Shown here piece by piece: positions 1-64,000 of a stretch of 64,000 nt of DNA; positions within the stretch are counted from its first letter, which is position 1; every line of letters starts with the position of its first letter. The DNA comes from Lucinisca nassula. Taxonomy: Eukaryota; Mollusca; Bivalvia; Lucinida; Lucinidae. The position numbers were made by a program, and so were the translations under genes. The stretch covers positions 151,779,596 through 151,843,595 of the forward strand of contig OY757010.1 in NCBI GenBank assembly GCA_963580285.1, written 5' to 3'. The notes beneath the pieces are model-generated. The model was not told where the DNA came from. It did not search any database and was given only the letters and a program-made list of their open reading frames with translations.

Positions 1-528
1 GCTTTACATTCTGTAAGAAAATCTGCAAATAAGTAGTTTATTTTAGCTTTAGAAATTATTTTCGAGGTTCAGACTCAATTGCAGTAGCAGTGCGCAGTTA
101 TTCCAACGGGTCATTCAAACTAGGAAAGGTCGAGAAGGTAAGAATTTAGCTGAAATTTCTGAAAATCGGTTCAAATAAATATTGCAAAGATTTTAACTTG
201 CAGTTTCGTTGTTTTCCCATGTATAAAAGGTTGCATGATATTGTTTACACTTGTAAATTAGTGGCCTGAAAAGTAGGTCCGGTCTATTAAAGGTCACTAG
301 ACGTATTATAGGTCAGTAGAAGGTATTATAGGTCACTACCGATTATAGCGTGCAGTTATTCGACCCCCTTTATTAAGTTACTAGAATGCCTGATTGCGGT
401 ATAAAAGGAAAATAATGAATACCCCTTAACCCCACTTTTCTCTATATACAGTGGGGTTTAGACGGGTGTTCATTACACAGATTTGTTAACATGATTAGAC
501 AGAAATAGAAGTTCTATTGTGTGCCTGT
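1..528. other. non-coding stretch with no gene recognised
   Basis: I see no coding potential here. Short direct repeats of a motif like 'tattataggtcagtag' lie at about 285-350. A fragment at about 408-470 resembles the 'cccttaaccccactttt ... tggggttta' part of the MITE family described at 47638-47900. Confidence 0.5.
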
Positions 529-1054
529 TCACACCGGTTACCACAGTACAACGAACGCGACAGAGTACAACGAACGCTACAGAAATCATGACGTCACAGC
601 AGTATTTTCGGTAAGAATAAGGTTTATTTTAGCCAAGATCCTAATCTTTTTCGTTGGTTATTTTGCATAGCTGCAGAGTAATGGTATTACCATTTACTGA
701 TACAGTTGCAGAGAATTCTGGCAATTATTAACGAAAACACAAACAATTTTCTTTCGTGTAGTGTGTTTTCACCAACCCCAGCATACTTCGGTAAATGTTT
801 TTTGACAGTAACACATCTTTTGTTCACATGATTTTGTGATATATATGTTATTGCGATTTCCGAGCATCCATTGATGCATTTGCTTGAGCCCCAGTTCATG
901 TCAATACCCACTGAATCCGTGGATGGTTCAATGGTTGATTTTTTGTTAGGGTACACCTTACCACTGGTTATGATACACCATAACGCGGTTAGTCAGCACA
1001 ATTTGGGTACAACAAACACGGCTTATATTCTTCATATATTGAAATATCTGTTTG

Positions 1055-1350
1055 AATTGGGATTTAACGTCCCCGTAAACACTATTTAGGTCATTTTGGA
1101 GACGTTGCTTACAATTCTGTGGGACTTTTAACCGACATTGAGATGAAATGATATCTCAACCATGCCGCGCAATGAAACCAGAAGGCTTATATGCATTGGA
1201 TGATCTGGCTCACACCGTTTTGCCTGGGCAGGCTTAGTCCTTCTAAGCGGTTTACAAGAACTCATTTATGATCAGATTCAGCTCTGCGTGGAAGCACCAT
1301 GCAGCCCAATTTATTTCTCAAGCCCCGATGGGCGGAGGCGAAATAAATTG
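1055..1350 (-). repeat. SINE-like family S copy
   Basis: This is one of about a dozen copies of a ~300-bp family. Read on the minus strand it begins near 'cccatcggggcttg', passes through 'gggctgcatgatgcttcc', 'gcctgcccaggcaaagtgg' and 'catttcatctcaatgtcgg', and ends 'tgttgacggggatgttaaa' followed by a CAAA-rich tail. The simple-repeat tail and scattered single copies suggest retroposition. No clear tRNA promoter boxes are visible. Confidence 0.7.
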
Positions 1351-1929
1351 AAATAAAAGTCTTTAATCCGCCAGCGAAGGCATGATACATGATGCTGTTT
1401 TTAATTCAAAACGATCCATTTTGCTGTTACATACTCTTTAATGCCTGTTTGATTCTCGTTATGATCTCCGAACTTATACACATGCGAATTTAAACGGTCG
1501 GGTAAAAATCTTGGACAAAGGGGACGGGTAAACACATTTACTCTGGCTTTCCAGAACGTTTTTACCACATCCCCCACTTATGAACAACTGAAACCCAACT
1601 TCTTTAGTTTCGGCATTGTTGGGGAGGGGAGACTCTTGAATTTATAGATTCCTTTCTTTGCAACTGAAAGTGGTAAGTTTTATGCCATCCCCCACCCCCG
1701 AGAATCTTTGATTCGGGGGGTGGGGAGGGGGGAATATAGTATTTGCCAATTCTGACCAAGGGCCATAACTCTGTTTCATTTTTGGCTGAATTATCTCCCC
1801 TTGAAATTTTGCAAAAACTCAGAAATTGGCTCCCATGTGGGGCATTGGTCCCCTATAGTTTCAGCTCTTGTTGTAAATGATGTGTATGGGCTCATTATAA
1901 GTCAATGGCGAGTATATGGAGTGTGTTCC

Positions 1930-2147
1930 AGTTTTGTTTGGGTCCTGAATGGGACAGTTTTTAGTCCTCTGTTATACTCCCTGTATATAAATCATATTTC
2001 CACCGACATTGACTCAGTAATAAGACTGTTCGCAGACGACTGGGTATACTGCCGGAAAATTAGAGTTACAGAGGACAAACGTAAACTTCGGAACCAAATG
2101 GATAGACTAGGATGTTGGGCATGATTATGTGGCATGACATCATGCGA
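1930..2147 (+). pseudogene. LINE reverse transcriptase fragment, upstream part
   Basis: The translation reads GTVFSPLLYSLYINH and then IRLFADDWVYCRK, which match RT palm motifs B' and C (FADD box) of jockey/CR1-like LINEs. The frame breaks at about 2124. Homology resumes at about 2414 after an inserted MITE. The same LINE family is present on the minus strand at 31499-32848, where the corresponding boxes are VPQGTVLGPL and LFPDD. This is a dead fragment of the RT only. Confidence 0.75.
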
Positions 2148-2413
2148 ACAAGTCCGTGAAATAAACACTCCTTACTTTTTATAGAAAAAACTGTGATTTA
2201 AGGGGATATACATACTTTTTTATTATATCTGCTATAAGACATAGGTTGTGGGTACACGTTAGAACCGCCTCCTTGAGACGATTCTAACGAGCACCCACAA
2301 CCTATGTTTGCAGTATAAATAAGAAACATATCACGGATTTTAATCAGAGAAGTAACCATTTAGGAGATGTGAAAAAATACACTATGTCGCACGGGTGTGT
2401 CACCTGAGTGATT
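2148..2413. mobile_element. divergent M1-family MITE inside LINE RT
   Basis: The core has the inverted pair 'gttagaaccgcctcc ... gacgattctaac' flanked by 'ataggttgtgggtac' and 'gcacccacaacctat', which is typical of family M1 (best copy 49538-49802). It interrupts the LINE RT so that homology before 2147 and after 2414 joins. Exact ends and target duplication are not clear. Confidence 0.6.
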
Positions 2414-2490
2414 TTTTCAGGCCGTTTAATGCAATACATTAAGCAGATAACTAGGCAGAGAGCCAATAAAATTGAGGGTTCGTGCATTAA
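2414..2490 (+). pseudogene. LINE RT fragment, downstream part
   Basis: The sequence 'taagcagataactaggcag ... gccaataaaattgagg' matches the LINE at 31499-32848 (minus), where it encodes MQITRKRTNRIE. It continues the fragment at 1930-2147 and is broken by indels. Confidence 0.6.
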
Positions 2491-2599
2491 AACTCCTTGA
2501 GTATTATTTCACATGATTCTCGGACTCCCAGAAATTCGAGGACGAATTTCAATGTGGAGGGGGAGAATGTCATAGCGTATAGGTATATAGCACACTTAT

Positions 2600-2700
2600 A
2601 CTGCCTTTCTGTACAAGCCGGCTTTTACAGCAACGTGGTAGATTTGCTTATCAATCCGGCGGCCCGGGTTCGAACCCCGGCCGGGCCAAAGGTGTGTAGC
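2600..2700 (+). repeat. tRNA-like promoter remnant
   Basis: A box-A-like 'gtggtaga' is followed by a B-box-like GGTTCGAACCC at about 2667-2678 inside a GC-rich palindrome. It resembles the head of a tRNA-derived SINE but is too short to fold as a tRNA with confidence. Confidence 0.35.
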
Positions 2701-2724
2701 TTTTTTGTCACCTGTTACACAATG

Positions 2725-2803
2725 TCAGTAAAAATGTCATTAATGTCCACGAAGAACAAAACTGGACCGAAAACGGCACCTTGTGAGACACCAGACAAAA
2801 CTT
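2725..2803 (-). pseudogene. LINE reverse transcriptase scrap
   Basis: The minus strand translates to SGVSQGAVFGPVLFFVDI, a variant of the RT motif GVPQGTVLGPLLF. Only about 26 codons are left. It belongs to the same kind of LINE as 31499-32848. Confidence 0.6.
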
Positions 2804-2997
2804 GAGACCAATCCTAAGTTTCACTGTTAGGTTCGGCAATAGTATACATGGTGTTGGGGTCATCTGGATGACCAGCATCGCTAAACTCAGACTCAGCCAT
2901 AATGTATCTTTCTTAAATAAAGAATATAAGACTCTTACTTGGGTATTCTTACGACATGAATGTCGTAACAAAGGAGAGAAGCTTAGTTGTAAAAAGG

Positions 2998-3085
2998 GGA
3001 AAAATCGCTTATGGTGAGATTCGAACCTGGGACAATCGGGTAAAATCAACTGCTGTAAGCACTAAGCCAAAGAGTCAACTGTCTT
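2998..3085 (-). repeat. tRNA-derived SINE remnant
   Basis: On the minus strand a box-A-like 'tggcttagtgcttac' is followed about 35 nt later by the B box GGTTCGAATCTCACC. The downstream segment to about 2840 may be the SINE body. No target duplication was found. Confidence 0.45.
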
Positions 3086-3461
3086 CCTCAGTTGTCTTCC
3101 GCATAATCAACCAAGGCAGGTATAATATAGGTTAGGTGCTGCGGGCCGTAACACCTCACCCCTTTTCTTCAAGTCCGTATGTTGACGCGAGGTCATTTTT
3201 GCGAAGAAAGTCAAATCCCGGGCGAGCCACCATCTTCCGACATGACAGCCACAATGAAGGAATGGAGCATAGCTGAAAAAAATCGACTCTGTGCGAAAGA
3301 GTCGTATCCATGACGCAGTTGTCATTGGTTATAAACCTGTAGGCCAAGGAAGATAATTCAGGATTAGAAGTTGTGGTACGTAACAGTATCAGGGGCGAGC
3401 TGGAAGAAAATCATTTGCACGCAAACCAAAGAAAATACTAAAAATAATAACTCCGTTTACC

Positions 3462-3540
3462 AAATGGGGACCACTCTTACAGAAAAGAATTTGCTCCCAT
3501 CAGGGAGCAAATTCTTTCCTGTAAGTGCGGTACCCGTGGC
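3462..3540. repeat. hairpin fragment of MITE family H
   Basis: An inverted repeat pairs 'agaaaagaatttgctccc' with 'gggagcaaattctttcct'. The same hairpin forms the centre of the fuller copy at 6459-6712. Confidence 0.6.
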
Positions 3541-3597
3541 AGAGGAGGAAACTATGCTAGCTAATAAATAGTGTTACGTATATCCTAGACAAATACA

Positions 3598-3835
3598 GTT
3601 TCTTCTTCTTCTTCTTCTTCTTATTCATCATCATCATCATCATTTGCTTCTTCTTTTTCTTCTTCTTCTCTCTGCTTCTTTTTTTTTTCCTCTTCTTCTT
3701 TTTTCTCCTTTTTCTTCTTCTTTTTCATCTTCTTCTTCTCCTTTTTTTCTTCTTCTTGTTCTTCTTTTTTCTTTTTCTTCTTATTTTTCTTCTTCTTCTC
3801 CTTCCTCTTCTTTTTCTTCTTTTTCTTCTACGTCT
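3598..3835. repeat. (TTC)n-like pyrimidine tract
   Basis: About 240 bp of almost pure pyrimidine on the plus strand (TTC, TTTC and CTTC runs with a short TCA run at about 3623-3643). The long serine/phenylalanine and arginine/lysine readings across it are low-complexity artefacts. Confidence 0.9.
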
Positions 3836-4139
3836 ATTTTTTACGTTTGTAATGTGTACGCAAGTGCGTATTTGCGTACAGGTAGCTACGCCCCTGAGTA
3901 TAATGGACAAACTTTCCTATCTATCCCTCACACTGATTTCTTTGGCTGGCTTGTTTCTTCGTTTGGTTGGGAGTTTAACAGCCCAGATATTCTTACGCCA
4001 GAATTTGACAACACCCTTCTTGAGTCAGTGAAAGGGAGAGAATGACCGTGTGTGTATTTTGAGTTATACGTCTCAGCAACCCGCTAAGGTTATACAGAGA
4101 GGCGGCCTCATTTAACGACTCGTCAGAAAGTTTGGAGAA

Positions 4140-4225
4140 GCCAAAAATCGAACCCAGGACCCCTGGTTTATGAGGTGAGTAAAACAGAATGATTACCATA
4201 GAGAACATTTCATGGCACAACCATT
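4140..4225 (-). repeat. tRNA-like SINE head remnant
   Basis: The minus strand shows box-A-like 'ctatggtaatcattctg', a possible anticodon arm containing CAT, and the B box 'tgggttcgatttt'. This suggests a SINE head derived from a tRNA, perhaps tRNA-Met. Confidence 0.4.
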
Positions 4226-4724
4226 TCAGATTCTTTTTCTTGCATTACTTAAATCTTTAAACATAGATTTTGAATATGCGGTCACTTTGACGGCTAACGT
4301 CCTTTGTGATGTTTAGTGACGTCGCATTACGGGCAGCGTACACGACTTTCTATACAAATAGCGCACATCAAACACCCTTTGAGTTAAACACCTCAGAATT
4401 CTCGACTTCAAAGCCAGCCCTTCGTAGAAAACCCGGGTAGGATAAAAGTTTCTATCCCAGGGTAAAATCTAGGATTTCCTCATCTGGTGTGCAAGAACTT
4501 GTAAAACGGGGCAAGTCTTTCGTTGCTCGCAGAATTTGATCGCTTTCAGAGATCAGACTATGTGCATGCGCAACTTCTGTACTAACAAATTATTTTGCAG
4601 ATTCTTGTGGTTGCACTGTAAGTGTTGTCTCATTGAAGTTGGTTTTGCTCAGTATAGCCCATTGTTGGCTATTTGAACGGTCCCTCTTTAGGTTTATATT
4701 GTTTACATGTTTATGTACAAGTTA

Positions 4725-5040
4725 TTCTTGGGCCCCATCCACCGCTGCTTGTGGAAATAAATGGACTGCATGATATTTCCACACAGAGCTGAATCCCGTC
4801 GCACAGGACTACTGGTTAACCTCTTAGAAGGTCTTAGTCTTCCCAGGCAAAGTGGTGCGAGTCCGACCGTTCCTTCAAATACATGTGAACCCTATTATTC
4901 TCCTTGGGCGGTAGATTTGGGATGTCGTTTAATCTCAATGACGGATAAAAAGACTTGCAAAATTGGAAACAATTCCAAAATGACCTTAATAGTGTCGACA
5001 GGGACGTTAAAGCTCAGTTCAAACAAACAAAAGGTTATTT
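4725..5040 (+). repeat. SINE-like family S copy
   Basis: A plus-sense copy of family S. It runs from 'gggccccatccaccgctg' to 'acaaacaaaag' and ends in the common tail 'gacagggacgttaaa'. It is more diverged than the 11.8-kb and 22.2-kb copies. Confidence 0.65.
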
Positions 5041-6138
5041 TGTGACATTTTTGATGGATTATAGCGACTGTTTATTGTGCATCTGTTGTAAAAAGTTGTC
5101 TCCATGTCATAAACACACCTTACAACCCAAAACACTTTTTTTTGTTTTAGGAATGGCCAAGCGCATACCCTGCATATTGTAATTTTTTAACTAAAGGGCA
5201 AATATGTATCGTTCCTCTTGGCTGTTTCTTGAAAAATGGCGCTTATAATGGGTAAAAACGTCCAGATTCGGTTTTTCATATCCGTGTTTGTTGTTCCATT
5301 TGTTCCGTGTTTAGTGTACTCAGACTCAACACATGATCCGTGGTAAGGTGTACCCGTGTTTCAAGGTAGTGAACCAAGAAAAATCGGTACAATTCTTATT
5401 CTAGATGTTTTTTATGAATTATTAATAATAGTATACTTACTTCGATGCCTAGAGGCATGAAAAACCCAAGAATGCTCGTGTATATGTCATTTATTTCTGA
5501 TTGATAGACCCTTAAAACTTGAAGTTTTGTTTTTCTACCGATTTTGGCCTAATTTATGGCTTTGATTTCCCTTCTCTGACCGTGTCATAACTTAAAATTT
5601 GGACAAAACAACAAAAACGCAATCTGTTGTAATCACAAAACCAACAGAAAAACGTAAATCGTGATATGTTCGACAAAATAGAGGAAACATTGAACTCACA
5701 CTTCTCCTGTCAAAAAAAAAAGACTGTAGTGTTTGTTGTACTCAGTCGCGTCACGTTGTACCGCGGTAACCGGTGTGCTGTTTAGTCAGTGAAGAAAAAA
5801 ATGTGAACTATTCCGCAACAATGCACTTGGCAGAAGATTTTTGCACAAAGAGTCTGTTTTATGTTTTTTGACATCACTTCACATTGTTCTTCCCCTTGGA
5901 CTGTGTAACACTGTTCTCTTGTTCCACAAACAATTAAAGGCATGGGTAAACGCATGTGTAACAGTCTGAAGTGTTGGCAGGACAAACACTGGTGTAAAGC
6001 TGGGAAAGTTTGAGGAAAGGAACAGCATTTACATAGATTTATGTTTCTGATGTGCAAGACTCAAAATAGATCAACACTAGCAGTGAATGAATTGTTGCAT
6101 AATAATTTCCTGTTTGTGTGTCAGTTGTTAGTAAATTA
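5041..6138. other. non-coding stretch, no firm gene
   Basis: Mostly AT-rich unique-looking sequence plus the right arm of the possible 529-5778 element. On the minus strand, 5999 is preceded by a good acceptor-like tract (cctcaaactttcccag), and one frame stays open with several cysteines to about 5785. No convincing donor was found, so I do not call an exon. Confidence 0.4.
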
Positions 6139-6372
6139 ACCCATTTCAGGGCGGAAACCCCTAAAATGGTACCCTGGCAAACAATGCAGGCCCAGATCAG
6201 ACGCCGCAGAATGCGGCGTCTGATCAGGGCCTCCACTGTTTGCTAAAAGATCAGTCATTTGCCAAATAAATTTTGAAGAAAACACAACCTGACACCCTTA
6301 AATTTTAAAATGGACGCCTGTTATATATAAGGAGGAAGATTCCATTTGGTACAAAAAGGATTAAATCACAGC
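6139..6372. mobile_element. hairpin MITE family C copy
   Basis: The core is a near-perfect palindrome at about 6189-6231, pairing 'ggcccagatcagacgccgc' with 'gcggcgtctgatcagggcc'. The flanks 'acccatttcagg ... accctggcaaacaatgc' and 'ccatttggtacaaaaagg' recur at 6838-7068, 14010-14248 and around 14896/21510. Confidence 0.75.
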
Positions 6373-6458
6373 TTTTTGCAGTTGTGACTAAGTACACTTT
6401 GCAACTGACCCCTAAACAGTGAAATATTGCTCAACAATTCACTGCTAAAGCTGATCTT

Positions 6459-6712
6459 AAGGGGAATGGGAACAATTGGCACATTTTTCCGCCATTTTTC
6501 AAAGGGAGACAACTTTAGGACTTCCTGTTCGCTTTTCTATTGGCTCAGTCTTGCTGAAAAAGGGGTCTACTCTTAAAGGAAAGAATTTGCTCCTAAGGAG
6601 CAAATTCTTTCCTTTAAGAGTTGACCCCTATTGACATGGGAGACAAAAATACTTTTGCAGGAGTTGCCTCCCCTGAAGGTGTATCTATTCCCCTTAATTC
6701 TAGCATTTGGAA
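6459..6712. mobile_element. hairpin MITE family H copy
   Basis: A long near-perfect hairpin at 6562-6628 has arms of about 32 bp around a 3-base loop (...gaatttgctcc-taa-ggagcaaattc...). The flanks contain 'ttccgccatttttcaaagg' and 'cctgaaggtgtatctattcc'. Related copies lie at 3462-3540, 48530-48645 and 53715-53945. Confidence 0.7.
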
Positions 6713-6837
6713 TGTGGTGCTAATGCCTAAAAGTGATGTTAAGTGAAAAAGTCACAAGTGGTAGATCCTCTACACAATGTGCATGGATCCAGTGGTTCAA
6801 AACCTTGTCAGGTCAATTGCTGATGGTCAAAAGTTAG

Positions 6838-7068
6838 CCCATTTTGTACCGGAAACCCCAGAATGGGTACCCTGCCAAACAGTGCAGGCCCAGATCAGAT
6901 GCCACAGGATGCAGTTTCTGATCAAGGCCTACACTGTTTGCAAAAAGCTCTGCTATTTTCCAAATAAATTTTAAAGATAATACAACCTATCACCCCTAAA
7001 TTTCAAAATGGACTCCTATCATATACATGTATAAGGAGAAAGATTCCATCTGGTACTAAAAGGGTTAA
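6838..7068. mobile_element. hairpin MITE family C copy
   Basis: A second copy of family C with a more mutated core palindrome ('cccagatcagatgcc ... tttctgatcaaggcc') and the same outer ends ('attttgtaccggaaacccc' to 'ctggtactaaaagggtta'). Confidence 0.7.
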
Positions 7069-7744
7069 TTATACTAGCAAGTCTTGTATCTGATATGGAC
7101 CTCTGAGTTCTCACTAGGACTTTGTACAAAGAAGCCCTAGAGCCTTTGTGCAGTAAAGTTGCAGTCCCACAATATAATTCTATAGTTAGTTACCTGCACA
7201 GTTCGTGGAGGCCCTCTAAGTGGTTAACCAGTACTGAGATTACCGCCCCCACCCCCTGCATGACCCCCCCCCCCCTTCCCCACAACAGCAACTGACAACA
7301 GCAGGACAACAGCTGGGACCTAAATTAACTAGACACCACGACCAGCCTCACATTAGAAAGAAAGCTATAACAAAAAAAAAAAAAACCACCCATCAGCACA
7401 GCAGCCCTCTCCCTACTACGGTCCAAAGGAGTTGGATGCCAAGGCACTATAAGCCTTCCAGCCCCAGCGTCCAGCCCAGCCTCCCAATGTGTTGTGTTGT
7501 GTAGTTAAGTGGTTTCATTCTGTACCAACAAGCATTAGTAGCAAGGTGAAAGATTACAAGGTACATATCTATATATACACACCATAACCATGCAGTGCAA
7601 CTTACAACTAAACTATCCTTGTTTTGATGTTATATGATAATACCCTGCAATATCTGCTGAAAAATACACATAAATATATATCATATATATAGCTGGAACA
7701 AAGAAATATAATATACCTTAAGCAGGTCAAAACCTTTTACTAAC
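7069..7744. other. non-coding stretch with C-run and A-run
   Basis: A C-rich run lies at about 7243-7279 and an A-run at 7372-7385. The 7560-7710 stretch is AT-rich. No gene or clear repeat family was seen. Confidence 0.5.
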
Positions 7745-7970
7745 TTAACCTTTACACGCTCTGAGCAAAAATAGCAGACGACAACTTGTTGATAATTTTA
7801 TTTTTCTCCAAAACAGGATTACAGGATTAGACATCTCATGCAAATTGTCTCCATTGGAGACAATTTGCACGAGATGTCAAATTCTGGTTTTCTTAGAAAC
7901 ATTTTAAAATGTCATGTGAAAAATACCAAGCATGCAGAGCATTAAACCGTAGACAACTCATCACAACTAA
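7745..7970. mobile_element. hairpin MITE family K copy
   Basis: A central hairpin at about 7830-7879 has a ~23-bp stem (gacatctcatgcaaattg with its complement caatttgcacgagatgtc) and a 3-base loop. A second copy at 8700-8900 has an extended arm. Confidence 0.65.
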
Positions 7971-8055
7971 CAGATGCAGAGATGATTCTAGAAATTTGCA
8001 GTAGAGGGGGAGCCGCCACCCCCACATTGATCTTCAAAATGAGGGGGAGGGTCAA

Positions 8056-8058
<3 letters not shown>

Positions 8059-8087
<29 letters not shown>

Positions 8088-8089
8088 GA
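8059..8089. repeat. poly-G run
   Basis: About 20-25 consecutive G residues followed by (GA)n. This is a likely length-variable, error-prone tract. Confidence 0.9.
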
Positions 8090-8284
8090 GACTATAAACT
8101 ATTGATCCATGATATTCGGATGTAGTCATGGTCCAATGTTGGCCGTTTCACTATAACTTTGTGTCCTGACACCGAATGTTGACATTTCTACATGTATCTT
8201 ATATTCCGGTGTGGTTTTGCAGTAACTTACCACACTGAAATTCAGTGAATGACATTCACTCAAGTAAATAACTACGGTAAGTCT

Positions 8285-8500
8285 AAGGATCTAAGCCTGC
8301 CCAGGCAAAGTGGTGCGAGTCGACTTGGTCAGTCCATGCTTATAAACCCTATTGGTTTCATTGGTCAACAGGGCTTGAGATGTCATTTCATCTCAATGTC
8401 GGGTACAACAAAAAGTCCCACAGAATTGGAAGCAATGTCTCCAAAATGACCTATACAGTGTTGACAGGGATGTTAAACCTCAAATCAAACAATCCCCTGC
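8285..8500 (+). repeat. SINE-like family S copy, 5'-truncated
   Basis: Starts inside the family ('taagcctgcccaggcaaag') and reaches the tail 'gacagggatgttaaacctc'. The missing 5' part fits truncation at insertion. Confidence 0.7.
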
Positions 8501-8559
8501 CAAAATAGCTCCACATAAGGTGTAAAGGTAAATTTCCTTACTTCTTGTTTGAAAGACAT

Positions 8560-8650
8560 GTTGTGGATACTTGCTAGAATTGCTTCATTGAGGTTAGAAA
8601 TGCCATATTGAGGCGATTCTAACAAGTACCCACAACTTGAGAAGTAAAAG
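8560..8650. repeat. M1 MITE core fragment
   Basis: The pair 'ttgtggatacttgctagaat' and 'attctaacaagtacccacaa' is the central palindrome of family M1 without its outer ends. Confidence 0.5.
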
Positions 8651-8699
8651 CACTGTACAGAAATTATCTTCCTTTAAGCTCTTTAACTGGAGCTTGGCA

Positions 8700-8900
8700 C
8701 ATTATTAACACTTAGCATGCTGGGTATTTTTTTCAGCAGACGACATTTAAATATTTTTCTTTTTTCTAAAAAGCAGGATTTGACATTTCATGCAAGTTTG
8801 GCATTTCATGCAAATTGTCTCCTATGGAGACAATAGGAGACAATTTGCATGAGATGTCAAATCCTGAGTTCTGGGGAAACATGATAAAATACCAACAATT
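8700..8900. mobile_element. hairpin MITE family K copy
   Basis: Related to 7745-7970. The hairpin arm is partly duplicated ('catttcatgcaag' twice, and 'ggagacaat' twice), giving an asymmetrical stem. Confidence 0.6.
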
Positions 8901-9715
8901 TGCCATCTGTTGAATTAGCCAAGGGAGTGGTGAAGGTTAATATCGCAAACTTTCATACTTCTGTTGAAAATGCAGCAATGGCAGTGTGATTGCCAGAATT
9001 CACGAGCAAATACTAAAGCATGTTGTATACAGTTTCATAAGTCTTGCGTGTGCACTGCCGCACACAACTTCTGCATGTTGTAACAGTTAATTCTAACATT
9101 TTAACAAATTTGTTTCACTATGCAACAAGGAGCCCAAAAGGTGCCGACAGAATGGCAAACCGTGAAGACCGTGATCAGACTGCTCCTTCAGTATGATCTG
9201 GATCTGTACTGTTTGCTTAGGCTTATAATTACGTCCCAATACTACGGATCATTTCTGTACTCCATGTGCAGGATTTTTATACCACTGCTAGACTATGGGG
9301 AGGGTATCTGAGTGTGAGTATGACATATGAATGTTCCAATCCTTCTCCTACCTTCCATTATGTTTAGTCAAATCAACCAAGTACACCATACTTTGGGTTC
9401 AAAGCAGAATGATACAGAACTAAAGAACTCAGTTGTATTGAAACAAAAGCTTATTTTCTTGCACACCAAATAAGGCAATCCAGGATTTAACCCTGGGAGA
9501 GATTCTTATCCTACCCAGGATATCCTACATGTCTGAGGTGCACTGGTTGAATAGGACATCACATACGCGAGCGTTAATTTTGATATCACTGCATGAAATG
9601 CCACATTATTGCATCAAAATATGGCTAACATGAGAATCGAAGTTACTGCATTATAACAAATCCAGTAACAGAAATGAAAGGTACGCAAGAACAATCTTAC
9701 ATGGGTGTAAGATAG
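8901..9715. other. non-coding stretch
   Basis: No gene is seen. A segment at about 9440-9530 ('ggatttaaccctggg ... tatcctacccagg') is similar in inverted orientation to about 4431-4500, so both belong to an unnamed short repeat. Confidence 0.45.
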
Positions 9716-11747
9716 ACAAGAGATTCGCTCACCTGAATGTCACTGTCTCTAGTACATTCTATTTTTAGCTCTATTGGCCATCTTGTTGATCAAAGTGGAA
9801 CGATCTTAGCTATTTTGGTATGGTGTCACCTAGGCAACATTCCTTTGAAGTTTGAATCAAACTGACCCAATGGGTTTAGGAAGAGTTCGCATTTAAAGCA
9901 AATTTACTATGTTTTTCTATTTTTAGCTCTGGTGGCCATATTGTTCATTGGAGCGAGACCATTTTAGCTATTTTGGTAGAGGGTCATCTAAGCAACATTC
10001 CTATGAAGTTTGAATGTAATTGGCCCAAGGGTACAGGAGGAGTTGTCGTTTGAAGATTTTTTCTATTTTTAGCCCTGGTGGCCATCTTGTTTATCAAAGT
10101 GGAATGATTTTAACTATTTCTGTAGGGAGCCACCTTGGCATGATTCCTGTGAAGTTTGAAGCAAAGTTACAATGTTTTTCTATTTTTAGCTCTAGTGGCC
10201 ATTTTGTTCATCGGAGCGGGATCATTTTACCTAATATGATAGAGGGTCAACGACATAATATTCCTGTGAAGTTTGAATCAAATTGGCCCAAGGGGTAAGG
10301 AGGAATTGTCGTTTGAAGATTTTTTCTATTTTTAGCTCTGGTGGCCATCCTGTTAGTCAGAGCGGAACAATTTTAGCTATTTTGGTAGGAAGTCAACGAC
10401 ATAATATTCCTGTTAAGTTTGAATCAAATTGGCCCAAGGGGTAAGGAGGAGTTGTCGTTTGAAGATTTTTTCTATTTTTAGGTCTGGCGACCATCTTGTT
10501 CGCCCGTTGAACGATTTTAGCTATTTTGGTTGGGAGTCACCTAACTAACATTCCTGTGAAGTTTGAATCAAACTGGCCCAAAGGTTGAGGAGGAGTACGG
10601 GTTTTGACTTAAATTTACAAAGTTTTTTTCTGTTTTTAGCTATGGCGGCCATTTTGCTCATCAGAGCAAAAACGTTTTAGCTATTTTGGTAGTGGGTCAT
10701 CTAAGGAACATTCCTATAAAGTTTGAATGAAATTGGCCCGAGGGTAAAGGAGGAGTAGTCGTTTGGAGATTTTTTCTATTTTTTAGCTCTGGCGGCCATC
10801 TGTTAGTCAGAGCGGAATGATTTTAGCTATTTCTTTAGTGAGTCACCTACATAACAATCCTTTGAAGTTTGAATCAAATTGGCCCAAGGGTTAAGGAAGA
10901 GTTTGTGTTTGAAGCAAATTTACGATGTTATTCTATTTTTAGCTATGGTGGCCATTTTGCTCATCAGAGCAGAACCTTTTCAGCTATTTTGGTAGATGGT
11001 CACCTAAGCAACATTCTTATGAAGTTTGAATAAAATTGGCCCAAGGGTACAGGTGGAGTTGTCGTTTAAAGATTTTTAGCTCTGGCGGCCATCTTGTTTG
11101 TCAGAGCACAACAATTTTAGCTATTTTGGTAGGGAGTCTATTGGGCAACCTTACTGTCAAGTTGAATCAAACTGGCCCAAGGGTTGAGGAGGAGTTTGTG
11201 TTTGAAGCAAATTTACGATGTTTTCCTATTTTTAGCTATGACGGCCAAAATCAGAGCTCATCAGAGCAATACCGTTTTAGCAATTTTAGAAGAGGGTCAC
11301 CTAAGCAACATTCCTATGAAGTTTGAATTAATTTGGCCCAAGGGTACAGGAGGAGTTGTTGTTTAAAGAATTTTCTATTTTTAGCTCTGGTGGCCATATT
11401 GTTCACCGGAGTGGAAATGTTTTAGCTATTTTGGTAGAGGGTCACCTAAGCAACATTCCTATAAAGTTTTAATGAAACTGGCCTTACGGTACAGAAGTTG
11501 TCATTTAAAGATTTTTATATTTTTAGCTCTGGCAGCCATCTTGTTCAGTGGATCGGAACAATTTTAGCTATTTTTGTAGAGGGTCACCTCAGCAATATTC
11601 CTATGAAGTTTTATTGAAATTGGCTCAAGGGTTAAGGAGGAGTTAGCATTTAAAGCAAATTGTTGACGCCGCACGACACACAACGCACGACGGACATTGA
11701 CCAATCACAATACCTCACCATGAGCAATTCGTGCTCAGGTGAGCTAA
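9716..11747. mobile_element. tandem-array element 1 (pearl/Helentron-type)
   Basis: About 13 units of roughly 130-160 bp repeat the pattern 'tttttagctctggtggccat', 'ttttagctattttggta', 'cacctaagcaacattcc' and 'aattggcccaaggg'. The left edge is 'gattcgctcacctg' and the right edge is 'gcacgacggac' followed by 'gctcaggtgagctaaa'. These subterminal 'gctcacctg / caggtgagc' ends and an internal tandem array match the architecture of bivalve pearl-type elements, often assigned to non-autonomous Helentrons. That assignment is from memory of the family. Confidence 0.75.
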
Positions 11748-11784
11748 AAACTCAGTCCCTCAGGATCAATGCCCTGTGATGCTG

Positions 11785-12080
11785 GTCAGTTTGTTTGTTT
11801 GATTTGAAGTTTACATCCCCGTCAACACTGTATAGGTCATTTTGGAGACGTTGCTTCCAATTTTGTGGGACTGCAATGCAATGAGATGAAATGACATCTC
11901 AAGCCCTGCCGCCAAATGAAACCAACAGGGTTTATAAGCATGGACGGGCCGACTCGCACCGCATTGCCTTGGCAGGCTTAGATCCCCTAAGCGGTTTACC
12001 AGTACTCATGTGCGGGTTGGTTTCAGCTCTGCATAGAAGCATCATGCAGCCCATCTATTTCTTCAAGCCCCGATAGGCGG
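11785..12080 (-). repeat. SINE-like family S copy
   Basis: A well preserved copy from the (TTTG)n tail (about 11788) to 'aagccccgataggcggggc'. It serves as a good reference for the family. Confidence 0.75.
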
Positions 12081-12374
12081 GGCAGGTCAGTAATGTGCAG
12101 GACAGATTTTTCTATCCATCACCTTACACCCATGTAAGATTCGTTTATTGTTTCAACCGAGCCTTGCAGGAAACACTTAATGCTAGTTGTGAGAGGAAAC
12201 GCATGGTCTTATTGGAGATGTGATAAAAAAATCTTTACACTTAACAAACAAACAGAAAGATGGACAGAAAACAAATTTAACCCTTATCATGCTGAATAAG
12301 TTAACTACACACATTCCTAATTTCAAACCAGTCAAATTACCAAATATCATGTATTTGTTAAATACACAAAAAGA

Positions 12375-12680
12375 ATGATTGTTTGTTTGAATTGAGGTTT
12401 AAAGTCCCCCTCAACACTATTTAGGTCATTTTGGAGACGTTGCTTTCAATTTTGTGGGGCTTTAACCTGACATTGAGATGAAATGACTTCTCAAGCCCTG
12501 TTGCCCAATGAAACCAAAAGGCTTACATGCACTGGACGGTCTGTCTCACAATGCTTGCCTGGGCAGGCTTAGTCCTTCTAAGCCGTTTACCAGTTCTCGG
12601 GGTGTGGTCAGTTTCAGCTCTGCGTGGAAGCACCATGCAGCCCAATCTATTTCTTCATGCCCCAATGGGCGGGGGGCGAT
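12375..12680 (-). repeat. SINE-like family S copy
   Basis: Minus-sense copy running from the (TTTG) tail at about 12378 to 'gccccaatgggcgggggg'. Confidence 0.75.
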
Positions 12681-12852
12681 CACAAACAGAATGACAAACA
12701 GCATTGATGCTGATCAGATAGCCATCTGATCTGGATCTCCACTATTTACAAAGGTAGAGATTGTTGTGTTCAGCAGGATAATGGTTAAGCTACAAGACCT
12801 TCAAAGGTTTCCGTTTCCTTGAAGAAATTCAGCAACAGTATTTAATACAAAC

Positions 12853-12955
12853 CTGAAATTCGCTCAGCTTTTCGCAGCTGCCATTCAAAAACACCCGCTC
12901 CATTTCTAACAAGCCAGGATGCTGATGTTCTTTGTGTGCAGCACTGTGTAGAAGA
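12853..12955 (-). CDS. candidate host-gene exon (103 bp)
   Basis: On the minus strand a strong acceptor tract (ttctctgctttcag) is followed by 103 bp with no stop in two frames, then a donor CAG|gtttgt. One frame reads LLHSAAHKEHQHPGLLEMER and continues to an end at SEFQ. The other reads CCTQRTSASWLVRNG and onwards. The first frame fits in phase with the exon candidate at 14749-14842 if that exon uses its downstream donor. I do not recognise the protein. The exon could be wrong, as both borders are only consensus matches. Confidence 0.4.
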
Positions 12956-13400
12956 CTGAAAGCAGAGAATATTCATCAAACAGCATAAGCCACACCCACC
13001 ACTGATTATCAACCAATCAGATTCCTTGATGCAAATTATTGCAACAAATTCACAATCTAAATGACAATGTAGATCCTGATCAGAAGCCATCTGATCTGGA
13101 TCTACATTGTTTCAACAGCATATAACACCCACCACTGATTATCAACCAATCAGATTCCTTGATGCAAATTATTGCAACAAATTCACAATCATCTGGATCT
13201 ACATTGTTTCAACAGCATATAACACCCACCACTGATTATCAACCAATCAGATTCCTTGATGCAAATTATTGCAACAAATTCACAATCTAAATGACACACA
13301 ATGTAGATCCTGATCAGATGGCTTCTTCAGAAGCCATCTGATCTGGATCTACATTGTTTCAAAGGTAAGGCATATCCGGGCGCAGCAGGACAAGGGTTAA
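12956..13400. repeat. MITE with about three tandem internal copies
   Basis: The block 'cacccaccactgattatc', 'ccaatcagattccttgatg' and 'attgcaacaaattcacaatc' occurs about three times with spacings near 100-150 bp. It is interleaved with hairpins pairing 'agaagccatctgatc' and 'gatcagatggc'. A single-copy relative lies at about 49107-49275 ('cccttatcctgctgaat' to 'cagcaggataagag'). This looks like local amplification of the inside of one MITE. Confidence 0.65.
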
Positions 13401-13469
13401 ATATTCGAACACTTCAACTCCTTACCATACTTGTTCTAAAATTTGCACCTGTACAATTTGCAACCAGAT

Positions 13470-13780
13470 CTTGTTTGTTTGTTTGTTTGAATTGATGTTT
13501 AACATCCCCGTCAGCACTATTTACCGGTAGGTCATTTCGGAGACACTGCTTCCAACTTTGTGGGACTTTTAGCCAACATTGAGATGAAATGATATCTCAA
13601 GCCCTGCCACCCATAAAACCAAAAGGCTTAAATGTATTGGACTCGCACCACTTGGCCTGGGCAGGCATAGACCTCCTAAGTGGTTTACCAGTACTCATGT
13701 GTGGTCAGTTTCAGCTCTGCATGGAAGCACCATGCAGCTAAATTTATTTCTCCAAGCTCCGATGGGCTGGGGCGGAGTGA
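13470..13780 (-). repeat. SINE-like family S copy
   Basis: Minus-sense copy with a 3' (TTTG)n tail at 13473-13486 and body to 'caagctccgatgggctggggc'. Confidence 0.75.
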
Positions 13781-14009
13781 CCAGATGTTGTCTGAAAATA
13801 GCTGAATGAGTGGCAAACAGTGTAGACCCTGATGAGACGCAGCAGTTTGAGATGTCTCATCTCTTTCTACACTGTTTGCTCAGGCCAACCTGTCTCGGTC
13901 AGAGTACAAATGGTAAATATGGTTCCTAGATGTAAGAGGTTATCTTCTTTTCCCAACTCTGAACTGAGGCAATATATTTCAAATAAAACAAGATTCTTGT
14001 TGTTTGGTA

Positions 14010-14248
14010 TTACAGCCTTTGTAATGTACCTAATGGAATCTTCTTCATATACCGGTATGGCTGGAGTCCATTTTGGAATTTAGGGGTGACAGGTTCTGTT
14101 ATACTTAAAATTTATTCAGGAAAAAGCTGAACCTTTTGCAAATAGTGTAGGCCCTGATCAGATGCCACATTCTGCGGCATCTGATCTGGGCCTGCACTGT
14201 TTGCCAGGGTATCCGTTTTGGGATTTCCAGTACAAAATGGGTTAAACT
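14010..14248. mobile_element. hairpin MITE family C copy
   Basis: It runs from 'gtacctaatggaatcttc' to 'tccagtacaaaatgggtta', with the core palindrome 'gccctgatcagatgccaca ... tgcggcatctgatctgggc'. Confidence 0.7.
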
Positions 14249-14748
14249 TATCTTGTGCTGGGCAAAATCCCTAACTGCTTGGACAGTACTAGTGTTCTGC
14301 CTAGACCATGCCACTCCAATGATTTTTGAACACTGTTCTTGCGCAACTTACGATTCCGACAGCAAATTTTGACTAAAAAATGCCCAAAGGCTCCATATGA
14401 ACTCCTCAACCGCTACCGGCAAGCCAATATCGTGTCTAGTTCAGAATGTTGTTTACAATGGCGTTGTTACACAGTAACGCCTTGAACTCAAAAACGCTAT
14501 GTTAAGGACGATAAAGTTATGTCGCTCAAAGTAGCGGAAACAAAGCAAGGCCCATCTTGTCATATTAAAAGCTCAAAATCCATGTTCAAACTGCACATGA
14601 AATTTCATGATCTGAGCATGGGTTTTGATGTTTGAACATGGCTTTCGGTCCATTTGACAATGACTTCAAACAGCCATGTGCTTAGGTATTTATCTAAGAA
14701 CACATTTTCATAGTCCAAAAGGTGTTTGACTGAAGTACCTGTGATGAC

Positions 14749-14842
14749 CTAAAGCTGTCTACCTTCACACCATCTATTGTTCTGGCAGCTACATCATGAA
14801 CACTGAACTCTGTCTCACTGATATTCTCAACAGGCAAATGAC
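14749..14842 (-). CDS. candidate host-gene exon
   Basis: On the minus strand an acceptor tract (cttctgtattgtag) precedes an open stretch reading HLPVENISETEFSVHDVAAR and then TIDGVK. Two donors are possible: AAG|gtagac at 14763 (80-bp exon) or TAG|gtcatc at 14749 (94-bp exon). The longer form joins the 12853-12955 exon in frame. The peptide looks like ordinary protein rather than repeat, but I cannot name the family. A frame without stops over 30 codons can arise by chance. Confidence 0.35.
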
Positions 14843-15309
14843 CTACAATACAGAAGAACCCTTTTTGTACCAAATGGAATCTGCCTTCTTATATATACCG
14901 TAATGATCCGGATATAAGACGGGGTTTTTTACCGCCAGAATAACCCCAAATTTTTACACCCATCTTATAGCCAAGATCTTGGGCATCCTTGAAAATTTCG
15001 GTAAAGTCCGGAAAGTCAGAGATGTATGGAAAATGTCAATTTTCTTTCAAAACACCTGGCATATAAACGTGCATACTGTAGCAGATAGTGTGCAACTAAG
15101 GAAGTTGGTCATCATCTGTAATTTCCTTATAAAATTTGGTAACTTTTAGCGAGTAACGTAAACAAGCTGAGCTTCTTTTGTCTAGCCAGCTGCAATCATC
15201 TTAAACTGCATAATCGCCTTGTGATAATTATGTTTATCTTCGTGCAAAAAAGCGATAAAATTTATAGTTACCGGTAGTAGTTAAAGAAAACTATGTACCG
15301 TACCATAAA

Positions 15310-15564
15310 CTATGTACCGTGACATAATCCACTGCCATCAATCAACATTTCTTTGAAGTAAATCTTGAGCGGCATATTGTCACGGGATACATTTATATTC
15401 AATGAGGGCAGGGTCTCACCGTCTGTCATAATTACAACCACAACTAATGACCAATCATGGCTTAAATCCACAGATTTATTGGGGTGTGGTCTAAAGCGGT
15501 CAGTCTTCATCAGCTTCAATAACCACATGTTGGCAATAAATTGTTTATTAATAAATGGTTGCAT
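15310..15564 (-). pseudogene. DDE-type transposase remnant
   Basis: The minus strand reads SLVVVVIMTDGETLPSLNI and then NMPLKIYF. This resembles the 'vvl..aDG.kLpp..if' region around the second catalytic part of pogo-like DDE transposases. No complete catalytic triad can be read and the surrounding sequence is decayed. The match rests on a short motif only. Confidence 0.35.
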
Positions 15565-15711
15565 TTATCCCAAGTGTTAAACAAACCCTGTGTCAGATAA
15601 ACTCTCAGCATGTCCAAGCATAAAGTTGAAAGGTATTGAATTCGCCGATACACAGTTGGTGAGAAAATGGACAATATTACAATGGTGCTGCACTTAGACA
15701 CTGAGAAAAAA

Positions 15712-17100
15712 CCAAGGTTGGCAAAAAAGCGGGAAATACTCATATTTCCCTGGACGGCGGGAAATACAGGGAATTCCCGGGAAATACAGGGAATTCCCAG
15801 GAAATACTGGGAAATATATATTTACATAGGTGGTGCCAACTGAGACTGCTTAATATACCCCAACTACCTAGCTATTTGAAAGCAAAATTATTTCAAGTTC
15901 ATGCAGGGCTTGAAAATTCCACTTGTCTGCTTGCAATGACAAAAAAAAAAAAATTGAAGGAAACGCAAAAAGTTTGTCTAGTCCTTATGACATTTACCGA
16001 AGTTTACATGCACTTAGTCATGTAGGACAAGTGAAATTTTGAAGAATTTTCAAGCCCTTTTTTTATTGAATAACTTGAAAGATCTATAGTCCCTTGTCTT
16101 CATATAGAATGTATATAATTTCTTTTCAAATGTGACTCTAAAATATAAGATTTTAACTTTCATCTATTTCCCTTGCATGTAATTTTAATACTTAGGTGAG
16201 TATCTGTAGATAATCTAAGAAACCTTTTATGCTTAAATTAATTGTGTTCTTTAAATACCTGTCTCAAACAAACAATTAAATTATCACACCTTTTTAGAAT
16301 TAGGGGTATGATTACTTGACAAACTTGCAAACAAACCTAAACATCCTTAAAATTCAAACACACAAAAAGAGTTGTTGTAAATCTCCAAAAAAAAAAAAAT
16401 GAACCATGTGTTTAGTGTTACATTAAAGCATACAAAACATGTAGTTTGACCCAATGGCAAACTCTATTAATGTAGCTAAGTGATTCTGATCTGGGTCTGC
16501 CCTGTTTGCCCAGGCATGTCTGTCCAAAATATTGGTATCATTATGGTATTTCATCTTCTTAAGCATATGAGTGATTTATAAATTACTCTGTGCACCCTAC
16601 ATAACAAAAGATCACTTTATATTTATGCTTGTGTTTGGTTGAGTAAAAGCAGACTTTTGAGTAAAAGCAGACTTTTGATGTGTATGTATGGGGAGGCATA
16701 TTGCATACCTGTGATAATGCTTTGAACTGTATGAGGGAGATTTGCCATTGTGATGAGGGAGATGTGAAGAATATATAGGGAAATTCTCAGTTCAAACGAG
16801 GGAGACTCCAAAATTATACTAAAATTCAGCATTAATTGAGCAAAATTAGCATCAAAATGAGGGAGTCTCCCTCCTGATGAGGGAGGTATCACAGGTATGA
16901 TATTTCAAAATAGCTAACTGTTCATTATTTGAATTAAATTACACAAAAATTAATAGTGTTTTTCTATGAAATAACTTAACAAAAATCATATTTCCCACTA
17001 TTTCCCACTTTTGCTGAAATTTGGAGTATTTCCCAGGACGGTAATTACCGGTAAATATCAGTGGGAATTCCCACCACCGGTATTTACAGACCAACCTTGG
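15712..17100. mobile_element. DNA element D with short inverted ends
   Basis: CCAAGGTTGG at 15712-15721 and its self-complement at 17091-17100 bound a 1.39-kb segment. The subterminal parts of both ends carry 'gggaaat' and 'gggaattccc' motifs that also mirror each other. Runs of A flank both sides, possibly a target duplication. No coding capacity is visible. Confidence 0.5.
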
Positions 17101-17996
17101 AAAAAACATTCCTCTTGTGTGCCGGTTCCGTATTATCTGTTGCCTTGAATGTTATTGAGCATGAGAGTTATGCACAGGCGCAGTCTCGCCAGAGCCTTTG
17201 CTGCTCGTAGACATGGAGAAAAAAAACAACACAAGGTGGTTTCTTGCAAAAGACCAAGGCCTTTTTATCATGTGCCAGTTTATGTAGATATCAATTGCCT
17301 TGAATGTTATTTAGCGTCATTATTAACCGCTGCCTTTTACAGTCTGTTACAATTGTCTCTCTTAGTGTACCGTAATTCCCTGTGTATACCACGCACTTTT
17401 TTCACCCAGAAAACGGTAAAAAAATCCCCTGCGTGTAATACAATGGCATATAAAAATGACATTGTTTTTCTCGAAAAGTCGGCAGGTCACGAAAACCCAT
17501 TACAAATACAATGTGACACTTTGAGACCCTCATAAAGTTCGTTTGACATATTAATTCATTGAATCATTCATACCATTAAAAATGCAATCAATATTCCTAT
17601 CTCAGACATCAACCTTTCGTCCCTTTTTGGGACATCGGCAAACAGTGCAGTCCCAGATCAGACACCTCAGAAAGACGCCGCAGACATCTGATTTGGATTT
17701 ACTCTGTTTGATGATTTATAACAGTTCAATTATGACACTATTGTTAACCCCTGTCATATAATTGCCACCCTGCGGTGCATGTCGATAAGGTGTGAAAATA
17801 TGGTCAAGTTATGTCTCTAATTTGCGTTTATTCCCCGATCATAAAATTTAATCCGCAATCAATGTGAAAATTATTTAATTGCTCCTAAGACGAGTTGCTA
17901 CGACTATTCTACTATCTCGTGAATGTTTTGCTATCGAGAATTTTTTACCGTTTCCAAACAATTTTTTTGTGAAAGAGATACGCCCCATTAAGATAA

Positions 17997-20113
17997 AACA
18001 AGAGGGCCCAGAGGGCCCTGGTTCGCTCACCTGATCCAAAGCATAACAAGTGGGCCCCAGGCAGGGCTAAAATTTGAACAATCTTGGTAGAGGTCCACAA
18101 GATGAAGCTTCATATCTAATATGAAAGACCTGGGCTTTCTGGTTTCAGAGAAGAAGATTTTAAAGGTTTACCCTGCATATAGAAATCTATGTAAAACAAG
18201 ATTTTCCCTATATAAGTCTATGTTAAACCAAAGGGCCCCGGAGCGAGGGCATTTTTGGCCCCAGGGCTATAATTTGAACAATCTTGGTAGAGGTCCACTA
18301 GCTGAAGCTTCATAACAAATATCAAAGACCTAAGCCTTGTGTTTCAGAGAAGATGATTTTTAAAGATTTTCCCTATATAAGTCTATGTAAAACCAAAGGG
18401 CCACATGGCGGGGCATTTTTGGTCTCAGGGCTATAATTTGAATAATCTTTATAGAGGTCCACTAGCTGAAGCGTCATAACAAATATCGAAGACCTAAGCC
18501 TTGTGGTTTCAGAGAAGAAGATTTTTCAAGATTACCCCTATATAAGTCTATGTAAAACCAAAGGGCCCCGGAGCGGGGGCATTTTTGGCCCCAGGGCTAT
18601 AATTTGAACAATCTTGGTAGAGGTCCACAAGATGAAGCTTCATACCAAATATCAAAGACCTGGGCCTTGCAGTTTCAGAGAAGAAGATTTTTCAAGATTT
18701 TCCCTATATAAGCCTATGTAAAACAAAAGGGCCCTGGTGCGGGGGCATTTTTGGCCCCAGCACTATAATTTGAACAATCTTGGTAGGGGTCTACTAGATG
18801 AAGCTTCATACCAAATATCAAAGACCTGGGCCTTGCGGTTTCAGAGAAGAAGATTTTTCAAGATTTTCCCTATATAAGCCCATTGTAAAAACAAAGGGCC
18901 CCCGTGCAGGGGGCATTTTTAGCTGCAGCACTACAATTTGAACAATCTTGGTAGGGGTCCACTAGATGAAGCTTCAAACCAAATATCAAAGACCTGGGCC
19001 TAGCGGTTTCAGAGAAGAAGATTTTTAAAGATTTTCCCTACATAAGCCCTTGTAAAACCAAAGGGCCCCCGTGCGGGGGCATTTTTAGCTTCAGCACTAT
19101 AATTTGAACAATCTTGGTAGGGGTCCACTAGATAAAGCTTAATACCTAATATCAAAGACCTGGGCCTTGCGGTTTCAGAGAAGATTTTAAAAGATTTTCC
19201 CTATATAAGCCCATGTAAAACCAAAGGGCCCCCGTGCGGGGGTATTTTTGGCCCCAGCACTATAATTTGAACAATCTTGGTAGGGGTCCACTAGATGAAG
19301 CTTCATACGAAATATCAAAGATCTGGGCCTTGCAGTTTCAGAGAAGAAGATTTTTAAAGATTTTCCCTATATAAGCCCATGTAAAACCAAAGGGCCCCTG
19401 TGCGGGGGCATTTTTGGCCCCAGCACTATAATTTGAACAATCTTGGTAGGGGTCCACTAGATGAAGCTTCATACCAAATATCAAAGACCTGGGCCTTGCG
19501 GTTTCAGAGAAGAAGATTTTTCAAGATTTTCCCTATATAAGCCCATGTAAAACCAAAGGGCCCCCGTGCGGGGGCATTTTTAGCTCCAGCACTATAATTT
19601 GAACAATCTTGGTAGGGGTCCACTAGATGAAGCTTCATACCAAATCTCAAAGATCTGGGCCTTGCGGTTTCAGAGAAGAAGATTTTTAAAGATTTTTCCC
19701 TATATAAGCCTATGTAAAACCAAAGGGCCCCCGTGCGGGGGCATTTTTGGCCCCAGCACTATAATTTGAACAATCTTGGTAGGGGTCCACTAGATGAAGC
19801 TTCATACCAAATATCAAAGACCTGGGCCTTGCGGTTTCAGAGAAGAAGATTTTTTAAGTTTTCGGTGAAAAAAATCTATTTTTAGCTACTGTGACCTATA
19901 TGTGCAATGGACTGGAACCATTTGAACAACTTTGAAAGGGGACCACCTAAGGATCATTCCTGTGAAGTTTGGTCAAAATCCGATCAGTGGTTTAGGAGGA
20001 GATGTCGTTTGAAGAAAAGTTTACGGACGCACGCACGGACGCACGCACGGACGCACGACGGACAAAAAGTGATCCCAAAAGCTCACCTTGTCACTACGTG
20101 ACAGGTGAGCTAA
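17997..20113. mobile_element. tandem-array element 2 (11 units of ~166 bp)
   Basis: The left end 'aacaagagggcccagaggg' is followed by 'gttcgctcacctg'. The right end has (acgcacgg)n, 'gacggacaaaaag' and a small hairpin 'gtcactacgtgac' before 'aggtgagcta'. 'aatttgaacaatcttgg' occurs 11 times at 18071, 18271, 18435, 18600, 18768, 18935, 19101, 19264, 19430, 19597 and 19762, a nearly constant 163-169 bp apart after the first. Units are very similar, so amplification is recent or homogenised. Confidence 0.8.
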
Positions 20114-20151
20114 CAATAGACACGTGTGGGGTTGCTGGGGTCCGATGACGT

Positions 20152-20500
20152 CATTTACCGATTGCGTGCCGATTCGCCCCAGTCAATTTCGGATGCGCGG
20201 AAGTTCTATGTGCCGGATTCAAGTCTGCGGGTTGTCAAAGATCTATTTCAGCGAATCGGCCGATTCGCCCACGTCAATATCGGACGCTCGAAAAAAATCG
20301 GCCGGTTCGCCCCAGTAAATTTCGGATGCGCGGAAGCTCTACTATGCGACGGATTCAAGTCTGCGGCTTGTCCCAAATCTATTTCAGCGAATCGGCCGAT
20401 TCGCCCCCGTCAATTTCGGACACTCGAAAAAAAAATCGGCCGGTTCGCCCCAGTCAATTTCGGACGCACGGAATCTCGCCCGACGGAAAAAAAATCGTAC
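20152..20500. repeat. tandem duplication, ~145-bp unit
   Basis: Two and a half copies of a CpG-rich unit containing 'cgattcgccccagtcaattt', 'gattcaagtctgcgg' and 'tctatttcagcgaatcgg'. Three overlapping reading frames run through it, but they follow the repeat and do not indicate a protein. Confidence 0.7.
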
Positions 20501-21250
20501 GTGATTTTTATTTTCTTTGCGTGATTCACGTAAGATTTTGCGTGAGTGGGAACTCTGATTAATTATGATAGTTAATGCATGTCAACAAAGTTTCAAATTG
20601 CACAGGAAATCGGGTTCCTTGAAGTCAAGCATGAATCATCGTTTTATTAACAGTAAATGCAAAATGGGCTTCTTTAATTGAGTGAGATGTTTGACTCGCA
20701 CTGAGAAGGTGTTAATTATGGGATTAGCATAGAGAACGTGTGAATAACCAGAGGTGTCAAAATACTCAATCTACCTGTAGAAATTTCTGTCAATAACGCT
20801 ATGGAGCACCTGCCTTGGAGGCATGTTGTCACAATTTTACCTTTGGAAAGAAACCCGTTTCTATCTTTCCTTGTGAATGAAAACTGGGAAAACGCATTGT
20901 CATCTTTCATAACAAATGAATAACCGCACCCTTAAAATGTCACCTTGTCACACACCACCGTTATGGGTAAACGCAGAACTGCCTATGCTGCAAGAGAGAA
21001 ACTAACCACTATTCTATTCTATAACTACTAGGAAATATACCTATAACCAGTCAGGCTATTTTGATAGTAGCCAATCAAAATTCGTGTACTTTCATTTCCA
21101 ATCAAAATGGCGTCTGAGAAAAGCATTCTGTGATACTGGGGAAAAGCATGTGCGTGTTTTAGACTGGAATATTTTTTTTTCACATATCTTGGACTCAGAA
21201 TTGAGGTGCGTGTTATAGATGAGTGCGTGGTATACACAGGGAATTACGGT
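20501..21250. other. non-coding right part of element B
   Basis: No gene is seen. It ends in the subterminal 'gaggtgcgtgttatagatg' that precedes the right inverted repeat. Confidence 0.5.
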
Positions 21251-21510
21251 AAACAACAAAATGGCAGCTTTGGAAAACAGTGGCAAATATTGTTGAAAAA
21301 AAAAAAAACATGAATGCAGCCGCAGATAAATTAATCAACCATTATCTCACTCTGAAAATGAAATGTCCTCATCGGTGACACCCCTCCCGGCAACTTGCAA
21401 AAAACTATACCCATCTTATACACAAGAACAAGCAAAAATCACCCGAAGAAAGGCCAGAAAGTACCCCCCGTCTTATAGCCAAATCGTCTTATAGCCGGAT
21501 CATTATGGTA

Positions 21511-21700
21511 GCAGGAGTCCATTTCAAAATTATGGGGTGTCAGGTTGTGTTTCTTCAAAATTTATTTGGAAAATGCCTGAACTTTTAGCAAACAGTGGAG
21601 GCCCTGATCAGACGCCGCGTTCTGCGGCATCTGATCTGGGCCTGCACTGTTTGCCAGGGTACCCGTTTTGGGGTTTCTGGTACTCAATGGGTTAATAAAT
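21511..21700. mobile_element. right half of the MITE C split by element A
   Basis: It continues the family C sequence that stops at 14895: 'accaaatggaatctgcc' at 14869 is the matching left half, and 'ggagtccatttcaaaat' at 21514 resumes. It includes the core palindrome at about 21598-21642. The split demonstrates insertion of A at a TA inside this MITE. Confidence 0.8.
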
Positions 21701-21885
21701 CTGAAAGCATTTTATGCTGAATGAAATCTTTCACCATATATAGTGCACAAGTCCATTTCAAAGTTTTTTATAACAATTTAACAAACCAGTTACCACGCTA
21801 AAATAGTATAGTGTGACGGATGCATGTAATGGTGTATTTGAGATGTAGAGAACATCTATCTTTGTTTGCTGTCATTTGCCTTCAG

Positions 21886-21977
21886 CAGGGTTCTCGACAA
21901 GTCAAGGCTGTGAAGAAAAAGTATGAACAAAAGAGACAAAGTTCAAGTTTAGATAATGAGATGAGCAAAGATAAATG
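21886..21977 (+). CDS. weak exon candidate (plus strand)
   Basis: An acceptor-like tract 'gtcatttgccttcag' precedes an open, lysine-rich stretch reading QGSRQVKAVKKKYEQKRQ, followed by a possible donor ATG|gttacc. A family C fragment begins immediately after. The composition is protein-like but short. It could be chance. Confidence 0.2.
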
Positions 21978-22088
21978 GTTACCCACTGCATGCCGGAAAC
22001 CCCTAAAGAGGTAGCTTGACAAACAGTGCAGGCCCAGATCAGATTCTGCAGGACGCGGCGTCTGATCAGGGCCTGCACTATTTTCTAA
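21978..22088. repeat. MITE family C fragment
   Basis: Contains 'gccggaaacccctaaag' and the palindromic core 'ggcccagatcagattctg ... ggcgtctgatcagggcc'. Confidence 0.6.
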
Positions 22089-22124
22089 CAGAATTTTCCG
22101 TCAAAAATAGAATAAAAACGAAAC

Positions 22125-22510
22125 AAGTGGGCCATGATGGCCCTGGATCGCTCACCTGTTCCATGCTGTATGAATGGAATGGTAGGTAATAACAGGACAA
22201 GTCAATAATATGATAAAGTAGGTCAATTTGTTTGATTTGAGGTTTAACGTCCCCATCAACACTGTATAGATCATTTTGGGGACGTTGCTTCCAATTTTGT
22301 GGGACTTTTACCCAACACTGAGATGATCTCAAGCCCTGTCCCCCAATAGGGTTTATAAGCATGGACGGTCCGACGCGCACTGCTTTGCCTGGGCAGGCTT
22401 AGTTCCTCAAAACAGTTTACCAGTACTCGATTTAAGCTATGTCTTGAAGCATCATGCAGCCCATCTATTTCTTCAAGCCCCGATGGGTGGGGGCCAAAAG
22501 TAGACCAAAG
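22125..22510 (-). repeat. array-type element 5' end invaded by SINE-like S
   Basis: At 22125-22160 the left end 'aacaagtgggccatgatgg' and 'gatcgctcacctg' of the array-type elements appears. A minus-sense family S copy fills 22225-22500, after which 'caaagtcataggtcaat' continues the interrupted sequence. No right end was found. Confidence 0.6.
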
Positions 22511-22872
22511 TCATAGGTCAATTTTTTTTATAAGAGGAAAGACCATGTCACAAAGTAGGTCAAAGTCACAGGCCATAACATGGCTGTACCGAGTTCTAAA
22601 GAATATAAATACATAATATTTCACGATTACACAAGTCTCCACTATCGTATCCTGAAACAGATCGCTTTGTCTACAAATGGCGACCGATATTCTAGGTTTA
22701 CTACTGTACAACACCCCCTGACGAGGATTACGTGTAGGTGATTGCGCGCTGTGAAGAAAAAGGTAGAAAGAATAGTGAGAATAAAAGTGCAATAGTGAGA
22801 TGAATAAAAACAGATGGAAGTGTTAGTTAATAAGATGAGATTAAAATCAGTTTAAAAACAGGTCTGCTGTGT

Positions 22873-23205
22873 TTAGGGTAACTGGTGATCAGGAGACCGA
22901 ACTGCCACACTGAACTGATTCAGTGTTGGCAGTATGACCAAGGAAGATGGCAAGCTGTTCCATTGCACAACAGCCAAAGGGAAAAACGAATACTTGTAAT
23001 AATCGGTTGAGGTATGGATTTGACGATACACGAAGGGATGGCGCAGGCTTTGACGGGTTGCTCTTGTTGGCTGCTGGAAATACGGTGGCATTTGAATGGC
23101 AACCATGCCGTGTGTGATTTTATATAAGATACAGAGGCGAGCATCAGCCCTCCTCTGTTCCAGTGACCGCCAGCCAAGCAGATTGAAGCCATGAAGCCAT
23201 GTGAC
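22873..23205 (-). pseudogene. LINE ORF2 C-terminal remnant
   Basis: The minus strand reads ILYKIxHGMVAIQMPPYF, PTRATRQSLRHPF, then TDYYKYSFFPLAVVQWNSLP. This is the usual C-terminal pattern of RTE/CR1/jockey-like LINE polymerases, ending with a WNSLP box. Two frames must be joined, so it is frameshifted. The catalytic RT domain is absent. Confidence 0.7.
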
Positions 23206-23667
23206 CGGAAAATGACATTCAAGGGCGTAATACGTAAGTGTTTATGTTATTGGTTTCAATGGAGAGTATTTCTTAAATAAATCATTTTGAACGGGTAGGA
23301 AAAAAAAAACAGCAATTTTTTTTTTTAAGGTTCTGACATGACAGATGTGGGTTGAAAATTGCGCCTTGTGTGAAACCAATTTTATATTTCAATAATGGTT
23401 CTATAGTTAGCCATAAATTAATGACTTGTGTAATCAAACTAGCATATGTTTTCAATGTAAGACTAATTTTCACTGTTGAACATTTATTAGAGGTGAGAAG
23501 AGGCAAATATTTAAGTAGCATCATCGCCCTGTCATGGCAGCTTAATTATCTGTATCTGTTTGTTAAAAGACTTCATTCATAGTTGAACATTAATTGATTA
23601 TGTCTCTGGTGGCGGGTGAAAAAAAGAAAGGGGAAAATATAGGAAAGAAAGAGAAATAGTGGACAGT

Positions 23668-24520
23668 TTGTTTGTTTGATTAAAGTTTAACGTCTCCGTC
23701 AACACTGTAAAGGTCATTTTGGAGAGGTTGCTTCCAATTTTGTGGGACTTTTACCCGACATTGAGATGAAATGACATCTCAAGCCCTGTCGCCCAATGGA
23801 ACCAATAGGGTTTATTAGCATGGACGGTCCGCCTCGCACCGCGGTTCCTGGACAGGCTTAGATCCTCTAAGTGCAGTGTTTTTTTCCCTATAAAACCGGG
23901 TCCGGAAAACGGACCCGTTCCCAATCGCCAAAAGTATGTTTTTTTCCCAATTCAAAGGTTAAAAATTCCCAAAATCATGATGCAGCATCCTTTTTTTTCT
24001 CTCTCTTTTTCATCGCGAGAAATCGGTTGTTTTATCGCTCGTATTGTTTACCTTCCGGAAATCCGAAGTAACGTCCCTTTGAAGAAACGGCTATTGACAT
24101 AATTCGCGTACTATTGCAACGATTTGCCGAAATTCGGGTAAGTTCAAAGTCGTAGGTAAGTCCAATATGTAACTCTTCCGTCTGGAAACCACCTTTAGCG
24201 CGGCAAGTAATCTGCCTGATTAGAAAATGAATTGCAATCTGCATTGTTTAATTAGAATTCTGTTACATGTTTATTAAATTGAGTTTGTTTTGACATACTT
24301 ATTAAAATAACACCCTTTTTCCCCAATTTGAGTAAAAACGACGCTATTTTTCCCAATTTGAGAAGAAAATTTTCCCAATTCCACCGGTACCGGTACCAGT
24401 CCCAAAAATGTGAAAAAAAACACTGAAGTGGTTTACCAGTACTAGTGTGCGGGCCAGATTCAGCTCTGTCTGGAAGCATCATGCAGCCCATATATTTCTT
24501 CAAGCCCCTATGGGCGGGGG
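23668..24520 (-). repeat. SINE-like family S copy split by element E
   Basis: The family S sequence runs 23668-23873, is interrupted, and resumes at 24426 with 'agtggtttaccagtact'. Without the insertion it is a normal ~300-bp copy. Confidence 0.75.
23874..24425. mobile_element. 552-bp DNA element E with 5-bp target duplication
   Basis: It begins CAGTGTTTTTTTCCC and ends with the inverse (GTGAAAAAAAACACTG). AAGTG flanks it on both sides (23869-23873 and 24426-24430). A short hairpin 'gggtccggaaaacggaccc' lies just inside the left end. It is non-coding. The CAGTG ends look hAT-like, but hAT elements make 8-bp duplications, so the superfamily is open. Confidence 0.65.
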
Positions 24521-24914
24521 CCTAAAATAGTGGACAGACAAGAAAGAAAAGATTCCAGCCTGCTTTTTTCAAATCATCACCAGATCTCTCCCACTACAGT
24601 AGCTGCCCCTGGGTATGGTCGTCCAACCGGCACAGGTTAAAAAATCTCTCAGACTTTACTTACAGACTGACCCCTACCAAGCTGTTAAAACGAGAGAGAG
24701 GACGGTCCCTTCTTGAAGGATACCCAGTCAGGGGCCTCAGCAGCAGATGTTGGTAAAGGATTCCAGTCGTGTATAGTCCTAGGCAACAATCTGTACTTGA
24801 ATGTATCAAGCAAAGCAAGTTGCCTGATCAGGGTCGGCACTATTTGCTTACAGTGCAGGAATTACTGGGTCGGACGCCGCAAATCTGCTCAGGATATACA
24901 CAAATTGCTGACAG

Positions 24915-25145
24915 AACATTGATGAAAGGGATTGACTTTATTACGTTGCCTCGGCGTTGACGCGTCGTGTAGACGACATTTGCAGCAATACTCAACCATG
25001 TTTTACCTAGTGGACACACAATGTGTATGCAATGGCGTATCTATCAACGCCGATGCAACTTTATTACGTTGCATCGGCGTTGACGCGGCGCTGTGTTGAC
25101 GGCATTTGCGTCAATATTCAACAATGTTTTACTGGTCGACTCTGT
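24915..25145. repeat. direct duplication with a 16-bp-stem hairpin
   Basis: 'gactttattacgttgcctcg' and 'gttgacgcg' at about 24930 recur at about 25058 as 'aactttattacgttgcatcg'. At 25046-25083 the arms TCAACGCCGATGCAAC and GTTGCATCGGCGTTGA form a perfect hairpin around a short AT-rich loop. Confidence 0.65.
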
Positions 25146-25638
25146 TAACGAACCAACCGACCAATTTAAAACAAAACTGGTAATGGTGCTTAAGCGATAA
25201 TAAAAGACGTTTAACTTTGCAAAGAGCGCATGTTTTCACACCTCATTAATGGCATTAATTGCGTGATTAATGTGTCAAAATCAAATAAACATTATGATTA
25301 ACGATATTGAACAATACTAATCCGGGATGTTTCGGTCCCGAGTCGTTTCGGCCCAAATTTTGACCCGAGTCGTTTCGGTGGGTGGGCTCGGCCCCGGGTC
25401 GATTCGCCCTGGGTCGTTTCGGTCTGATTTAATTAGATGGCATTTTTTCTGTATAAAACATATTGAATAGTAATTATTATTTAAATTTGGAATATTATTT
25501 CAACGACCTGTCACGTTAGCCATGGTTATGATAGCCAAAATAAAGTGTTTAAAAAGTTCTATCCATAGCCAGGTTTCCAGTTAGCACCAACAAGGAGGTG
25601 TACTAGGACTTGATTATTGTCTGAGAATGATCAGTATT

Positions 25639-26308
25639 TACAGTAAAATTCCGCTTTTAAGATCATTCTGTAGACTTCTAAAAAGTGGTCTTATTAGCGG
25701 GGTGGTCCCTTATAATGGAATTGGTGAAAAAAATATTGCTGGCAAGACTGATTTAAATATTTTTTATGTGCACTGTGCCTATTTTATTGCTTTTTAGTAA
25801 ATCTTGCTGTCTTTAACTTTACTGTTATTTTCCTCATTATATGTACTTATAGGCAATATTACACCAATAAAAATCACATTAATGATAACAACTGTTCCAC
25901 AATAATCTTCTATCTGAAGAAAACAGAGCTGCACATTACCAAAATTATTAAAACTATTTATTCACCTAGCATAAAAAAATCTTGTGAAAACAACACACTC
26001 ATTAGTACAGGTAAACTGCTGTTTTTCACACCATTAGGGAAATGTGTGAACAATACCAAGATCTGTTGTAATGATGAGGAATCCAGCAAAATATTATATT
26101 GACCAATGGAATGAGGGATACAAATTAACTTGACTTGGCCAAAAGTGGTCTCAATAAAGAACATTAATGGTAGATTCGGTCTTTTGAAAGCGGTCTTAAT
26201 ACTGAATAGCGGGGTGGTCTTAATTAATTATATAAGAAATAATTCGGGTCTTGCGAAAACCAGTCTTAATAGCCGAGAGGAGTGGTCTTTAAGCGGAATT
26301 CTACTGTA
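25639..26308. mobile_element. 670-bp TA-target element G (pogo-type ends)
   Basis: TACAGTAAAATTCCGCTT at the left and the inverse of TACAGTAGAATTCCGCTT at the right form ~24-bp inverted repeats including the TA. CAGTA(G)AAT-type ends with TA targets are typical of pogo/Tigger-type MITEs. Internal 'agcggggtggtc' motifs repeat near both ends. It is non-coding. Confidence 0.7.
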
Positions 26309-26366
26309 CTAGTATCAATGACAAGCACATTTTGAGAACAGCAAAATGTAGCCTAATTATTTTATA

Positions 26367-26910
26367 TGATCAGCCTGCATTTGTCATTGTGATACCTTCA
26401 AAGACTTAATAGCCTATACATCTGTTCATTGTGATCAGAGTCTACATTGTTTGAACCCCCCCCCCCCCCATAACTGTTTTCTGAGCTATCAAAAACTGAA
26501 CGATGAAATTATTTTTTATGATCAGCCTGCATCTGTCGTGATACCTTCAAAGACTTGATAACCTATAAATCTGTTCATTATGATCAGAGTCTACACAGTT
26601 TGAAAAAGCCCCCTGTTTACTGAGCTATTAAAAAATGAACAATGTTATTATTTTAGATGATCAGCCTGCATCTGTTGTTGTGATACCTTCAAAGACTTAA
26701 TGACCTATAAATCTGTTCATTGTAATCAAAGTCTACACAGTTTGAAAAGCCCTCTGTTTTCTGAGCTATTAAAACTGAAGGAGCGAAGATAGCAAAAGCA
26801 TAGGCTGATCTCCGAGTCTACGCAGTTCGAAAAAACAATCTGTTTTCTGACCTATTAAAGGCTTAAAACGAGCGAAGATAGCAAATGCACAGGCTGATCT
26901 TTGACAAACA
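26367..26910. repeat. four tandem copies of a ~145-bp unit
   Basis: 'gatcagcctgcat', 'gataccttcaaagactt', 'tctgttcattgtgatcagag' and 'tctacacagtttgaa' recur with spacing of about 130-155 bp. A C-run lies at 26457-26470. The last copy is degraded. Confidence 0.7.
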
Positions 26911-27085
26911 AAATATATGTATATGTAAATAAAGTGATAGAAAAATCAAGCCAAAACGACCCACCGATTTGGCCGAAACGACCCAGGCCGAAAGGACTCG
27001 TTACCGAAACGACTCGGGACTGAAACATCCAGCGACCATCAAAACAGGTAATACTTATCATAATTCCTAATAACCATTTTCATTC

Positions 27086-27335
27086 TTTTTTTTTTTTGTT
27101 TTTCTTTTTTTTGGTTTTGGTTTTACGGCCCTTTCAAGATTATTTCACTCATATCGAGCTGATCTTTAATCAGAGGTGGGCGAAAACTGGAGTATCCGGA
27201 GAAAAACCACCTGACCTTCCGTTGCAGAACTTGCCGTCTCACATATGACCCGAGCGAGGCTCGAACCACAGCGGTGAGAGACCTAATAATCAAGAGTCAG
27301 CGCTCTTAACCTCTAGGCCACAGAGGCCCGTTAAA
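27086..27335 (-). mobile_element. tRNA-derived SINE with 11-bp target duplication
   Basis: The minus strand shows box A 'tggcctagaggttaagagcg' and B box 'ggttcgagcctc', then a body ending 'gaaagggccgtaaaacc' and an oligo-pyrimidine/purine tail. CATTTTCATTC is duplicated exactly at 27075-27085 and 27336-27346. A second copy of the family is at 54232-54425. Confidence 0.85.
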
Positions 27336-28138
27336 CATTTTCATTCAAAGAACAGGTTCTTCTCTCTCTTTCTCTCCATTTAGTATGAATCTTTTGTATA
27401 TAAAATATAGGAAAATAGTTTGGGGGCGAAATGACTTGGGTTTGGGGGGGGGGGGGGGGGGGCAAAAGGTCTTGTGGGCGAAACATATTGTTAACATAGC
27501 CAAGGACCAAATGCTCCTTCATGCCTGGTCAGACTATATAGGATGCGCAGGCAGCAGGCTCATGCTTCGCAGAATCAGAATTGTTACTGTTGATATGTCA
27601 AATGACATTCATACACCAGGACAAGTGATATGAGAGTGAGTCCCTAGCTTCTTTTATCTTTCTCAGTTTCTCTTTATCTGTTTATTGACCGCATAAAGCT
27701 TCTGCAATTTAACGATTTAACCGATTCAACAAATATGCCAATGACCTCGCGTTCTTGCTTTCTTTCCTCGACGTTAATTTAATGCTATTTACCACTTTTA
27801 TTTGCAATGGAATCGTCAAGTGATTTGCTTTTCACAGCAAATTGTTTGTCAACATTGTAACTTCCGGTGTAGGAACAGTCAATTCTGAACTCGATTTCTT
27901 CATCGACAGTAACTCTGATGAGGTCCTTTTTTGTTGAGCGGCACTGCATCGGACATAAATACTTTTAGCGGTCGCAGTATCTACTGTCAACGCCTAAAAC
28001 GCATAAGTATAGATAAATTAACAATATTAACAAATGTGCAAGACACTATGCAATACATGAAGTGTAAAAGCCATCACAGCCGTGATCGCGGGAAAGTTTT
28101 GGTAAAAACAAATCCATACACGAACTTTTTTTGCGAAG

Positions 28139-29382
28139 ATGCCAGAATCAGATTTTTTTTCCTTTCGAATCAGAATCATAATTGAATCCTCAGACAGTTT
28201 ACATGTACTGCCTGAGGATTTCAAGTTAGACCCAAAGGTAATGCTTCCCAAACCCGGAGAGACAAACTACAGCAGTGTTAGATCGTATAGGCCAATTAGT
28301 TTTGAAAGTGTGATAGGTAAGATAATGGAAAGAGTTATCAGCAAAAGACTGATTTGGAAGTTGGAAATTGAAGGTGGTATAGCAAGAACTCAGTACGCAT
28401 ATAGGAAGCAAACGTCATGTGTTCAGTCTCTTTTGAGGCTGTGTAATTCAGTTTCAGAAGGAAAGTACAGTGCTGGCAGTGATGGATTATGAGTCTTGCT
28501 ATGAAAGAATATGGAGAGCAGGTTTATTGAAAAAGGCATTTGAAAGTGGGATTACTGGCAGATTATGCCTATACCTTAAAAACTTCCTTTTAGACCGGAA
28601 GTACTTCCTGAAAGTAAACAATTTTACACCTCCTACATTCCAGTCTGCAGTAGGCATACCGCAAAGGATCAGTTATCAGTCCAGTGCTTTGTAATCTGTA
28701 TACAAGTGATTCAATGAAGGAAGTGGTAGGTAATAATGCAGAATTTGCAGATGATAGCTGTGTTTGGGAAAGTAATACATCAGTGGCGGAAAGCTGTGCT
28801 GTGTTGAATGATAAACTGGCATCTGTGGTAGATTGGTGTAGGAGATGGAATATGTTGATTGCACCAGATAAGACAGAGATAATGGTATTTAAACATAACG
28901 GCAGAGATTCAGAAGTGGAGGCAGAGGTGAAGTTAGGCGAGAGTATATTAACAACAACCAATTCAAAGAAAATTCTGGGTGTCACAGTAGACGATAAATT
29001 AAACTTTCATGAACATATTCAACAGAAAACAAAGGCTGGTTTCAGTGCCTTGAAATGTCTTGATTATTTCGTTCAAGGGCATAGAGGATGCAGCCAAACA
29101 GTGTACATGAGACTCTACAAATCATTGGTTCTTCCTGTGATGGAGTATGGAGCAGCAGTGACTGTCGAGTCCCTTGTAGAAAGCAGTAAGGAGTTTGGAA
29201 AGGTTCAGAGGTCAGCGATGATAAAGGCATCAGGTTGTTTGAACAGTACCAGCACAGAAGCTTTGGAAGTCTTGACAAACACCATGCCTATATACCTACA
29301 GCTGAAGATAAGACAAGCACAAGAAGTCATCAGAATCAGTGCCAAGTATGAAGATGATCCTCTCAGGGAAGAATTTGATTAA
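28139..29382 (+). pseudogene. LINE reverse transcriptase, two frameshifts
   Basis: Visible RT blocks in order are SYRPISFESVIGKIMERVI (28286-28345), ARTQYAYRKQTSCVQSLL (about 28382-28435), ESCYERIWRAGLL, VGIPQ, and then EFADDSCVW (about 28741), which holds the catalytic Asp pair. The rest includes KTEIMVF and YMRLYKSLVLPVMEYGA, the standard thumb and C-terminal pattern. The frame changes at about 28480 and again at about 28685, so no single protein can be made. The last part (28684-29382) remains open for 232 codons, which argues for moderate age. Confidence 0.85.
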
Positions 29383-29615
29383 TGGATAGAGGGGGATAAG
29401 AGCTACTATTTTTCATTTATTGATGTCCAGGTTTAGGGAATTGAAGGGATGTTAGAGTTTGAGAACATTGAGAAGGAATTCAGATATACCAAGGAATTGA
29501 TGGGGCTCATCAAAGAGACAGGAAGTGTACACAAGGAAGAATTCACATTCTCCAAAGAAGAACAGAAAGAAAATATATTAGAGCTTCTAAGCAATTGTGA
29601 TAAAATGATGTATTA

Positions 29616-30221
29616 ATGTTCACAGATGGATCAGCATTAGGTAATCCCGGTCCGACTGGAGCTGGTGCTGTGGTCTACCTAGAGGGTTACTCCAGCACAC
29701 CAGTTTTGATGAACAAGGGAGTTTCTCCTATAGGTAACACTTATACTGGAGAATTGGTAGGTATGCAGATCGGGCTAGAATTCTTGGCTGATCTAGACTT
29801 CAAAGGCAGAGTAGTCCATATTCTGACCGATTGTCAACCAGCTATTGAGACTGCTTTCAGTACTGAAATGCCAACTAACAAGATTGAAACAGTTCTCAGC
29901 ATCAAGGAGAGTTTAGCAAAGGTAAGGTATAGGGAGAATATTGTCAAAGTTCATTGGGTACCGGGGCACAAAGATATTGAGGGGAATGAGTTGGCAGATC
30001 AACAGGCGAAGGCGGCAGCATCAGAAATGATTAAAAACAATGAGGTAAAACCAACCCTGGACAAGAAAGAGGCAGTACGGGAGTGTAAATCACAGGGAAA
30101 GGAAAAATGGGAAAGAAGATACAAGTGCTCAGAGAAAGTGAACGTATTGCAGGAAATATTTGGGGAAGTGGGAAAAGGATCTGTCATGGAGATAGGGACA
30201 GAAGGACTTTCTCTGCAGTAA
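29616..30221 (+). pseudogene. LINE RNase H domain, open
   Basis: The catalytic residues of a type I RNase H can be picked out: Asp in MFTDGSALGNPG, Glu in YTGELVGMQ, Asp in ILTDCQPAIE, and the distal His/Asp in VHWVPGHKDIEGNELAD. The domain is open for 201 codons and all key residues are kept, so it decayed less than the RT. It would degrade the RNA strand during reverse transcription. It belongs to the LINE and is not a host gene. Confidence 0.85.
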
Positions 30222-30307
30222 ATTAGTTGCTGTGTGGACATTCAATCTTAAATGATCACCAGGCAAAGTTAAACAAAGATCTGTCAAGTTTGTGCGAGAC
30301 ATGAAAC

Positions 30308-30535
30308 ATGAAAGAGAATGTAGATCATTTTCTGTTCCACTGTCAGAGATTTAAATCAGAAAGGGATACTTTAGAGCATAATGTTGAAGAGATTCTGGGC
30401 AGAGAGGATGTGAAATTGGTAACAGACATTAACCTGAAAGTGTTGACAGGCATGATTGAGGACATTAGTAAGCAAGGAAGGAAGGAACTGACAGATGCAC
30501 TGACGGAATTCATTAGGAGCACAAAAAGGTTTTGA
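30308..30535 (+). pseudogene. LINE C-terminal zinc-finger-like segment
   Basis: It reads ENVDHFLFHCQRFKSERDTL. The H...C...R spacing is the usual C-terminal end of LINE polymerases that follow RNase H with a small metal-binding part. It is separated from RNase H by a frameshift. Confidence 0.65.
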
Positions 30536-30753
30536 AGTGTATTGTAATATTAGTATCATGCGTTTTTCACATAGTGAAATGTACAAGTGACTTATTTAAG
30601 TACCAGGAGATTATAGGCAGCGATAAAATGCCTTATAGATATACAACAACAACAACAACAACAACATTTTTTTCCAATTACTGCTATTCGCTCACATTTG
30701 AGCATTACGAGCAGGATTTTTCCTGGGTGGTAACCAGTACTTTTTTAAGCAAT

Positions 30754-31175
30754 GTGGAGCGTGATAGCTCAGTGGTTAGTGCACTTGCCTCTGATGCTAG
30801 AGGTCCCGGGTTCGATCCCGGCAGCGGCGATAAAATTTCGGTGTCCGAACACGTTCCATTGGCATCATTTGCAGGATGAATGTCATAAAGTGCAACGTCC
30901 TTGGGATCGGGACGTTAACTGGAGGCCCCTCTGTGCAGGGAGAACCATCCCCTGTGTAGGTTAAAGATCCCTACCGTAATTACATGGAAGAGGACGGCTG
31001 TCCCATCCCCATATCAGGTCAAAGATACAGTCTAAGAAGACTCCTGACCTTTATACGGAAGACGAAGACTGTGTTGGCTTTCATCTTGCAAACGTGGAGT
31101 GTATGTATTGTACACCTGCGGTAATGGCCAAATGTGACCGACGCAGCATCAGTAGAAAGAAAGAAAGAAAGAAAG
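30754..31175 (+). mobile_element. tRNA-derived SINE, ~420 bp, (AAAG)n tail
   Basis: Box A 'tgatagctcagtggttagtg' and B box 'gggttcgatccc' are followed by a long body ('gggacgttaactggaggc', 'ctgacctttatacgg') and an AAAG tail at about 31153-31175. The long body and tail are typical of SINEs. No target duplication could be fixed. Confidence 0.75.
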
Positions 31176-31189
31176 GATGAAGTGCCTTG

Positions 31190-31265
31190 CTTAATGGCAC
31201 AACACTTTGGTCAGCGTGAGGATCGAACACAAATTCGATGCGCTACCACTGCACCAAAGCGCTCC
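31190..31265 (-). repeat. tRNA-like SINE head remnant
   Basis: The minus strand has box A 'ttggtgcagtggtagcgc' and the B-box-like 'tgttcgatcctc'. The downstream segment at 31330-31425 resembles about 27585-27650 ('gacattc', 'acaccaggac', 'gtccctagct'). Confidence 0.55.
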
Positions 31266-31498
31266 TTCAACTTCAACTTCAATATTGTACACTCAAAAGC
31301 CACTATGGGCATCTACTGGAGAGGGTACCAAAGCGCCCCACTGCCCTTTCATAGTTACTTGTGATACGTCAAATGACATTCCTGAATACACCAGGACCTG
31401 TAATATGGAAAGTTAGTCCCTAGCTCTAACCAAAGAGGTAAACTTAGCTGTCGAAATAATCGATTCGGGAATGCCATTTTTATATGGCATTCAAATCT

Positions 31499-32152
31499 CT
31501 AGGGCATAATGGTTCTGGGGAAGAATGGTTCTTTATAAATGTCAGTTCGCGCAGTAAGGGTCTGAAACGCCAATGAATGGTGATTTCTACAATGCATAGC
31601 TGGGGGAACAAGGTCACCTGTTGGGATGCTGGCAGCACCCTTTAGACCTTTGTATAAAAGAATGAGCCTGCTGTCTTTGCCCTTTTTCTTGAATGACTCC
31701 CATCTTAATTTTCTTAATAATCCAGTCATGCTCCCAGTTTCAAAGCAGTAATTGTTTGTTACAAATCTACCAGCTCTGTTCTGAACTTTTTCAATTTCTT
31801 GATTAAGGATCACTCCACTTGGGGCACAGATACAACTACCATATTCAACTATGGGACGAACAAGTCCTTTATGTTTGCTGCTTCTTTTACAACTTGAGGG
31901 CACTGATGAAGATTTCGCCTCAGGAAACCATGCGCTTTATTTGCCTTAGTACACATGTTGCAAATATGTGTATTTCATCTCAAATTGTACGTGTTTGATT
32001 GTCACACCAAGGTATTTAATGGAGTCCACATTCTCGAGAACCGTTCCCTCTAAGGTGTAAGAAGCCTCAATTCTATTAGTTCTCTTCCTAGTTATCTGCA
32101 TAATGTTGCATTTAATAGTCTGAAATCGCATGCCCCATTTTCGTGTTTCTAA

Positions 32153-32191
<39 letters not shown>

Positions 32192-32848
32192 TCGGGTTTA
32201 ACGTCGCTTTCAACAATTTTTCAGTCATATCACGACGGTGTCTGGTTCCGACAGGGAGCTCAATACTCACTTTTATAGTGCTGCCTCACTGAAGTATCAT
32301 GTCCCAGGCACATTACATGATACCACATCCAGTCACATTGTCCTGACACTGGGTCGACCAGTCCTAGCTCTACCCCGTAAATCTGATCGCCAAGCGAGGA
32401 GCAGCTAGTACCATTGTTAACGACTTTGGTATGTCGCGGCCCGGGATCGAACACGTGACCTCCCGTTTCCCGGAGCGGACACTCTACCAACTGAGCTATC
32501 AGAGCCGGTCACATTCTAATCAATCTATGTCATTCTGAAGTTTCAGTGAGTCATCTGTATCTCTTATTTCCCGGGAGCAAACACAGTCGTCTGGGAACAA
32601 TCTTATTTCTGAGTCAATGTCAATGGAAATATCATTGATGTACATGGAGAACACAGTGGACCAAGAACAGTCCCTTGTGGGACTTCAGACAAAACTGGAA
32701 CCCACTCCGAAAATTCAACATTAACAACAACGCGCTGTTTTCTGTACGAAAGAAATGAATCTATCCTTTTGAGAGTCTTACTCCCAATTCAAATACCAAA
32801 TAACTTAGATTTAAGTAGTTCATGTGGTGGGGTGCTAAAACCTTCTCG
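31499..32848 (-). pseudogene. LINE reverse transcriptase, split by a SINE and truncated by a PLE
   Basis: Reading down the minus strand from 32848: SFLSYRKQRVVV, VPQGTVLGPL, IRLFPDDCVC (a mutated F-A-D-D box), then, after the SINE at 32155-32513, WGMRFQTIKCNIMQITRK, the 'YLGVTI' box, LVRPIVEYGSCI and a C-terminal part ending FFPRTIMP. There is one frameshift near 32680 and a stop at the SINE junction. The upstream end at 32848 is where PLE-1 begins. The same family gives 1930-2490. It is a dead jockey/CR1-like LINE. Confidence 0.85.
32155..32513 (-). mobile_element. tRNA-derived SINE inserted in the LINE
   Basis: The minus strand starts with a tRNA-like head: box A 'gatagctcagttggtagag', B box 'gtgttcgatcccg'. 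It ends in (CA)n, seen as (GT)n on the plus strand at 32155-32188. TTCTAATC is duplicated at 32147-32154 and 32514-32521. Removing the SINE and one duplicate rejoins the LINE reading frame. Confidence 0.9.
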
Positions 32849-34880
32849 AAATAGAAGTGGCGGCAATGATCAGGAATCGATACAATTAACACACAGCTCT
32901 TATCAGAGACACCAAAGGGAAAGAAACACAAGCACGAAACAACAGACCCTAATTGAAACACCAATAGCGGAAAGCCATATGGACAGTTACTTTCCCACAA
33001 AATAAAATAATATAAGCGACACAAACACCCAAAGACAAGACAAACCGTATCAAAAATAAACCGCGACAGAAGAACCGCCTTGGAACGGTCAGCGGAAACG
33101 AATTCCACTGGGGGGGGGGGGGGGGGGGGGGCTTAATTAGATTTTACGTGGCCACAATCCTCGCCCTTTCTTCCGTCGCGATGAAGAAAAATAATTTGTT
33201 CAGTCCGCATGAAGGCCTCCTTACTCATCAATGCAACATCACCGTGAACACAAAAATTAAACAACCACAGAGTTGAAACAACGATGAGGACTTGACAGCA
33301 TGAAACCACTGAAATGCTTGAGCAAAAAGAAAACCAACAGTTAGACTCTGATGGGCCCGACCAGAGACAGAGCATCAGGTACCAACCAACATAAACCTTA
33401 ATGCTGGAACCGTCATAGAATCTGAGGCCTGACCCACCGGCGTGCAATTAAAGTGGGAAGTAAAGTTGTCAACCGTGATTGGGTTAACTACCATGCATTC
33501 AGTCTGTCGTATAACATTTATGTTGTACCCAATCTTTTTATATCGAAGAATGATTTTACGAAAATGGGTGCTGAATTCATTGCGGTTATATATTTTTCTG
33601 AATTTATATACTAAGTCAACTTAAAATTCGGGTTCCGATAGACTTTGTTGCAGAAGAGATTTAAGTCTAATACTGAATTATGAAATTAAATGAGAATGAC
33701 GTTTATAAAATTTTGAAAAGGCTGTGCGTAGTTTATGGTACCGATAACCCTGATTAAGAAGTTTAGCCGTTAACAATTTATTACGAGCGTTGAAGTCAGT
33801 TACATGACTACATACTTTGGCAAATCAAATTAATTGCGAAATATAAACGCCATATGATGGCGCACGAGGAACATCACCATCCCAAAAAGGAAAATTTACA
33901 ATCTCAAAATCAAAATCATCGTGTCTATCATAAATGTAAATCCAAAAACGGGGCCTCGGTATCAGAAAAAAATTGATTATTTAACTGAAGTTCTGGGGGG
34001 GGGGTGTAAATTTGACTGATCAAACCATCGAAATAGATATTATCAATATTTGATAAATCATCCAAATATCTAGAAGTGAAGCTAAAAGCTTCAATGATTT
34101 CAGAATGGTTTTCAGCAGAAAGGGACATCACGAAGTCTCTCATAACAAAACAAAAACAGATCAGCCACAAGTGGTGCACAATTAGTACCCATCGGAATAC
34201 CCACAACTTGTCTGAATAACTTAGTACCAAATCTTATGTAAATATTGTCAAATAGAAAGGTGAGAGCTTCACACACTTTCTGACATGACCATAAAGTATA
34301 ATTTTTATGCTCTTCAGAAGTGAAAAAAGCATTTCTTACATTACATGCAAGATAGAGGGAGTCTTCGCTATGAAATGTCCATTCAATTAAATCATTAAGT
34401 TTTTCTTTTATAAGATTATGAGGAAGTGTAGTGAAAAGGGTGGAAAACTCATAAGCTCATAAGTAGACAGACTGGAAGCACGAAACGCCTGGATTTCAAT
34501 TTATTTAAAACTTCATTAGAATTTTTATAGACCAAAACAGATTTCTACCTGATCTTTCGAAGACCTTTCGTTTACTTGGTGTATTCCTTGCTTCAAAAGG
34601 ATCCAACTTCAGAACTTATTTGTCGCAATATTTTATCACATGTTTTTTTATGGCAGTAAAACATGAAGTTAATAATTTCGAGAGTTCAGTGGTGGTACAA
34701 GAGCTTGAATTTGCAATAAACCGTGCTTTGTGTGGTCTTTTATGAAGTTTAGATAACCAATATAACGTAGGAAGTTTATCTTGGCCTTCTGTAACACAGA
34801 CAGCAACATTGGTGGCTGAATGACAAATGCGGTCATCAACTAAAGCCCTCTCTACAGCTAAAGGCTGAAGTTCATAGGCC

Positions 34881-35240
34881 GAAACTAACTAGTCTTGCCC
34901 AGAAAACATGCACACTCCATATTTCTCAGTTCTGTGTAGTAATCTTTGCTTCCAAAGGATAAACCTTTTATAGATCATATTTAACGTCACTACAGCTGGT
35001 GTCTGGGAATGTGTGGCGGCCGTAGAAAGTCTCCCTGCCCCACATCATAGTGTGGTTTATATTTTCTTGTCCTTTGGGATCATTGATTCCATTGTGGAAT
35101 TTTGAAAATAATTGAGGGTCACTGATGAGGCCTAATTGGCCGAAACTAGCTAGTCTGACCCAGAAAACATGCACATTCCACATTTTCAGTTCTGTGGTGT
35201 AATCCTTGCTTCCGTAGGATAAGCCTTTTATAGAACATAC
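34881..35240 (+). mobile_element. retrozyme-like insertion, 1.3 tandem units
   Basis: This 360-bp insertion splits the PLE-1 reading frame exactly between the codons that flank 'ttcataggcc' and 'tagtaccaccaag'. It holds one 261-nt unit (34895-35155, from one hammerhead cleavage point to the next) plus part of a second unit (35156-35240) that matches the first at about 85% ('agaaaacatgcacactcc' against 'agaaaacatgcacattcc'). The left edge keeps only the 3' half of a hammerhead (GGCC-GAAA-CTAACTAG-TC). Unit tandems joined at ribozyme sites are expected from reverse transcription of circular or multimeric ribozyme RNA, as in metazoan retrozymes. It has no ORF. Confidence 0.7.
35116..35161 (+). 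ncRNA. hammerhead ribozyme, type I, complete core
   Basis: Stem I GGGTCA (35116-35121) pairs with TGACCC (35156-35161). The core box CTGATGA is at 35122-35128. Stem II is GGCC/GGCC with the loop TAATT (35129-35141). GAAA is at 35142-35145. Stem III is the palindrome CTAGCTAG (35146-35153) and the cleavage dinucleotide UC is at 35154-35155. All invariant hammerhead positions are present. Stem III has no loop nucleotides, so folding is probably better as a dimer, as reported for PLE and retrozyme hammerheads. Confidence 0.85.
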
Positions 35241-35492
35241 TTAGTACCACCAAGTTGTTGCTGAAGAGTGTTAACATAGTGAAGCCGACAAATAACGACC
35301 ACATTGTTAGCGGCCTTATCAGCTGGAGCCAAAACAAACTTCCTATGACATTCTTGAATACCTATTTTAAGGTGACGTAAAGACGTCTTAGGTGTAGGAG
35401 GTAATAAGTTCGTATTTTGCGAATAAAAAGAAATGCGTCTGTTCACTAATTTCAGAATGTTAAGTTTCCATTCCTTAAGAGCTTGTATGTTC

Positions 35493-35880
35493 TCGGAGAT
35501 GTTACACTGATGAGTAAGGAAGCCTTCATGCGGACTAAGCAAACTTAGTGTATACCACGACAGAGGTAAGGGCGAGGATTATGGCCATGTAAAATCGATT
35601 TAAGCCCCCAGTGGAATTCTTTCCAATGACCGTTCCAAGGCGGTTCTTCTGTGGCGGTTTATTTATGTTGTTGTTTGTTACTGTGTGTATCACTTGTGTC
35701 TTTTTATTTTGGATGGTCATTTGGCCATTTTGTGGGAAAGTAACTGTCCTTATGGCCTTCCTTTGTTTAGGTTTCCATTATGGTCTGGTCGCTTCATGTT
35801 TGTGTTTCTTTCCCTTTGGTGTCTTTGATGGATGGAGTAAGTTAATAGTATCGATTCCTGATCTTTGTTTTACTTCTACT
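35493..35880 (+). mobile_element. PLE-2: 3'-UTR fragment inserted in PLE-1
   Basis: A plus-orientation PLE 3' region ('ccttcatgcggac', 'gaccgttccaaggcgg', 'ttgtgggaaagtaactg', end 'gttttacttctact'). It lies between two parts of the minus-strand PLE-1 coding region: codons reading QALKEWK stop at 35492 and the upstream VEH codons resume at 35881. A short TATG may be duplicated at the two joints. Confidence 0.7.
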
Positions 35881-36205
35881 ATTATGCTCAACATACTCTC
35901 GTTTACACCATCGATTACCAAATTCATTCAAGACAGCAGCGATTTCATCTCTACATTTATTGAAATCAATTTTAGGAGGAAATCGATAGTTCGGTCCTTT
36001 AGAAATTATATTACGTTTCCTAGAATCAGGAATAATTTTAGAGAATCACTCAGCCTTTGATCTCGGTCCTGATAAAATATCCAGGTCACCACTTGCTATT
36101 GAACAGCACAAGGATGTTGAAATTTCGCCTTTATTTGAAAGGGCTTTAGATGAGCAGGACGTATCTCAGGTCCCAGTCTGTTATTATGTCAAAAATGACA
36201 TTCTT

Positions 36206-36850
36206 ATGAGAAAATGGCGTCCACCAGATGTCTCAGCAGAAGACGAGTGGAATGTCAACCATCAGATGGAAGTTTCGCGGGTTTATCGCCCGGAAATATT
36301 GAACTTAGCACATGAAACTCCCATGTCAGGATATTTAGGCGTAAATAAAACCTATCACAAGATTCTTAATCATTTTTACTGGCTGGGTTAAAATCTGATG
36401 TTTCTCAGCATTGTAGGTCCTGCCATACATGCCAAATGGTAGGAACACCCAATCAGACTATACCTCTGGCTCATTTGCAGCATATACCTGCTTTCGATGA
36501 ACCTTTCAGGCGAATAATTATAGACTGTGTAGGTCCCTTGCCCAGAACTAAGTCTGGTTGTGAATATCTTTTGACTATTGTGTGTGCTTCCACACGTTTT
36601 ACTGAAGCCATTCCACTAAGAAATATCAAAACTAAGACAATTGTCAAGGCCTTAGTGAAGTATTTCACATTTGTTGGGCTTCCTAAATCTATTCAGTCAG
36701 ATCAAGGCTCAAATTTTATGTCTGGAATGTTTCAACAAGTTATACATGGTCTTGGCATTGTACAGTATAAGTCATCAGCCTATCATCCTGGAAGTCATGG
36801 CGCCGTTGAAAGATTCCATCAAACATTGAAAAACATGATAAGATCTTATT
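36206..36850 (+). pseudogene. gypsy integrase: zinc finger and catalytic core
   Basis: The HHCC zinc finger is split by a frameshift at about 36390: the His part reads HETPMSGYLGVNKTYHKIL and the Cys part HCRSCHTCQ. The catalytic core keeps Asp in IIIDCVGPLPRT, Asp in SIQSDQGSNFM and Glu in GSHGAVERFHQT, with 35 residues between the second Asp and the Glu (DD35E). It would join element cDNA to the host genome. The reading stops at RSY where PLE-3 enters. Confidence 0.85.
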
Positions 36851-37290
36851 GGTTCTTCTGTCGCGGTATATATATTTTTTGTTATGGTTGTTTTTCTGAA
36901 GTTTGGAGGCCTTCATGCGGACTGAGCAAATTATTTGTCTAAATCGCGACGGAAGTAAGGTCGAGGACTGTGGCCACGCAAAATCGATTTAAGCCCCCCC
37001 CCCCCCCCCCCCCCGGTGGAATTCGTTCACGCTGACCGTTCCAAGGTGGTTCTTCTGTCGCGGTTTATTTTTGTTATGGTTTGTCTTTGGGTGTTTGTGT
37101 CGCTTGTGTTGTTTTATTTTGGATAGCATATTGGCCATTTTGTGGGAAAGTAACTGTCCTTTTGGCTTTCCACTGTTGGTGTTTCCATTAGGGTATTTTG
37201 ATTCATGTTTGTGTGTCTTTTCCCTTTTGTGTCTCTGATGGGAGCTGTGGGTTGATTGTATCGATTCCTGATCATTGCCTCCACTTCTAT
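36851..37290 (+). mobile_element. PLE-3: 3'-end fragment inserted in integrase
   Basis: A plus-strand PLE 3' region only, with a C-run at 36996-37014 and a partial internal repeat of the UTR ('ggttcttctgtcgcggt' at about 36851 and 37049). Its end 'cctccacttctat' meets the integrase codons at 37291. Deleting 36850/36851-37290 rejoins RSY to FDTDKDWDEG in frame. Confidence 0.75.
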
Positions 37291-37353
37291 TTTGACACAG
37301 ATAAGGATTGGGATGAAGGCAACCATTTGCTTTTATTTGCTGTTAGAGAAAGT
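37291..37353 (+). pseudogene. 63-bp island of gypsy integrase between two PLEs
   Basis: It encodes FDTDKDWDEGNHLLLFAVRE plus S (21 codons), the integrase segment that should follow the core. It continues in frame at 39477 as QESLGFSPFELVFGH once PLE-4 is removed. Confidence 0.85.
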
Positions 37354-39476
37354 AGAAGTAAAACAAAGATCAGGAATTGATTCAATTAACTTACTCCACC
37401 CATAAAAGACACCAAAGGGAAAGAAATACAAACAGTAAGCGACCAGACCATAATGGAAACCTAAACAAAGGAAGGCCATAAGGACAGTTACTTTCCCACA
37501 AAATGGTCATATGGCCATCCAAAACCAAAAGACACAAGTGATACACACAGTAAGTAACAAACAACAATATAAATAAATCGCCACAGAAGAGCCGCCTTGG
37601 AACGGTCAGTGGAAGATTTCCACTGGGGGGCTTAAATCGATTTTACGTGGCCACAATCCTCGCCCTTACTTCCGTCGCGATTTAGACAAATAATTTGTTC
37701 AGTCCGCATGAAGGCCTCCTAACTCATCAGTGCAACATCTCCGTGAACACAAAAATCAAAGAACCACAGAGGTGAGACAACGGTGAGGACTCGACAGCAA
37801 GAAACCACTGAAATGCTGGAGCAAAAGAAAACCAACAGTTAGACTCCGATGAGCCCGACCAGAGACAGAGCATCAGGCACCAACCGACATTATCTCTCTA
37901 ATTTTCAATAAGCCTTTACGTTGGAGCCGTCATAGAATCTGAGGCCTGACCCACCGGCGTGCAATTAAAGAGGGAAGCAAAGTTGCCAACCGTGATTGGG
38001 TTAACTACCATGCATGCAGTCTGTCGTATAATATCCATGTTGTACCCAATCTTTTTATATCGAAGAATGATTTTACGAAATTGGGTGCTGAAGTCATTGC
38101 GGTTATATATTTTTCTGAATTTATATGCTAAGTCACCATAAAATTCGGGTTCCGATAGACCTTGTTGCAGAAGAGATTTAAGTCCAATGTTGAATTTTGA
38201 AATTAAATCAGAATGGCGTCTATAAAATTTTGAAAAGGCTTTGCGTAGTTTATGGTACCGATAACCCTGATTAAGGAGTTTAGCCGTTGATAATTTATTA
38301 CGAGTGTTGAAGTCAGTTACATGACTACACACTCTAGCAAATCGAATTAATTGCGAAATATAAACGCCATAGGATGGCGCACGAGGAACATCACCATCCA
38401 AAAAAGGAAAATTTACAATCTCAAAATCAAAGTCATCGCGTTTATCATAAATTTTGCACGAAACAAATCCATCTACAATAGACAGATGTAAATCCAAAAA
38501 CGGGGCCTCGGTATCAGAAGAATTTGCTTTATTTAACTGAAGTTCTAGGGGGTAAATCTGACTGATCAAACCATCAAAATAGGTATTATCAATATTTAAT
38601 AAATCATCTAAATATCTAGAAGTAGAGCTAAAAGCTTCAATAATTTCAGATTGGTTATCAATGGAAAGCGACAAAATGAAGTCTCTTTCATAACAATACA
38701 AGAACAGATCAGCCACAAGAGGTGCGCAATTAGTACCCATCGGAATACCCACAATTTGTCTAAATAACTTAGTACCGAATCTAATATAAATATTGTCAAG
38801 TAGAAAGGTGAGGGCATCACACACTTTCTGACATGACCAAAGTGTATAATTCTTATGCTCTTTAGAAGTGAAAAAATGCATTTCTGACATTACATTCAAG
38901 ATAGAGAGAATCTTCTCTGTGAAAAGTCCATTCAATTAAATCATTAAGCTTTTCTTTTATAAGATTATGAGGAAGTGTAGTGTAAAGAGTGGAAAAATCG
39001 TAGGTAGACAGACTAGAAGCACGAAAATGTCTAGATTTCAATTTATTTAAAACCTCATTCGAATTTTTTATAGACCAAAACAGATTTCTTCCTGATCTTT
39101 CAAAGACTTTATCACAATATTTAATTACATGCGTTTTAATAGCAGTAAGACAGGAAGTTAATAATTTAGAAAGTTCAGTGGTAGTGCAAGAGCTAGAATT
39201 TGCGATAAACCGTGCTTTTTAAGGTTTTTTATGAAGTTTTGGTAACCAGTATAGCGTAGGAAGCTTGTCTTGGCCTTCGTTAACACACACAGCAAACTTG
39301 GTGGCTGAAAGACAAACATGTTTATCTACTATAGCTCTCTCTTCAGCTAAAGGCTGAAGTTCATAGGCCATAGTACCACCAAGCTCCTGCTTAAGCGTGT
39401 TAACATAGTGGAGCCGTCACACAACGACGACGTTGTTAGCGGCCTTGTCTGCAGGGGCCAAAACAAACTTCTTATG
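37354..39476 (-). mobile_element. PLE-4: 5'-truncated, nearly identical to PLE-7
   Basis: An inverted copy of 44095-46227. The 3' end at 37354 ('gaagtaaaacaaagatcagg') faces the 3' end of PLE-3. The 5' end at 39476 is truncated in the codons for FHKKFVLAP. Differences from PLE-7 are few, so one of the two is recent or both come from one recent source. Confidence 0.85.
37916..39476 (-). pseudogene. PLE-4 reverse transcriptase
   Basis: The last 339 codons (37916-38935) are open. They include IVGIPMGTNCAPLVADLF, SRYLDDLLNID (catalytic Asp pair) and EAPFLDLHLS. Upstream coding sequence to 39476 is broken by a frameshift near 38935 and by the same two stops seen in PLE-7: TAA after LPKLHKKP and TGA after NNVVVV. 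It is a Penelope-type RT with no GIY-YIG endonuclease visible at the C-terminus (ending SDSMTAPT). Confidence 0.8.
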
Positions 39477-40093
39477 CAAGAATCTCTTGGCTTCAGTCCA
39501 TTTGAATTAGTATTCGGCCATACTGTTCGTGGTCCTTTGAAACTGAAAGAGAAATTTCTCTCTAAGGATGACACTTCTTTAAATTTACTTCAGTATGTGG
39601 CTGACTTCAAAACTAAACTTTCAAAAGCTTGTGAGGCTGCTCGGACCAAACTTCAGTTAACCCAAAGAAAAATATAACAGCTGTATGACAAAGGGACAAA
39701 AGACAGGAATTTTAAACCAGGGTACTTGCTCTTTTGCCTATTCCTGGAAATTCTTTGCAGGCCAGGTATTATGGTCCATACACGGTAGACAAAAAGATCG
39801 GTGGCGTAAATTACATAATAAACACTCCTGGGAGGCGCAAGCTAAAGCAGCTGTGTCATATTAATTTGCTTAAGGAATACATAGATAGGGACAATACACC
39901 TTTAACATTAATCAATCTAGTTAGCTCTGTTCCACTTAATTCGTGTGACAATGACTGTGAGGATATTAATTCAGTGAAATCTGATCCTACATCATCAAAA
40001 CTTCAGAATTCTGACATTCTGAGGAACCTCGACCAGAAACTGTCACATCTAGAGCCAAATCAGCGGAATGAACTGAAACATCTGATTTTTTAA
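39477..40093 (+). pseudogene. gypsy integrase C-terminus and link to RT
   Basis: It reads QESLGFSPFELVFGHTVRGP (to a stop at 39675), then a GPY/F-like module (ARYYGPYTVDKKIGG and later CHINLLKEYIDR). The same open stretch continues into LSHLEPNQRNELKHLIF, which is the start of the RT region. One open frame (39734-40093) therefore spans the integrase end and the RT beginning, so the unusual order is genuine and does not come from two fragments. Confidence 0.8.
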
Positions 40094-40209
40094 TATGAAC
40101 ACTTATTTCCTGACATTCCAACACGGACAGACAAAATATTTCACGATGTGGATATAAATGGTTCAAAACCTGTAAAGCAACATCCATACAGGATGAATCC
40201 TATGAAACA

Positions 40210-40844
40210 AAATATCTTAAAGAAGAAGTTCAGTATCTATTAGACAATGACTTTATTGAACCAACCCAAAGTGAATGGAGTTCTCCTTGTATTCTTGTAC
40301 CAAAACCTGATGGGACATATCGTATGTGTATAGATTTTAGGAAAGTTAATTCCTTAAGTAAAACAGATAGCTTTCCAATTCCAAGAATGGATGACTTCAT
40401 TGATAACATCGGGAAGGCCAAATGCATAACTAAATTCGACCTTCTCAAAGGATTTTGGCAAATTCCACTCACAGATAGAACAAAGGAGGTTTTGGCATTT
40501 ACTAAACCAGACAGATTATTTAACTATAAAGTCATGCCATTTGGAACGAAAAACTCTCCGGCAACTATTCAGCGCTTAATAAACATGGTTATTGCAGGGC
40601 TGGAATGCTGCAGTGCTTATATTGATGACGCTATCATATGTATACACTGACCAGTGGAATCAAAATCTTGGGACTATTCGAGCATTCTTTGATAGACTGT
40701 GTAATGACAATTGCTAAAAGTGAATTCTGCCATGCAAGTTTGACATTTCTAGGTCATGTTGGAGGTCAAGGTCATATGAAACCCATTGATGCTAAAGTTG
40801 AGGCTATCTCAAATTTTCCGTACCCACGTGCAAAAGACAGCTGA
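40210..40844 (+). pseudogene. gypsy reverse transcriptase
   Basis: It reads SEWSSPCILVPKPDGTYR, MCIDFRKVNSLSKTDSFPIP, FDLLKGFWQIPL, VMPFGTKNSPATIQRLI and AYIDDAIIC, the standard Ty3/gypsy fingers and palm blocks with the Y-x-D-D Asp pair intact. A frameshift at about 40645 separates the thumb (SEFCHASLTFLGHVGGQG). Confidence 0.85.
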
Positions 40845-40999
40845 TGCGATTTCTTTGTATGGCTGGTTATTACAGAAAGTTCTGTAATAATTTCTCTGTC
40901 ATTGCTGAGCTTTTGACAAATTTGCTCAGCAAAAGAACAAAATTCCATTGGAATGCAATATGCCAAAATGCTTTGATAAGCTTAAAGCCATGCTCAAGA

Positions 41000-41410
41000 G
41001 TGAGCCAGTTCTCTTAGCACCAGACTTTGAAAAGGAGTTTATGCCAGCTGTAGATGCTAGTGACGTAGGTGCAGATAGTGTTTTGTTGCAGGAAGACGAA
41101 AATGGTAAGGATCATCCAGTTTGCTAATTTTCCAAAAAGTTTAATAAGCCTCAAAGAAATTACTCTACGGTAGAGAAAGAGTGCTTGTCTCTGATTCTTG
41201 CTCTGCAACATTTCGAAGTTTATCTTACTGCTACTACTGCACTGATTGTCGTTTTCAGAGATCACAATCCACTGACTTTCATACATAAAATGAAAAAACA
41301 AAAATGAGCGTTGCTCAGGTGGAGTCTTATGCTGCAAGAGTATAATTTAGACATAGGACATAATTCAGAGGGAGAGATAACATTATCCCTGATGCCCTTT
41401 CAAGAGCTTG
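41000..41410 (+). pseudogene. gypsy RNase H domain
   Basis: It reads MPAVDASDVGADSVLLQ, NYSTVEKECLSLILALQHF, VFRDHNPLTFIHKM and LLRWSLMLQEYNLDI, matching gypsy RNase H blocks including Asp, Glu and Asp positions. There is a stop at about 41126 and another at 41305. Confidence 0.75.
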
Positions 41411-41544
41411 AGCACTGTCAGGAATTGTGTTTTTCTTTCATACTGAAGTGGATTGTAGATACATGTAATTTTATATGCTATGTTCAATTTTTATTATTCT
41501 AAAAGCATTTGGAAAGCTTTATTAAATAAATCTTCTTTTCCTCG

Positions 41545-41562
41545 AAGAGGGAGAGGGTAAGG
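41545..41562 (+). promoter_or_regulatory. putative polypurine tract
   Basis: GAAGAGGGAGAGGGTAAGG lies just downstream of pol, where plus-strand priming would occur before the 3' LTR. Confidence 0.5.
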
Positions 41563-42112
41563 CACAAGAATTTATTTTTCTGATTCCCACTTTAACCCCA
41601 CTGGGTGACCTAATGATGCTATTAATATCTTGTTTATTCTTTTTAAAGAAGTTTCTGGAAAAATGAGTCACAGATTAATTTAAGTTGATAAACATCTTGT
41701 TTACAAGGAAAAGTACTTTGGAATCTTCCAGAAAGCTCGGGGTTGCATTATTTTTAGAAAATTACCTAATCTTATTCCACAGCCCTCTGGAACGTCCTAG
41801 AGAAATCTTTAGGTCTATTAAAGAGCTTGATTTTTTCGTTTGAGTCAGACTTTGGAGTTTGAAGTTTTGGTTTATAAGAAAAGATTTTTCTGAATGTTAA
41901 AGGATACTATTTTTTCATTTCGGACAGTGAATTCTGTGGGATCAAGGAAAATAGATTCATTCAAGGATATTTCATAACACTGAATTCTGTTAAGCTAAGT
42001 ACATTGAATTCTCTTACTTCAACAGATTAAAAATAGTTTGTAAATAAAATTTTATTAAATTTTCCCCAAAGGCTTGTTTGCTTTATGTTTCTGCTACGCC
42101 TGGCTCGTAACA
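41558..42112 (+). repeat. possible 3' LTR of the gypsy element
   Basis: It follows the polypurine tract and ends CGTAACA at 42112, where PLE-5 sequence resumes. It is about 555 bp if it starts in the mutated 'ggtaaggcac'. No 5' LTR is present for comparison, so the boundaries are inferred. Confidence 0.4.
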
Positions 42113-42735
42113 GAAATATAAAAAGCCCCGTCGGAAAACCCGACAAAGCGTCATTAAAAATAAACAACATCAGAACCACCGCTTTAGGACGGTCAGTGTG
42201 TGGAGATTAATTCGATTCCATGGGCCCAACCTTCACTCTACGTTCTAATATTATTTACAACACACAAAATAATTGGTCCACCTGAAGGAATGGACCATCA
42301 CAGAATAACATACAAATTAGAAAAAAAAATGAAATACAAATCAAACTAAGCAACTGTGATTACAAAGATAAGGGCTCGTAGGTTGTTCCACACTCTAAAG
42401 AAACCACCAGTAGACCACGAAGTCAAGCCAAAGACAAAGTGGCGGTATACCAATCACTAATAAAAGAAAAAAAAATCTTCGATAAAATTTAGAAAATGCT
42501 TTCCGAAGCTTATGATACCGATAGCCCTGTGTAAGAAGCTTAGCAGTAAGTACTAAAATAGACAACATTGGATGAAACTCCAGCGAATATATGTTCCATA
42601 TGAAGGAGAACGGGGGACAATTAAACAATCCCTTTTTATCATAAATTTTCATTAGATATAGTCCAATTAAGTCCAAAACTGGGGCTTGGGGGTCCTTAGA
42701 ATTGGACTTATTTAGCTGTAATTCTTGGCAATCGT
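42113..42735 (-). mobile_element. PLE-5: old PLE remnant
   Basis: The minus strand has UTR-like 'gtcctaaagcggtggttc' and a short coding part reading LTQGYRYHKLRKAFSKFYRR at about 42473-42540. It is strongly diverged. Confidence 0.65.
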
Positions 42736-43291
42736 TTGTTCAAACGCTGCTTTTTTAGGGACCAAAATATCGAAAAGCAGAATTGTAGATTTAAGCCCAC
42801 CAGTGGAATTCGTTTCAATGACCGTTCAAAGTCTGATGCATTGTTAAGTATATACATATATTCTGTCGCGGTTTATTATTGTTTTGGGTTGTCTTCGAGT
42901 GTGTGTATCGCTTATATTACGAGGACTGTTCAAATATGAATGCAAGTAGAACGTTTTCTCATGCACTAATGCGAAAATCAGCTGGAAATAAATATCACAG
43001 CGTAGAAAAACATTTTACCTATACATTGATACCAAACCTGTTAAAATCCGTGCACTGTAACCATGTATATCGTTCGATAAACATTGTCTACTCTTGTATA
43101 CTAATACAAAACATAGTTGGAAGAAGGTCAGAGTACGTCGCTGAAATACGGTCTTCAAAATATCCTTCATTAATAAGGGTATGGATTTTATAGATTTGCC
43201 CAGTATCTTCCGTGAGAGATCGGTGCTTTCTTCCATTCCTGCTTATTTTCAAAATACTGAAACACCTATAATTTGCTATAAATATAACAAA

Positions 43292-43654
43292 TAAAAATCA
43301 AAAATGAGTTCCTTTAAGAGCAATGAAAACATTCATAAGAAAGAAGATGGGTCATACTACGTAGTTTCGGCTAATAAAGCCTCATCAGTGACCCTGTAAT
43401 GATCCGGCAAAGAAAGCCAGATGAAACATACTGTAATTTTACGAATTTCGAATAGGCAGTCGATTCAAAGACTGATATAAATCAAAATGGGGTCAAAATA
43501 ATTAAAAACCTGTCTAGAATATGAGTCTAAACCAATCGTTTATTTCTGATTTATCAGAATATTCACACTGATCTCAAAGGACCAAAAGTAAAATATAAAC
43601 TGCACTATGGTTGATGTACGGGGAGACGTTTTACGGCCGCCACACGGCTACAAA
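43292..43654 (-). mobile_element. retrozyme-like insertion in PLE-7 with 5-bp duplication
   Basis: The 363-bp insertion is flanked by ACAAA (43287-43291 and 43650-43654). It splits the codons so that YKYNK rejoins PVRSIIF exactly. Read on the minus strand it shares 'gtgtggcggccgta', 'gtttatatttt', 'ggtcctttgagatca' and the hammerhead with 34881-35240. Downstream of the ribozyme the two differ. Confidence 0.75.
43349..43394 (-). ncRNA. hammerhead ribozyme, type I, second copy
   Basis: Minus-strand order: stem I GGGTCA, CTGATGA, stem II GGCT-TTATT-AGCC, GAAA, stem III palindrome CTACGTAG, cleavage dinucleotide UA, stem I TGACCC. All invariant core positions are kept. Compared with 35116-35161 both stem II and stem III carry paired changes that keep base pairing. 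Confidence 0.85.
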
Positions 43655-46227
43655 CCTGTTAGATCTATCATTTTTAATTTCAATAAACTTGTTTCAGATC
43701 TTGATATTGATACTAATACTCCTGATTCATGTGATTGTAAAAACTCAAAGTATTGCTATCCTGCTGCTGGTCATGTAATTACTGGCAATTTGAAAATTAT
43801 TCCTGATTCTAGGATAAGGAATATAATTTCTAAAGGACCGAAATATTGGTTTCCTTCTAAAATTGATTTCAGTAAATGTAGAGATGAAATCGCTGCTTCC
43901 TTGAATGAATTCGGTAATCGATGGTGTAAGCGAGAGTATGTTGAGCATAAAGCCCTTAAGGACTGGAAACTTAGCATTTTAAAACTAGTAAATAAACGCA
44001 TTTCTTTCTATTCTCAAAATACTAACTTATTACCTCCTAAGCCCAAGACGTCTTTACGTCATCTTAAACTAGGTATTCAAGAATTTCATAAGAAGTTTGT
44101 TTTGGCCCCTGCAGACAAGGCCGCTAACAACGTCGTCGTTGTGTGACGGCTCCACTATGTTAACACGCTTAAGCAGGAGCTTGGTGGTACTATGGCCTAT
44201 GAACTTCAGCCTTTAGCTGAAGAGAGAGTTATAGTAGATAAACATGTTTGTCTTTCAGCCACCAAGTTTGCTGTGTGTGTTAACGAAGGCCAAGACAAGC
44301 TTCCTACGCTATACTGGTTACCAAAACTTCATAAAAAACCTTAAAAAGCACGGTTTATTGCAAATTCTAGCTCTTGCACTACCACTGAACTTTCTAAATT
44401 ATTAACTTCCTGTCTTACTGCTATTAAAACGCATGTAATTAAATATTGTGATAAAGTCTTTGAAAGATCAGGAAGAAATCTGTTTTGGTCTATAAAAAAT
44501 TCGAATGAGGTTTTAAATAAATTGAAATCTAGACATTTTCGTGCTTCTAGTCTGTCTACCTACGATTTTTCCACTCTTTACACTACACTTCCTCATAATC
44601 TTATAAAAGAAAAGCTTAATGATTTAATTGAATGGACTTTTCACAGAGAAGATTCTCTCTATCTTGCATGTAATGTCAGAAATGCATTTTTCACTTCTAA
44701 AGAGCATAAGAATTATACACTTTGGATATGTCAGAAAGTGTGTGATGCCCTCACCTTTCTACTTGACAATATTTATATTAGATTCGGTACTAAGTTATTT
44801 AGACAAATTGTGGGTATTCCGATGGGTACTAATTGCGCACCTCTTGTGGCTGATCTGTTCTTGTATTGTTATGAAAGAGACTTCATTTTGTCGCTTTCCA
44901 TTGATAACCAATCTGAAATTATTGAAGCTTTTAGCTCTACTTCTAGATATTTAGATGATTTATTAAATATTGATAATACCTATTTTGATGGTTTGATCAG
45001 TCAGATTTACCCCCTTGAACTTCAGTTAAATAAAGCAAATTCTTCTGATACCGAGGCCCCGTTTTTGGATTTGCATCTGTCTATTGTAGATGGATTTGTT
45101 TCGTGCAAAATTTATGATAAACGCGATGACTTTGATTTTGAGATTGTAAATTTTCCTTTTTTGGATGGTGATGTTCCTCGTGCGCCATCCTATGGCGTTT
45201 ATATTTCGCAATTAATTCGATTTGCTAGAGTGTGTAGTCATGTAACTGACTTCAACACTCGTAATAAATTATTAACGGCTAAACTCCTTAATCAGGGTTA
45301 TCGGTACCATAAACTACGCAAAGCCTTTTCAAAATTTTATAGACGCCATTCTGATTTAATTTCAAAATTCAATATTGGACTTAAATCTCTTCTGCAACAA
45401 GGTCTATCGGAACCCGAATTTTATGGTGACTTAGCATATAAATTCAGAAAAATATATAACCGCAATGACTTCAGCACCCAATTTCGTAAAATCATTCTTC
45501 GATATAAAAAGATTGGGTACAACATGGATATTATACGACAGACTGCATGCATGGTAGTTAACCCAATCACGGTTGGCAACTTTGCTTCCCTCTTTAATTG
45601 CACGCCGGTGGGTCAGGCCTCAGATTCTATGACGGCTCCAACGTAAAGGCTTATTGAGAATTAGAGAGATCTAATTCAAGGTAATGTTGGTTGGTGCCTG
45701 ATGCTCTGTCTCTGGTCGGGCTCATCGGAGTCTAACTGTTGGTTTTCTTTTGCTCCAGCATTTCAGTGGTTTCTTGCTGTCGAGTCCTCACCGTTGTCTC
45801 ACCTCTGTGGTTCTTTGATTTTTGTGTTCACGGAGATGTTGCACTGATGAGTTAGGAGGCCTTCATGCGGACTGAACAAATTATTTGTCTAAATCGCGAC
45901 GGAAGTAAGGGCGAGGATTGTGGCCACGTAAAATCGATTTAAGCCCCCCAGTGGAAATCTTCCACTGACCCTTCCAAGGCGGCTCTTCTGTGGCGATTTA
46001 TTTATGTTGTTGTTTGTTACTTACTGTGTGTATCACTTGTGTCTTTTGGTTTTGGATGGCCATATGGCCATTTTGTGGGAAAGTAACTGTCCTTATGGCC
46101 TTCCTTTGTTTGGGTTTCCATTATGGTCTGGTCGCTTAATGTTTGTATTTCTTTCCCTTTGGTGTCTTTTATGGGTGGAGTAAGTTAATTGTATCAATTC
46201 CTGATCTTTGTTTTACTTCTACTTTCC

Positions 46228-47250
46228 TATATTAAGAATCGTTGTATTCTTGGTATACGGTGCAAAGACATTTTTTATGAAATATGTTCGGTTTTGGGGC
46301 ATAATGAAATGTCTTTTCCGACAGTTTTTTGTTGGTGTAAGAAATTCAGCTGTGGGCTAGGCTCAACAGAAGATGCACCACATGATCGTCGGCCGAAAAG
46401 AGCAACATCTGCCAAGATGGTTGCTAGAGTGAAAGAAATAGTTGCTACCGATGCACGATACACCAGGCAAATAGCTAGTATGGTTGGTATCTCATTAGGA
46501 GCAGCTCATACAATTCTGAAACGGGATTTGAAAATGAGAAAGATCTGTGCTAGATGGATTCCCCATCTGTTGACAGATGAGCAGAAAAAGACAGTGCGCC
46601 AAGAAGTTGCTTAAAAAGTTTCCAAATTACAATGCACGGTCTTTCGCTAATGTCGTCACAGGTGACGAGACACGGGTTCACTTTTTTGAGCCAAAACGAA
46701 AGATTCAGAACAAAATATGGGCAACAAAGTATTGCAAAAGACCATGCATTGCAAAGCGGACCATGCGAGTCAAGAAGGTAATGTATGCCATATTCTTTTC
46801 AAATCAGGGCCCTGCTTTTCAGGTTGCTGTGCCTAAAGGCAAATCTGTAAATGGGAAGTTTTACAAGAATAAAGTTCTTCAAAAATTGAAGAAATATTTC
46901 AAAGAACGAAGACCCGCAAATGGTTTGGCCAATGTCAGATTGCTACATGACAATGCGTCATCACAAAAGGCGTTCATTGTGCAAGACTATCTGAAGCAGG
47001 AAAAGGTTGTTGAACTCCCTCACCCCCCGTATTCCCCTGACCTTGCTCTGTGTGACTTTTTTTGTTCCCGCGGCTGAAAAAATACCTTTCTGGTCGAAAA
47101 TTTGTACAGCGCAAACACCTCAGTTCTGCAATATTCCAGTGCCTTCATAGTATACCTCGAAAAGACTACCAAAATGCATTCAATGATTGGATCAGAAGAC
47201 TGAAAGTTTGTATATCTGTTAAAGGGGAATACTTTGAGGGGACAAAATAA
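46228..47250 (+). pseudogene. mariner transposase (DD34D), frameshifted
   Basis: It starts before PLE-7 (SEYVAEIRS at about 43119-43154) and continues YIKNRCILGIRCKDI, a helix-turn-helix region (FPTVFCWCKKF; IASMVGISLGAAHTIL), then the catalytic residues: Asp in VVTGDETRVHFFEP, Asp in LLHDNASSQKA and Asp in SPDLALCDFF, with 34 residues between the last two (DD34D). Frameshifts at about 46590 and about 47065 (in a T-run) divide it into three readings, the last one ending YFEGTK. It cuts and pastes the element at TA sites. This copy cannot be active. Confidence 0.9.
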
Positions 47251-47637
47251 ATTTTTCATCGAAATCTATCACGGAATCACTTTTATGTGCTTAGTTGCAT
47301 TCATATTTGAACAGTCCTCGTATTTTGTTTTGGATAGCCAGTTGGCCATTTTGTGGGAAAGTAACTGTCCTTTTGGCTTTCCGCTGTTGATCTTGCCATT
47401 AGGGTCTAGTTGTTTCATGTTTGTGTTTCTTTCCCTTTGGTGTCGCAAATGGGAGCTGTGGGTTAGTTGTATCGATTCCTGATCATTCCCTTCACTTCTA
47501 TTCTGTATTATGGCTGTTCCATTTCTGAGGTTATTTACTCTAGAAACAACTGAAAACTGATCTTTTTGGCCTTCAGTGGTGTGGTATCACGCGGTGTTTT
47601 GTGTGTTTTTTGTATGCTGGAAGAAGACTCGACAGAG

Positions 47638-47900
47638 AAACACGCCTATATAAATATGATCTCCTTAAACCCCACTTTTATATAGTAAAACTGGGATTTG
47701 CAGGGGTATACAATATTTTTCTTATTTCTGCTCAAAAACGTAAATTGTGGGTACTCGTTAGAACCGACTCATCGAGGCGGTTCTAACTAGTATCACCAAT
47801 CTATGTTTCGAGCAGAAATAAGAAAAATATCGAAATTTTTCATCTGAAAATGTTCATTTTTGGGTCGTAAAATTTACAATGTATTTGTATAGGCGTGTTT
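47638..47900. mobile_element. MITE family M1 copy
   Basis: The ends AAACACGCCTATA and TATAGGCGTGTTT are inverted repeats. The interior has 'aaaccccacttttatatag' and the palindrome 'cgttagaaccgactc' / 'gaggcggttctaact'. It is 263 bp and non-coding. Confidence 0.8.
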
Positions 47901-48149
47901 TCATAATGCTGAATGAGCACACAGGACTAGCACATATCAAAACAATAGTTGGTGCAATATATTCATTAAAATTTATTAAAACAATTAAAATAAAACAAAT
48001 GTTTAATTTGTAAAGTCTGATGCATTGGTAAGTATATACAAGAACAACATCATGAGGAAACCTGTTTCCGCTATAGCAACCAACACATTAGGAAAACATG
48101 CCCGTGTGAAATAATGGCGTCCAACATGGTGTCAGAAATGACACATTTT

Positions 48150-48310
48150 GGGTAAAAAAATGATAACATCTTTCTTATTTCTGCTTTCAACATAGATTGT
48201 TTGTGATCGTTAGAAGCGCCTCAATGAGGGGGTTCTTACGAGTACCCACAATCTATGCTTTTGAGCAAAAATGAGGCTGTTAATGTATACCCCCGTAAAC
48301 CCCACTCGTT
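48150..48310. repeat. MITE M1 core, rearranged
   Basis: The central palindrome ('gttagaagcgcctcaatga ...') is present. The outer 'cgtaaaccccactcg' lies on the opposite side from other copies, so the copy is rearranged or recombined. Confidence 0.5.
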
Positions 48311-49537
48311 TCACGGACTTTTTATCGTGATGAATACTGTAGATCACCCTGACATCCACAGGGTCTGATTAGCTGGTTTATGTTTGCTCTCTGGTATGTG
48401 TGTCTAAAATTTCAACAATCTAGTCTGTGTAGCTGGGCGAAAACTCCAAAGACAAGGTTTCTCATGATGGGGATCAAATTATGTTCCACTGAGTTGTATA
48501 TGACTAAATAGGAATGGATGACCTGCATTATTTTCGGGCATTTTACAACGGTGGAGGGGCGAAACTTTCGGGACTTCCCGTTTGCTTGCTCCTCCGAAAA
48601 GGGGTCTACCCTTAAAGGGACAAGTTCTCCACCTCAAGATTTTCTGAAATGGATCTTCCATCTTTGATTATGGACATGTCCATTTTATTAAACAGTCTTT
48701 GGTCAATTATCAAGCGCCTGATGAGATGTCCCAGAGCTAGTCATCTCAATTGGAACAAAAGTGCTTGCATAGGTATAAGTACACAGTATTGGAAGCCCCA
48801 ATAACAAGAGACACAACTATTTTTTAAAGATGCCTTCGCTTAAGGTGCACCCAAGTCCTTAAAGTATACAATAAACTATTTATGTAAACATAACACTAGT
48901 GACTTTGAAATTTTGGAAAAGTAGTGGATTGTTAGCAAACACAAAACAGATTTTAATATGGACATACCACAACCACTGTTAAATCACATATGACAAGTTA
49001 AACATGAGAAAAAAACAGGACGGACAAAGACAGATTGAGAACAAACTTGACATACTGAGAATAAAATTCGTAAAATGTTACAAGTATGTAAGATTTCTTC
49101 AGTCTTAACCCTTATCCTGCTGAATATTCAGTTTAGCCACACCATTTTCTGACTTTGAACCAATCAGATTACTTGATGTAATTTATTCTTACAAATCCAT
49201 AAACTGAATGTCAAACAGTGTAGATCCTCACTGTTTCCAAAGATAGGGGATGTCGTGAACAGCAGGATAAGAGTTAGATTACAAGATGAAAAACGTTCAG
49301 GAAACACAAGATGAAGTATGTTGTCAATGAATATCTTCCACATGGGAAATCAGCAAAGATCATGATCAGATTCTATGCAGGCCTGGCATGTAAATTCAAA
49401 CATAGCAATAATACATTAAAATACCTGATTAAAATAGATGAACACACATTATGATTAAAATAATAGCTTTTGATTATGCTCAATACGAGGCATGTCCACA
49501 AGCAATCAACTAAGCAATTATATTCTGATACATCATG
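48311..49537. other. mostly non-coding with MITE fragments
   Basis: It holds a family H fragment (about 48530-48645: 'aggggtctacccttaaagg') and a MITE at about 49107-49275 related to 12956-13400. No gene was seen. Confidence 0.5.
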
Positions 49538-49802
49538 AAAACACGCCTAGATAATTTTTACCCCCTTGAACCCCACTTTTATATAGTAAAACTGGGGTTT
49601 CTGGGGGTATACCTTATTTTTCTTATTTCTGCTTTAAAATATAGATTGTGGGTGCGCGTTAGAACCGCCTCGATCAGGCGGTTCTAACGAGTGCCCACAA
49701 TCTATATTTTGAGCAGAAATAAGAAAAATATCACAATTTTTCGTCTTTAAATTTTCATTTTTTCCGCGATAAAGATGGCAATGTATTTGTATGGGCGTGT
49801 TT
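49538..49802. mobile_element. MITE family M1, best copy
   Basis: The ends are AAACACGCCTAGATAA and its partner TGTATGGGCGTGTTT. The core hairpin 'gttagaaccgcctcg' / 'aggcggttctaac' at about 49659-49688 is flanked by 'atagattgtgggt' and 'gcccacaatctat'. Confidence 0.8.
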
Positions 49803-50007
49803 GCGTAATGAATTCGGACAAATGGACATATCAGGGATTTCCCCGCAGCTTTTGTTTTTGTTAAAAAAGACACTTTTGCTTGCTTTGGGAAAACGGTCTA
49901 CTTTTACAGAAAATAATGTAAGTATTTTTTAAGAGCATACCATTACTGACAAAGAAGGAATTATTAAAAAAAAACAACAACAACAACAACAAAAAAAAAA
50001 AAAAAAA

Positions 50008-51185
50008 AACAAGAGGACTATGATGGCCCTATATCGCTCACCTGAGCTAACAGATTCAAAGTTTCTGGAAGTTCCAGTTTTTACCTGAGGATTTATGCTG
50101 ATGATAAGGTCAAAAACAGGTATTTTCAGCATTCAAGGGGATGTAACTCTATGAGAGATAGGCAGACATCACCAGTTTTCAAACTTTCCCAACCTACTGA
50201 CATGCTAGTTTCAGGAAGATTCAATCAAAACGGTGATGACAAGGTACATAATAGGCATTTTCAGAAAGAAGGGGACTTAACTCTCTGAGTAATGTGCAAA
50301 CAATCTTAGTTTGCAGATACATTCAAGCTTGTATCCCTAACTTACTTATATGTAAGTTTCCGGAAGATCCAAGCAAAACTTAGGGACTTATGATGATGAC
50401 AATGTCAACTAGAGCGATGGCAAAGTTTTTCTAAAAATAGCCACAGTGACCCTCACCTTGACCTCAGGATCCTGAAAGTCGAACTTGCTTGTGATATTAT
50501 CATACCAACGTTTGTGTGAAGTTATATTAAAATCTATCAATAAATGTAGGCACGGTTGTAGTGTAAAAGGTTTTCTAGAATTAGCCACAGTGACCATGAC
50601 CTTGAGTCGAGGACCCTGAAAGTCAAACTTGTTCGAGATATTGTCATAAATAACATTTGTGTGAAGTTATTTTGAAATCGGTGAAGAAATGTAGACGCTA
50701 GAGTGATGACAAAGTTTTTCTAAAAACAGCCACAGTGACCTTGAGACCATGACCTTGAAAGTCCAACTTGCTCATAAGGAACATTTGTGTGAAGTTACGA
50801 GTATATTGAAATAAGTGAATAAATGTAGACGCTGGAGTGACCTTGACCTTGATGTCACTACCTTGAAATTGGCTCGCTCCAGACATTGTCTTAAGGAACA
50901 TTTGTGTGAAGTTATGTTGAAATAGGTCAAGAAATGTAGGCGCTAGAGCGATTACAAAGTTTTTCTAGAAATAGCCACAGTGACCATGATCTTGAGGCCA
51001 TGACCTTGAAAGTCGAACGCGCTCGAGATACTGTCATTAGGAACATTTATATGACGTTATATTGAAATCGGTCAAGAAATGTAGGCCTTAGAGCGTTGAC
51101 AAACTTTTCCAAAAATAGCCAGAGTGACCTTGACCTTGAGGCAACCACTTTGAAAGTCAAACTCGCTCGAGATATTGTCATAAGG
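50008..51185. mobile_element. tandem-array element 3, right end missing
   Basis: The left end 'aacaagaggactatgatgg' followed by 'tatcgctcacctg' is as in elements 2 and 4. From about 50400 a ~145-bp unit ('agccacagtgacc', 'ttgaccttgagg', 'gaaagtcgaactcgctc', 'gaacatttgtgtgaagtt') repeats about six times. The right end is replaced by an M1 core fragment at about 51185-51235. Confidence 0.7.
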
Positions 51186-51639
51186 AATTCTAATGAGTAC
51201 AAAAAGGATGAGGCGATTCTAATGAGTACATACAGCATAAATTTGCAAGATAGAAGACGAAATTAAGCTTAATTATTCCCGACTATTTCTTATGTAGAGG
51301 ATTTCCCTAGGGGTTCAAGAACAGATTCGACTCAGTCATGGTAAACGAGTCATCGGTGTTTGGGCCATCGAAGTCCTGCTGTATAGATTCTGATGAAAGT
51401 ACAAAGATTGTCTGATGCTGTGATGCAAACCAAAATTTAGGCAATGAATGGCACAGACACTGCAACAAAATAAATGACAAAAATAAAATAAAATGCATCC
51501 CTTAAACTTCGACGCCTTTCAGTCTGCCCTGATTTCGTTGTATGGCACTGGTTACTACCGGGCAGTAAAAATGAAAACACCAATTCTAGTTTGTTTTATG
51601 TCTAGCGCTGATATACGCGTAAAGTCCATCATCCAAATT

Positions 51640-52115
51640 ACAGTTGCATTGAACCCCCCTCTAAACCCACTTTATATGGAGAACAGTGCTATTTTCCTTA
51701 TTATTACTCAAAAACATAGTTTGTGGGTACTCGTTAGAACCGACTCAATGGAGCGGTTCTAACGAGCGCTAACAATTTATATTTGGACAAAAAATAAGAA
51801 AAATATCGAACATTTTCCATCACGAAAACACTACAATATAATTCTGACCCCCATGAACCCCACTTTTATATAGTAAAACTGGGGTTTAGAACGGTAAACA
51901 TTATTTTTTCTTATTATTGCTCTAAAATAAAGATTGTGGCTTCTTGTTAGAACCGCCTCAAAGATGCGGTTCTAACGAGTATCCACAATCCATATTTGAG
52001 CAGGAATAAGAAAAAATATCACACTTTTTCATCTTAAAATTTCGTGTTTTTTTTTTTTTTTTTTTTTTGCGGTAAAATTTACAAAATTTTACAATGTAAT
52101 TGTATAGGCGTGTTT
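51640..52115. mobile_element. two adjacent MITE M1 copies
   Basis: The first (about 51640-51830) lacks its outer ends. The second (about 51836-52115) is nearly full and carries a T-run at 52048-52070. Both have the same orientation. Confidence 0.7.
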
Positions 52116-52214
52116 TTGTAATGGTATGAAAAGTGCTAGTTCTAAAGATATCAAAGAGGCCATTATAGCGGCCGGGTGTGTTATTGTAATGTGTGACTCA
52201 TATCTTTGGGACTA

Positions 52215-52375
52215 TGACATAGAAAATCTTATATGAGTGTTCATGTATTATTGAATTTATTAAACTCGTTGAGGAAAAGAGACAAAATGCTCAGCAAAGC
52301 CTCGCATTTTATCTCTTTTCCTCAACGAGTTTAATTAATTCAATAATACATGAGCACGAATGCAAGGTTCTATTT
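52215..52375. repeat. long inverted-repeat hairpin
   Basis: Arms of about 50 bp ('aaactcgttgaggaaaagag' and its complement 'ctcttttcctcaacgagttt') flank a short loop near 52293-52305. The pairing extends outward through 'attattgaat' to 'catgag/ctcatg'-like ends. It is probably a MITE. Confidence 0.7.
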
Positions 52376-52805
52376 ATCATATGAAATTTAAAACGCATTT
52401 TATTCAGGATTGTTTTACCAAAATGTCAATATACCGCCATTAGTAAACGTTACGTCGTCAAGGACGTGGTATATGTATATGTAACGTTACGGGGCGTATC
52501 TAACTAATTTGCATATTTAATTCACTAGTAAAGTCCACCAGTTTACAATGGGTCAAACTGAAATCACTGGGTGTGGCTCTCCTCATCTTCTTTGATATCG
52601 CGGGTCCCATTTCGATCTCTGCATTTTGATCTGGTCCACAAACGTTTTTGTGATGCATATAATGAACATCTGAAATGTATTATTATAATTGTGTAAGTAA
52701 ACAGATGCGCAGCCTGCTGTCAAACTGGTACTTACCTCATTTTAACCATTTTAACCTTGAAAATAATTGTAGTTTCATTATTTTGCTTCAAGCCTACCCA
52801 GGATT

Positions 52806-53148
52806 GTGCCGGCCTCGGTAGCTCAGTCGGATGCGCATCTGACTGGTGATCAGGAGGACGAGGGTTCGATACCTACCGGAGTCGGCAACATTCTTTCGTG
52901 GAGATTGATCATGAAATCTTTTCTACGATCATTGGCGAAAGAATGTGCACTGTACTGGTTAACCGCTTACGTATAAATAAGTTCTGAATAGATCCTTTGG
53001 AAGCAAATAATACACCAAATAAACGAAAATAGCAGACTCGGTTTTATTGAGTCTGTCCAGGAAAAGTGTGGATATTTAAACTGACCGGCTCAAAAATGAC
53101 CTAAAATAGTGTTGACTGGGCCGTTAAACTCCAATACAAACAAACAAA
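52806..53148 (+). mobile_element. tRNA-derived SINE with 9-bp duplication
   Basis: Box A 'ggtagctcagtcgg' and B box 'gggttcgatacc' sit in a foldable tRNA-like head with an anticodon loop reading GGT if paired simply. The body contains 'gaaagaatgtgcactgtac' and ends in (AAAC)n. CCCAGGATT is duplicated at 52797-52805 and 53149-53157. A ~75-bp extra segment near 52975-53080 is absent in the 57587 copy. Confidence 0.85.
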
Positions 53149-53385
53149 CCCAGGATTTTACTGGATTCCTACACTTCACCAGAATCAGTACAAGCAGATA
53201 TATATTACCACAGATAAAGAAGGTCTCCAGAAGTATTGTTACACTGCAATGTAGATGTGGATCCTGAAACACTCCAAAAACCTTTAAGAAAACCTAAAGA
53301 CACAATCTCTTCATTCGGCTAACAGTATAAAGTCTAACACAGATCCTAACCACAGTTATAGAAGGCAATCGCATTTATTGGAAAT

Positions 53386-53460
53386 TGCTATGTCTGTAGC
53401 ATTGCCTTTTCCTTCATAAGATTCTGTGTGGACATTGCTACAGACATAGCAATGTGGCAA
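53386..53460. repeat. inverted repeat
   Basis: 'attgctatgtctgtagcat' and its partner 'tgctacagacatagcaatg' form ~20-bp arms around about 25 bases. Confidence 0.65.
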
Positions 53461-53714
53461 TGGCTGGGGGTATATGTCCCTAGTAAAAGCTGGTAACTGG
53501 TTTCCTACCTGGGGAACCAAAATTCCAATGATAATTCCACCCACCACCAGTACATTATCATGCAGTATTGACGTCACAGCTTTAAAACAACCACGGGTAT
53601 GTATAGCTTCTTTTCTCTGTACATCATCCTAGTTAGGAAGAAAACATCATAACTGAAGCTACAACGGTTCCAACACGCATTACAGATACAAGATTGGCAT
53701 TAGTAAAATTTCTT

Positions 53715-53945
53715 CTTAAGGGGAAGGGGAACACCTTCAGGGGTGGCAACTCCTGCAAAAGTGTTTTTGTCCCCAATGTCAATAGGGCGCAACTCTTAAA
53801 GGAAAGAAGCAAATTCTTACCTTTGAGAGTAGACCCCTTTTTAGCGGGACAGGGTTTACAGATAAGCGAACAGGAAGTTGCGAAAGTTGTCTCCCTTTGA
53901 AAAATGGCGGAACAATCTGTCCGGTGTTCCCATTCCCCTTAAGCA
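53715..53945. mobile_element. hairpin MITE family H copy
   Basis: Outer parts 'cttaaggggaaggggaaca' and 'gttcccattccccttaag' are inverted. The central hairpin is shortened compared with 6459-6712. Confidence 0.65.
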
Positions 53946-54231
53946 GTAATGATGTTCGCAACTCTGCTTTCGGCTCTTTAGTTTTTACTTGGACAAAACC
54001 CGAATAATGATCCCAATGGAAATAAAACTGTACTGGATAAACTATACATATTTTCAGCCATCATGTAAGCCACGGGTCCATTAAGATAATGTGGTGAAAT
54101 AAACCATCACACTTAGGAGGCACACAGCGCTATGGAACTACATGTATATGTAATATATTAATCTTGCGCTTGACAGACTTTCACGCAGTTTCGATAATGG
54201 GTCTAAACGGATATCTGTCATAACCGTTCTT

Positions 54232-54425
54232 CTTTTTTTTTTTTTTTTTTTGGTTTTACGACCCTTTCAAGATAATTTCACTTATTTCGAGCCGATCGTA
54301 AAACGGAGTACATCTGACCTTCTGTTGCAGAACATGGCGTTTCACATGTGATCGAACCACAGCTGTGAGAACCTAATGATTAAGAGTCAGCGCTCGTACC
54401 CATTAGGCAAAGGAGGCCTATACAA
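54232..54425 (-). mobile_element. tRNA-derived SINE, same family as 27086
   Basis: The minus strand has 'taatgggtacgagcgctgac' in the head, a B-box-like 'ggttcgatcaca' and the tail 'gaaagggtcgtaaaacc' followed by an A-run (T-run at 54234-54251 on the plus strand). It is partly deleted. Confidence 0.7.
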
Positions 54426-54560
54426 CACATATTAGTGACCATTAAAGTATCATTTGGTTTTGCCAAACAGAAAGGGGGGTTTAATTTGATTACAAGAGGA
54501 CCAAATGGCCCTATATCGCTCACCTGTGTACCAGAAAAAAACATTAATGATGTTTTAAGA

Positions 54561-54850
54561 ATGCCAATCAGGGCTTGAAGAAATAGACTGGGCTACATGG
54601 TGCTTCTATGCGGAGCTGGGACCGACCACACATGAGTACTGGTAACAGGTTCTAAGCCTGCCCAGGAAAAGTGGTGCCAGTTGGACCGTCCATGCATAAT
54701 GACCCTATTGGTTCCATTGGGTGGAAAGGGCATTTAAAGATATAATTTCATCTCGATGTCGGGCAACAGTGCCACAAAACTAGAAGCAACGTCTCCTAAA
54801 TGATCTACACTGTGCTGACAGTGATGTTAAACCTCAAATCAATAAACAAG
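54561..54850 (+). repeat. SINE-like family S copy inside array 4
   Basis: It runs 'cagggcttgaagaaatag' to 'gacagtgatgttaaacctc'. It interrupts the left part of array 4. Confidence 0.75.
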
Positions 54851-56630
54851 GGCTGGTAACTCCAAAGTTGTTTATCTCATGCAGCCGAAATTCGAACTCT
54901 ATGTAGACTGTATGTCCCTCCTGGTTATTTGAAAGTTTGATGAAGATCAGATCAACAATGTTGGAGAAAAAGTGGAGACGTCATTTTCCCCATTATAAGA
55001 CTATGGAACCTTTTGTTTCCATGGCAACCACAGTTCTGATCAAAACTTGTCCAAAACCTAATGCAGTCAATCCCCCAACCCAGTGATGCTGCACATGAAA
55101 TTTGATTGGGATTGGCCATCTAGTCACTTAGATATTTAAGTTCAAAGGTGTGGACGACGGACGGAGGTTTTATGCTTGTTCTCGTTTACTGAAAGTTTCA
55201 AAAAGATCAGATTAGAAACGGCTGAGAAAAGGTGGAGACACTATTTTTCACTAGTATTTATGCCCAAGGGCAGGTGATTTGAAAGCCTTTTGTCTCATGC
55301 AGCCTGAATACGAACTAAACATAGACTGTAAGCTCCTTCTGGTTATCTGGAAGTTTAATGAAGGTCAGGTTAGAAATAGCCAAGCAAAGTTGGAGACATC
55401 GTTTTTCCATTGTAAGTCTATGGGAAAATTTTTCACCCTCAAGGGGATGTAACTGGAAATCCGGTAGTCAGATTCAAGCCCAAATCGAACTCATTAGAGA
55501 TTTTATGCTTATCCTCGTTTACCAAAAGTAACAAAAAGATCAGATCAAAAACAGTTGCGGAAAGCTGGATACACCATTTTCCGCTAATATTTATGCTCAA
55601 TGGCAGGTAACTCAGAAGTCATTTGACCTGCGTAGCCCAAATTCAAACTCAACATAGACTGTATGTCCCTCCTGGCTATCTGCAAGTTTGATGAAGATCT
55701 GATTTGAAATCGTCGAGAAAAGCTTAAGACGTCGTTTTCCCATTGTAAGTCTATGGGGGAAATCTTTCACACTCAAGGAGATTGTAACTGGAAAACCACT
55801 GGTCAAATTCAAGTCAACTTCGAACTCGCTCGAGGTTTTATGCTTGTCCTCTTTACCAAAAGTTACAAAATGATCCCATCAAAACCGGCTGAGAAAAGCT
55901 GGAGACACCAATTTTCACTTACATTTATGCTCAAGGGCAGGCAACTCAGAAGCTGTTTGTCCCGTGCAGCCCAAATTTGAACTCAACGTAGACTGTAAGC
56001 CCTTCCTGGTTATCTGCAAGTTTGATGAAAATCGGATCAGAAAGGCTGAGAAAAAGTGGAGACGTCGTTTTCCCAATTATTAGTCTATGGGAAAATTTTT
56101 CACGCTCAAGGGGATGTAACTGAAAAAAAAAACGCTCGTCAGATTCAAGCCAAATTCGAACTCGTGCAAGATTTTATGCTTGTACTCGTTTATAAAAAGT
56201 TACAAAAAGATCGGATCATAAACGGCTGAGAAAAGCTGGAGACACCATTTTTCACTTATATTTTTGCTCAAGGGCAGGTAACTCCAAAGCTGTTTGTACC
56301 ATCCATCCCAAATATTAACTCGACGTAGACTGTAAGCCCCTCCTGGTTATCTGCAAGTTTAATTTAGATCGGATCAAAAATGGCCGAGAAAAAGTGGAGA
56401 CGTCGTTTTCCCCATTATAAGTATATGAAACCTTTTTGTTTCCATGGCAACCACAGTTCTGGTCAAAACTGGTCCAAAACCTAATGAAGTCAATCCCCAA
56501 CCCAGTGATGCTGCACATAAAATTTGATTGGGATTGGCCAGCTAGTCACTTAGATATTCAAGTTCAAAGGTGTGGGCGACGGATGGACGACGGACGAGTT
56601 ACGGATGCCTACCTGTAGTTATATACAATA

Positions 56631-56668
56631 AGCTCACCTTGTGAGCCTTCGGCTCAGGTGAGCTAAAA
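56631..56668. repeat. internal right terminus of array element
   Basis: 'gctcaccttgtgagcc' and 'ggctcaggtgagctaaa' form a hairpin-like terminus like the ends at 11747 and 57473, followed at once by more array units. Confidence 0.65.
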
Positions 56669-57586
56669 AGATCAGATCATAATCGGCTGAGAAAAAGCTG
56701 GAGACATCATTTTTCACTTATATTTATGCTCAAGGGCAGGTAACTCAGAAGCTGTTTGTCTCGTGCAGCCCAAATTCGAACTCAACGTAGACTGTAAGGC
56801 CCTCCTGGTTATCTGCAAGTTTGATGAAGGTCGAATCAGAAATGGCTGAGAAAAAGTGGAGACGTCGTTTTCCCAATTATAAGTCTATGGGAAAGTTTTT
56901 CACGCTCAAGGGGATGTAACTGGAAAACCGCTGGTCAGATTCAAACCAAATTCGAACTCGTCCGAGATTTTATGTTTGTCCTCGTTTATGAAAAGATACA
57001 AAAAGATCAGTACGGCTGAGAAAAGCTGGAGACACCATTTTTCACTTATATTTATGTTCAAGGGCAGGTAACTCCAATGCTGTTTGTCCCGTGCAGCCCA
57101 AATTCGAACTTGACGTAGACTGTAAGCCCCTCCTGGTTATCTGCAAGTTTGATGAAGATCGGATCAGAAATGGCCGAGAAAAAGTGGAGACGTCGTTTTC
57201 CCCATTAAAAGTCTTTGGAACCTTTTTGTTTCCATGGCAACCAGAATCTGATCAGCCAAAAAAACCTTATGGAGCCTTTCCCCCTACCTGATGATGCTTC
57301 TCGTGAAATCTGAGCAAGATTGGCCAAGGGGTATTAGATATATACTTATTTGAAATTGTTTACGCACGCACGCACGCACGGACGGACGCACGCACGCACG
57401 CACGCACGACGGACGACGGACAAAATGTGATCACAAAAGTTCACTTTGTCACTACGTGACAGGTGAGCTAAAAACCCAAAACCACCTTTGTATTTAATTA
57501 AACAGGTCATTCGTCCTTTAGCTTTTACTAAGTAACTTTCACAAAAATAACAGTACTTAGCTCATTCTTAAACAAGTCCAGACTGC

Positions 57587-57866
57587 CTCGGTAGCTCAGT
57601 CGGATGCGCGACTGACTGGTGATCAGGAGGACGCGGGTTCGATAATGCTAGGGTCGGCAACATTCTTTCGCGGGGATTGATCATGAAATCTTATCTACGG
57701 TCATTCTCTCCCTTCCGCTGATTCAAGAAGGGCAGATGTCAGTTTCTGGCGAAAGAATGTGCACTGTACTGGTTAACCGCTTGCGTATAAGCATGACCGG
57801 CTCAAAATGACCCAAATAGTGTTGACTGGGCTGTTAAACTCCAATACAAACAAACAAACAAGCCCA
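57587..57866 (+). mobile_element. tRNA-derived SINE
   Basis: Same family as 52806-53148. The head 'ctcggtagctcagtcgg' and 'gggttcgataatg' precede the body and an (ACAA)n tail. AAACAAGTCCA before and AAACAAGCCCA after may be the target duplication. Confidence 0.8.
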
Positions 57867-58077
57867 TATTTAGTAAAATGTTATGCTTACCACTTCTGTG
57901 CTTTGCATATTTCGACCACACAATAAATTTTGAAGTTCACCCTATAGCAGAAAATATAACTTCATTGAAACTGTTGCGAGGCAACTATATATATTCATGA
58001 ATAACGCGCCATCTAAACATAATATTACCCGGTATATAAAAAGTGATGCATCACGTTAAGAAGTCCGTGCATCACGC

Positions 58078-58340
58078 AAACACGCTTATATAATTTTGAC
58101 CCCGTTGAACCCCGTTTTTATATAGTAAAACTGGGGGTTGCGGGGGTATACCTTTTTTCATAATTCTGCTCTAAAATATAGATTGTGGGTACTCGTTAGA
58201 ACCGCATCAATGAGGCGGTTCTAACGAGTGCCCACAATCTATTTTTGGAGCAGAAAAAAGAAAAATATCACAATTTTTCACCATCAAATTTTCATTTTTT
58301 TAGGCGATAAAGGTGGCAATGTATTTATATAGGCGTGTTT
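58078..58340. mobile_element. MITE family M1 copy
   Basis: Ends AAACACGCTTATATAA and TATATAGGCGTGTTT; core palindrome 'cgttagaaccgcatc' / 'gaggcggttctaacg'. Confidence 0.8.
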
Positions 58341-58354
58341 GCGTAATGAAATGA

Positions 58355-58535
58355 ACATCCTCGTAAACATCTCTTTATATAGAGATAAGTGGGTTTTACG
58401 GGGGTTAGTAATTCATCATTTTTCTTATTTCTGCTCCAAGACATTACCTATGGGTAAATGATAGAACCACCTCAATGAGGCGGTTTTAACGAGCGCCTAC
58501 AACCAATGTTTAAAGAATAAATAAAAATATCAGTC
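58355..58535. repeat. MITE M1 partial copy
   Basis: Directly follows the previous copy and lacks the outer ends. Core 'gatagaaccacctcaatgag' and 'gaggcggttttaacgag'. Confidence 0.65.
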
Positions 58536-58540
58536 GCCCA

Positions 58541-58805
58541 GCCCATCAGGGCTTGGAGAAACAGATAGGGCTGCATGTTGCTTCCAAGCAGAGCCGAAAT
58601 TGACCACACACGAGTACTGGTAAACCACACAGAAGGACTAAGCCTGTCCAGGCAAAGTGGTGTGAGTCAGACCAGGCCGTCCAATGCATAAAAGCATATT
58701 GGTTTCATAGGGCAGCAGAGCTTGAGATGTCATTTCATCTCAATGTCGGGTAAATGTCCCACAAAATTGGAAGCAGCGTCTCCAAAATGACTAAATGGTG
58801 TTGAC
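58541..58805 (+). repeat. SINE-like family S copy
   Basis: Plus-sense copy ending 'aaatgactaaatggtgttg'. It adjoins a tRNA-like remnant at 58806-58885 ('gctgtggtgcagtgg', 'gtttcgatcccgg'). Confidence 0.7.
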
Positions 58806-58885
58806 ATGGACGCTGTGGTGCAGTGGAAAAACATCGGATGTGAGATCGAGAGGAAGCCGTTTCGATCCCGGTAAACACCAGGGCC

Positions 58886-59384
58886 CAGGATTACAATCGT
58901 TACTTAAGTTAAGGTCGACTTAACGATTTAAGGAGGAGTTCTTATCTTAGTAAAGTATTTCCTTAAAAAGTGCATTCGAAAGCCACCTATTTCATTTACT
59001 AAGCTAAGTATTTAACTTCGGGTGAAGTCGTAATTTTGACGGAAATTTTCACGAAGATTAGCACGTAAGTTTCAATTTAACATTGATGTAGGCGGCCCAC
59101 AAATTTCCCGCGATCTGTCAAAAATCTCTGCTTCTGCTTGAATGGATGGAGACAATAGAAAATATGATGGCTTAGTTTCCATTTCACTGCATAAACGATG
59201 AAAAATGTTTCATATACTATAAAACTTGTGTAATTGAAGGATCACACTCGATCTCAAATTGTGCGGGCAAACATTGGTCACAAAGTAGCACCACGACATA
59301 TTCAAAAAGCTGTTTCTATGGGGTCCCTTCAGAAACAAGAACTCATACAATATTTGAATATGCAAAGCTCGGTTTTATGGAGTC
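58886..59384. other. non-coding stretch
   Basis: No gene or recognised repeat apart from scattered 'cttaacgatttaagg'-like inversions at about 58905-58940. Confidence 0.4.
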
Positions 59385-59575
59385 AACACTATGCAGGTCA
59401 TTTTGGAGACGTTGCTTCCAATTTAGTGGGACGTTTACCGACTCTGAGATGAAATGAAACCTCAAGCCCTGTCGCCCAATGAAACCAAAAGGCTTATATA
59501 CAGTGGACGGGGTGACTCACACCACTTTGCCCGGGCAGGCTTAGTCCTTCCAAGCTGTTAACAAGTACTAAGGCA
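59385..59575 (-). repeat. SINE-like family S, partial
   Basis: Covers 'ggtcattttggagacgttgc' to 'cttagtccttccaagctg'. Both ends are missing. Confidence 0.65.
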
Positions 59576-59581
59576 TCGGGA

Positions 59582-59833
59582 AAATACGCTTATATAATTC
59601 TGACCCCCTTGAACCCACTTTTATTTTGTAAAACTGGGGTTTGGGGGTGGGGGTCGACCTTTTTTTTTACTTATTTCCGCTCTAAAATATAGAATGTGGG
59701 TACCGGTTAGAACCGCCTAACGTGTACCAAAAGTCTATATTCTGAGAAGAAATAAGAAAAATACCACAATTCTTCATCTTATAAATTTCCTTTTTTGGAG
59801 GTAAAATTTATAATGTATTTGTATAGGCGTGTT
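59582..59833. mobile_element. MITE family M1 copy
   Basis: Ends AAATACGCTTATATAA and TGTATAGGCGTGTTA. The core palindrome is partly deleted on one side. Confidence 0.7.
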
Positions 59834-59844
59834 AGTAGTATTGG

Positions 59845-60190
59845 CGGCGCTTTGGCCTCATGGACTGCGCATGCGCGGGGATGACGTCACGACGCGTCGG
59901 CGCGTCAGCCATATTGGATGACCTCGGAATAACTTTGGCGCCACGGACTGCGCATGCGCGGGGACGACCTCACGGCGCATCGGCCATTTTGGATGACCTT
60001 TGCCACGTCTCTATTGTTCGGTGAAGGCACTAAACAAAAGGTCAACCCAGCTGCTCCGTGACCTCGGAATAAAAATCCGTGTCTATTGTTTGGTGAAGGC
60101 ACTAAACAAAAGGTCAACCCAGCTGCTCCGTGACCTCGGAATAAAAATCCGTGTCTATTGTTCGTAGAAGGCACTATAAATTGAAAACAA
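59845..60190. repeat. two short tandem blocks
   Basis: A ~93-bp CpG-rich unit ('ctgcgcatgcgcggggacg', 'ggccattttggatgacc') occurs about twice. A ~72-bp unit ('aggcactaaacaaaaggtc', 'cccagctgctccgtgacc') then occurs about 2.5 times. Confidence 0.7.
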
Positions 60191-60199
60191 AAGGTCGAG

Positions 60200-60343
60200 G
60201 TGAAACGACAAGCCCTGCCAATAGGGTTTATGGACGGGCCGATTCGCACCGCTTTGCCTGGGCTAAGCGGTTTTCCAGTGCGCGATTCGTGGAAGCATCT
60301 ATTTCTTCAAGCCCCGAGGGGCGGGGGGCTAAAAAGATGCATA

Positions 60344-60413
<70 letters not shown>
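60200..60413 (-). repeat. family S remnant followed by (CT)n
   Basis: An internally deleted family S copy (60200-60330) precedes a (CT)n run at about 60344-60411. Confidence 0.75.
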
Positions 60414-60583
60414 TTATACAAAAAAAATGTGACAAGGACTGTGTCGTTATTTGAGCTATAGATCATTTTTATCAGATTTTTTTCTATATTTTTGTTCGTA
60501 AACATGTTTGAATAGGTGTATTTGTCTTTCAAAACCAACTTGCGAAAATATCATCTGATAATGGATTTTAGCCTGAAATGCGC

Positions 60584-61400
60584 CAGTCCGCTTAACACGG
60601 AAACACCTGCCCTTAACAGGACTGCTGAACCCAAACAAAGAAAAAATGTCATCTGCCAGTGGTGATTAGCGCTTTAAGGTTCTTCGCGGTACATTGACTT
60701 TTTATCGATACGACTATTTGGGCCGGCGAACGAAAAAACCTATAAAGGTAAAACTTTAGCGACAATATATGACCGATCAGCCCGCGTATAAACGCGGTCT
60801 CATCACAAAACTAAGGATCAGAAGGGGTACTAAAATTTGAAAATGAACATACCTGGATGACCTCGGCCAGTCCGCTTAACACGGAAAATCGTTCTATTAA
60901 TTTCCAGGTTGCATCTTTGTTGATGGGACTCAAACACTCACTCAAGGGTTCATGTTTAACGCGAATCACCTGCCCTTATCAGGACTGCTGAACCCAAACA
61001 AAGAAAAATGTCATCTGCTAGTGGTGATTAGCGCTTTAAGGTTCATTCGCGGTACATTGACTTTTTATCGATACGACTATTTGGGCCGGCGAACGAAAAA
61101 ACCTATAAAGGTAAAACTTTAGCGGCAATATAAGATGATCAGCCCTCGTATAAACGCGGTCTCATCACAAAATTGAGGATCAGAAGGGGTACTAAAATTT
61201 GAAAACGAACATACCTGGATGACCTCGGCCAGTCCGCTTAACACGGAAAATCGTCTTAATTTCCAGGGTGCATCTTTGTTGGTGGGACTCAAACACTCAC
61301 TCACTCAAGGGTTCATGTTGAACGCGAATCACCTGTCAATATCAGGACTGCTGAACCCAAACAAAGAAATAATATCATCTGCTAGTGGTGATTAGCGCTT
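60584..61400. repeat. tandem repeat, ~362-bp unit
   Basis: 'gtggtgattagcgctttaag' occurs at about 60660 and 61021, and a third truncated copy of the unit follows at about 61385. Units share 'gccggcgaacgaaaaaacc', 'aaacgcggtctcatcacaa' and 'cagtccgcttaacacggaaa'. They are over 90% similar. Nothing coding. Confidence 0.8.
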
Positions 61401-62344
61401 CATTCACCTAAGTGATGTTCTTGACATAAATCAAGTTAGAGAAGACTATACCCTGAACTGTAAGCGAATAGTTTACACACTGATCAGATGTTGTGCGGCG
61501 TCTGATCCGAATCTACCATGTTTGCGAAAACTAACAGGCCTTTGTTTTTATCCGAAGGTGATCGTGTTTGGACTCGTATCAAAGAGATCTACGCGATGAA
61601 ATTATCTCCCTCGGCTGTTCAGATTATCTCTCTTTGGTCTAATGTAAACCCCATATTTTGCTCAAAATCATAGACTGAGGCTCAGATGCGCTCAGCCTGA
61701 ACTGTAAGCAACCAGTTTACAAAAGGTCATGACTAGTTGAATGTTATTTTCTATTAGCATGTCATTGTCTATATTGTCCACGCCTCTTGACGTAGACTGC
61801 CTAACGTTTACTTTTGCTCCAGAAGCATTAAAAAAAAGATCATTACTGGCTGGATGCTATATTCTATTGACTGGCCATCATTGTTATTTGTTATAATGAT
61901 TAAAAACCAGGATTGACCGGAACACTTCCGTAATCTTATCACACCCTATTCGCATACAAAATAAACAAGTTTTCTGGGTTCACATTATGTTGACTTCCCT
62001 CAGATGATACAGTACATCTATTTCGGTTTGTTTTCACTAAAAGAACGCATATGCATGTGTCCTACTGGTTTTCCTTGTACGAGTGGTTTTCATAGTAAAA
62101 GATTGTAGTTTTGCTAATGTATGAAACTATTATACAAATTTCCGTATTTACTGGCATACTTATACACGAATAGCTTTGTCATTTGACTTTCCAATCCTTC
62201 GACTACTCAGATTGATGTGTGCTTAGCGTAGACCCAAGGTTTTAGTAAAAGCTAATACTCGCAATATAACAAACATTGCTCGGTCCTACGAATTGCCGGA
62301 GCTTATCATTGAAGGGCTTAATACACATTACAATCGCACATCCA
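61401..62344. other. non-coding stretch
   Basis: No gene is recognised. A short family C-like scrap ('gatcagatgttgtgcggcg', about 61482) is present. Confidence 0.45.
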
Positions 62345-62745
62345 TCCGGCCATCCGTCCATAGACAAAACCACGCACAGGTACATACATATACGCACATT
62401 CTCTTATACACACGCACATACACACGTACATACACATACACACATGAACGCACATACACATATACATACACACACACAAACTCATACAAACATGCATACA
62501 TACATACGCACATACATATATACATACATACACGCATACTGACATACATACATACATACATACATACATACATACATACATACATACATACATACATACA
62601 TACATACATACATACATACATACATACACACACACTTGCACACGTACATACATACATAAACACACACTCATACATACATGCATACATACATACATATATA
62701 CATACATACATACATATATACATACATACATACATATGCACAACG
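62345..62745. repeat. (CATA)n-rich microsatellite
   Basis: About 400 bp of CATA, CACA and TACA units, purest at 62543-62628. The apparent Tyr/His/Val/Cys-rich readings across it on both strands are repeat artefacts. Confidence 0.95.
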
Positions 62746-62976
62746 CAAACAAACTGCTTCAAACCCTAATAAAAAGCTTAAAACGACATACCCGATCCGA
62801 GCTCTACGCCATTCTAACAGACAATAACTTCTAATGGATAAAGGCCTATGTTTTAATATGGCTACGACATATTTTGATTGGTTGCTATTAATAACCGACC
62901 TATAATACGTATGCTGTAAACAGTCAGTGGGGATCTTTGAGATGGAGGAGGAGCTTTGAATGCGTAAAAAGACAAA

Positions 62977-63168
62977 ATGAACAATGCATTATGTAGCTGT
63001 TGCGAAAATATGCCTCACAGATACGTATATGAATGTCCTATATGTCATAGAAAGAATGTGTTGTATATTGTTTCTCATTTGAGAAAAGTACACCGTGTGA
63101 CTGTAGAAGACTGGTTGGAGAAAGTAAAACGAATACGTGTAATTATTGTAGGTAGTGTTAATTGTTGA
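62977..63168 (+). CDS. small zinc-finger-like protein
   Basis: This is a 63-residue ORF. It has CSCCENMPH and then YECPICHRKNVLYIVSHLRK followed by VH, i.e. C-x2-C and C-x2-C pairs and a C2H2-like finger with His at HLRKVH. The start is the first ATG after in-frame stops, about 90 bp downstream of an AT-rich 'cctataatacg'. Function unknown; a metal-binding, perhaps nucleic-acid-binding role is inferred. It lies 120 bp before another small ORF and 330 bp before the PC4-like ORF, all on the same strand. Confidence 0.5.
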   Translation: MNNALCSCCENMPHRYVYECPICHRKNVLYIVSHLRKVHRVTVEDWLEKVKRIRVIIVGSVNC

Positions 63169-63290
63169 CCTTTCCAATAGAACGTATAATCTATTATCAA
63201 ACGTGACTTTCAAAAGCTATTTGAGTTCTAAAAATAAAAACCAATCAGAAAGAAGTATGGGACGTAAGAAGACGAGTTGACGTTTTCATT

Positions 63291-63452
63291 ATGATTCTGA
63301 CTTTGTTGTGCCTCTGTCACGAATACATAGCCAAACCTCTGATACCCAATTACAAGTTGCGATTCGAAGCTAGAGAAGGCGCAAACCGGTTTATCTACTG
63401 TTGGAAAGAGGAACTTGACGAGCATGACAAGCAATCAAGAACAAACTTATAA
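63291..63452 (+). CDS. small ORF, 53 residues
   Basis: It reads MILTLLCLCHEYIAKPLIPN and ends with a charged part (KEELDEHDKQSRTNL). The hydrophobic start could be a signal or membrane segment. It is in the same frame as the PC4-like ORF at 63495, and no other stop separates them after the TAA at 63450. One mutation or readthrough would fuse the two. Real coding status is uncertain. Confidence 0.3.
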   Translation: MILTLLCLCHEYIAKPLIPNYKLRFEAREGANRFIYCWKEELDEHDKQSRTNL

Positions 63453-63494
63453 AGTCCAACAAGAACAGCTGAGGCGTCCTATAAGAGCCGTCAA

Positions 63495-63839
63495 ATGGAT
63501 AAGCGTTATTGGTATTATCGTTATCACGCTTTCCTCTCCTATATTTGTCTGGCTAGTATCGACTGGAGTCATGACCCTCCCTTGGATTACGATGTCAAAG
63601 TGGAAGGTAACCAGACGGCTTGCTCGTATTTGGAACAATTTTATCTAACGGACAATGTCATAATCTCGGTGTGCAACAGAGACGACGACACCGTTCTCGA
63701 CATTCGTCTTTTCTTAAACCGAACGGCTACCATTCGCGGTATTCCTTTGAACTTGAGACAGTGGAGGACTCTAGAGAAAATCTTGCCCGGCGTGAATCGA
63801 GCTATTGAAAAAGCAAGTCGAGATGCGGATGACAGGTAG
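63495..63839 (+). CDS. PC4/p15-like single-stranded DNA-binding domain protein
   Basis: This is a 114-residue ORF. Residues about 50-105 read FYLTDNVIISVCNRDDDTVL, DIRLFLNRTATIRGIPLNLR and QWRTLEKILPGVNRAIEKA, which fits the PC4 (Sub1) fold: beta strands with 'DIR.F', then 'kGI.L...qW..L...lp' before the C-terminal helix. PC4 proteins bind single-stranded DNA and act in transcription and repair. The N-terminal 45 residues are not recognised. A second open frame (63415-63648, with a hydrophobic segment) overlaps its start and is probably a shadow. It may be a host gene, or a gene of a larger mobile element cut off by the window end. Confidence 0.65.
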   Translation: MDKRYWYYRYHAFLSYICLASIDWSHDPPLDYDVKVEGNQTACSYLEQFYLTDNVIISVCNRDDDTVLDIRLFLNRTATIRGIPLNLRQWRTLEKILPGVNRAIEKASRDADDR

Positions 63840-63978
63840 CGAGGAAAAGAATGGATTAATTTTAGAAAGATTCACCCAAGAAGCAAATTCGTATCAAAAT
63901 AGCCCTTTTCAGGGCTTCCAACATCTCGAGAAAGAAAAACCTATTTAAAATAATTGTAATACATACAAAGTATATCCA

Positions 63979-64000
63979 GGCACTTTAGCTCAGTTGGTAG
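63979..64000 (+). tRNA. tRNA gene or tRNA-SINE head, truncated by window end
   Basis: GGCACTTTAGCTCAGTTGG then TAG gives a possible 7-nt acceptor strand and a perfect box A. Only the first 22 nt are in the window, so gene or SINE cannot be separated. Confidence 0.45.

Follow-up and report, generated by a model that had tools for sequence, protein, structure and literature searches.

The sequence at 35116–35161 (plus strand) of the stretch of Lucinisca nassula DNA analyzed here (64,000 nt, hereafter the window) is a real hammerhead motif. The insertion that carries it is a retrozyme-like tandem element, distinct from the Penelope-like gene that it interrupts. Copies of this and a related family were mapped elsewhere in the genome, and the ends of 50 insertions suggest a single fixed start in each family; that of family A lies at the distance known from a Penelope-like element.

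Two minimal hammerheads and their genomic copies

The preliminary description had named each part of the hammerhead, and a coordinate check together with a descriptor scan found every one of them in its place. The features of this motif, and of a second one on the other strand, are as follows.

35116–35161, plus strand: family A hammerhead, complete minimal type I (descriptor scan and 500 shuffles, folds, coordinate check)
35116–35121 and 35156–35161, plus strand: family A stem I, GGGTCA and TGACCC (coordinate check)
35122–35128 and 35142–35145, plus strand: family A core, CTGATGA and GAAA (coordinate check)
35129–35132 and 35138–35141, plus strand: family A stem II, GGCC and GGCC, with loop TAATT (coordinate check)
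35146–35153, plus strand: family A stem III palindrome, CTAGCTAG, followed by TC at 35154–35155 (coordinate check)
43394–43349, minus strand: family B hammerhead, the second complete one (descriptor scan, alignment with the first)

The predicted cut in family A falls after 35155. The descriptor demanded CTGANGA, a stem II of at least 3 bp, GAAA, a self-complementary stem III of at least 2 bp, UH and a stem I of at least 5 bp. With both strands of the window scanned, this full type I descriptor gave 2 matches and none in 500 dinucleotide shuffles; when stem I was relaxed to 3 bp, a single match appeared across all 500 shuffles. The family B hammerhead has stem II GGCT/AGCC, the palindrome CTACGTAG as stem III and TA at the cleavage site, and on alignment it differs from the family A hammerhead at 6 of 46 positions. 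Two of the differences together replace a C-G pair of stem II in A by U-A in B, and two others do likewise for the central pair of the dimer stem III (CTAGCTAG to CTACGTAG); the remaining two are a base in loop II and the cleavage-site base (C to A). Judged from this alignment, stems II and III of the two window hammerheads vary in compensating pairs.

Stem III had been described as an 8-nt palindrome with no loop. The palindrome is present, but without a loop no pairing is possible inside one molecule, and a monomer has a stem III of at most 3 bp (the A-U pair included) around a 4-nt loop. In the context of positions 35050–35250, the predicted pairing probability is 0.04 for stem III, 0.82–1.00 for stem I and 0.99–1.00 for stem II. 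For the 46-mer, the fold of lowest energy (−15.7 kcal/mol, versus −13.9 for the hammerhead fold) keeps stems I and II and pairs core bases in place of stem III. The predicted two-molecule fold (−44.5) contains two hammerheads with a common 10-bp stem III. By its predicted structure, the family A motif is a minimal, dimer-type hammerhead. In the local context of the family B hammerhead, stem I is predicted at 0.23–0.42 only.

At the curated thresholds, the covariance check proposed in the preliminary description gave no hit, all Rfam matches lying below them. The family A motif scored 20.4 bits with RAGATH-1-hammerhead (gathering threshold 56.3) and 15.8 bits with Hammerhead_3 (48.5), the family B motif scored 21.4 bits with Hammerhead_3 (again under 48.5), and a whole-window scan with E allowed up to 1 returned no hammerhead. 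These low scores would suit a sequence in repeated DNA that resembles a hammerhead by chance or has wholly decayed. We consider such an origin very improbable indeed, given two full matches against none in the shuffles, the matched pairs in which stems II and III change, and the behavior of the motif in the whole assembly (2.93 Gb, 696 contigs). There the core pattern CACTGATGAGGCN7GCCGAAACTANNTAGT, which leaves stem I and the cleavage-site base out of the count, had 44,415 matches (22,261 forward, 22,154 reverse), whereas the reversed control pattern had 0 forward and 0 reverse. Of 97 copies from loci in hand, 91 were compared, the six with a different stem I start being left out. Each pair of the three stems was kept in 81 to 91 of the 91; the core is invariant among them because it was the core by which they were found.

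The insertion and the interrupted gene

That an intact hammerhead lies inside a retroelement insertion, as the preliminary description had it, was borne out: the hammerhead is of the minimal type I, and the two other copies of the host gene in the window lack the insert. The features of the gene and of the insertions in the window are given below.

33050–35480, minus strand: putative Penelope-like reverse-transcriptase gene, broken, host of the insertion (similarity to 37571–39476 and 43943–46017)
34881–35241, plus strand: family A insertion, 361 nt, about 1.4 turns of a unit of about 261 nt (empty sites, genome relatives)
34881–34900, plus strand: 3′ remnant of an upstream hammerhead, from GAAA on (alignment with 35142–35161, empty sites)
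34895–35155, plus strand: one unit of 261 nt, cleavage site to cleavage site (direct repeats at 260–261-nt spacing)
34980–35090, plus strand: block X, a segment that families A, B and D have conserved (one copy of each aligned, window copies)
35198–35243, plus strand: hairpin ATCCTT..TAGGAT together with the element's 3′ end (from where mapped copies end)
34563–34620, plus strand: family D fragment, about 54 nt, a second insertion in the same gene (missing from both other gene copies)
43289–43650, minus strand: family B insertion, about 362 nt (comparison with 11 other family B copies)

The 361-nt insertion is antisense to the host gene, and the empty sites in the two other gene copies lie at 39369/39371 and 44194/44192. 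At the insertion site one target base is missing and a duplication is absent; GGCC is shared at the left edge, and the empty sites assign the GGCC immediately before 34881 to the interrupted gene. The first 100 nt of the insertion recur at its end, with 13 of 100 aligned positions different. Since the upstream hammerhead is truncated at GAAA, this copy is unable to release a unit, and no dimer can form within a single transcript of the insert; it is a dead-end insertion of 1.4 turns with one complete ribozyme motif left. The copy stops at unit position 121, its hairpin has one altered stem position, and the 3′ end at 35198–35243 is the one common to most mapped family A copies. The circular fold of the unit is unremarkable (z −1.2; 26 of 200 shuffles were equally low).

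The window copy of family B stops at unit position 101, the usual family B 3′ end. An 11-nt direct repeat, CAAACCTGTTA, occurs at 43033–43043 and 43651–43661 and flanks the insertion plus about 245 nt of other sequence. An extent of about 617 nt between these repeats was rejected for the insertion, because other family B copies place the 3′ end at about 43289. The third element, family D, occurs at locus L070 (600–1250, minus strand) and in the window at 53030–52973 (minus strand) and 34563–34620 (plus strand). Family D shares block X and the hairpin TTCCTTGCTTCCAAAG with family A, and its 3′ end is similar too; the fragment at 34563–34620 has this hairpin and such a 3′ end, and it matches the profile of family A 3′ ends, in which it was itself included. 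Family D showed no hammerhead core and the Rfam scan of it gave no ribozyme; it possibly has another self-cleaving motif or none. A tRNA-Thr-like gene (52810–52886, plus strand) adjoins a family D fragment on the opposite strand and is perhaps the head of a SINE.

We call the host gene Penelope-like on the basis of the motifs GIPMGTNCAP and YLDD, which were read by eye. Pfam gave no match for four window fragments of the gene. Among 25 aligned relatives, 6 had RVT_1 at E up to 0.1, the best being a weak 0.008; the relative P0051 has RVT_1 at 2.3e-12, but upstream of the stretch common with the window gene. GIY-YIG was absent among the 120 relatives listed when sought with a simple pattern rather than a profile. 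Two of these relatives come from assemblies of Candidatus Thiodiazotropha, bacteria that live as clam symbionts. A structure model of the reverse-transcriptase fragment was discarded (mean pLDDT 41). The gene copies at 37571–39369 and 44194–46017, which stand in inverted orientation, differ from each other by only 0.8%, and both differ by 10% from the copy at 33–35 kb. A repeat beside the gene copies holds CACTGATGAG at 35503, 37734 and 45840 with no visible hammerhead 3′ half, and these sites are perhaps a decayed hammerhead. An rve integrase core domain at 36370–36942 (plus strand, E 1.8e-11) is a piece of another retroelement.

Rather than representing a separate non-autonomous family, the insertion could be part of a pLTR, the terminal repeat that an autonomous Penelope-like element carries. 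Excerpts of PMC7761336 and PMC6155905 describe minimal palindromic hammerheads for Penelope-like pLTRs, and the hammerhead and the start of reverse transcription are arranged as in PAc, the Penelope-like element of Anolis carolinensis. Such a derivation is nevertheless improbable, as arrays of up to 8 units of about 260 nt leave no space for a frame between hammerheads, and a hammerhead as the gene's own part is absent from all three window copies.

Families, arrays and insertion ends in the genome

When the 361-nt insert was used as the query, at least 64 matches were obtained, from 40 scored of 7,525 candidates. The core matches often stand in tandem arrays, which belong to two families. Family A comprises units of about 260 nt, in arrays of up to 8 hammerheads, plus a 346-nt variant; family B units measure about 383 nt. 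From the printed sequences, the units look AT-rich. In a comparison of 46 complete family A units from 23 arrays, divergence was 2.0% within an array (44 pairs) versus 6.7% between arrays (991 pairs), and 0 of 1000 label permutations came as low as the within-array value. Beyond the assembly, pattern searches of viral and genome contigs and a phage search found no relatives, a protein search of genome and viral contigs gave 28 and 14 candidate stretches of which 0 were confirmed, and solved structures offered weak, unrelated matches only.

Insertion ends were mapped at loci L001–L080, thirty of them chosen by likeness to the window insert, twenty as longer stretches around those and thirty by the hammerhead pattern alone. 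The 63 insertions mapped comprised 52 of family A (the window copy is L001) and 11 of family B; after a duplicate (L030) and 12 hammerhead-free family A pieces were left out, 39 and 11 were counted. In family A, 33 of 39 copies have their 3′ ends at unit positions 116–124, a 9-nt stretch, and in family B, 9 of 11 end at positions 98–104, a 7-nt stretch. In these fitting copies, the 3′ end lies a median of 88 nt (A) or 66 nt (B) past the cleavage site. The likeness-chosen loci and their longer stretches fit the 3′ peak in 21 of 24 cases, and the pattern-only loci in 12 of 15 cases for family A and 9 of 11 for family B. Ends off the peak occur at L040, L007, L066, L053 (twice) and L006 in family A, and at L080 and L051 in family B. 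A second piece at L007 extends to position 123 and, judged by eye, an alignment that overran the usual end may account for L080 and for one of the L053 ends. The family B array at L051 (1362–2166) stops at the unusual position 243 and is joined directly to (CCCTAA)6, as if, in this one case, a telomere end had served as the primer.

The 5′ ends are scattered (Rayleigh p about 0.16 for A and 0.26 for B). None comes as close as 2 nt to the cleavage site (0 of 39 and 0 of 11), and two of the 11 in family B sit 4–5 nt beyond it. All 50 insertions cross the cleavage site because the presence of a hammerhead was required for counting; one uncounted family A piece (L011, 2190–2275, 86 nt, positions 28–113) is approximately what a linear cut unit would yield. 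Target duplications are not general, and the set as a whole barely rises above shuffles: the mean longest shared word was 4.60, versus 4.37 (sd 0.15) in 500 shuffles, and one of 12 nt occurred at 1 of 43 insertions. The base composition of the 3′ flanks gave no clear target motif beyond the bases common with the unit. Penelope-like sequence was present within 150 nt on both sides in 4 of 43 insertions, and it also occurs 850–1000 nt off, so we do not claim a preference for such genes. In the genome, a 15-mer had 29,619 copies (15 for its control). Loci continued past the 3′ end in 29 of 58 cases, and two control places gave 25 of 55 and 16 of 27, so ordinary variation would swamp a genome-wide count of the 3′ end.

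A fixed 3′ end means either a single starting point of copying or an RNA that itself terminates at this point. As this end lies 66–88 nt beyond the cleavage site, the longer insertions need a template that crosses the site, either a circle or an uncut multimer. We lean, if only slightly, towards the circle, and towards viewing the insertions as non-autonomous non-LTR retrozymes with a Penelope-type hammerhead, whose cut units are circularized and copied from a fixed internal start. Tandem copies would be transcribed, neighboring hammerheads would pair through the palindromic stem III, and the RNA would be cut into units; by analogy with published work on other animals, these may then be joined into circles. 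A helper element, probably Penelope-like, would supply the reverse transcriptase, which would start about 88 nt (A) or 66 nt (B) beyond the cleavage site, run for less than one to several turns and stop anywhere, and the copy would be inserted without a regular target duplication. Within this scheme, we infer the cleavage, the circles and the helper enzyme.

An uncut linear multimer would serve if read-through transcripts of arrays were copied from the same start, or if transcription or processing ended there, and the hammerhead would then be dispensable for the copying step. Fixed 3′ and scattered 5′ ends fit this template equally well. In PAc, insertion is unaffected by ribozyme mutations and draws mainly on uncut RNA (PMC11167929), results that argue against a need for cleavage or circles. 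On the other side, units within an array are far more alike than units of different arrays, as expected from one circle copied repeatedly. This likeness favors the circle, although later gene conversion could equally produce it, as could unequal crossing-over. We regard the uncut multimer as rather unlikely.

In the circular template that we prefer, block X (families A, B and D) would lie just beyond the start of reverse transcription. It is perhaps the counterpart of the binding region of PAc, which its authors locate within the initial 172 nt of the frame (PMC11167929). No helper with block X was found. Put more broadly, and only tentatively since we judge it somewhat short of probable, animal retrozymes may parasitize Penelope-like machinery and copy its geometry, with each array the product of one rolling reverse-transcription event on a single circle. 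The geometry, if this were true, would consist of a hammerhead cut, a 66–90-nt tail, a fixed internal start of reverse transcription and a conserved binding block. The PAc findings and the selection of insertions for a hammerhead lower the likelihood that the machinery is parasitized in this way.

Relation to metazoan retrozymes and Penelope-like elements

We view the element as a further metazoan retrozyme, a new member that carries a Penelope-type hammerhead. Metazoan non-LTR retrozymes, as described in excerpts of PMC7229834, have type I hammerheads in tandem repeats of 150–450 bp, low GC, no LTRs and many copies. Further marks of metazoan retrozymes are a GC content below 50%, no coding capacity, target-site duplications of more than 4 bp when present, expression as linear and circular RNA, and self-cleavage. 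The element described here resembles them in its type I hammerhead, its tandem units of about 260, 346 and about 383 nt and its many copies; unlike the retrozymes of those excerpts, it has a minimal, palindromic hammerhead without loop partners. The combination of fixed internal 3′ ends and scattered 5′ ends of retrozyme copies is new here: the excerpts of PMC7229834 mention no fixed internal 3′ end for retrozymes, and it may be in print elsewhere.

The preliminary description regarded a minimal stem III as typical of Penelope-like elements, and the motif does match the kind described in excerpts of a review (PMC7761336). Minimal hammerheads of Penelope-like elements are characterized in that source and in excerpts of PMC6155905 by a type I core and almost no helix III, and are thought to act as dimers. 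The hammerheads in the window likewise have a helix III that is near absent and a predicted dimer form. They differ from those of Penelope-like elements, as portrayed in these excerpts, in standing in short arrays without a reading frame.

A further comparison is with PAc. Its ribozyme cuts 26 bp into the reading frame, its commonest reverse-transcription starts lie 111–118 bp into the frame, and its genomic insertions end at these starts (PMC11167929). By our subtraction, the cut-to-start distance in PAc is 85–92 nt; the 88 nt of family A falls within this range and the 66 nt of family B outside it. PAc differs in encoding its own protein, its insertion in vitro is ribozyme-independent, and no RNA reads ended at the cut (PMC11167929). 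The excerpts of PMC7229834 leave the priming of the RNA and the copying enzyme of retrozymes open, and name Penelope-like elements as strong candidates. Set beside PAc, the copy ends mapped here hint at how hammerhead-bearing elements return to DNA.
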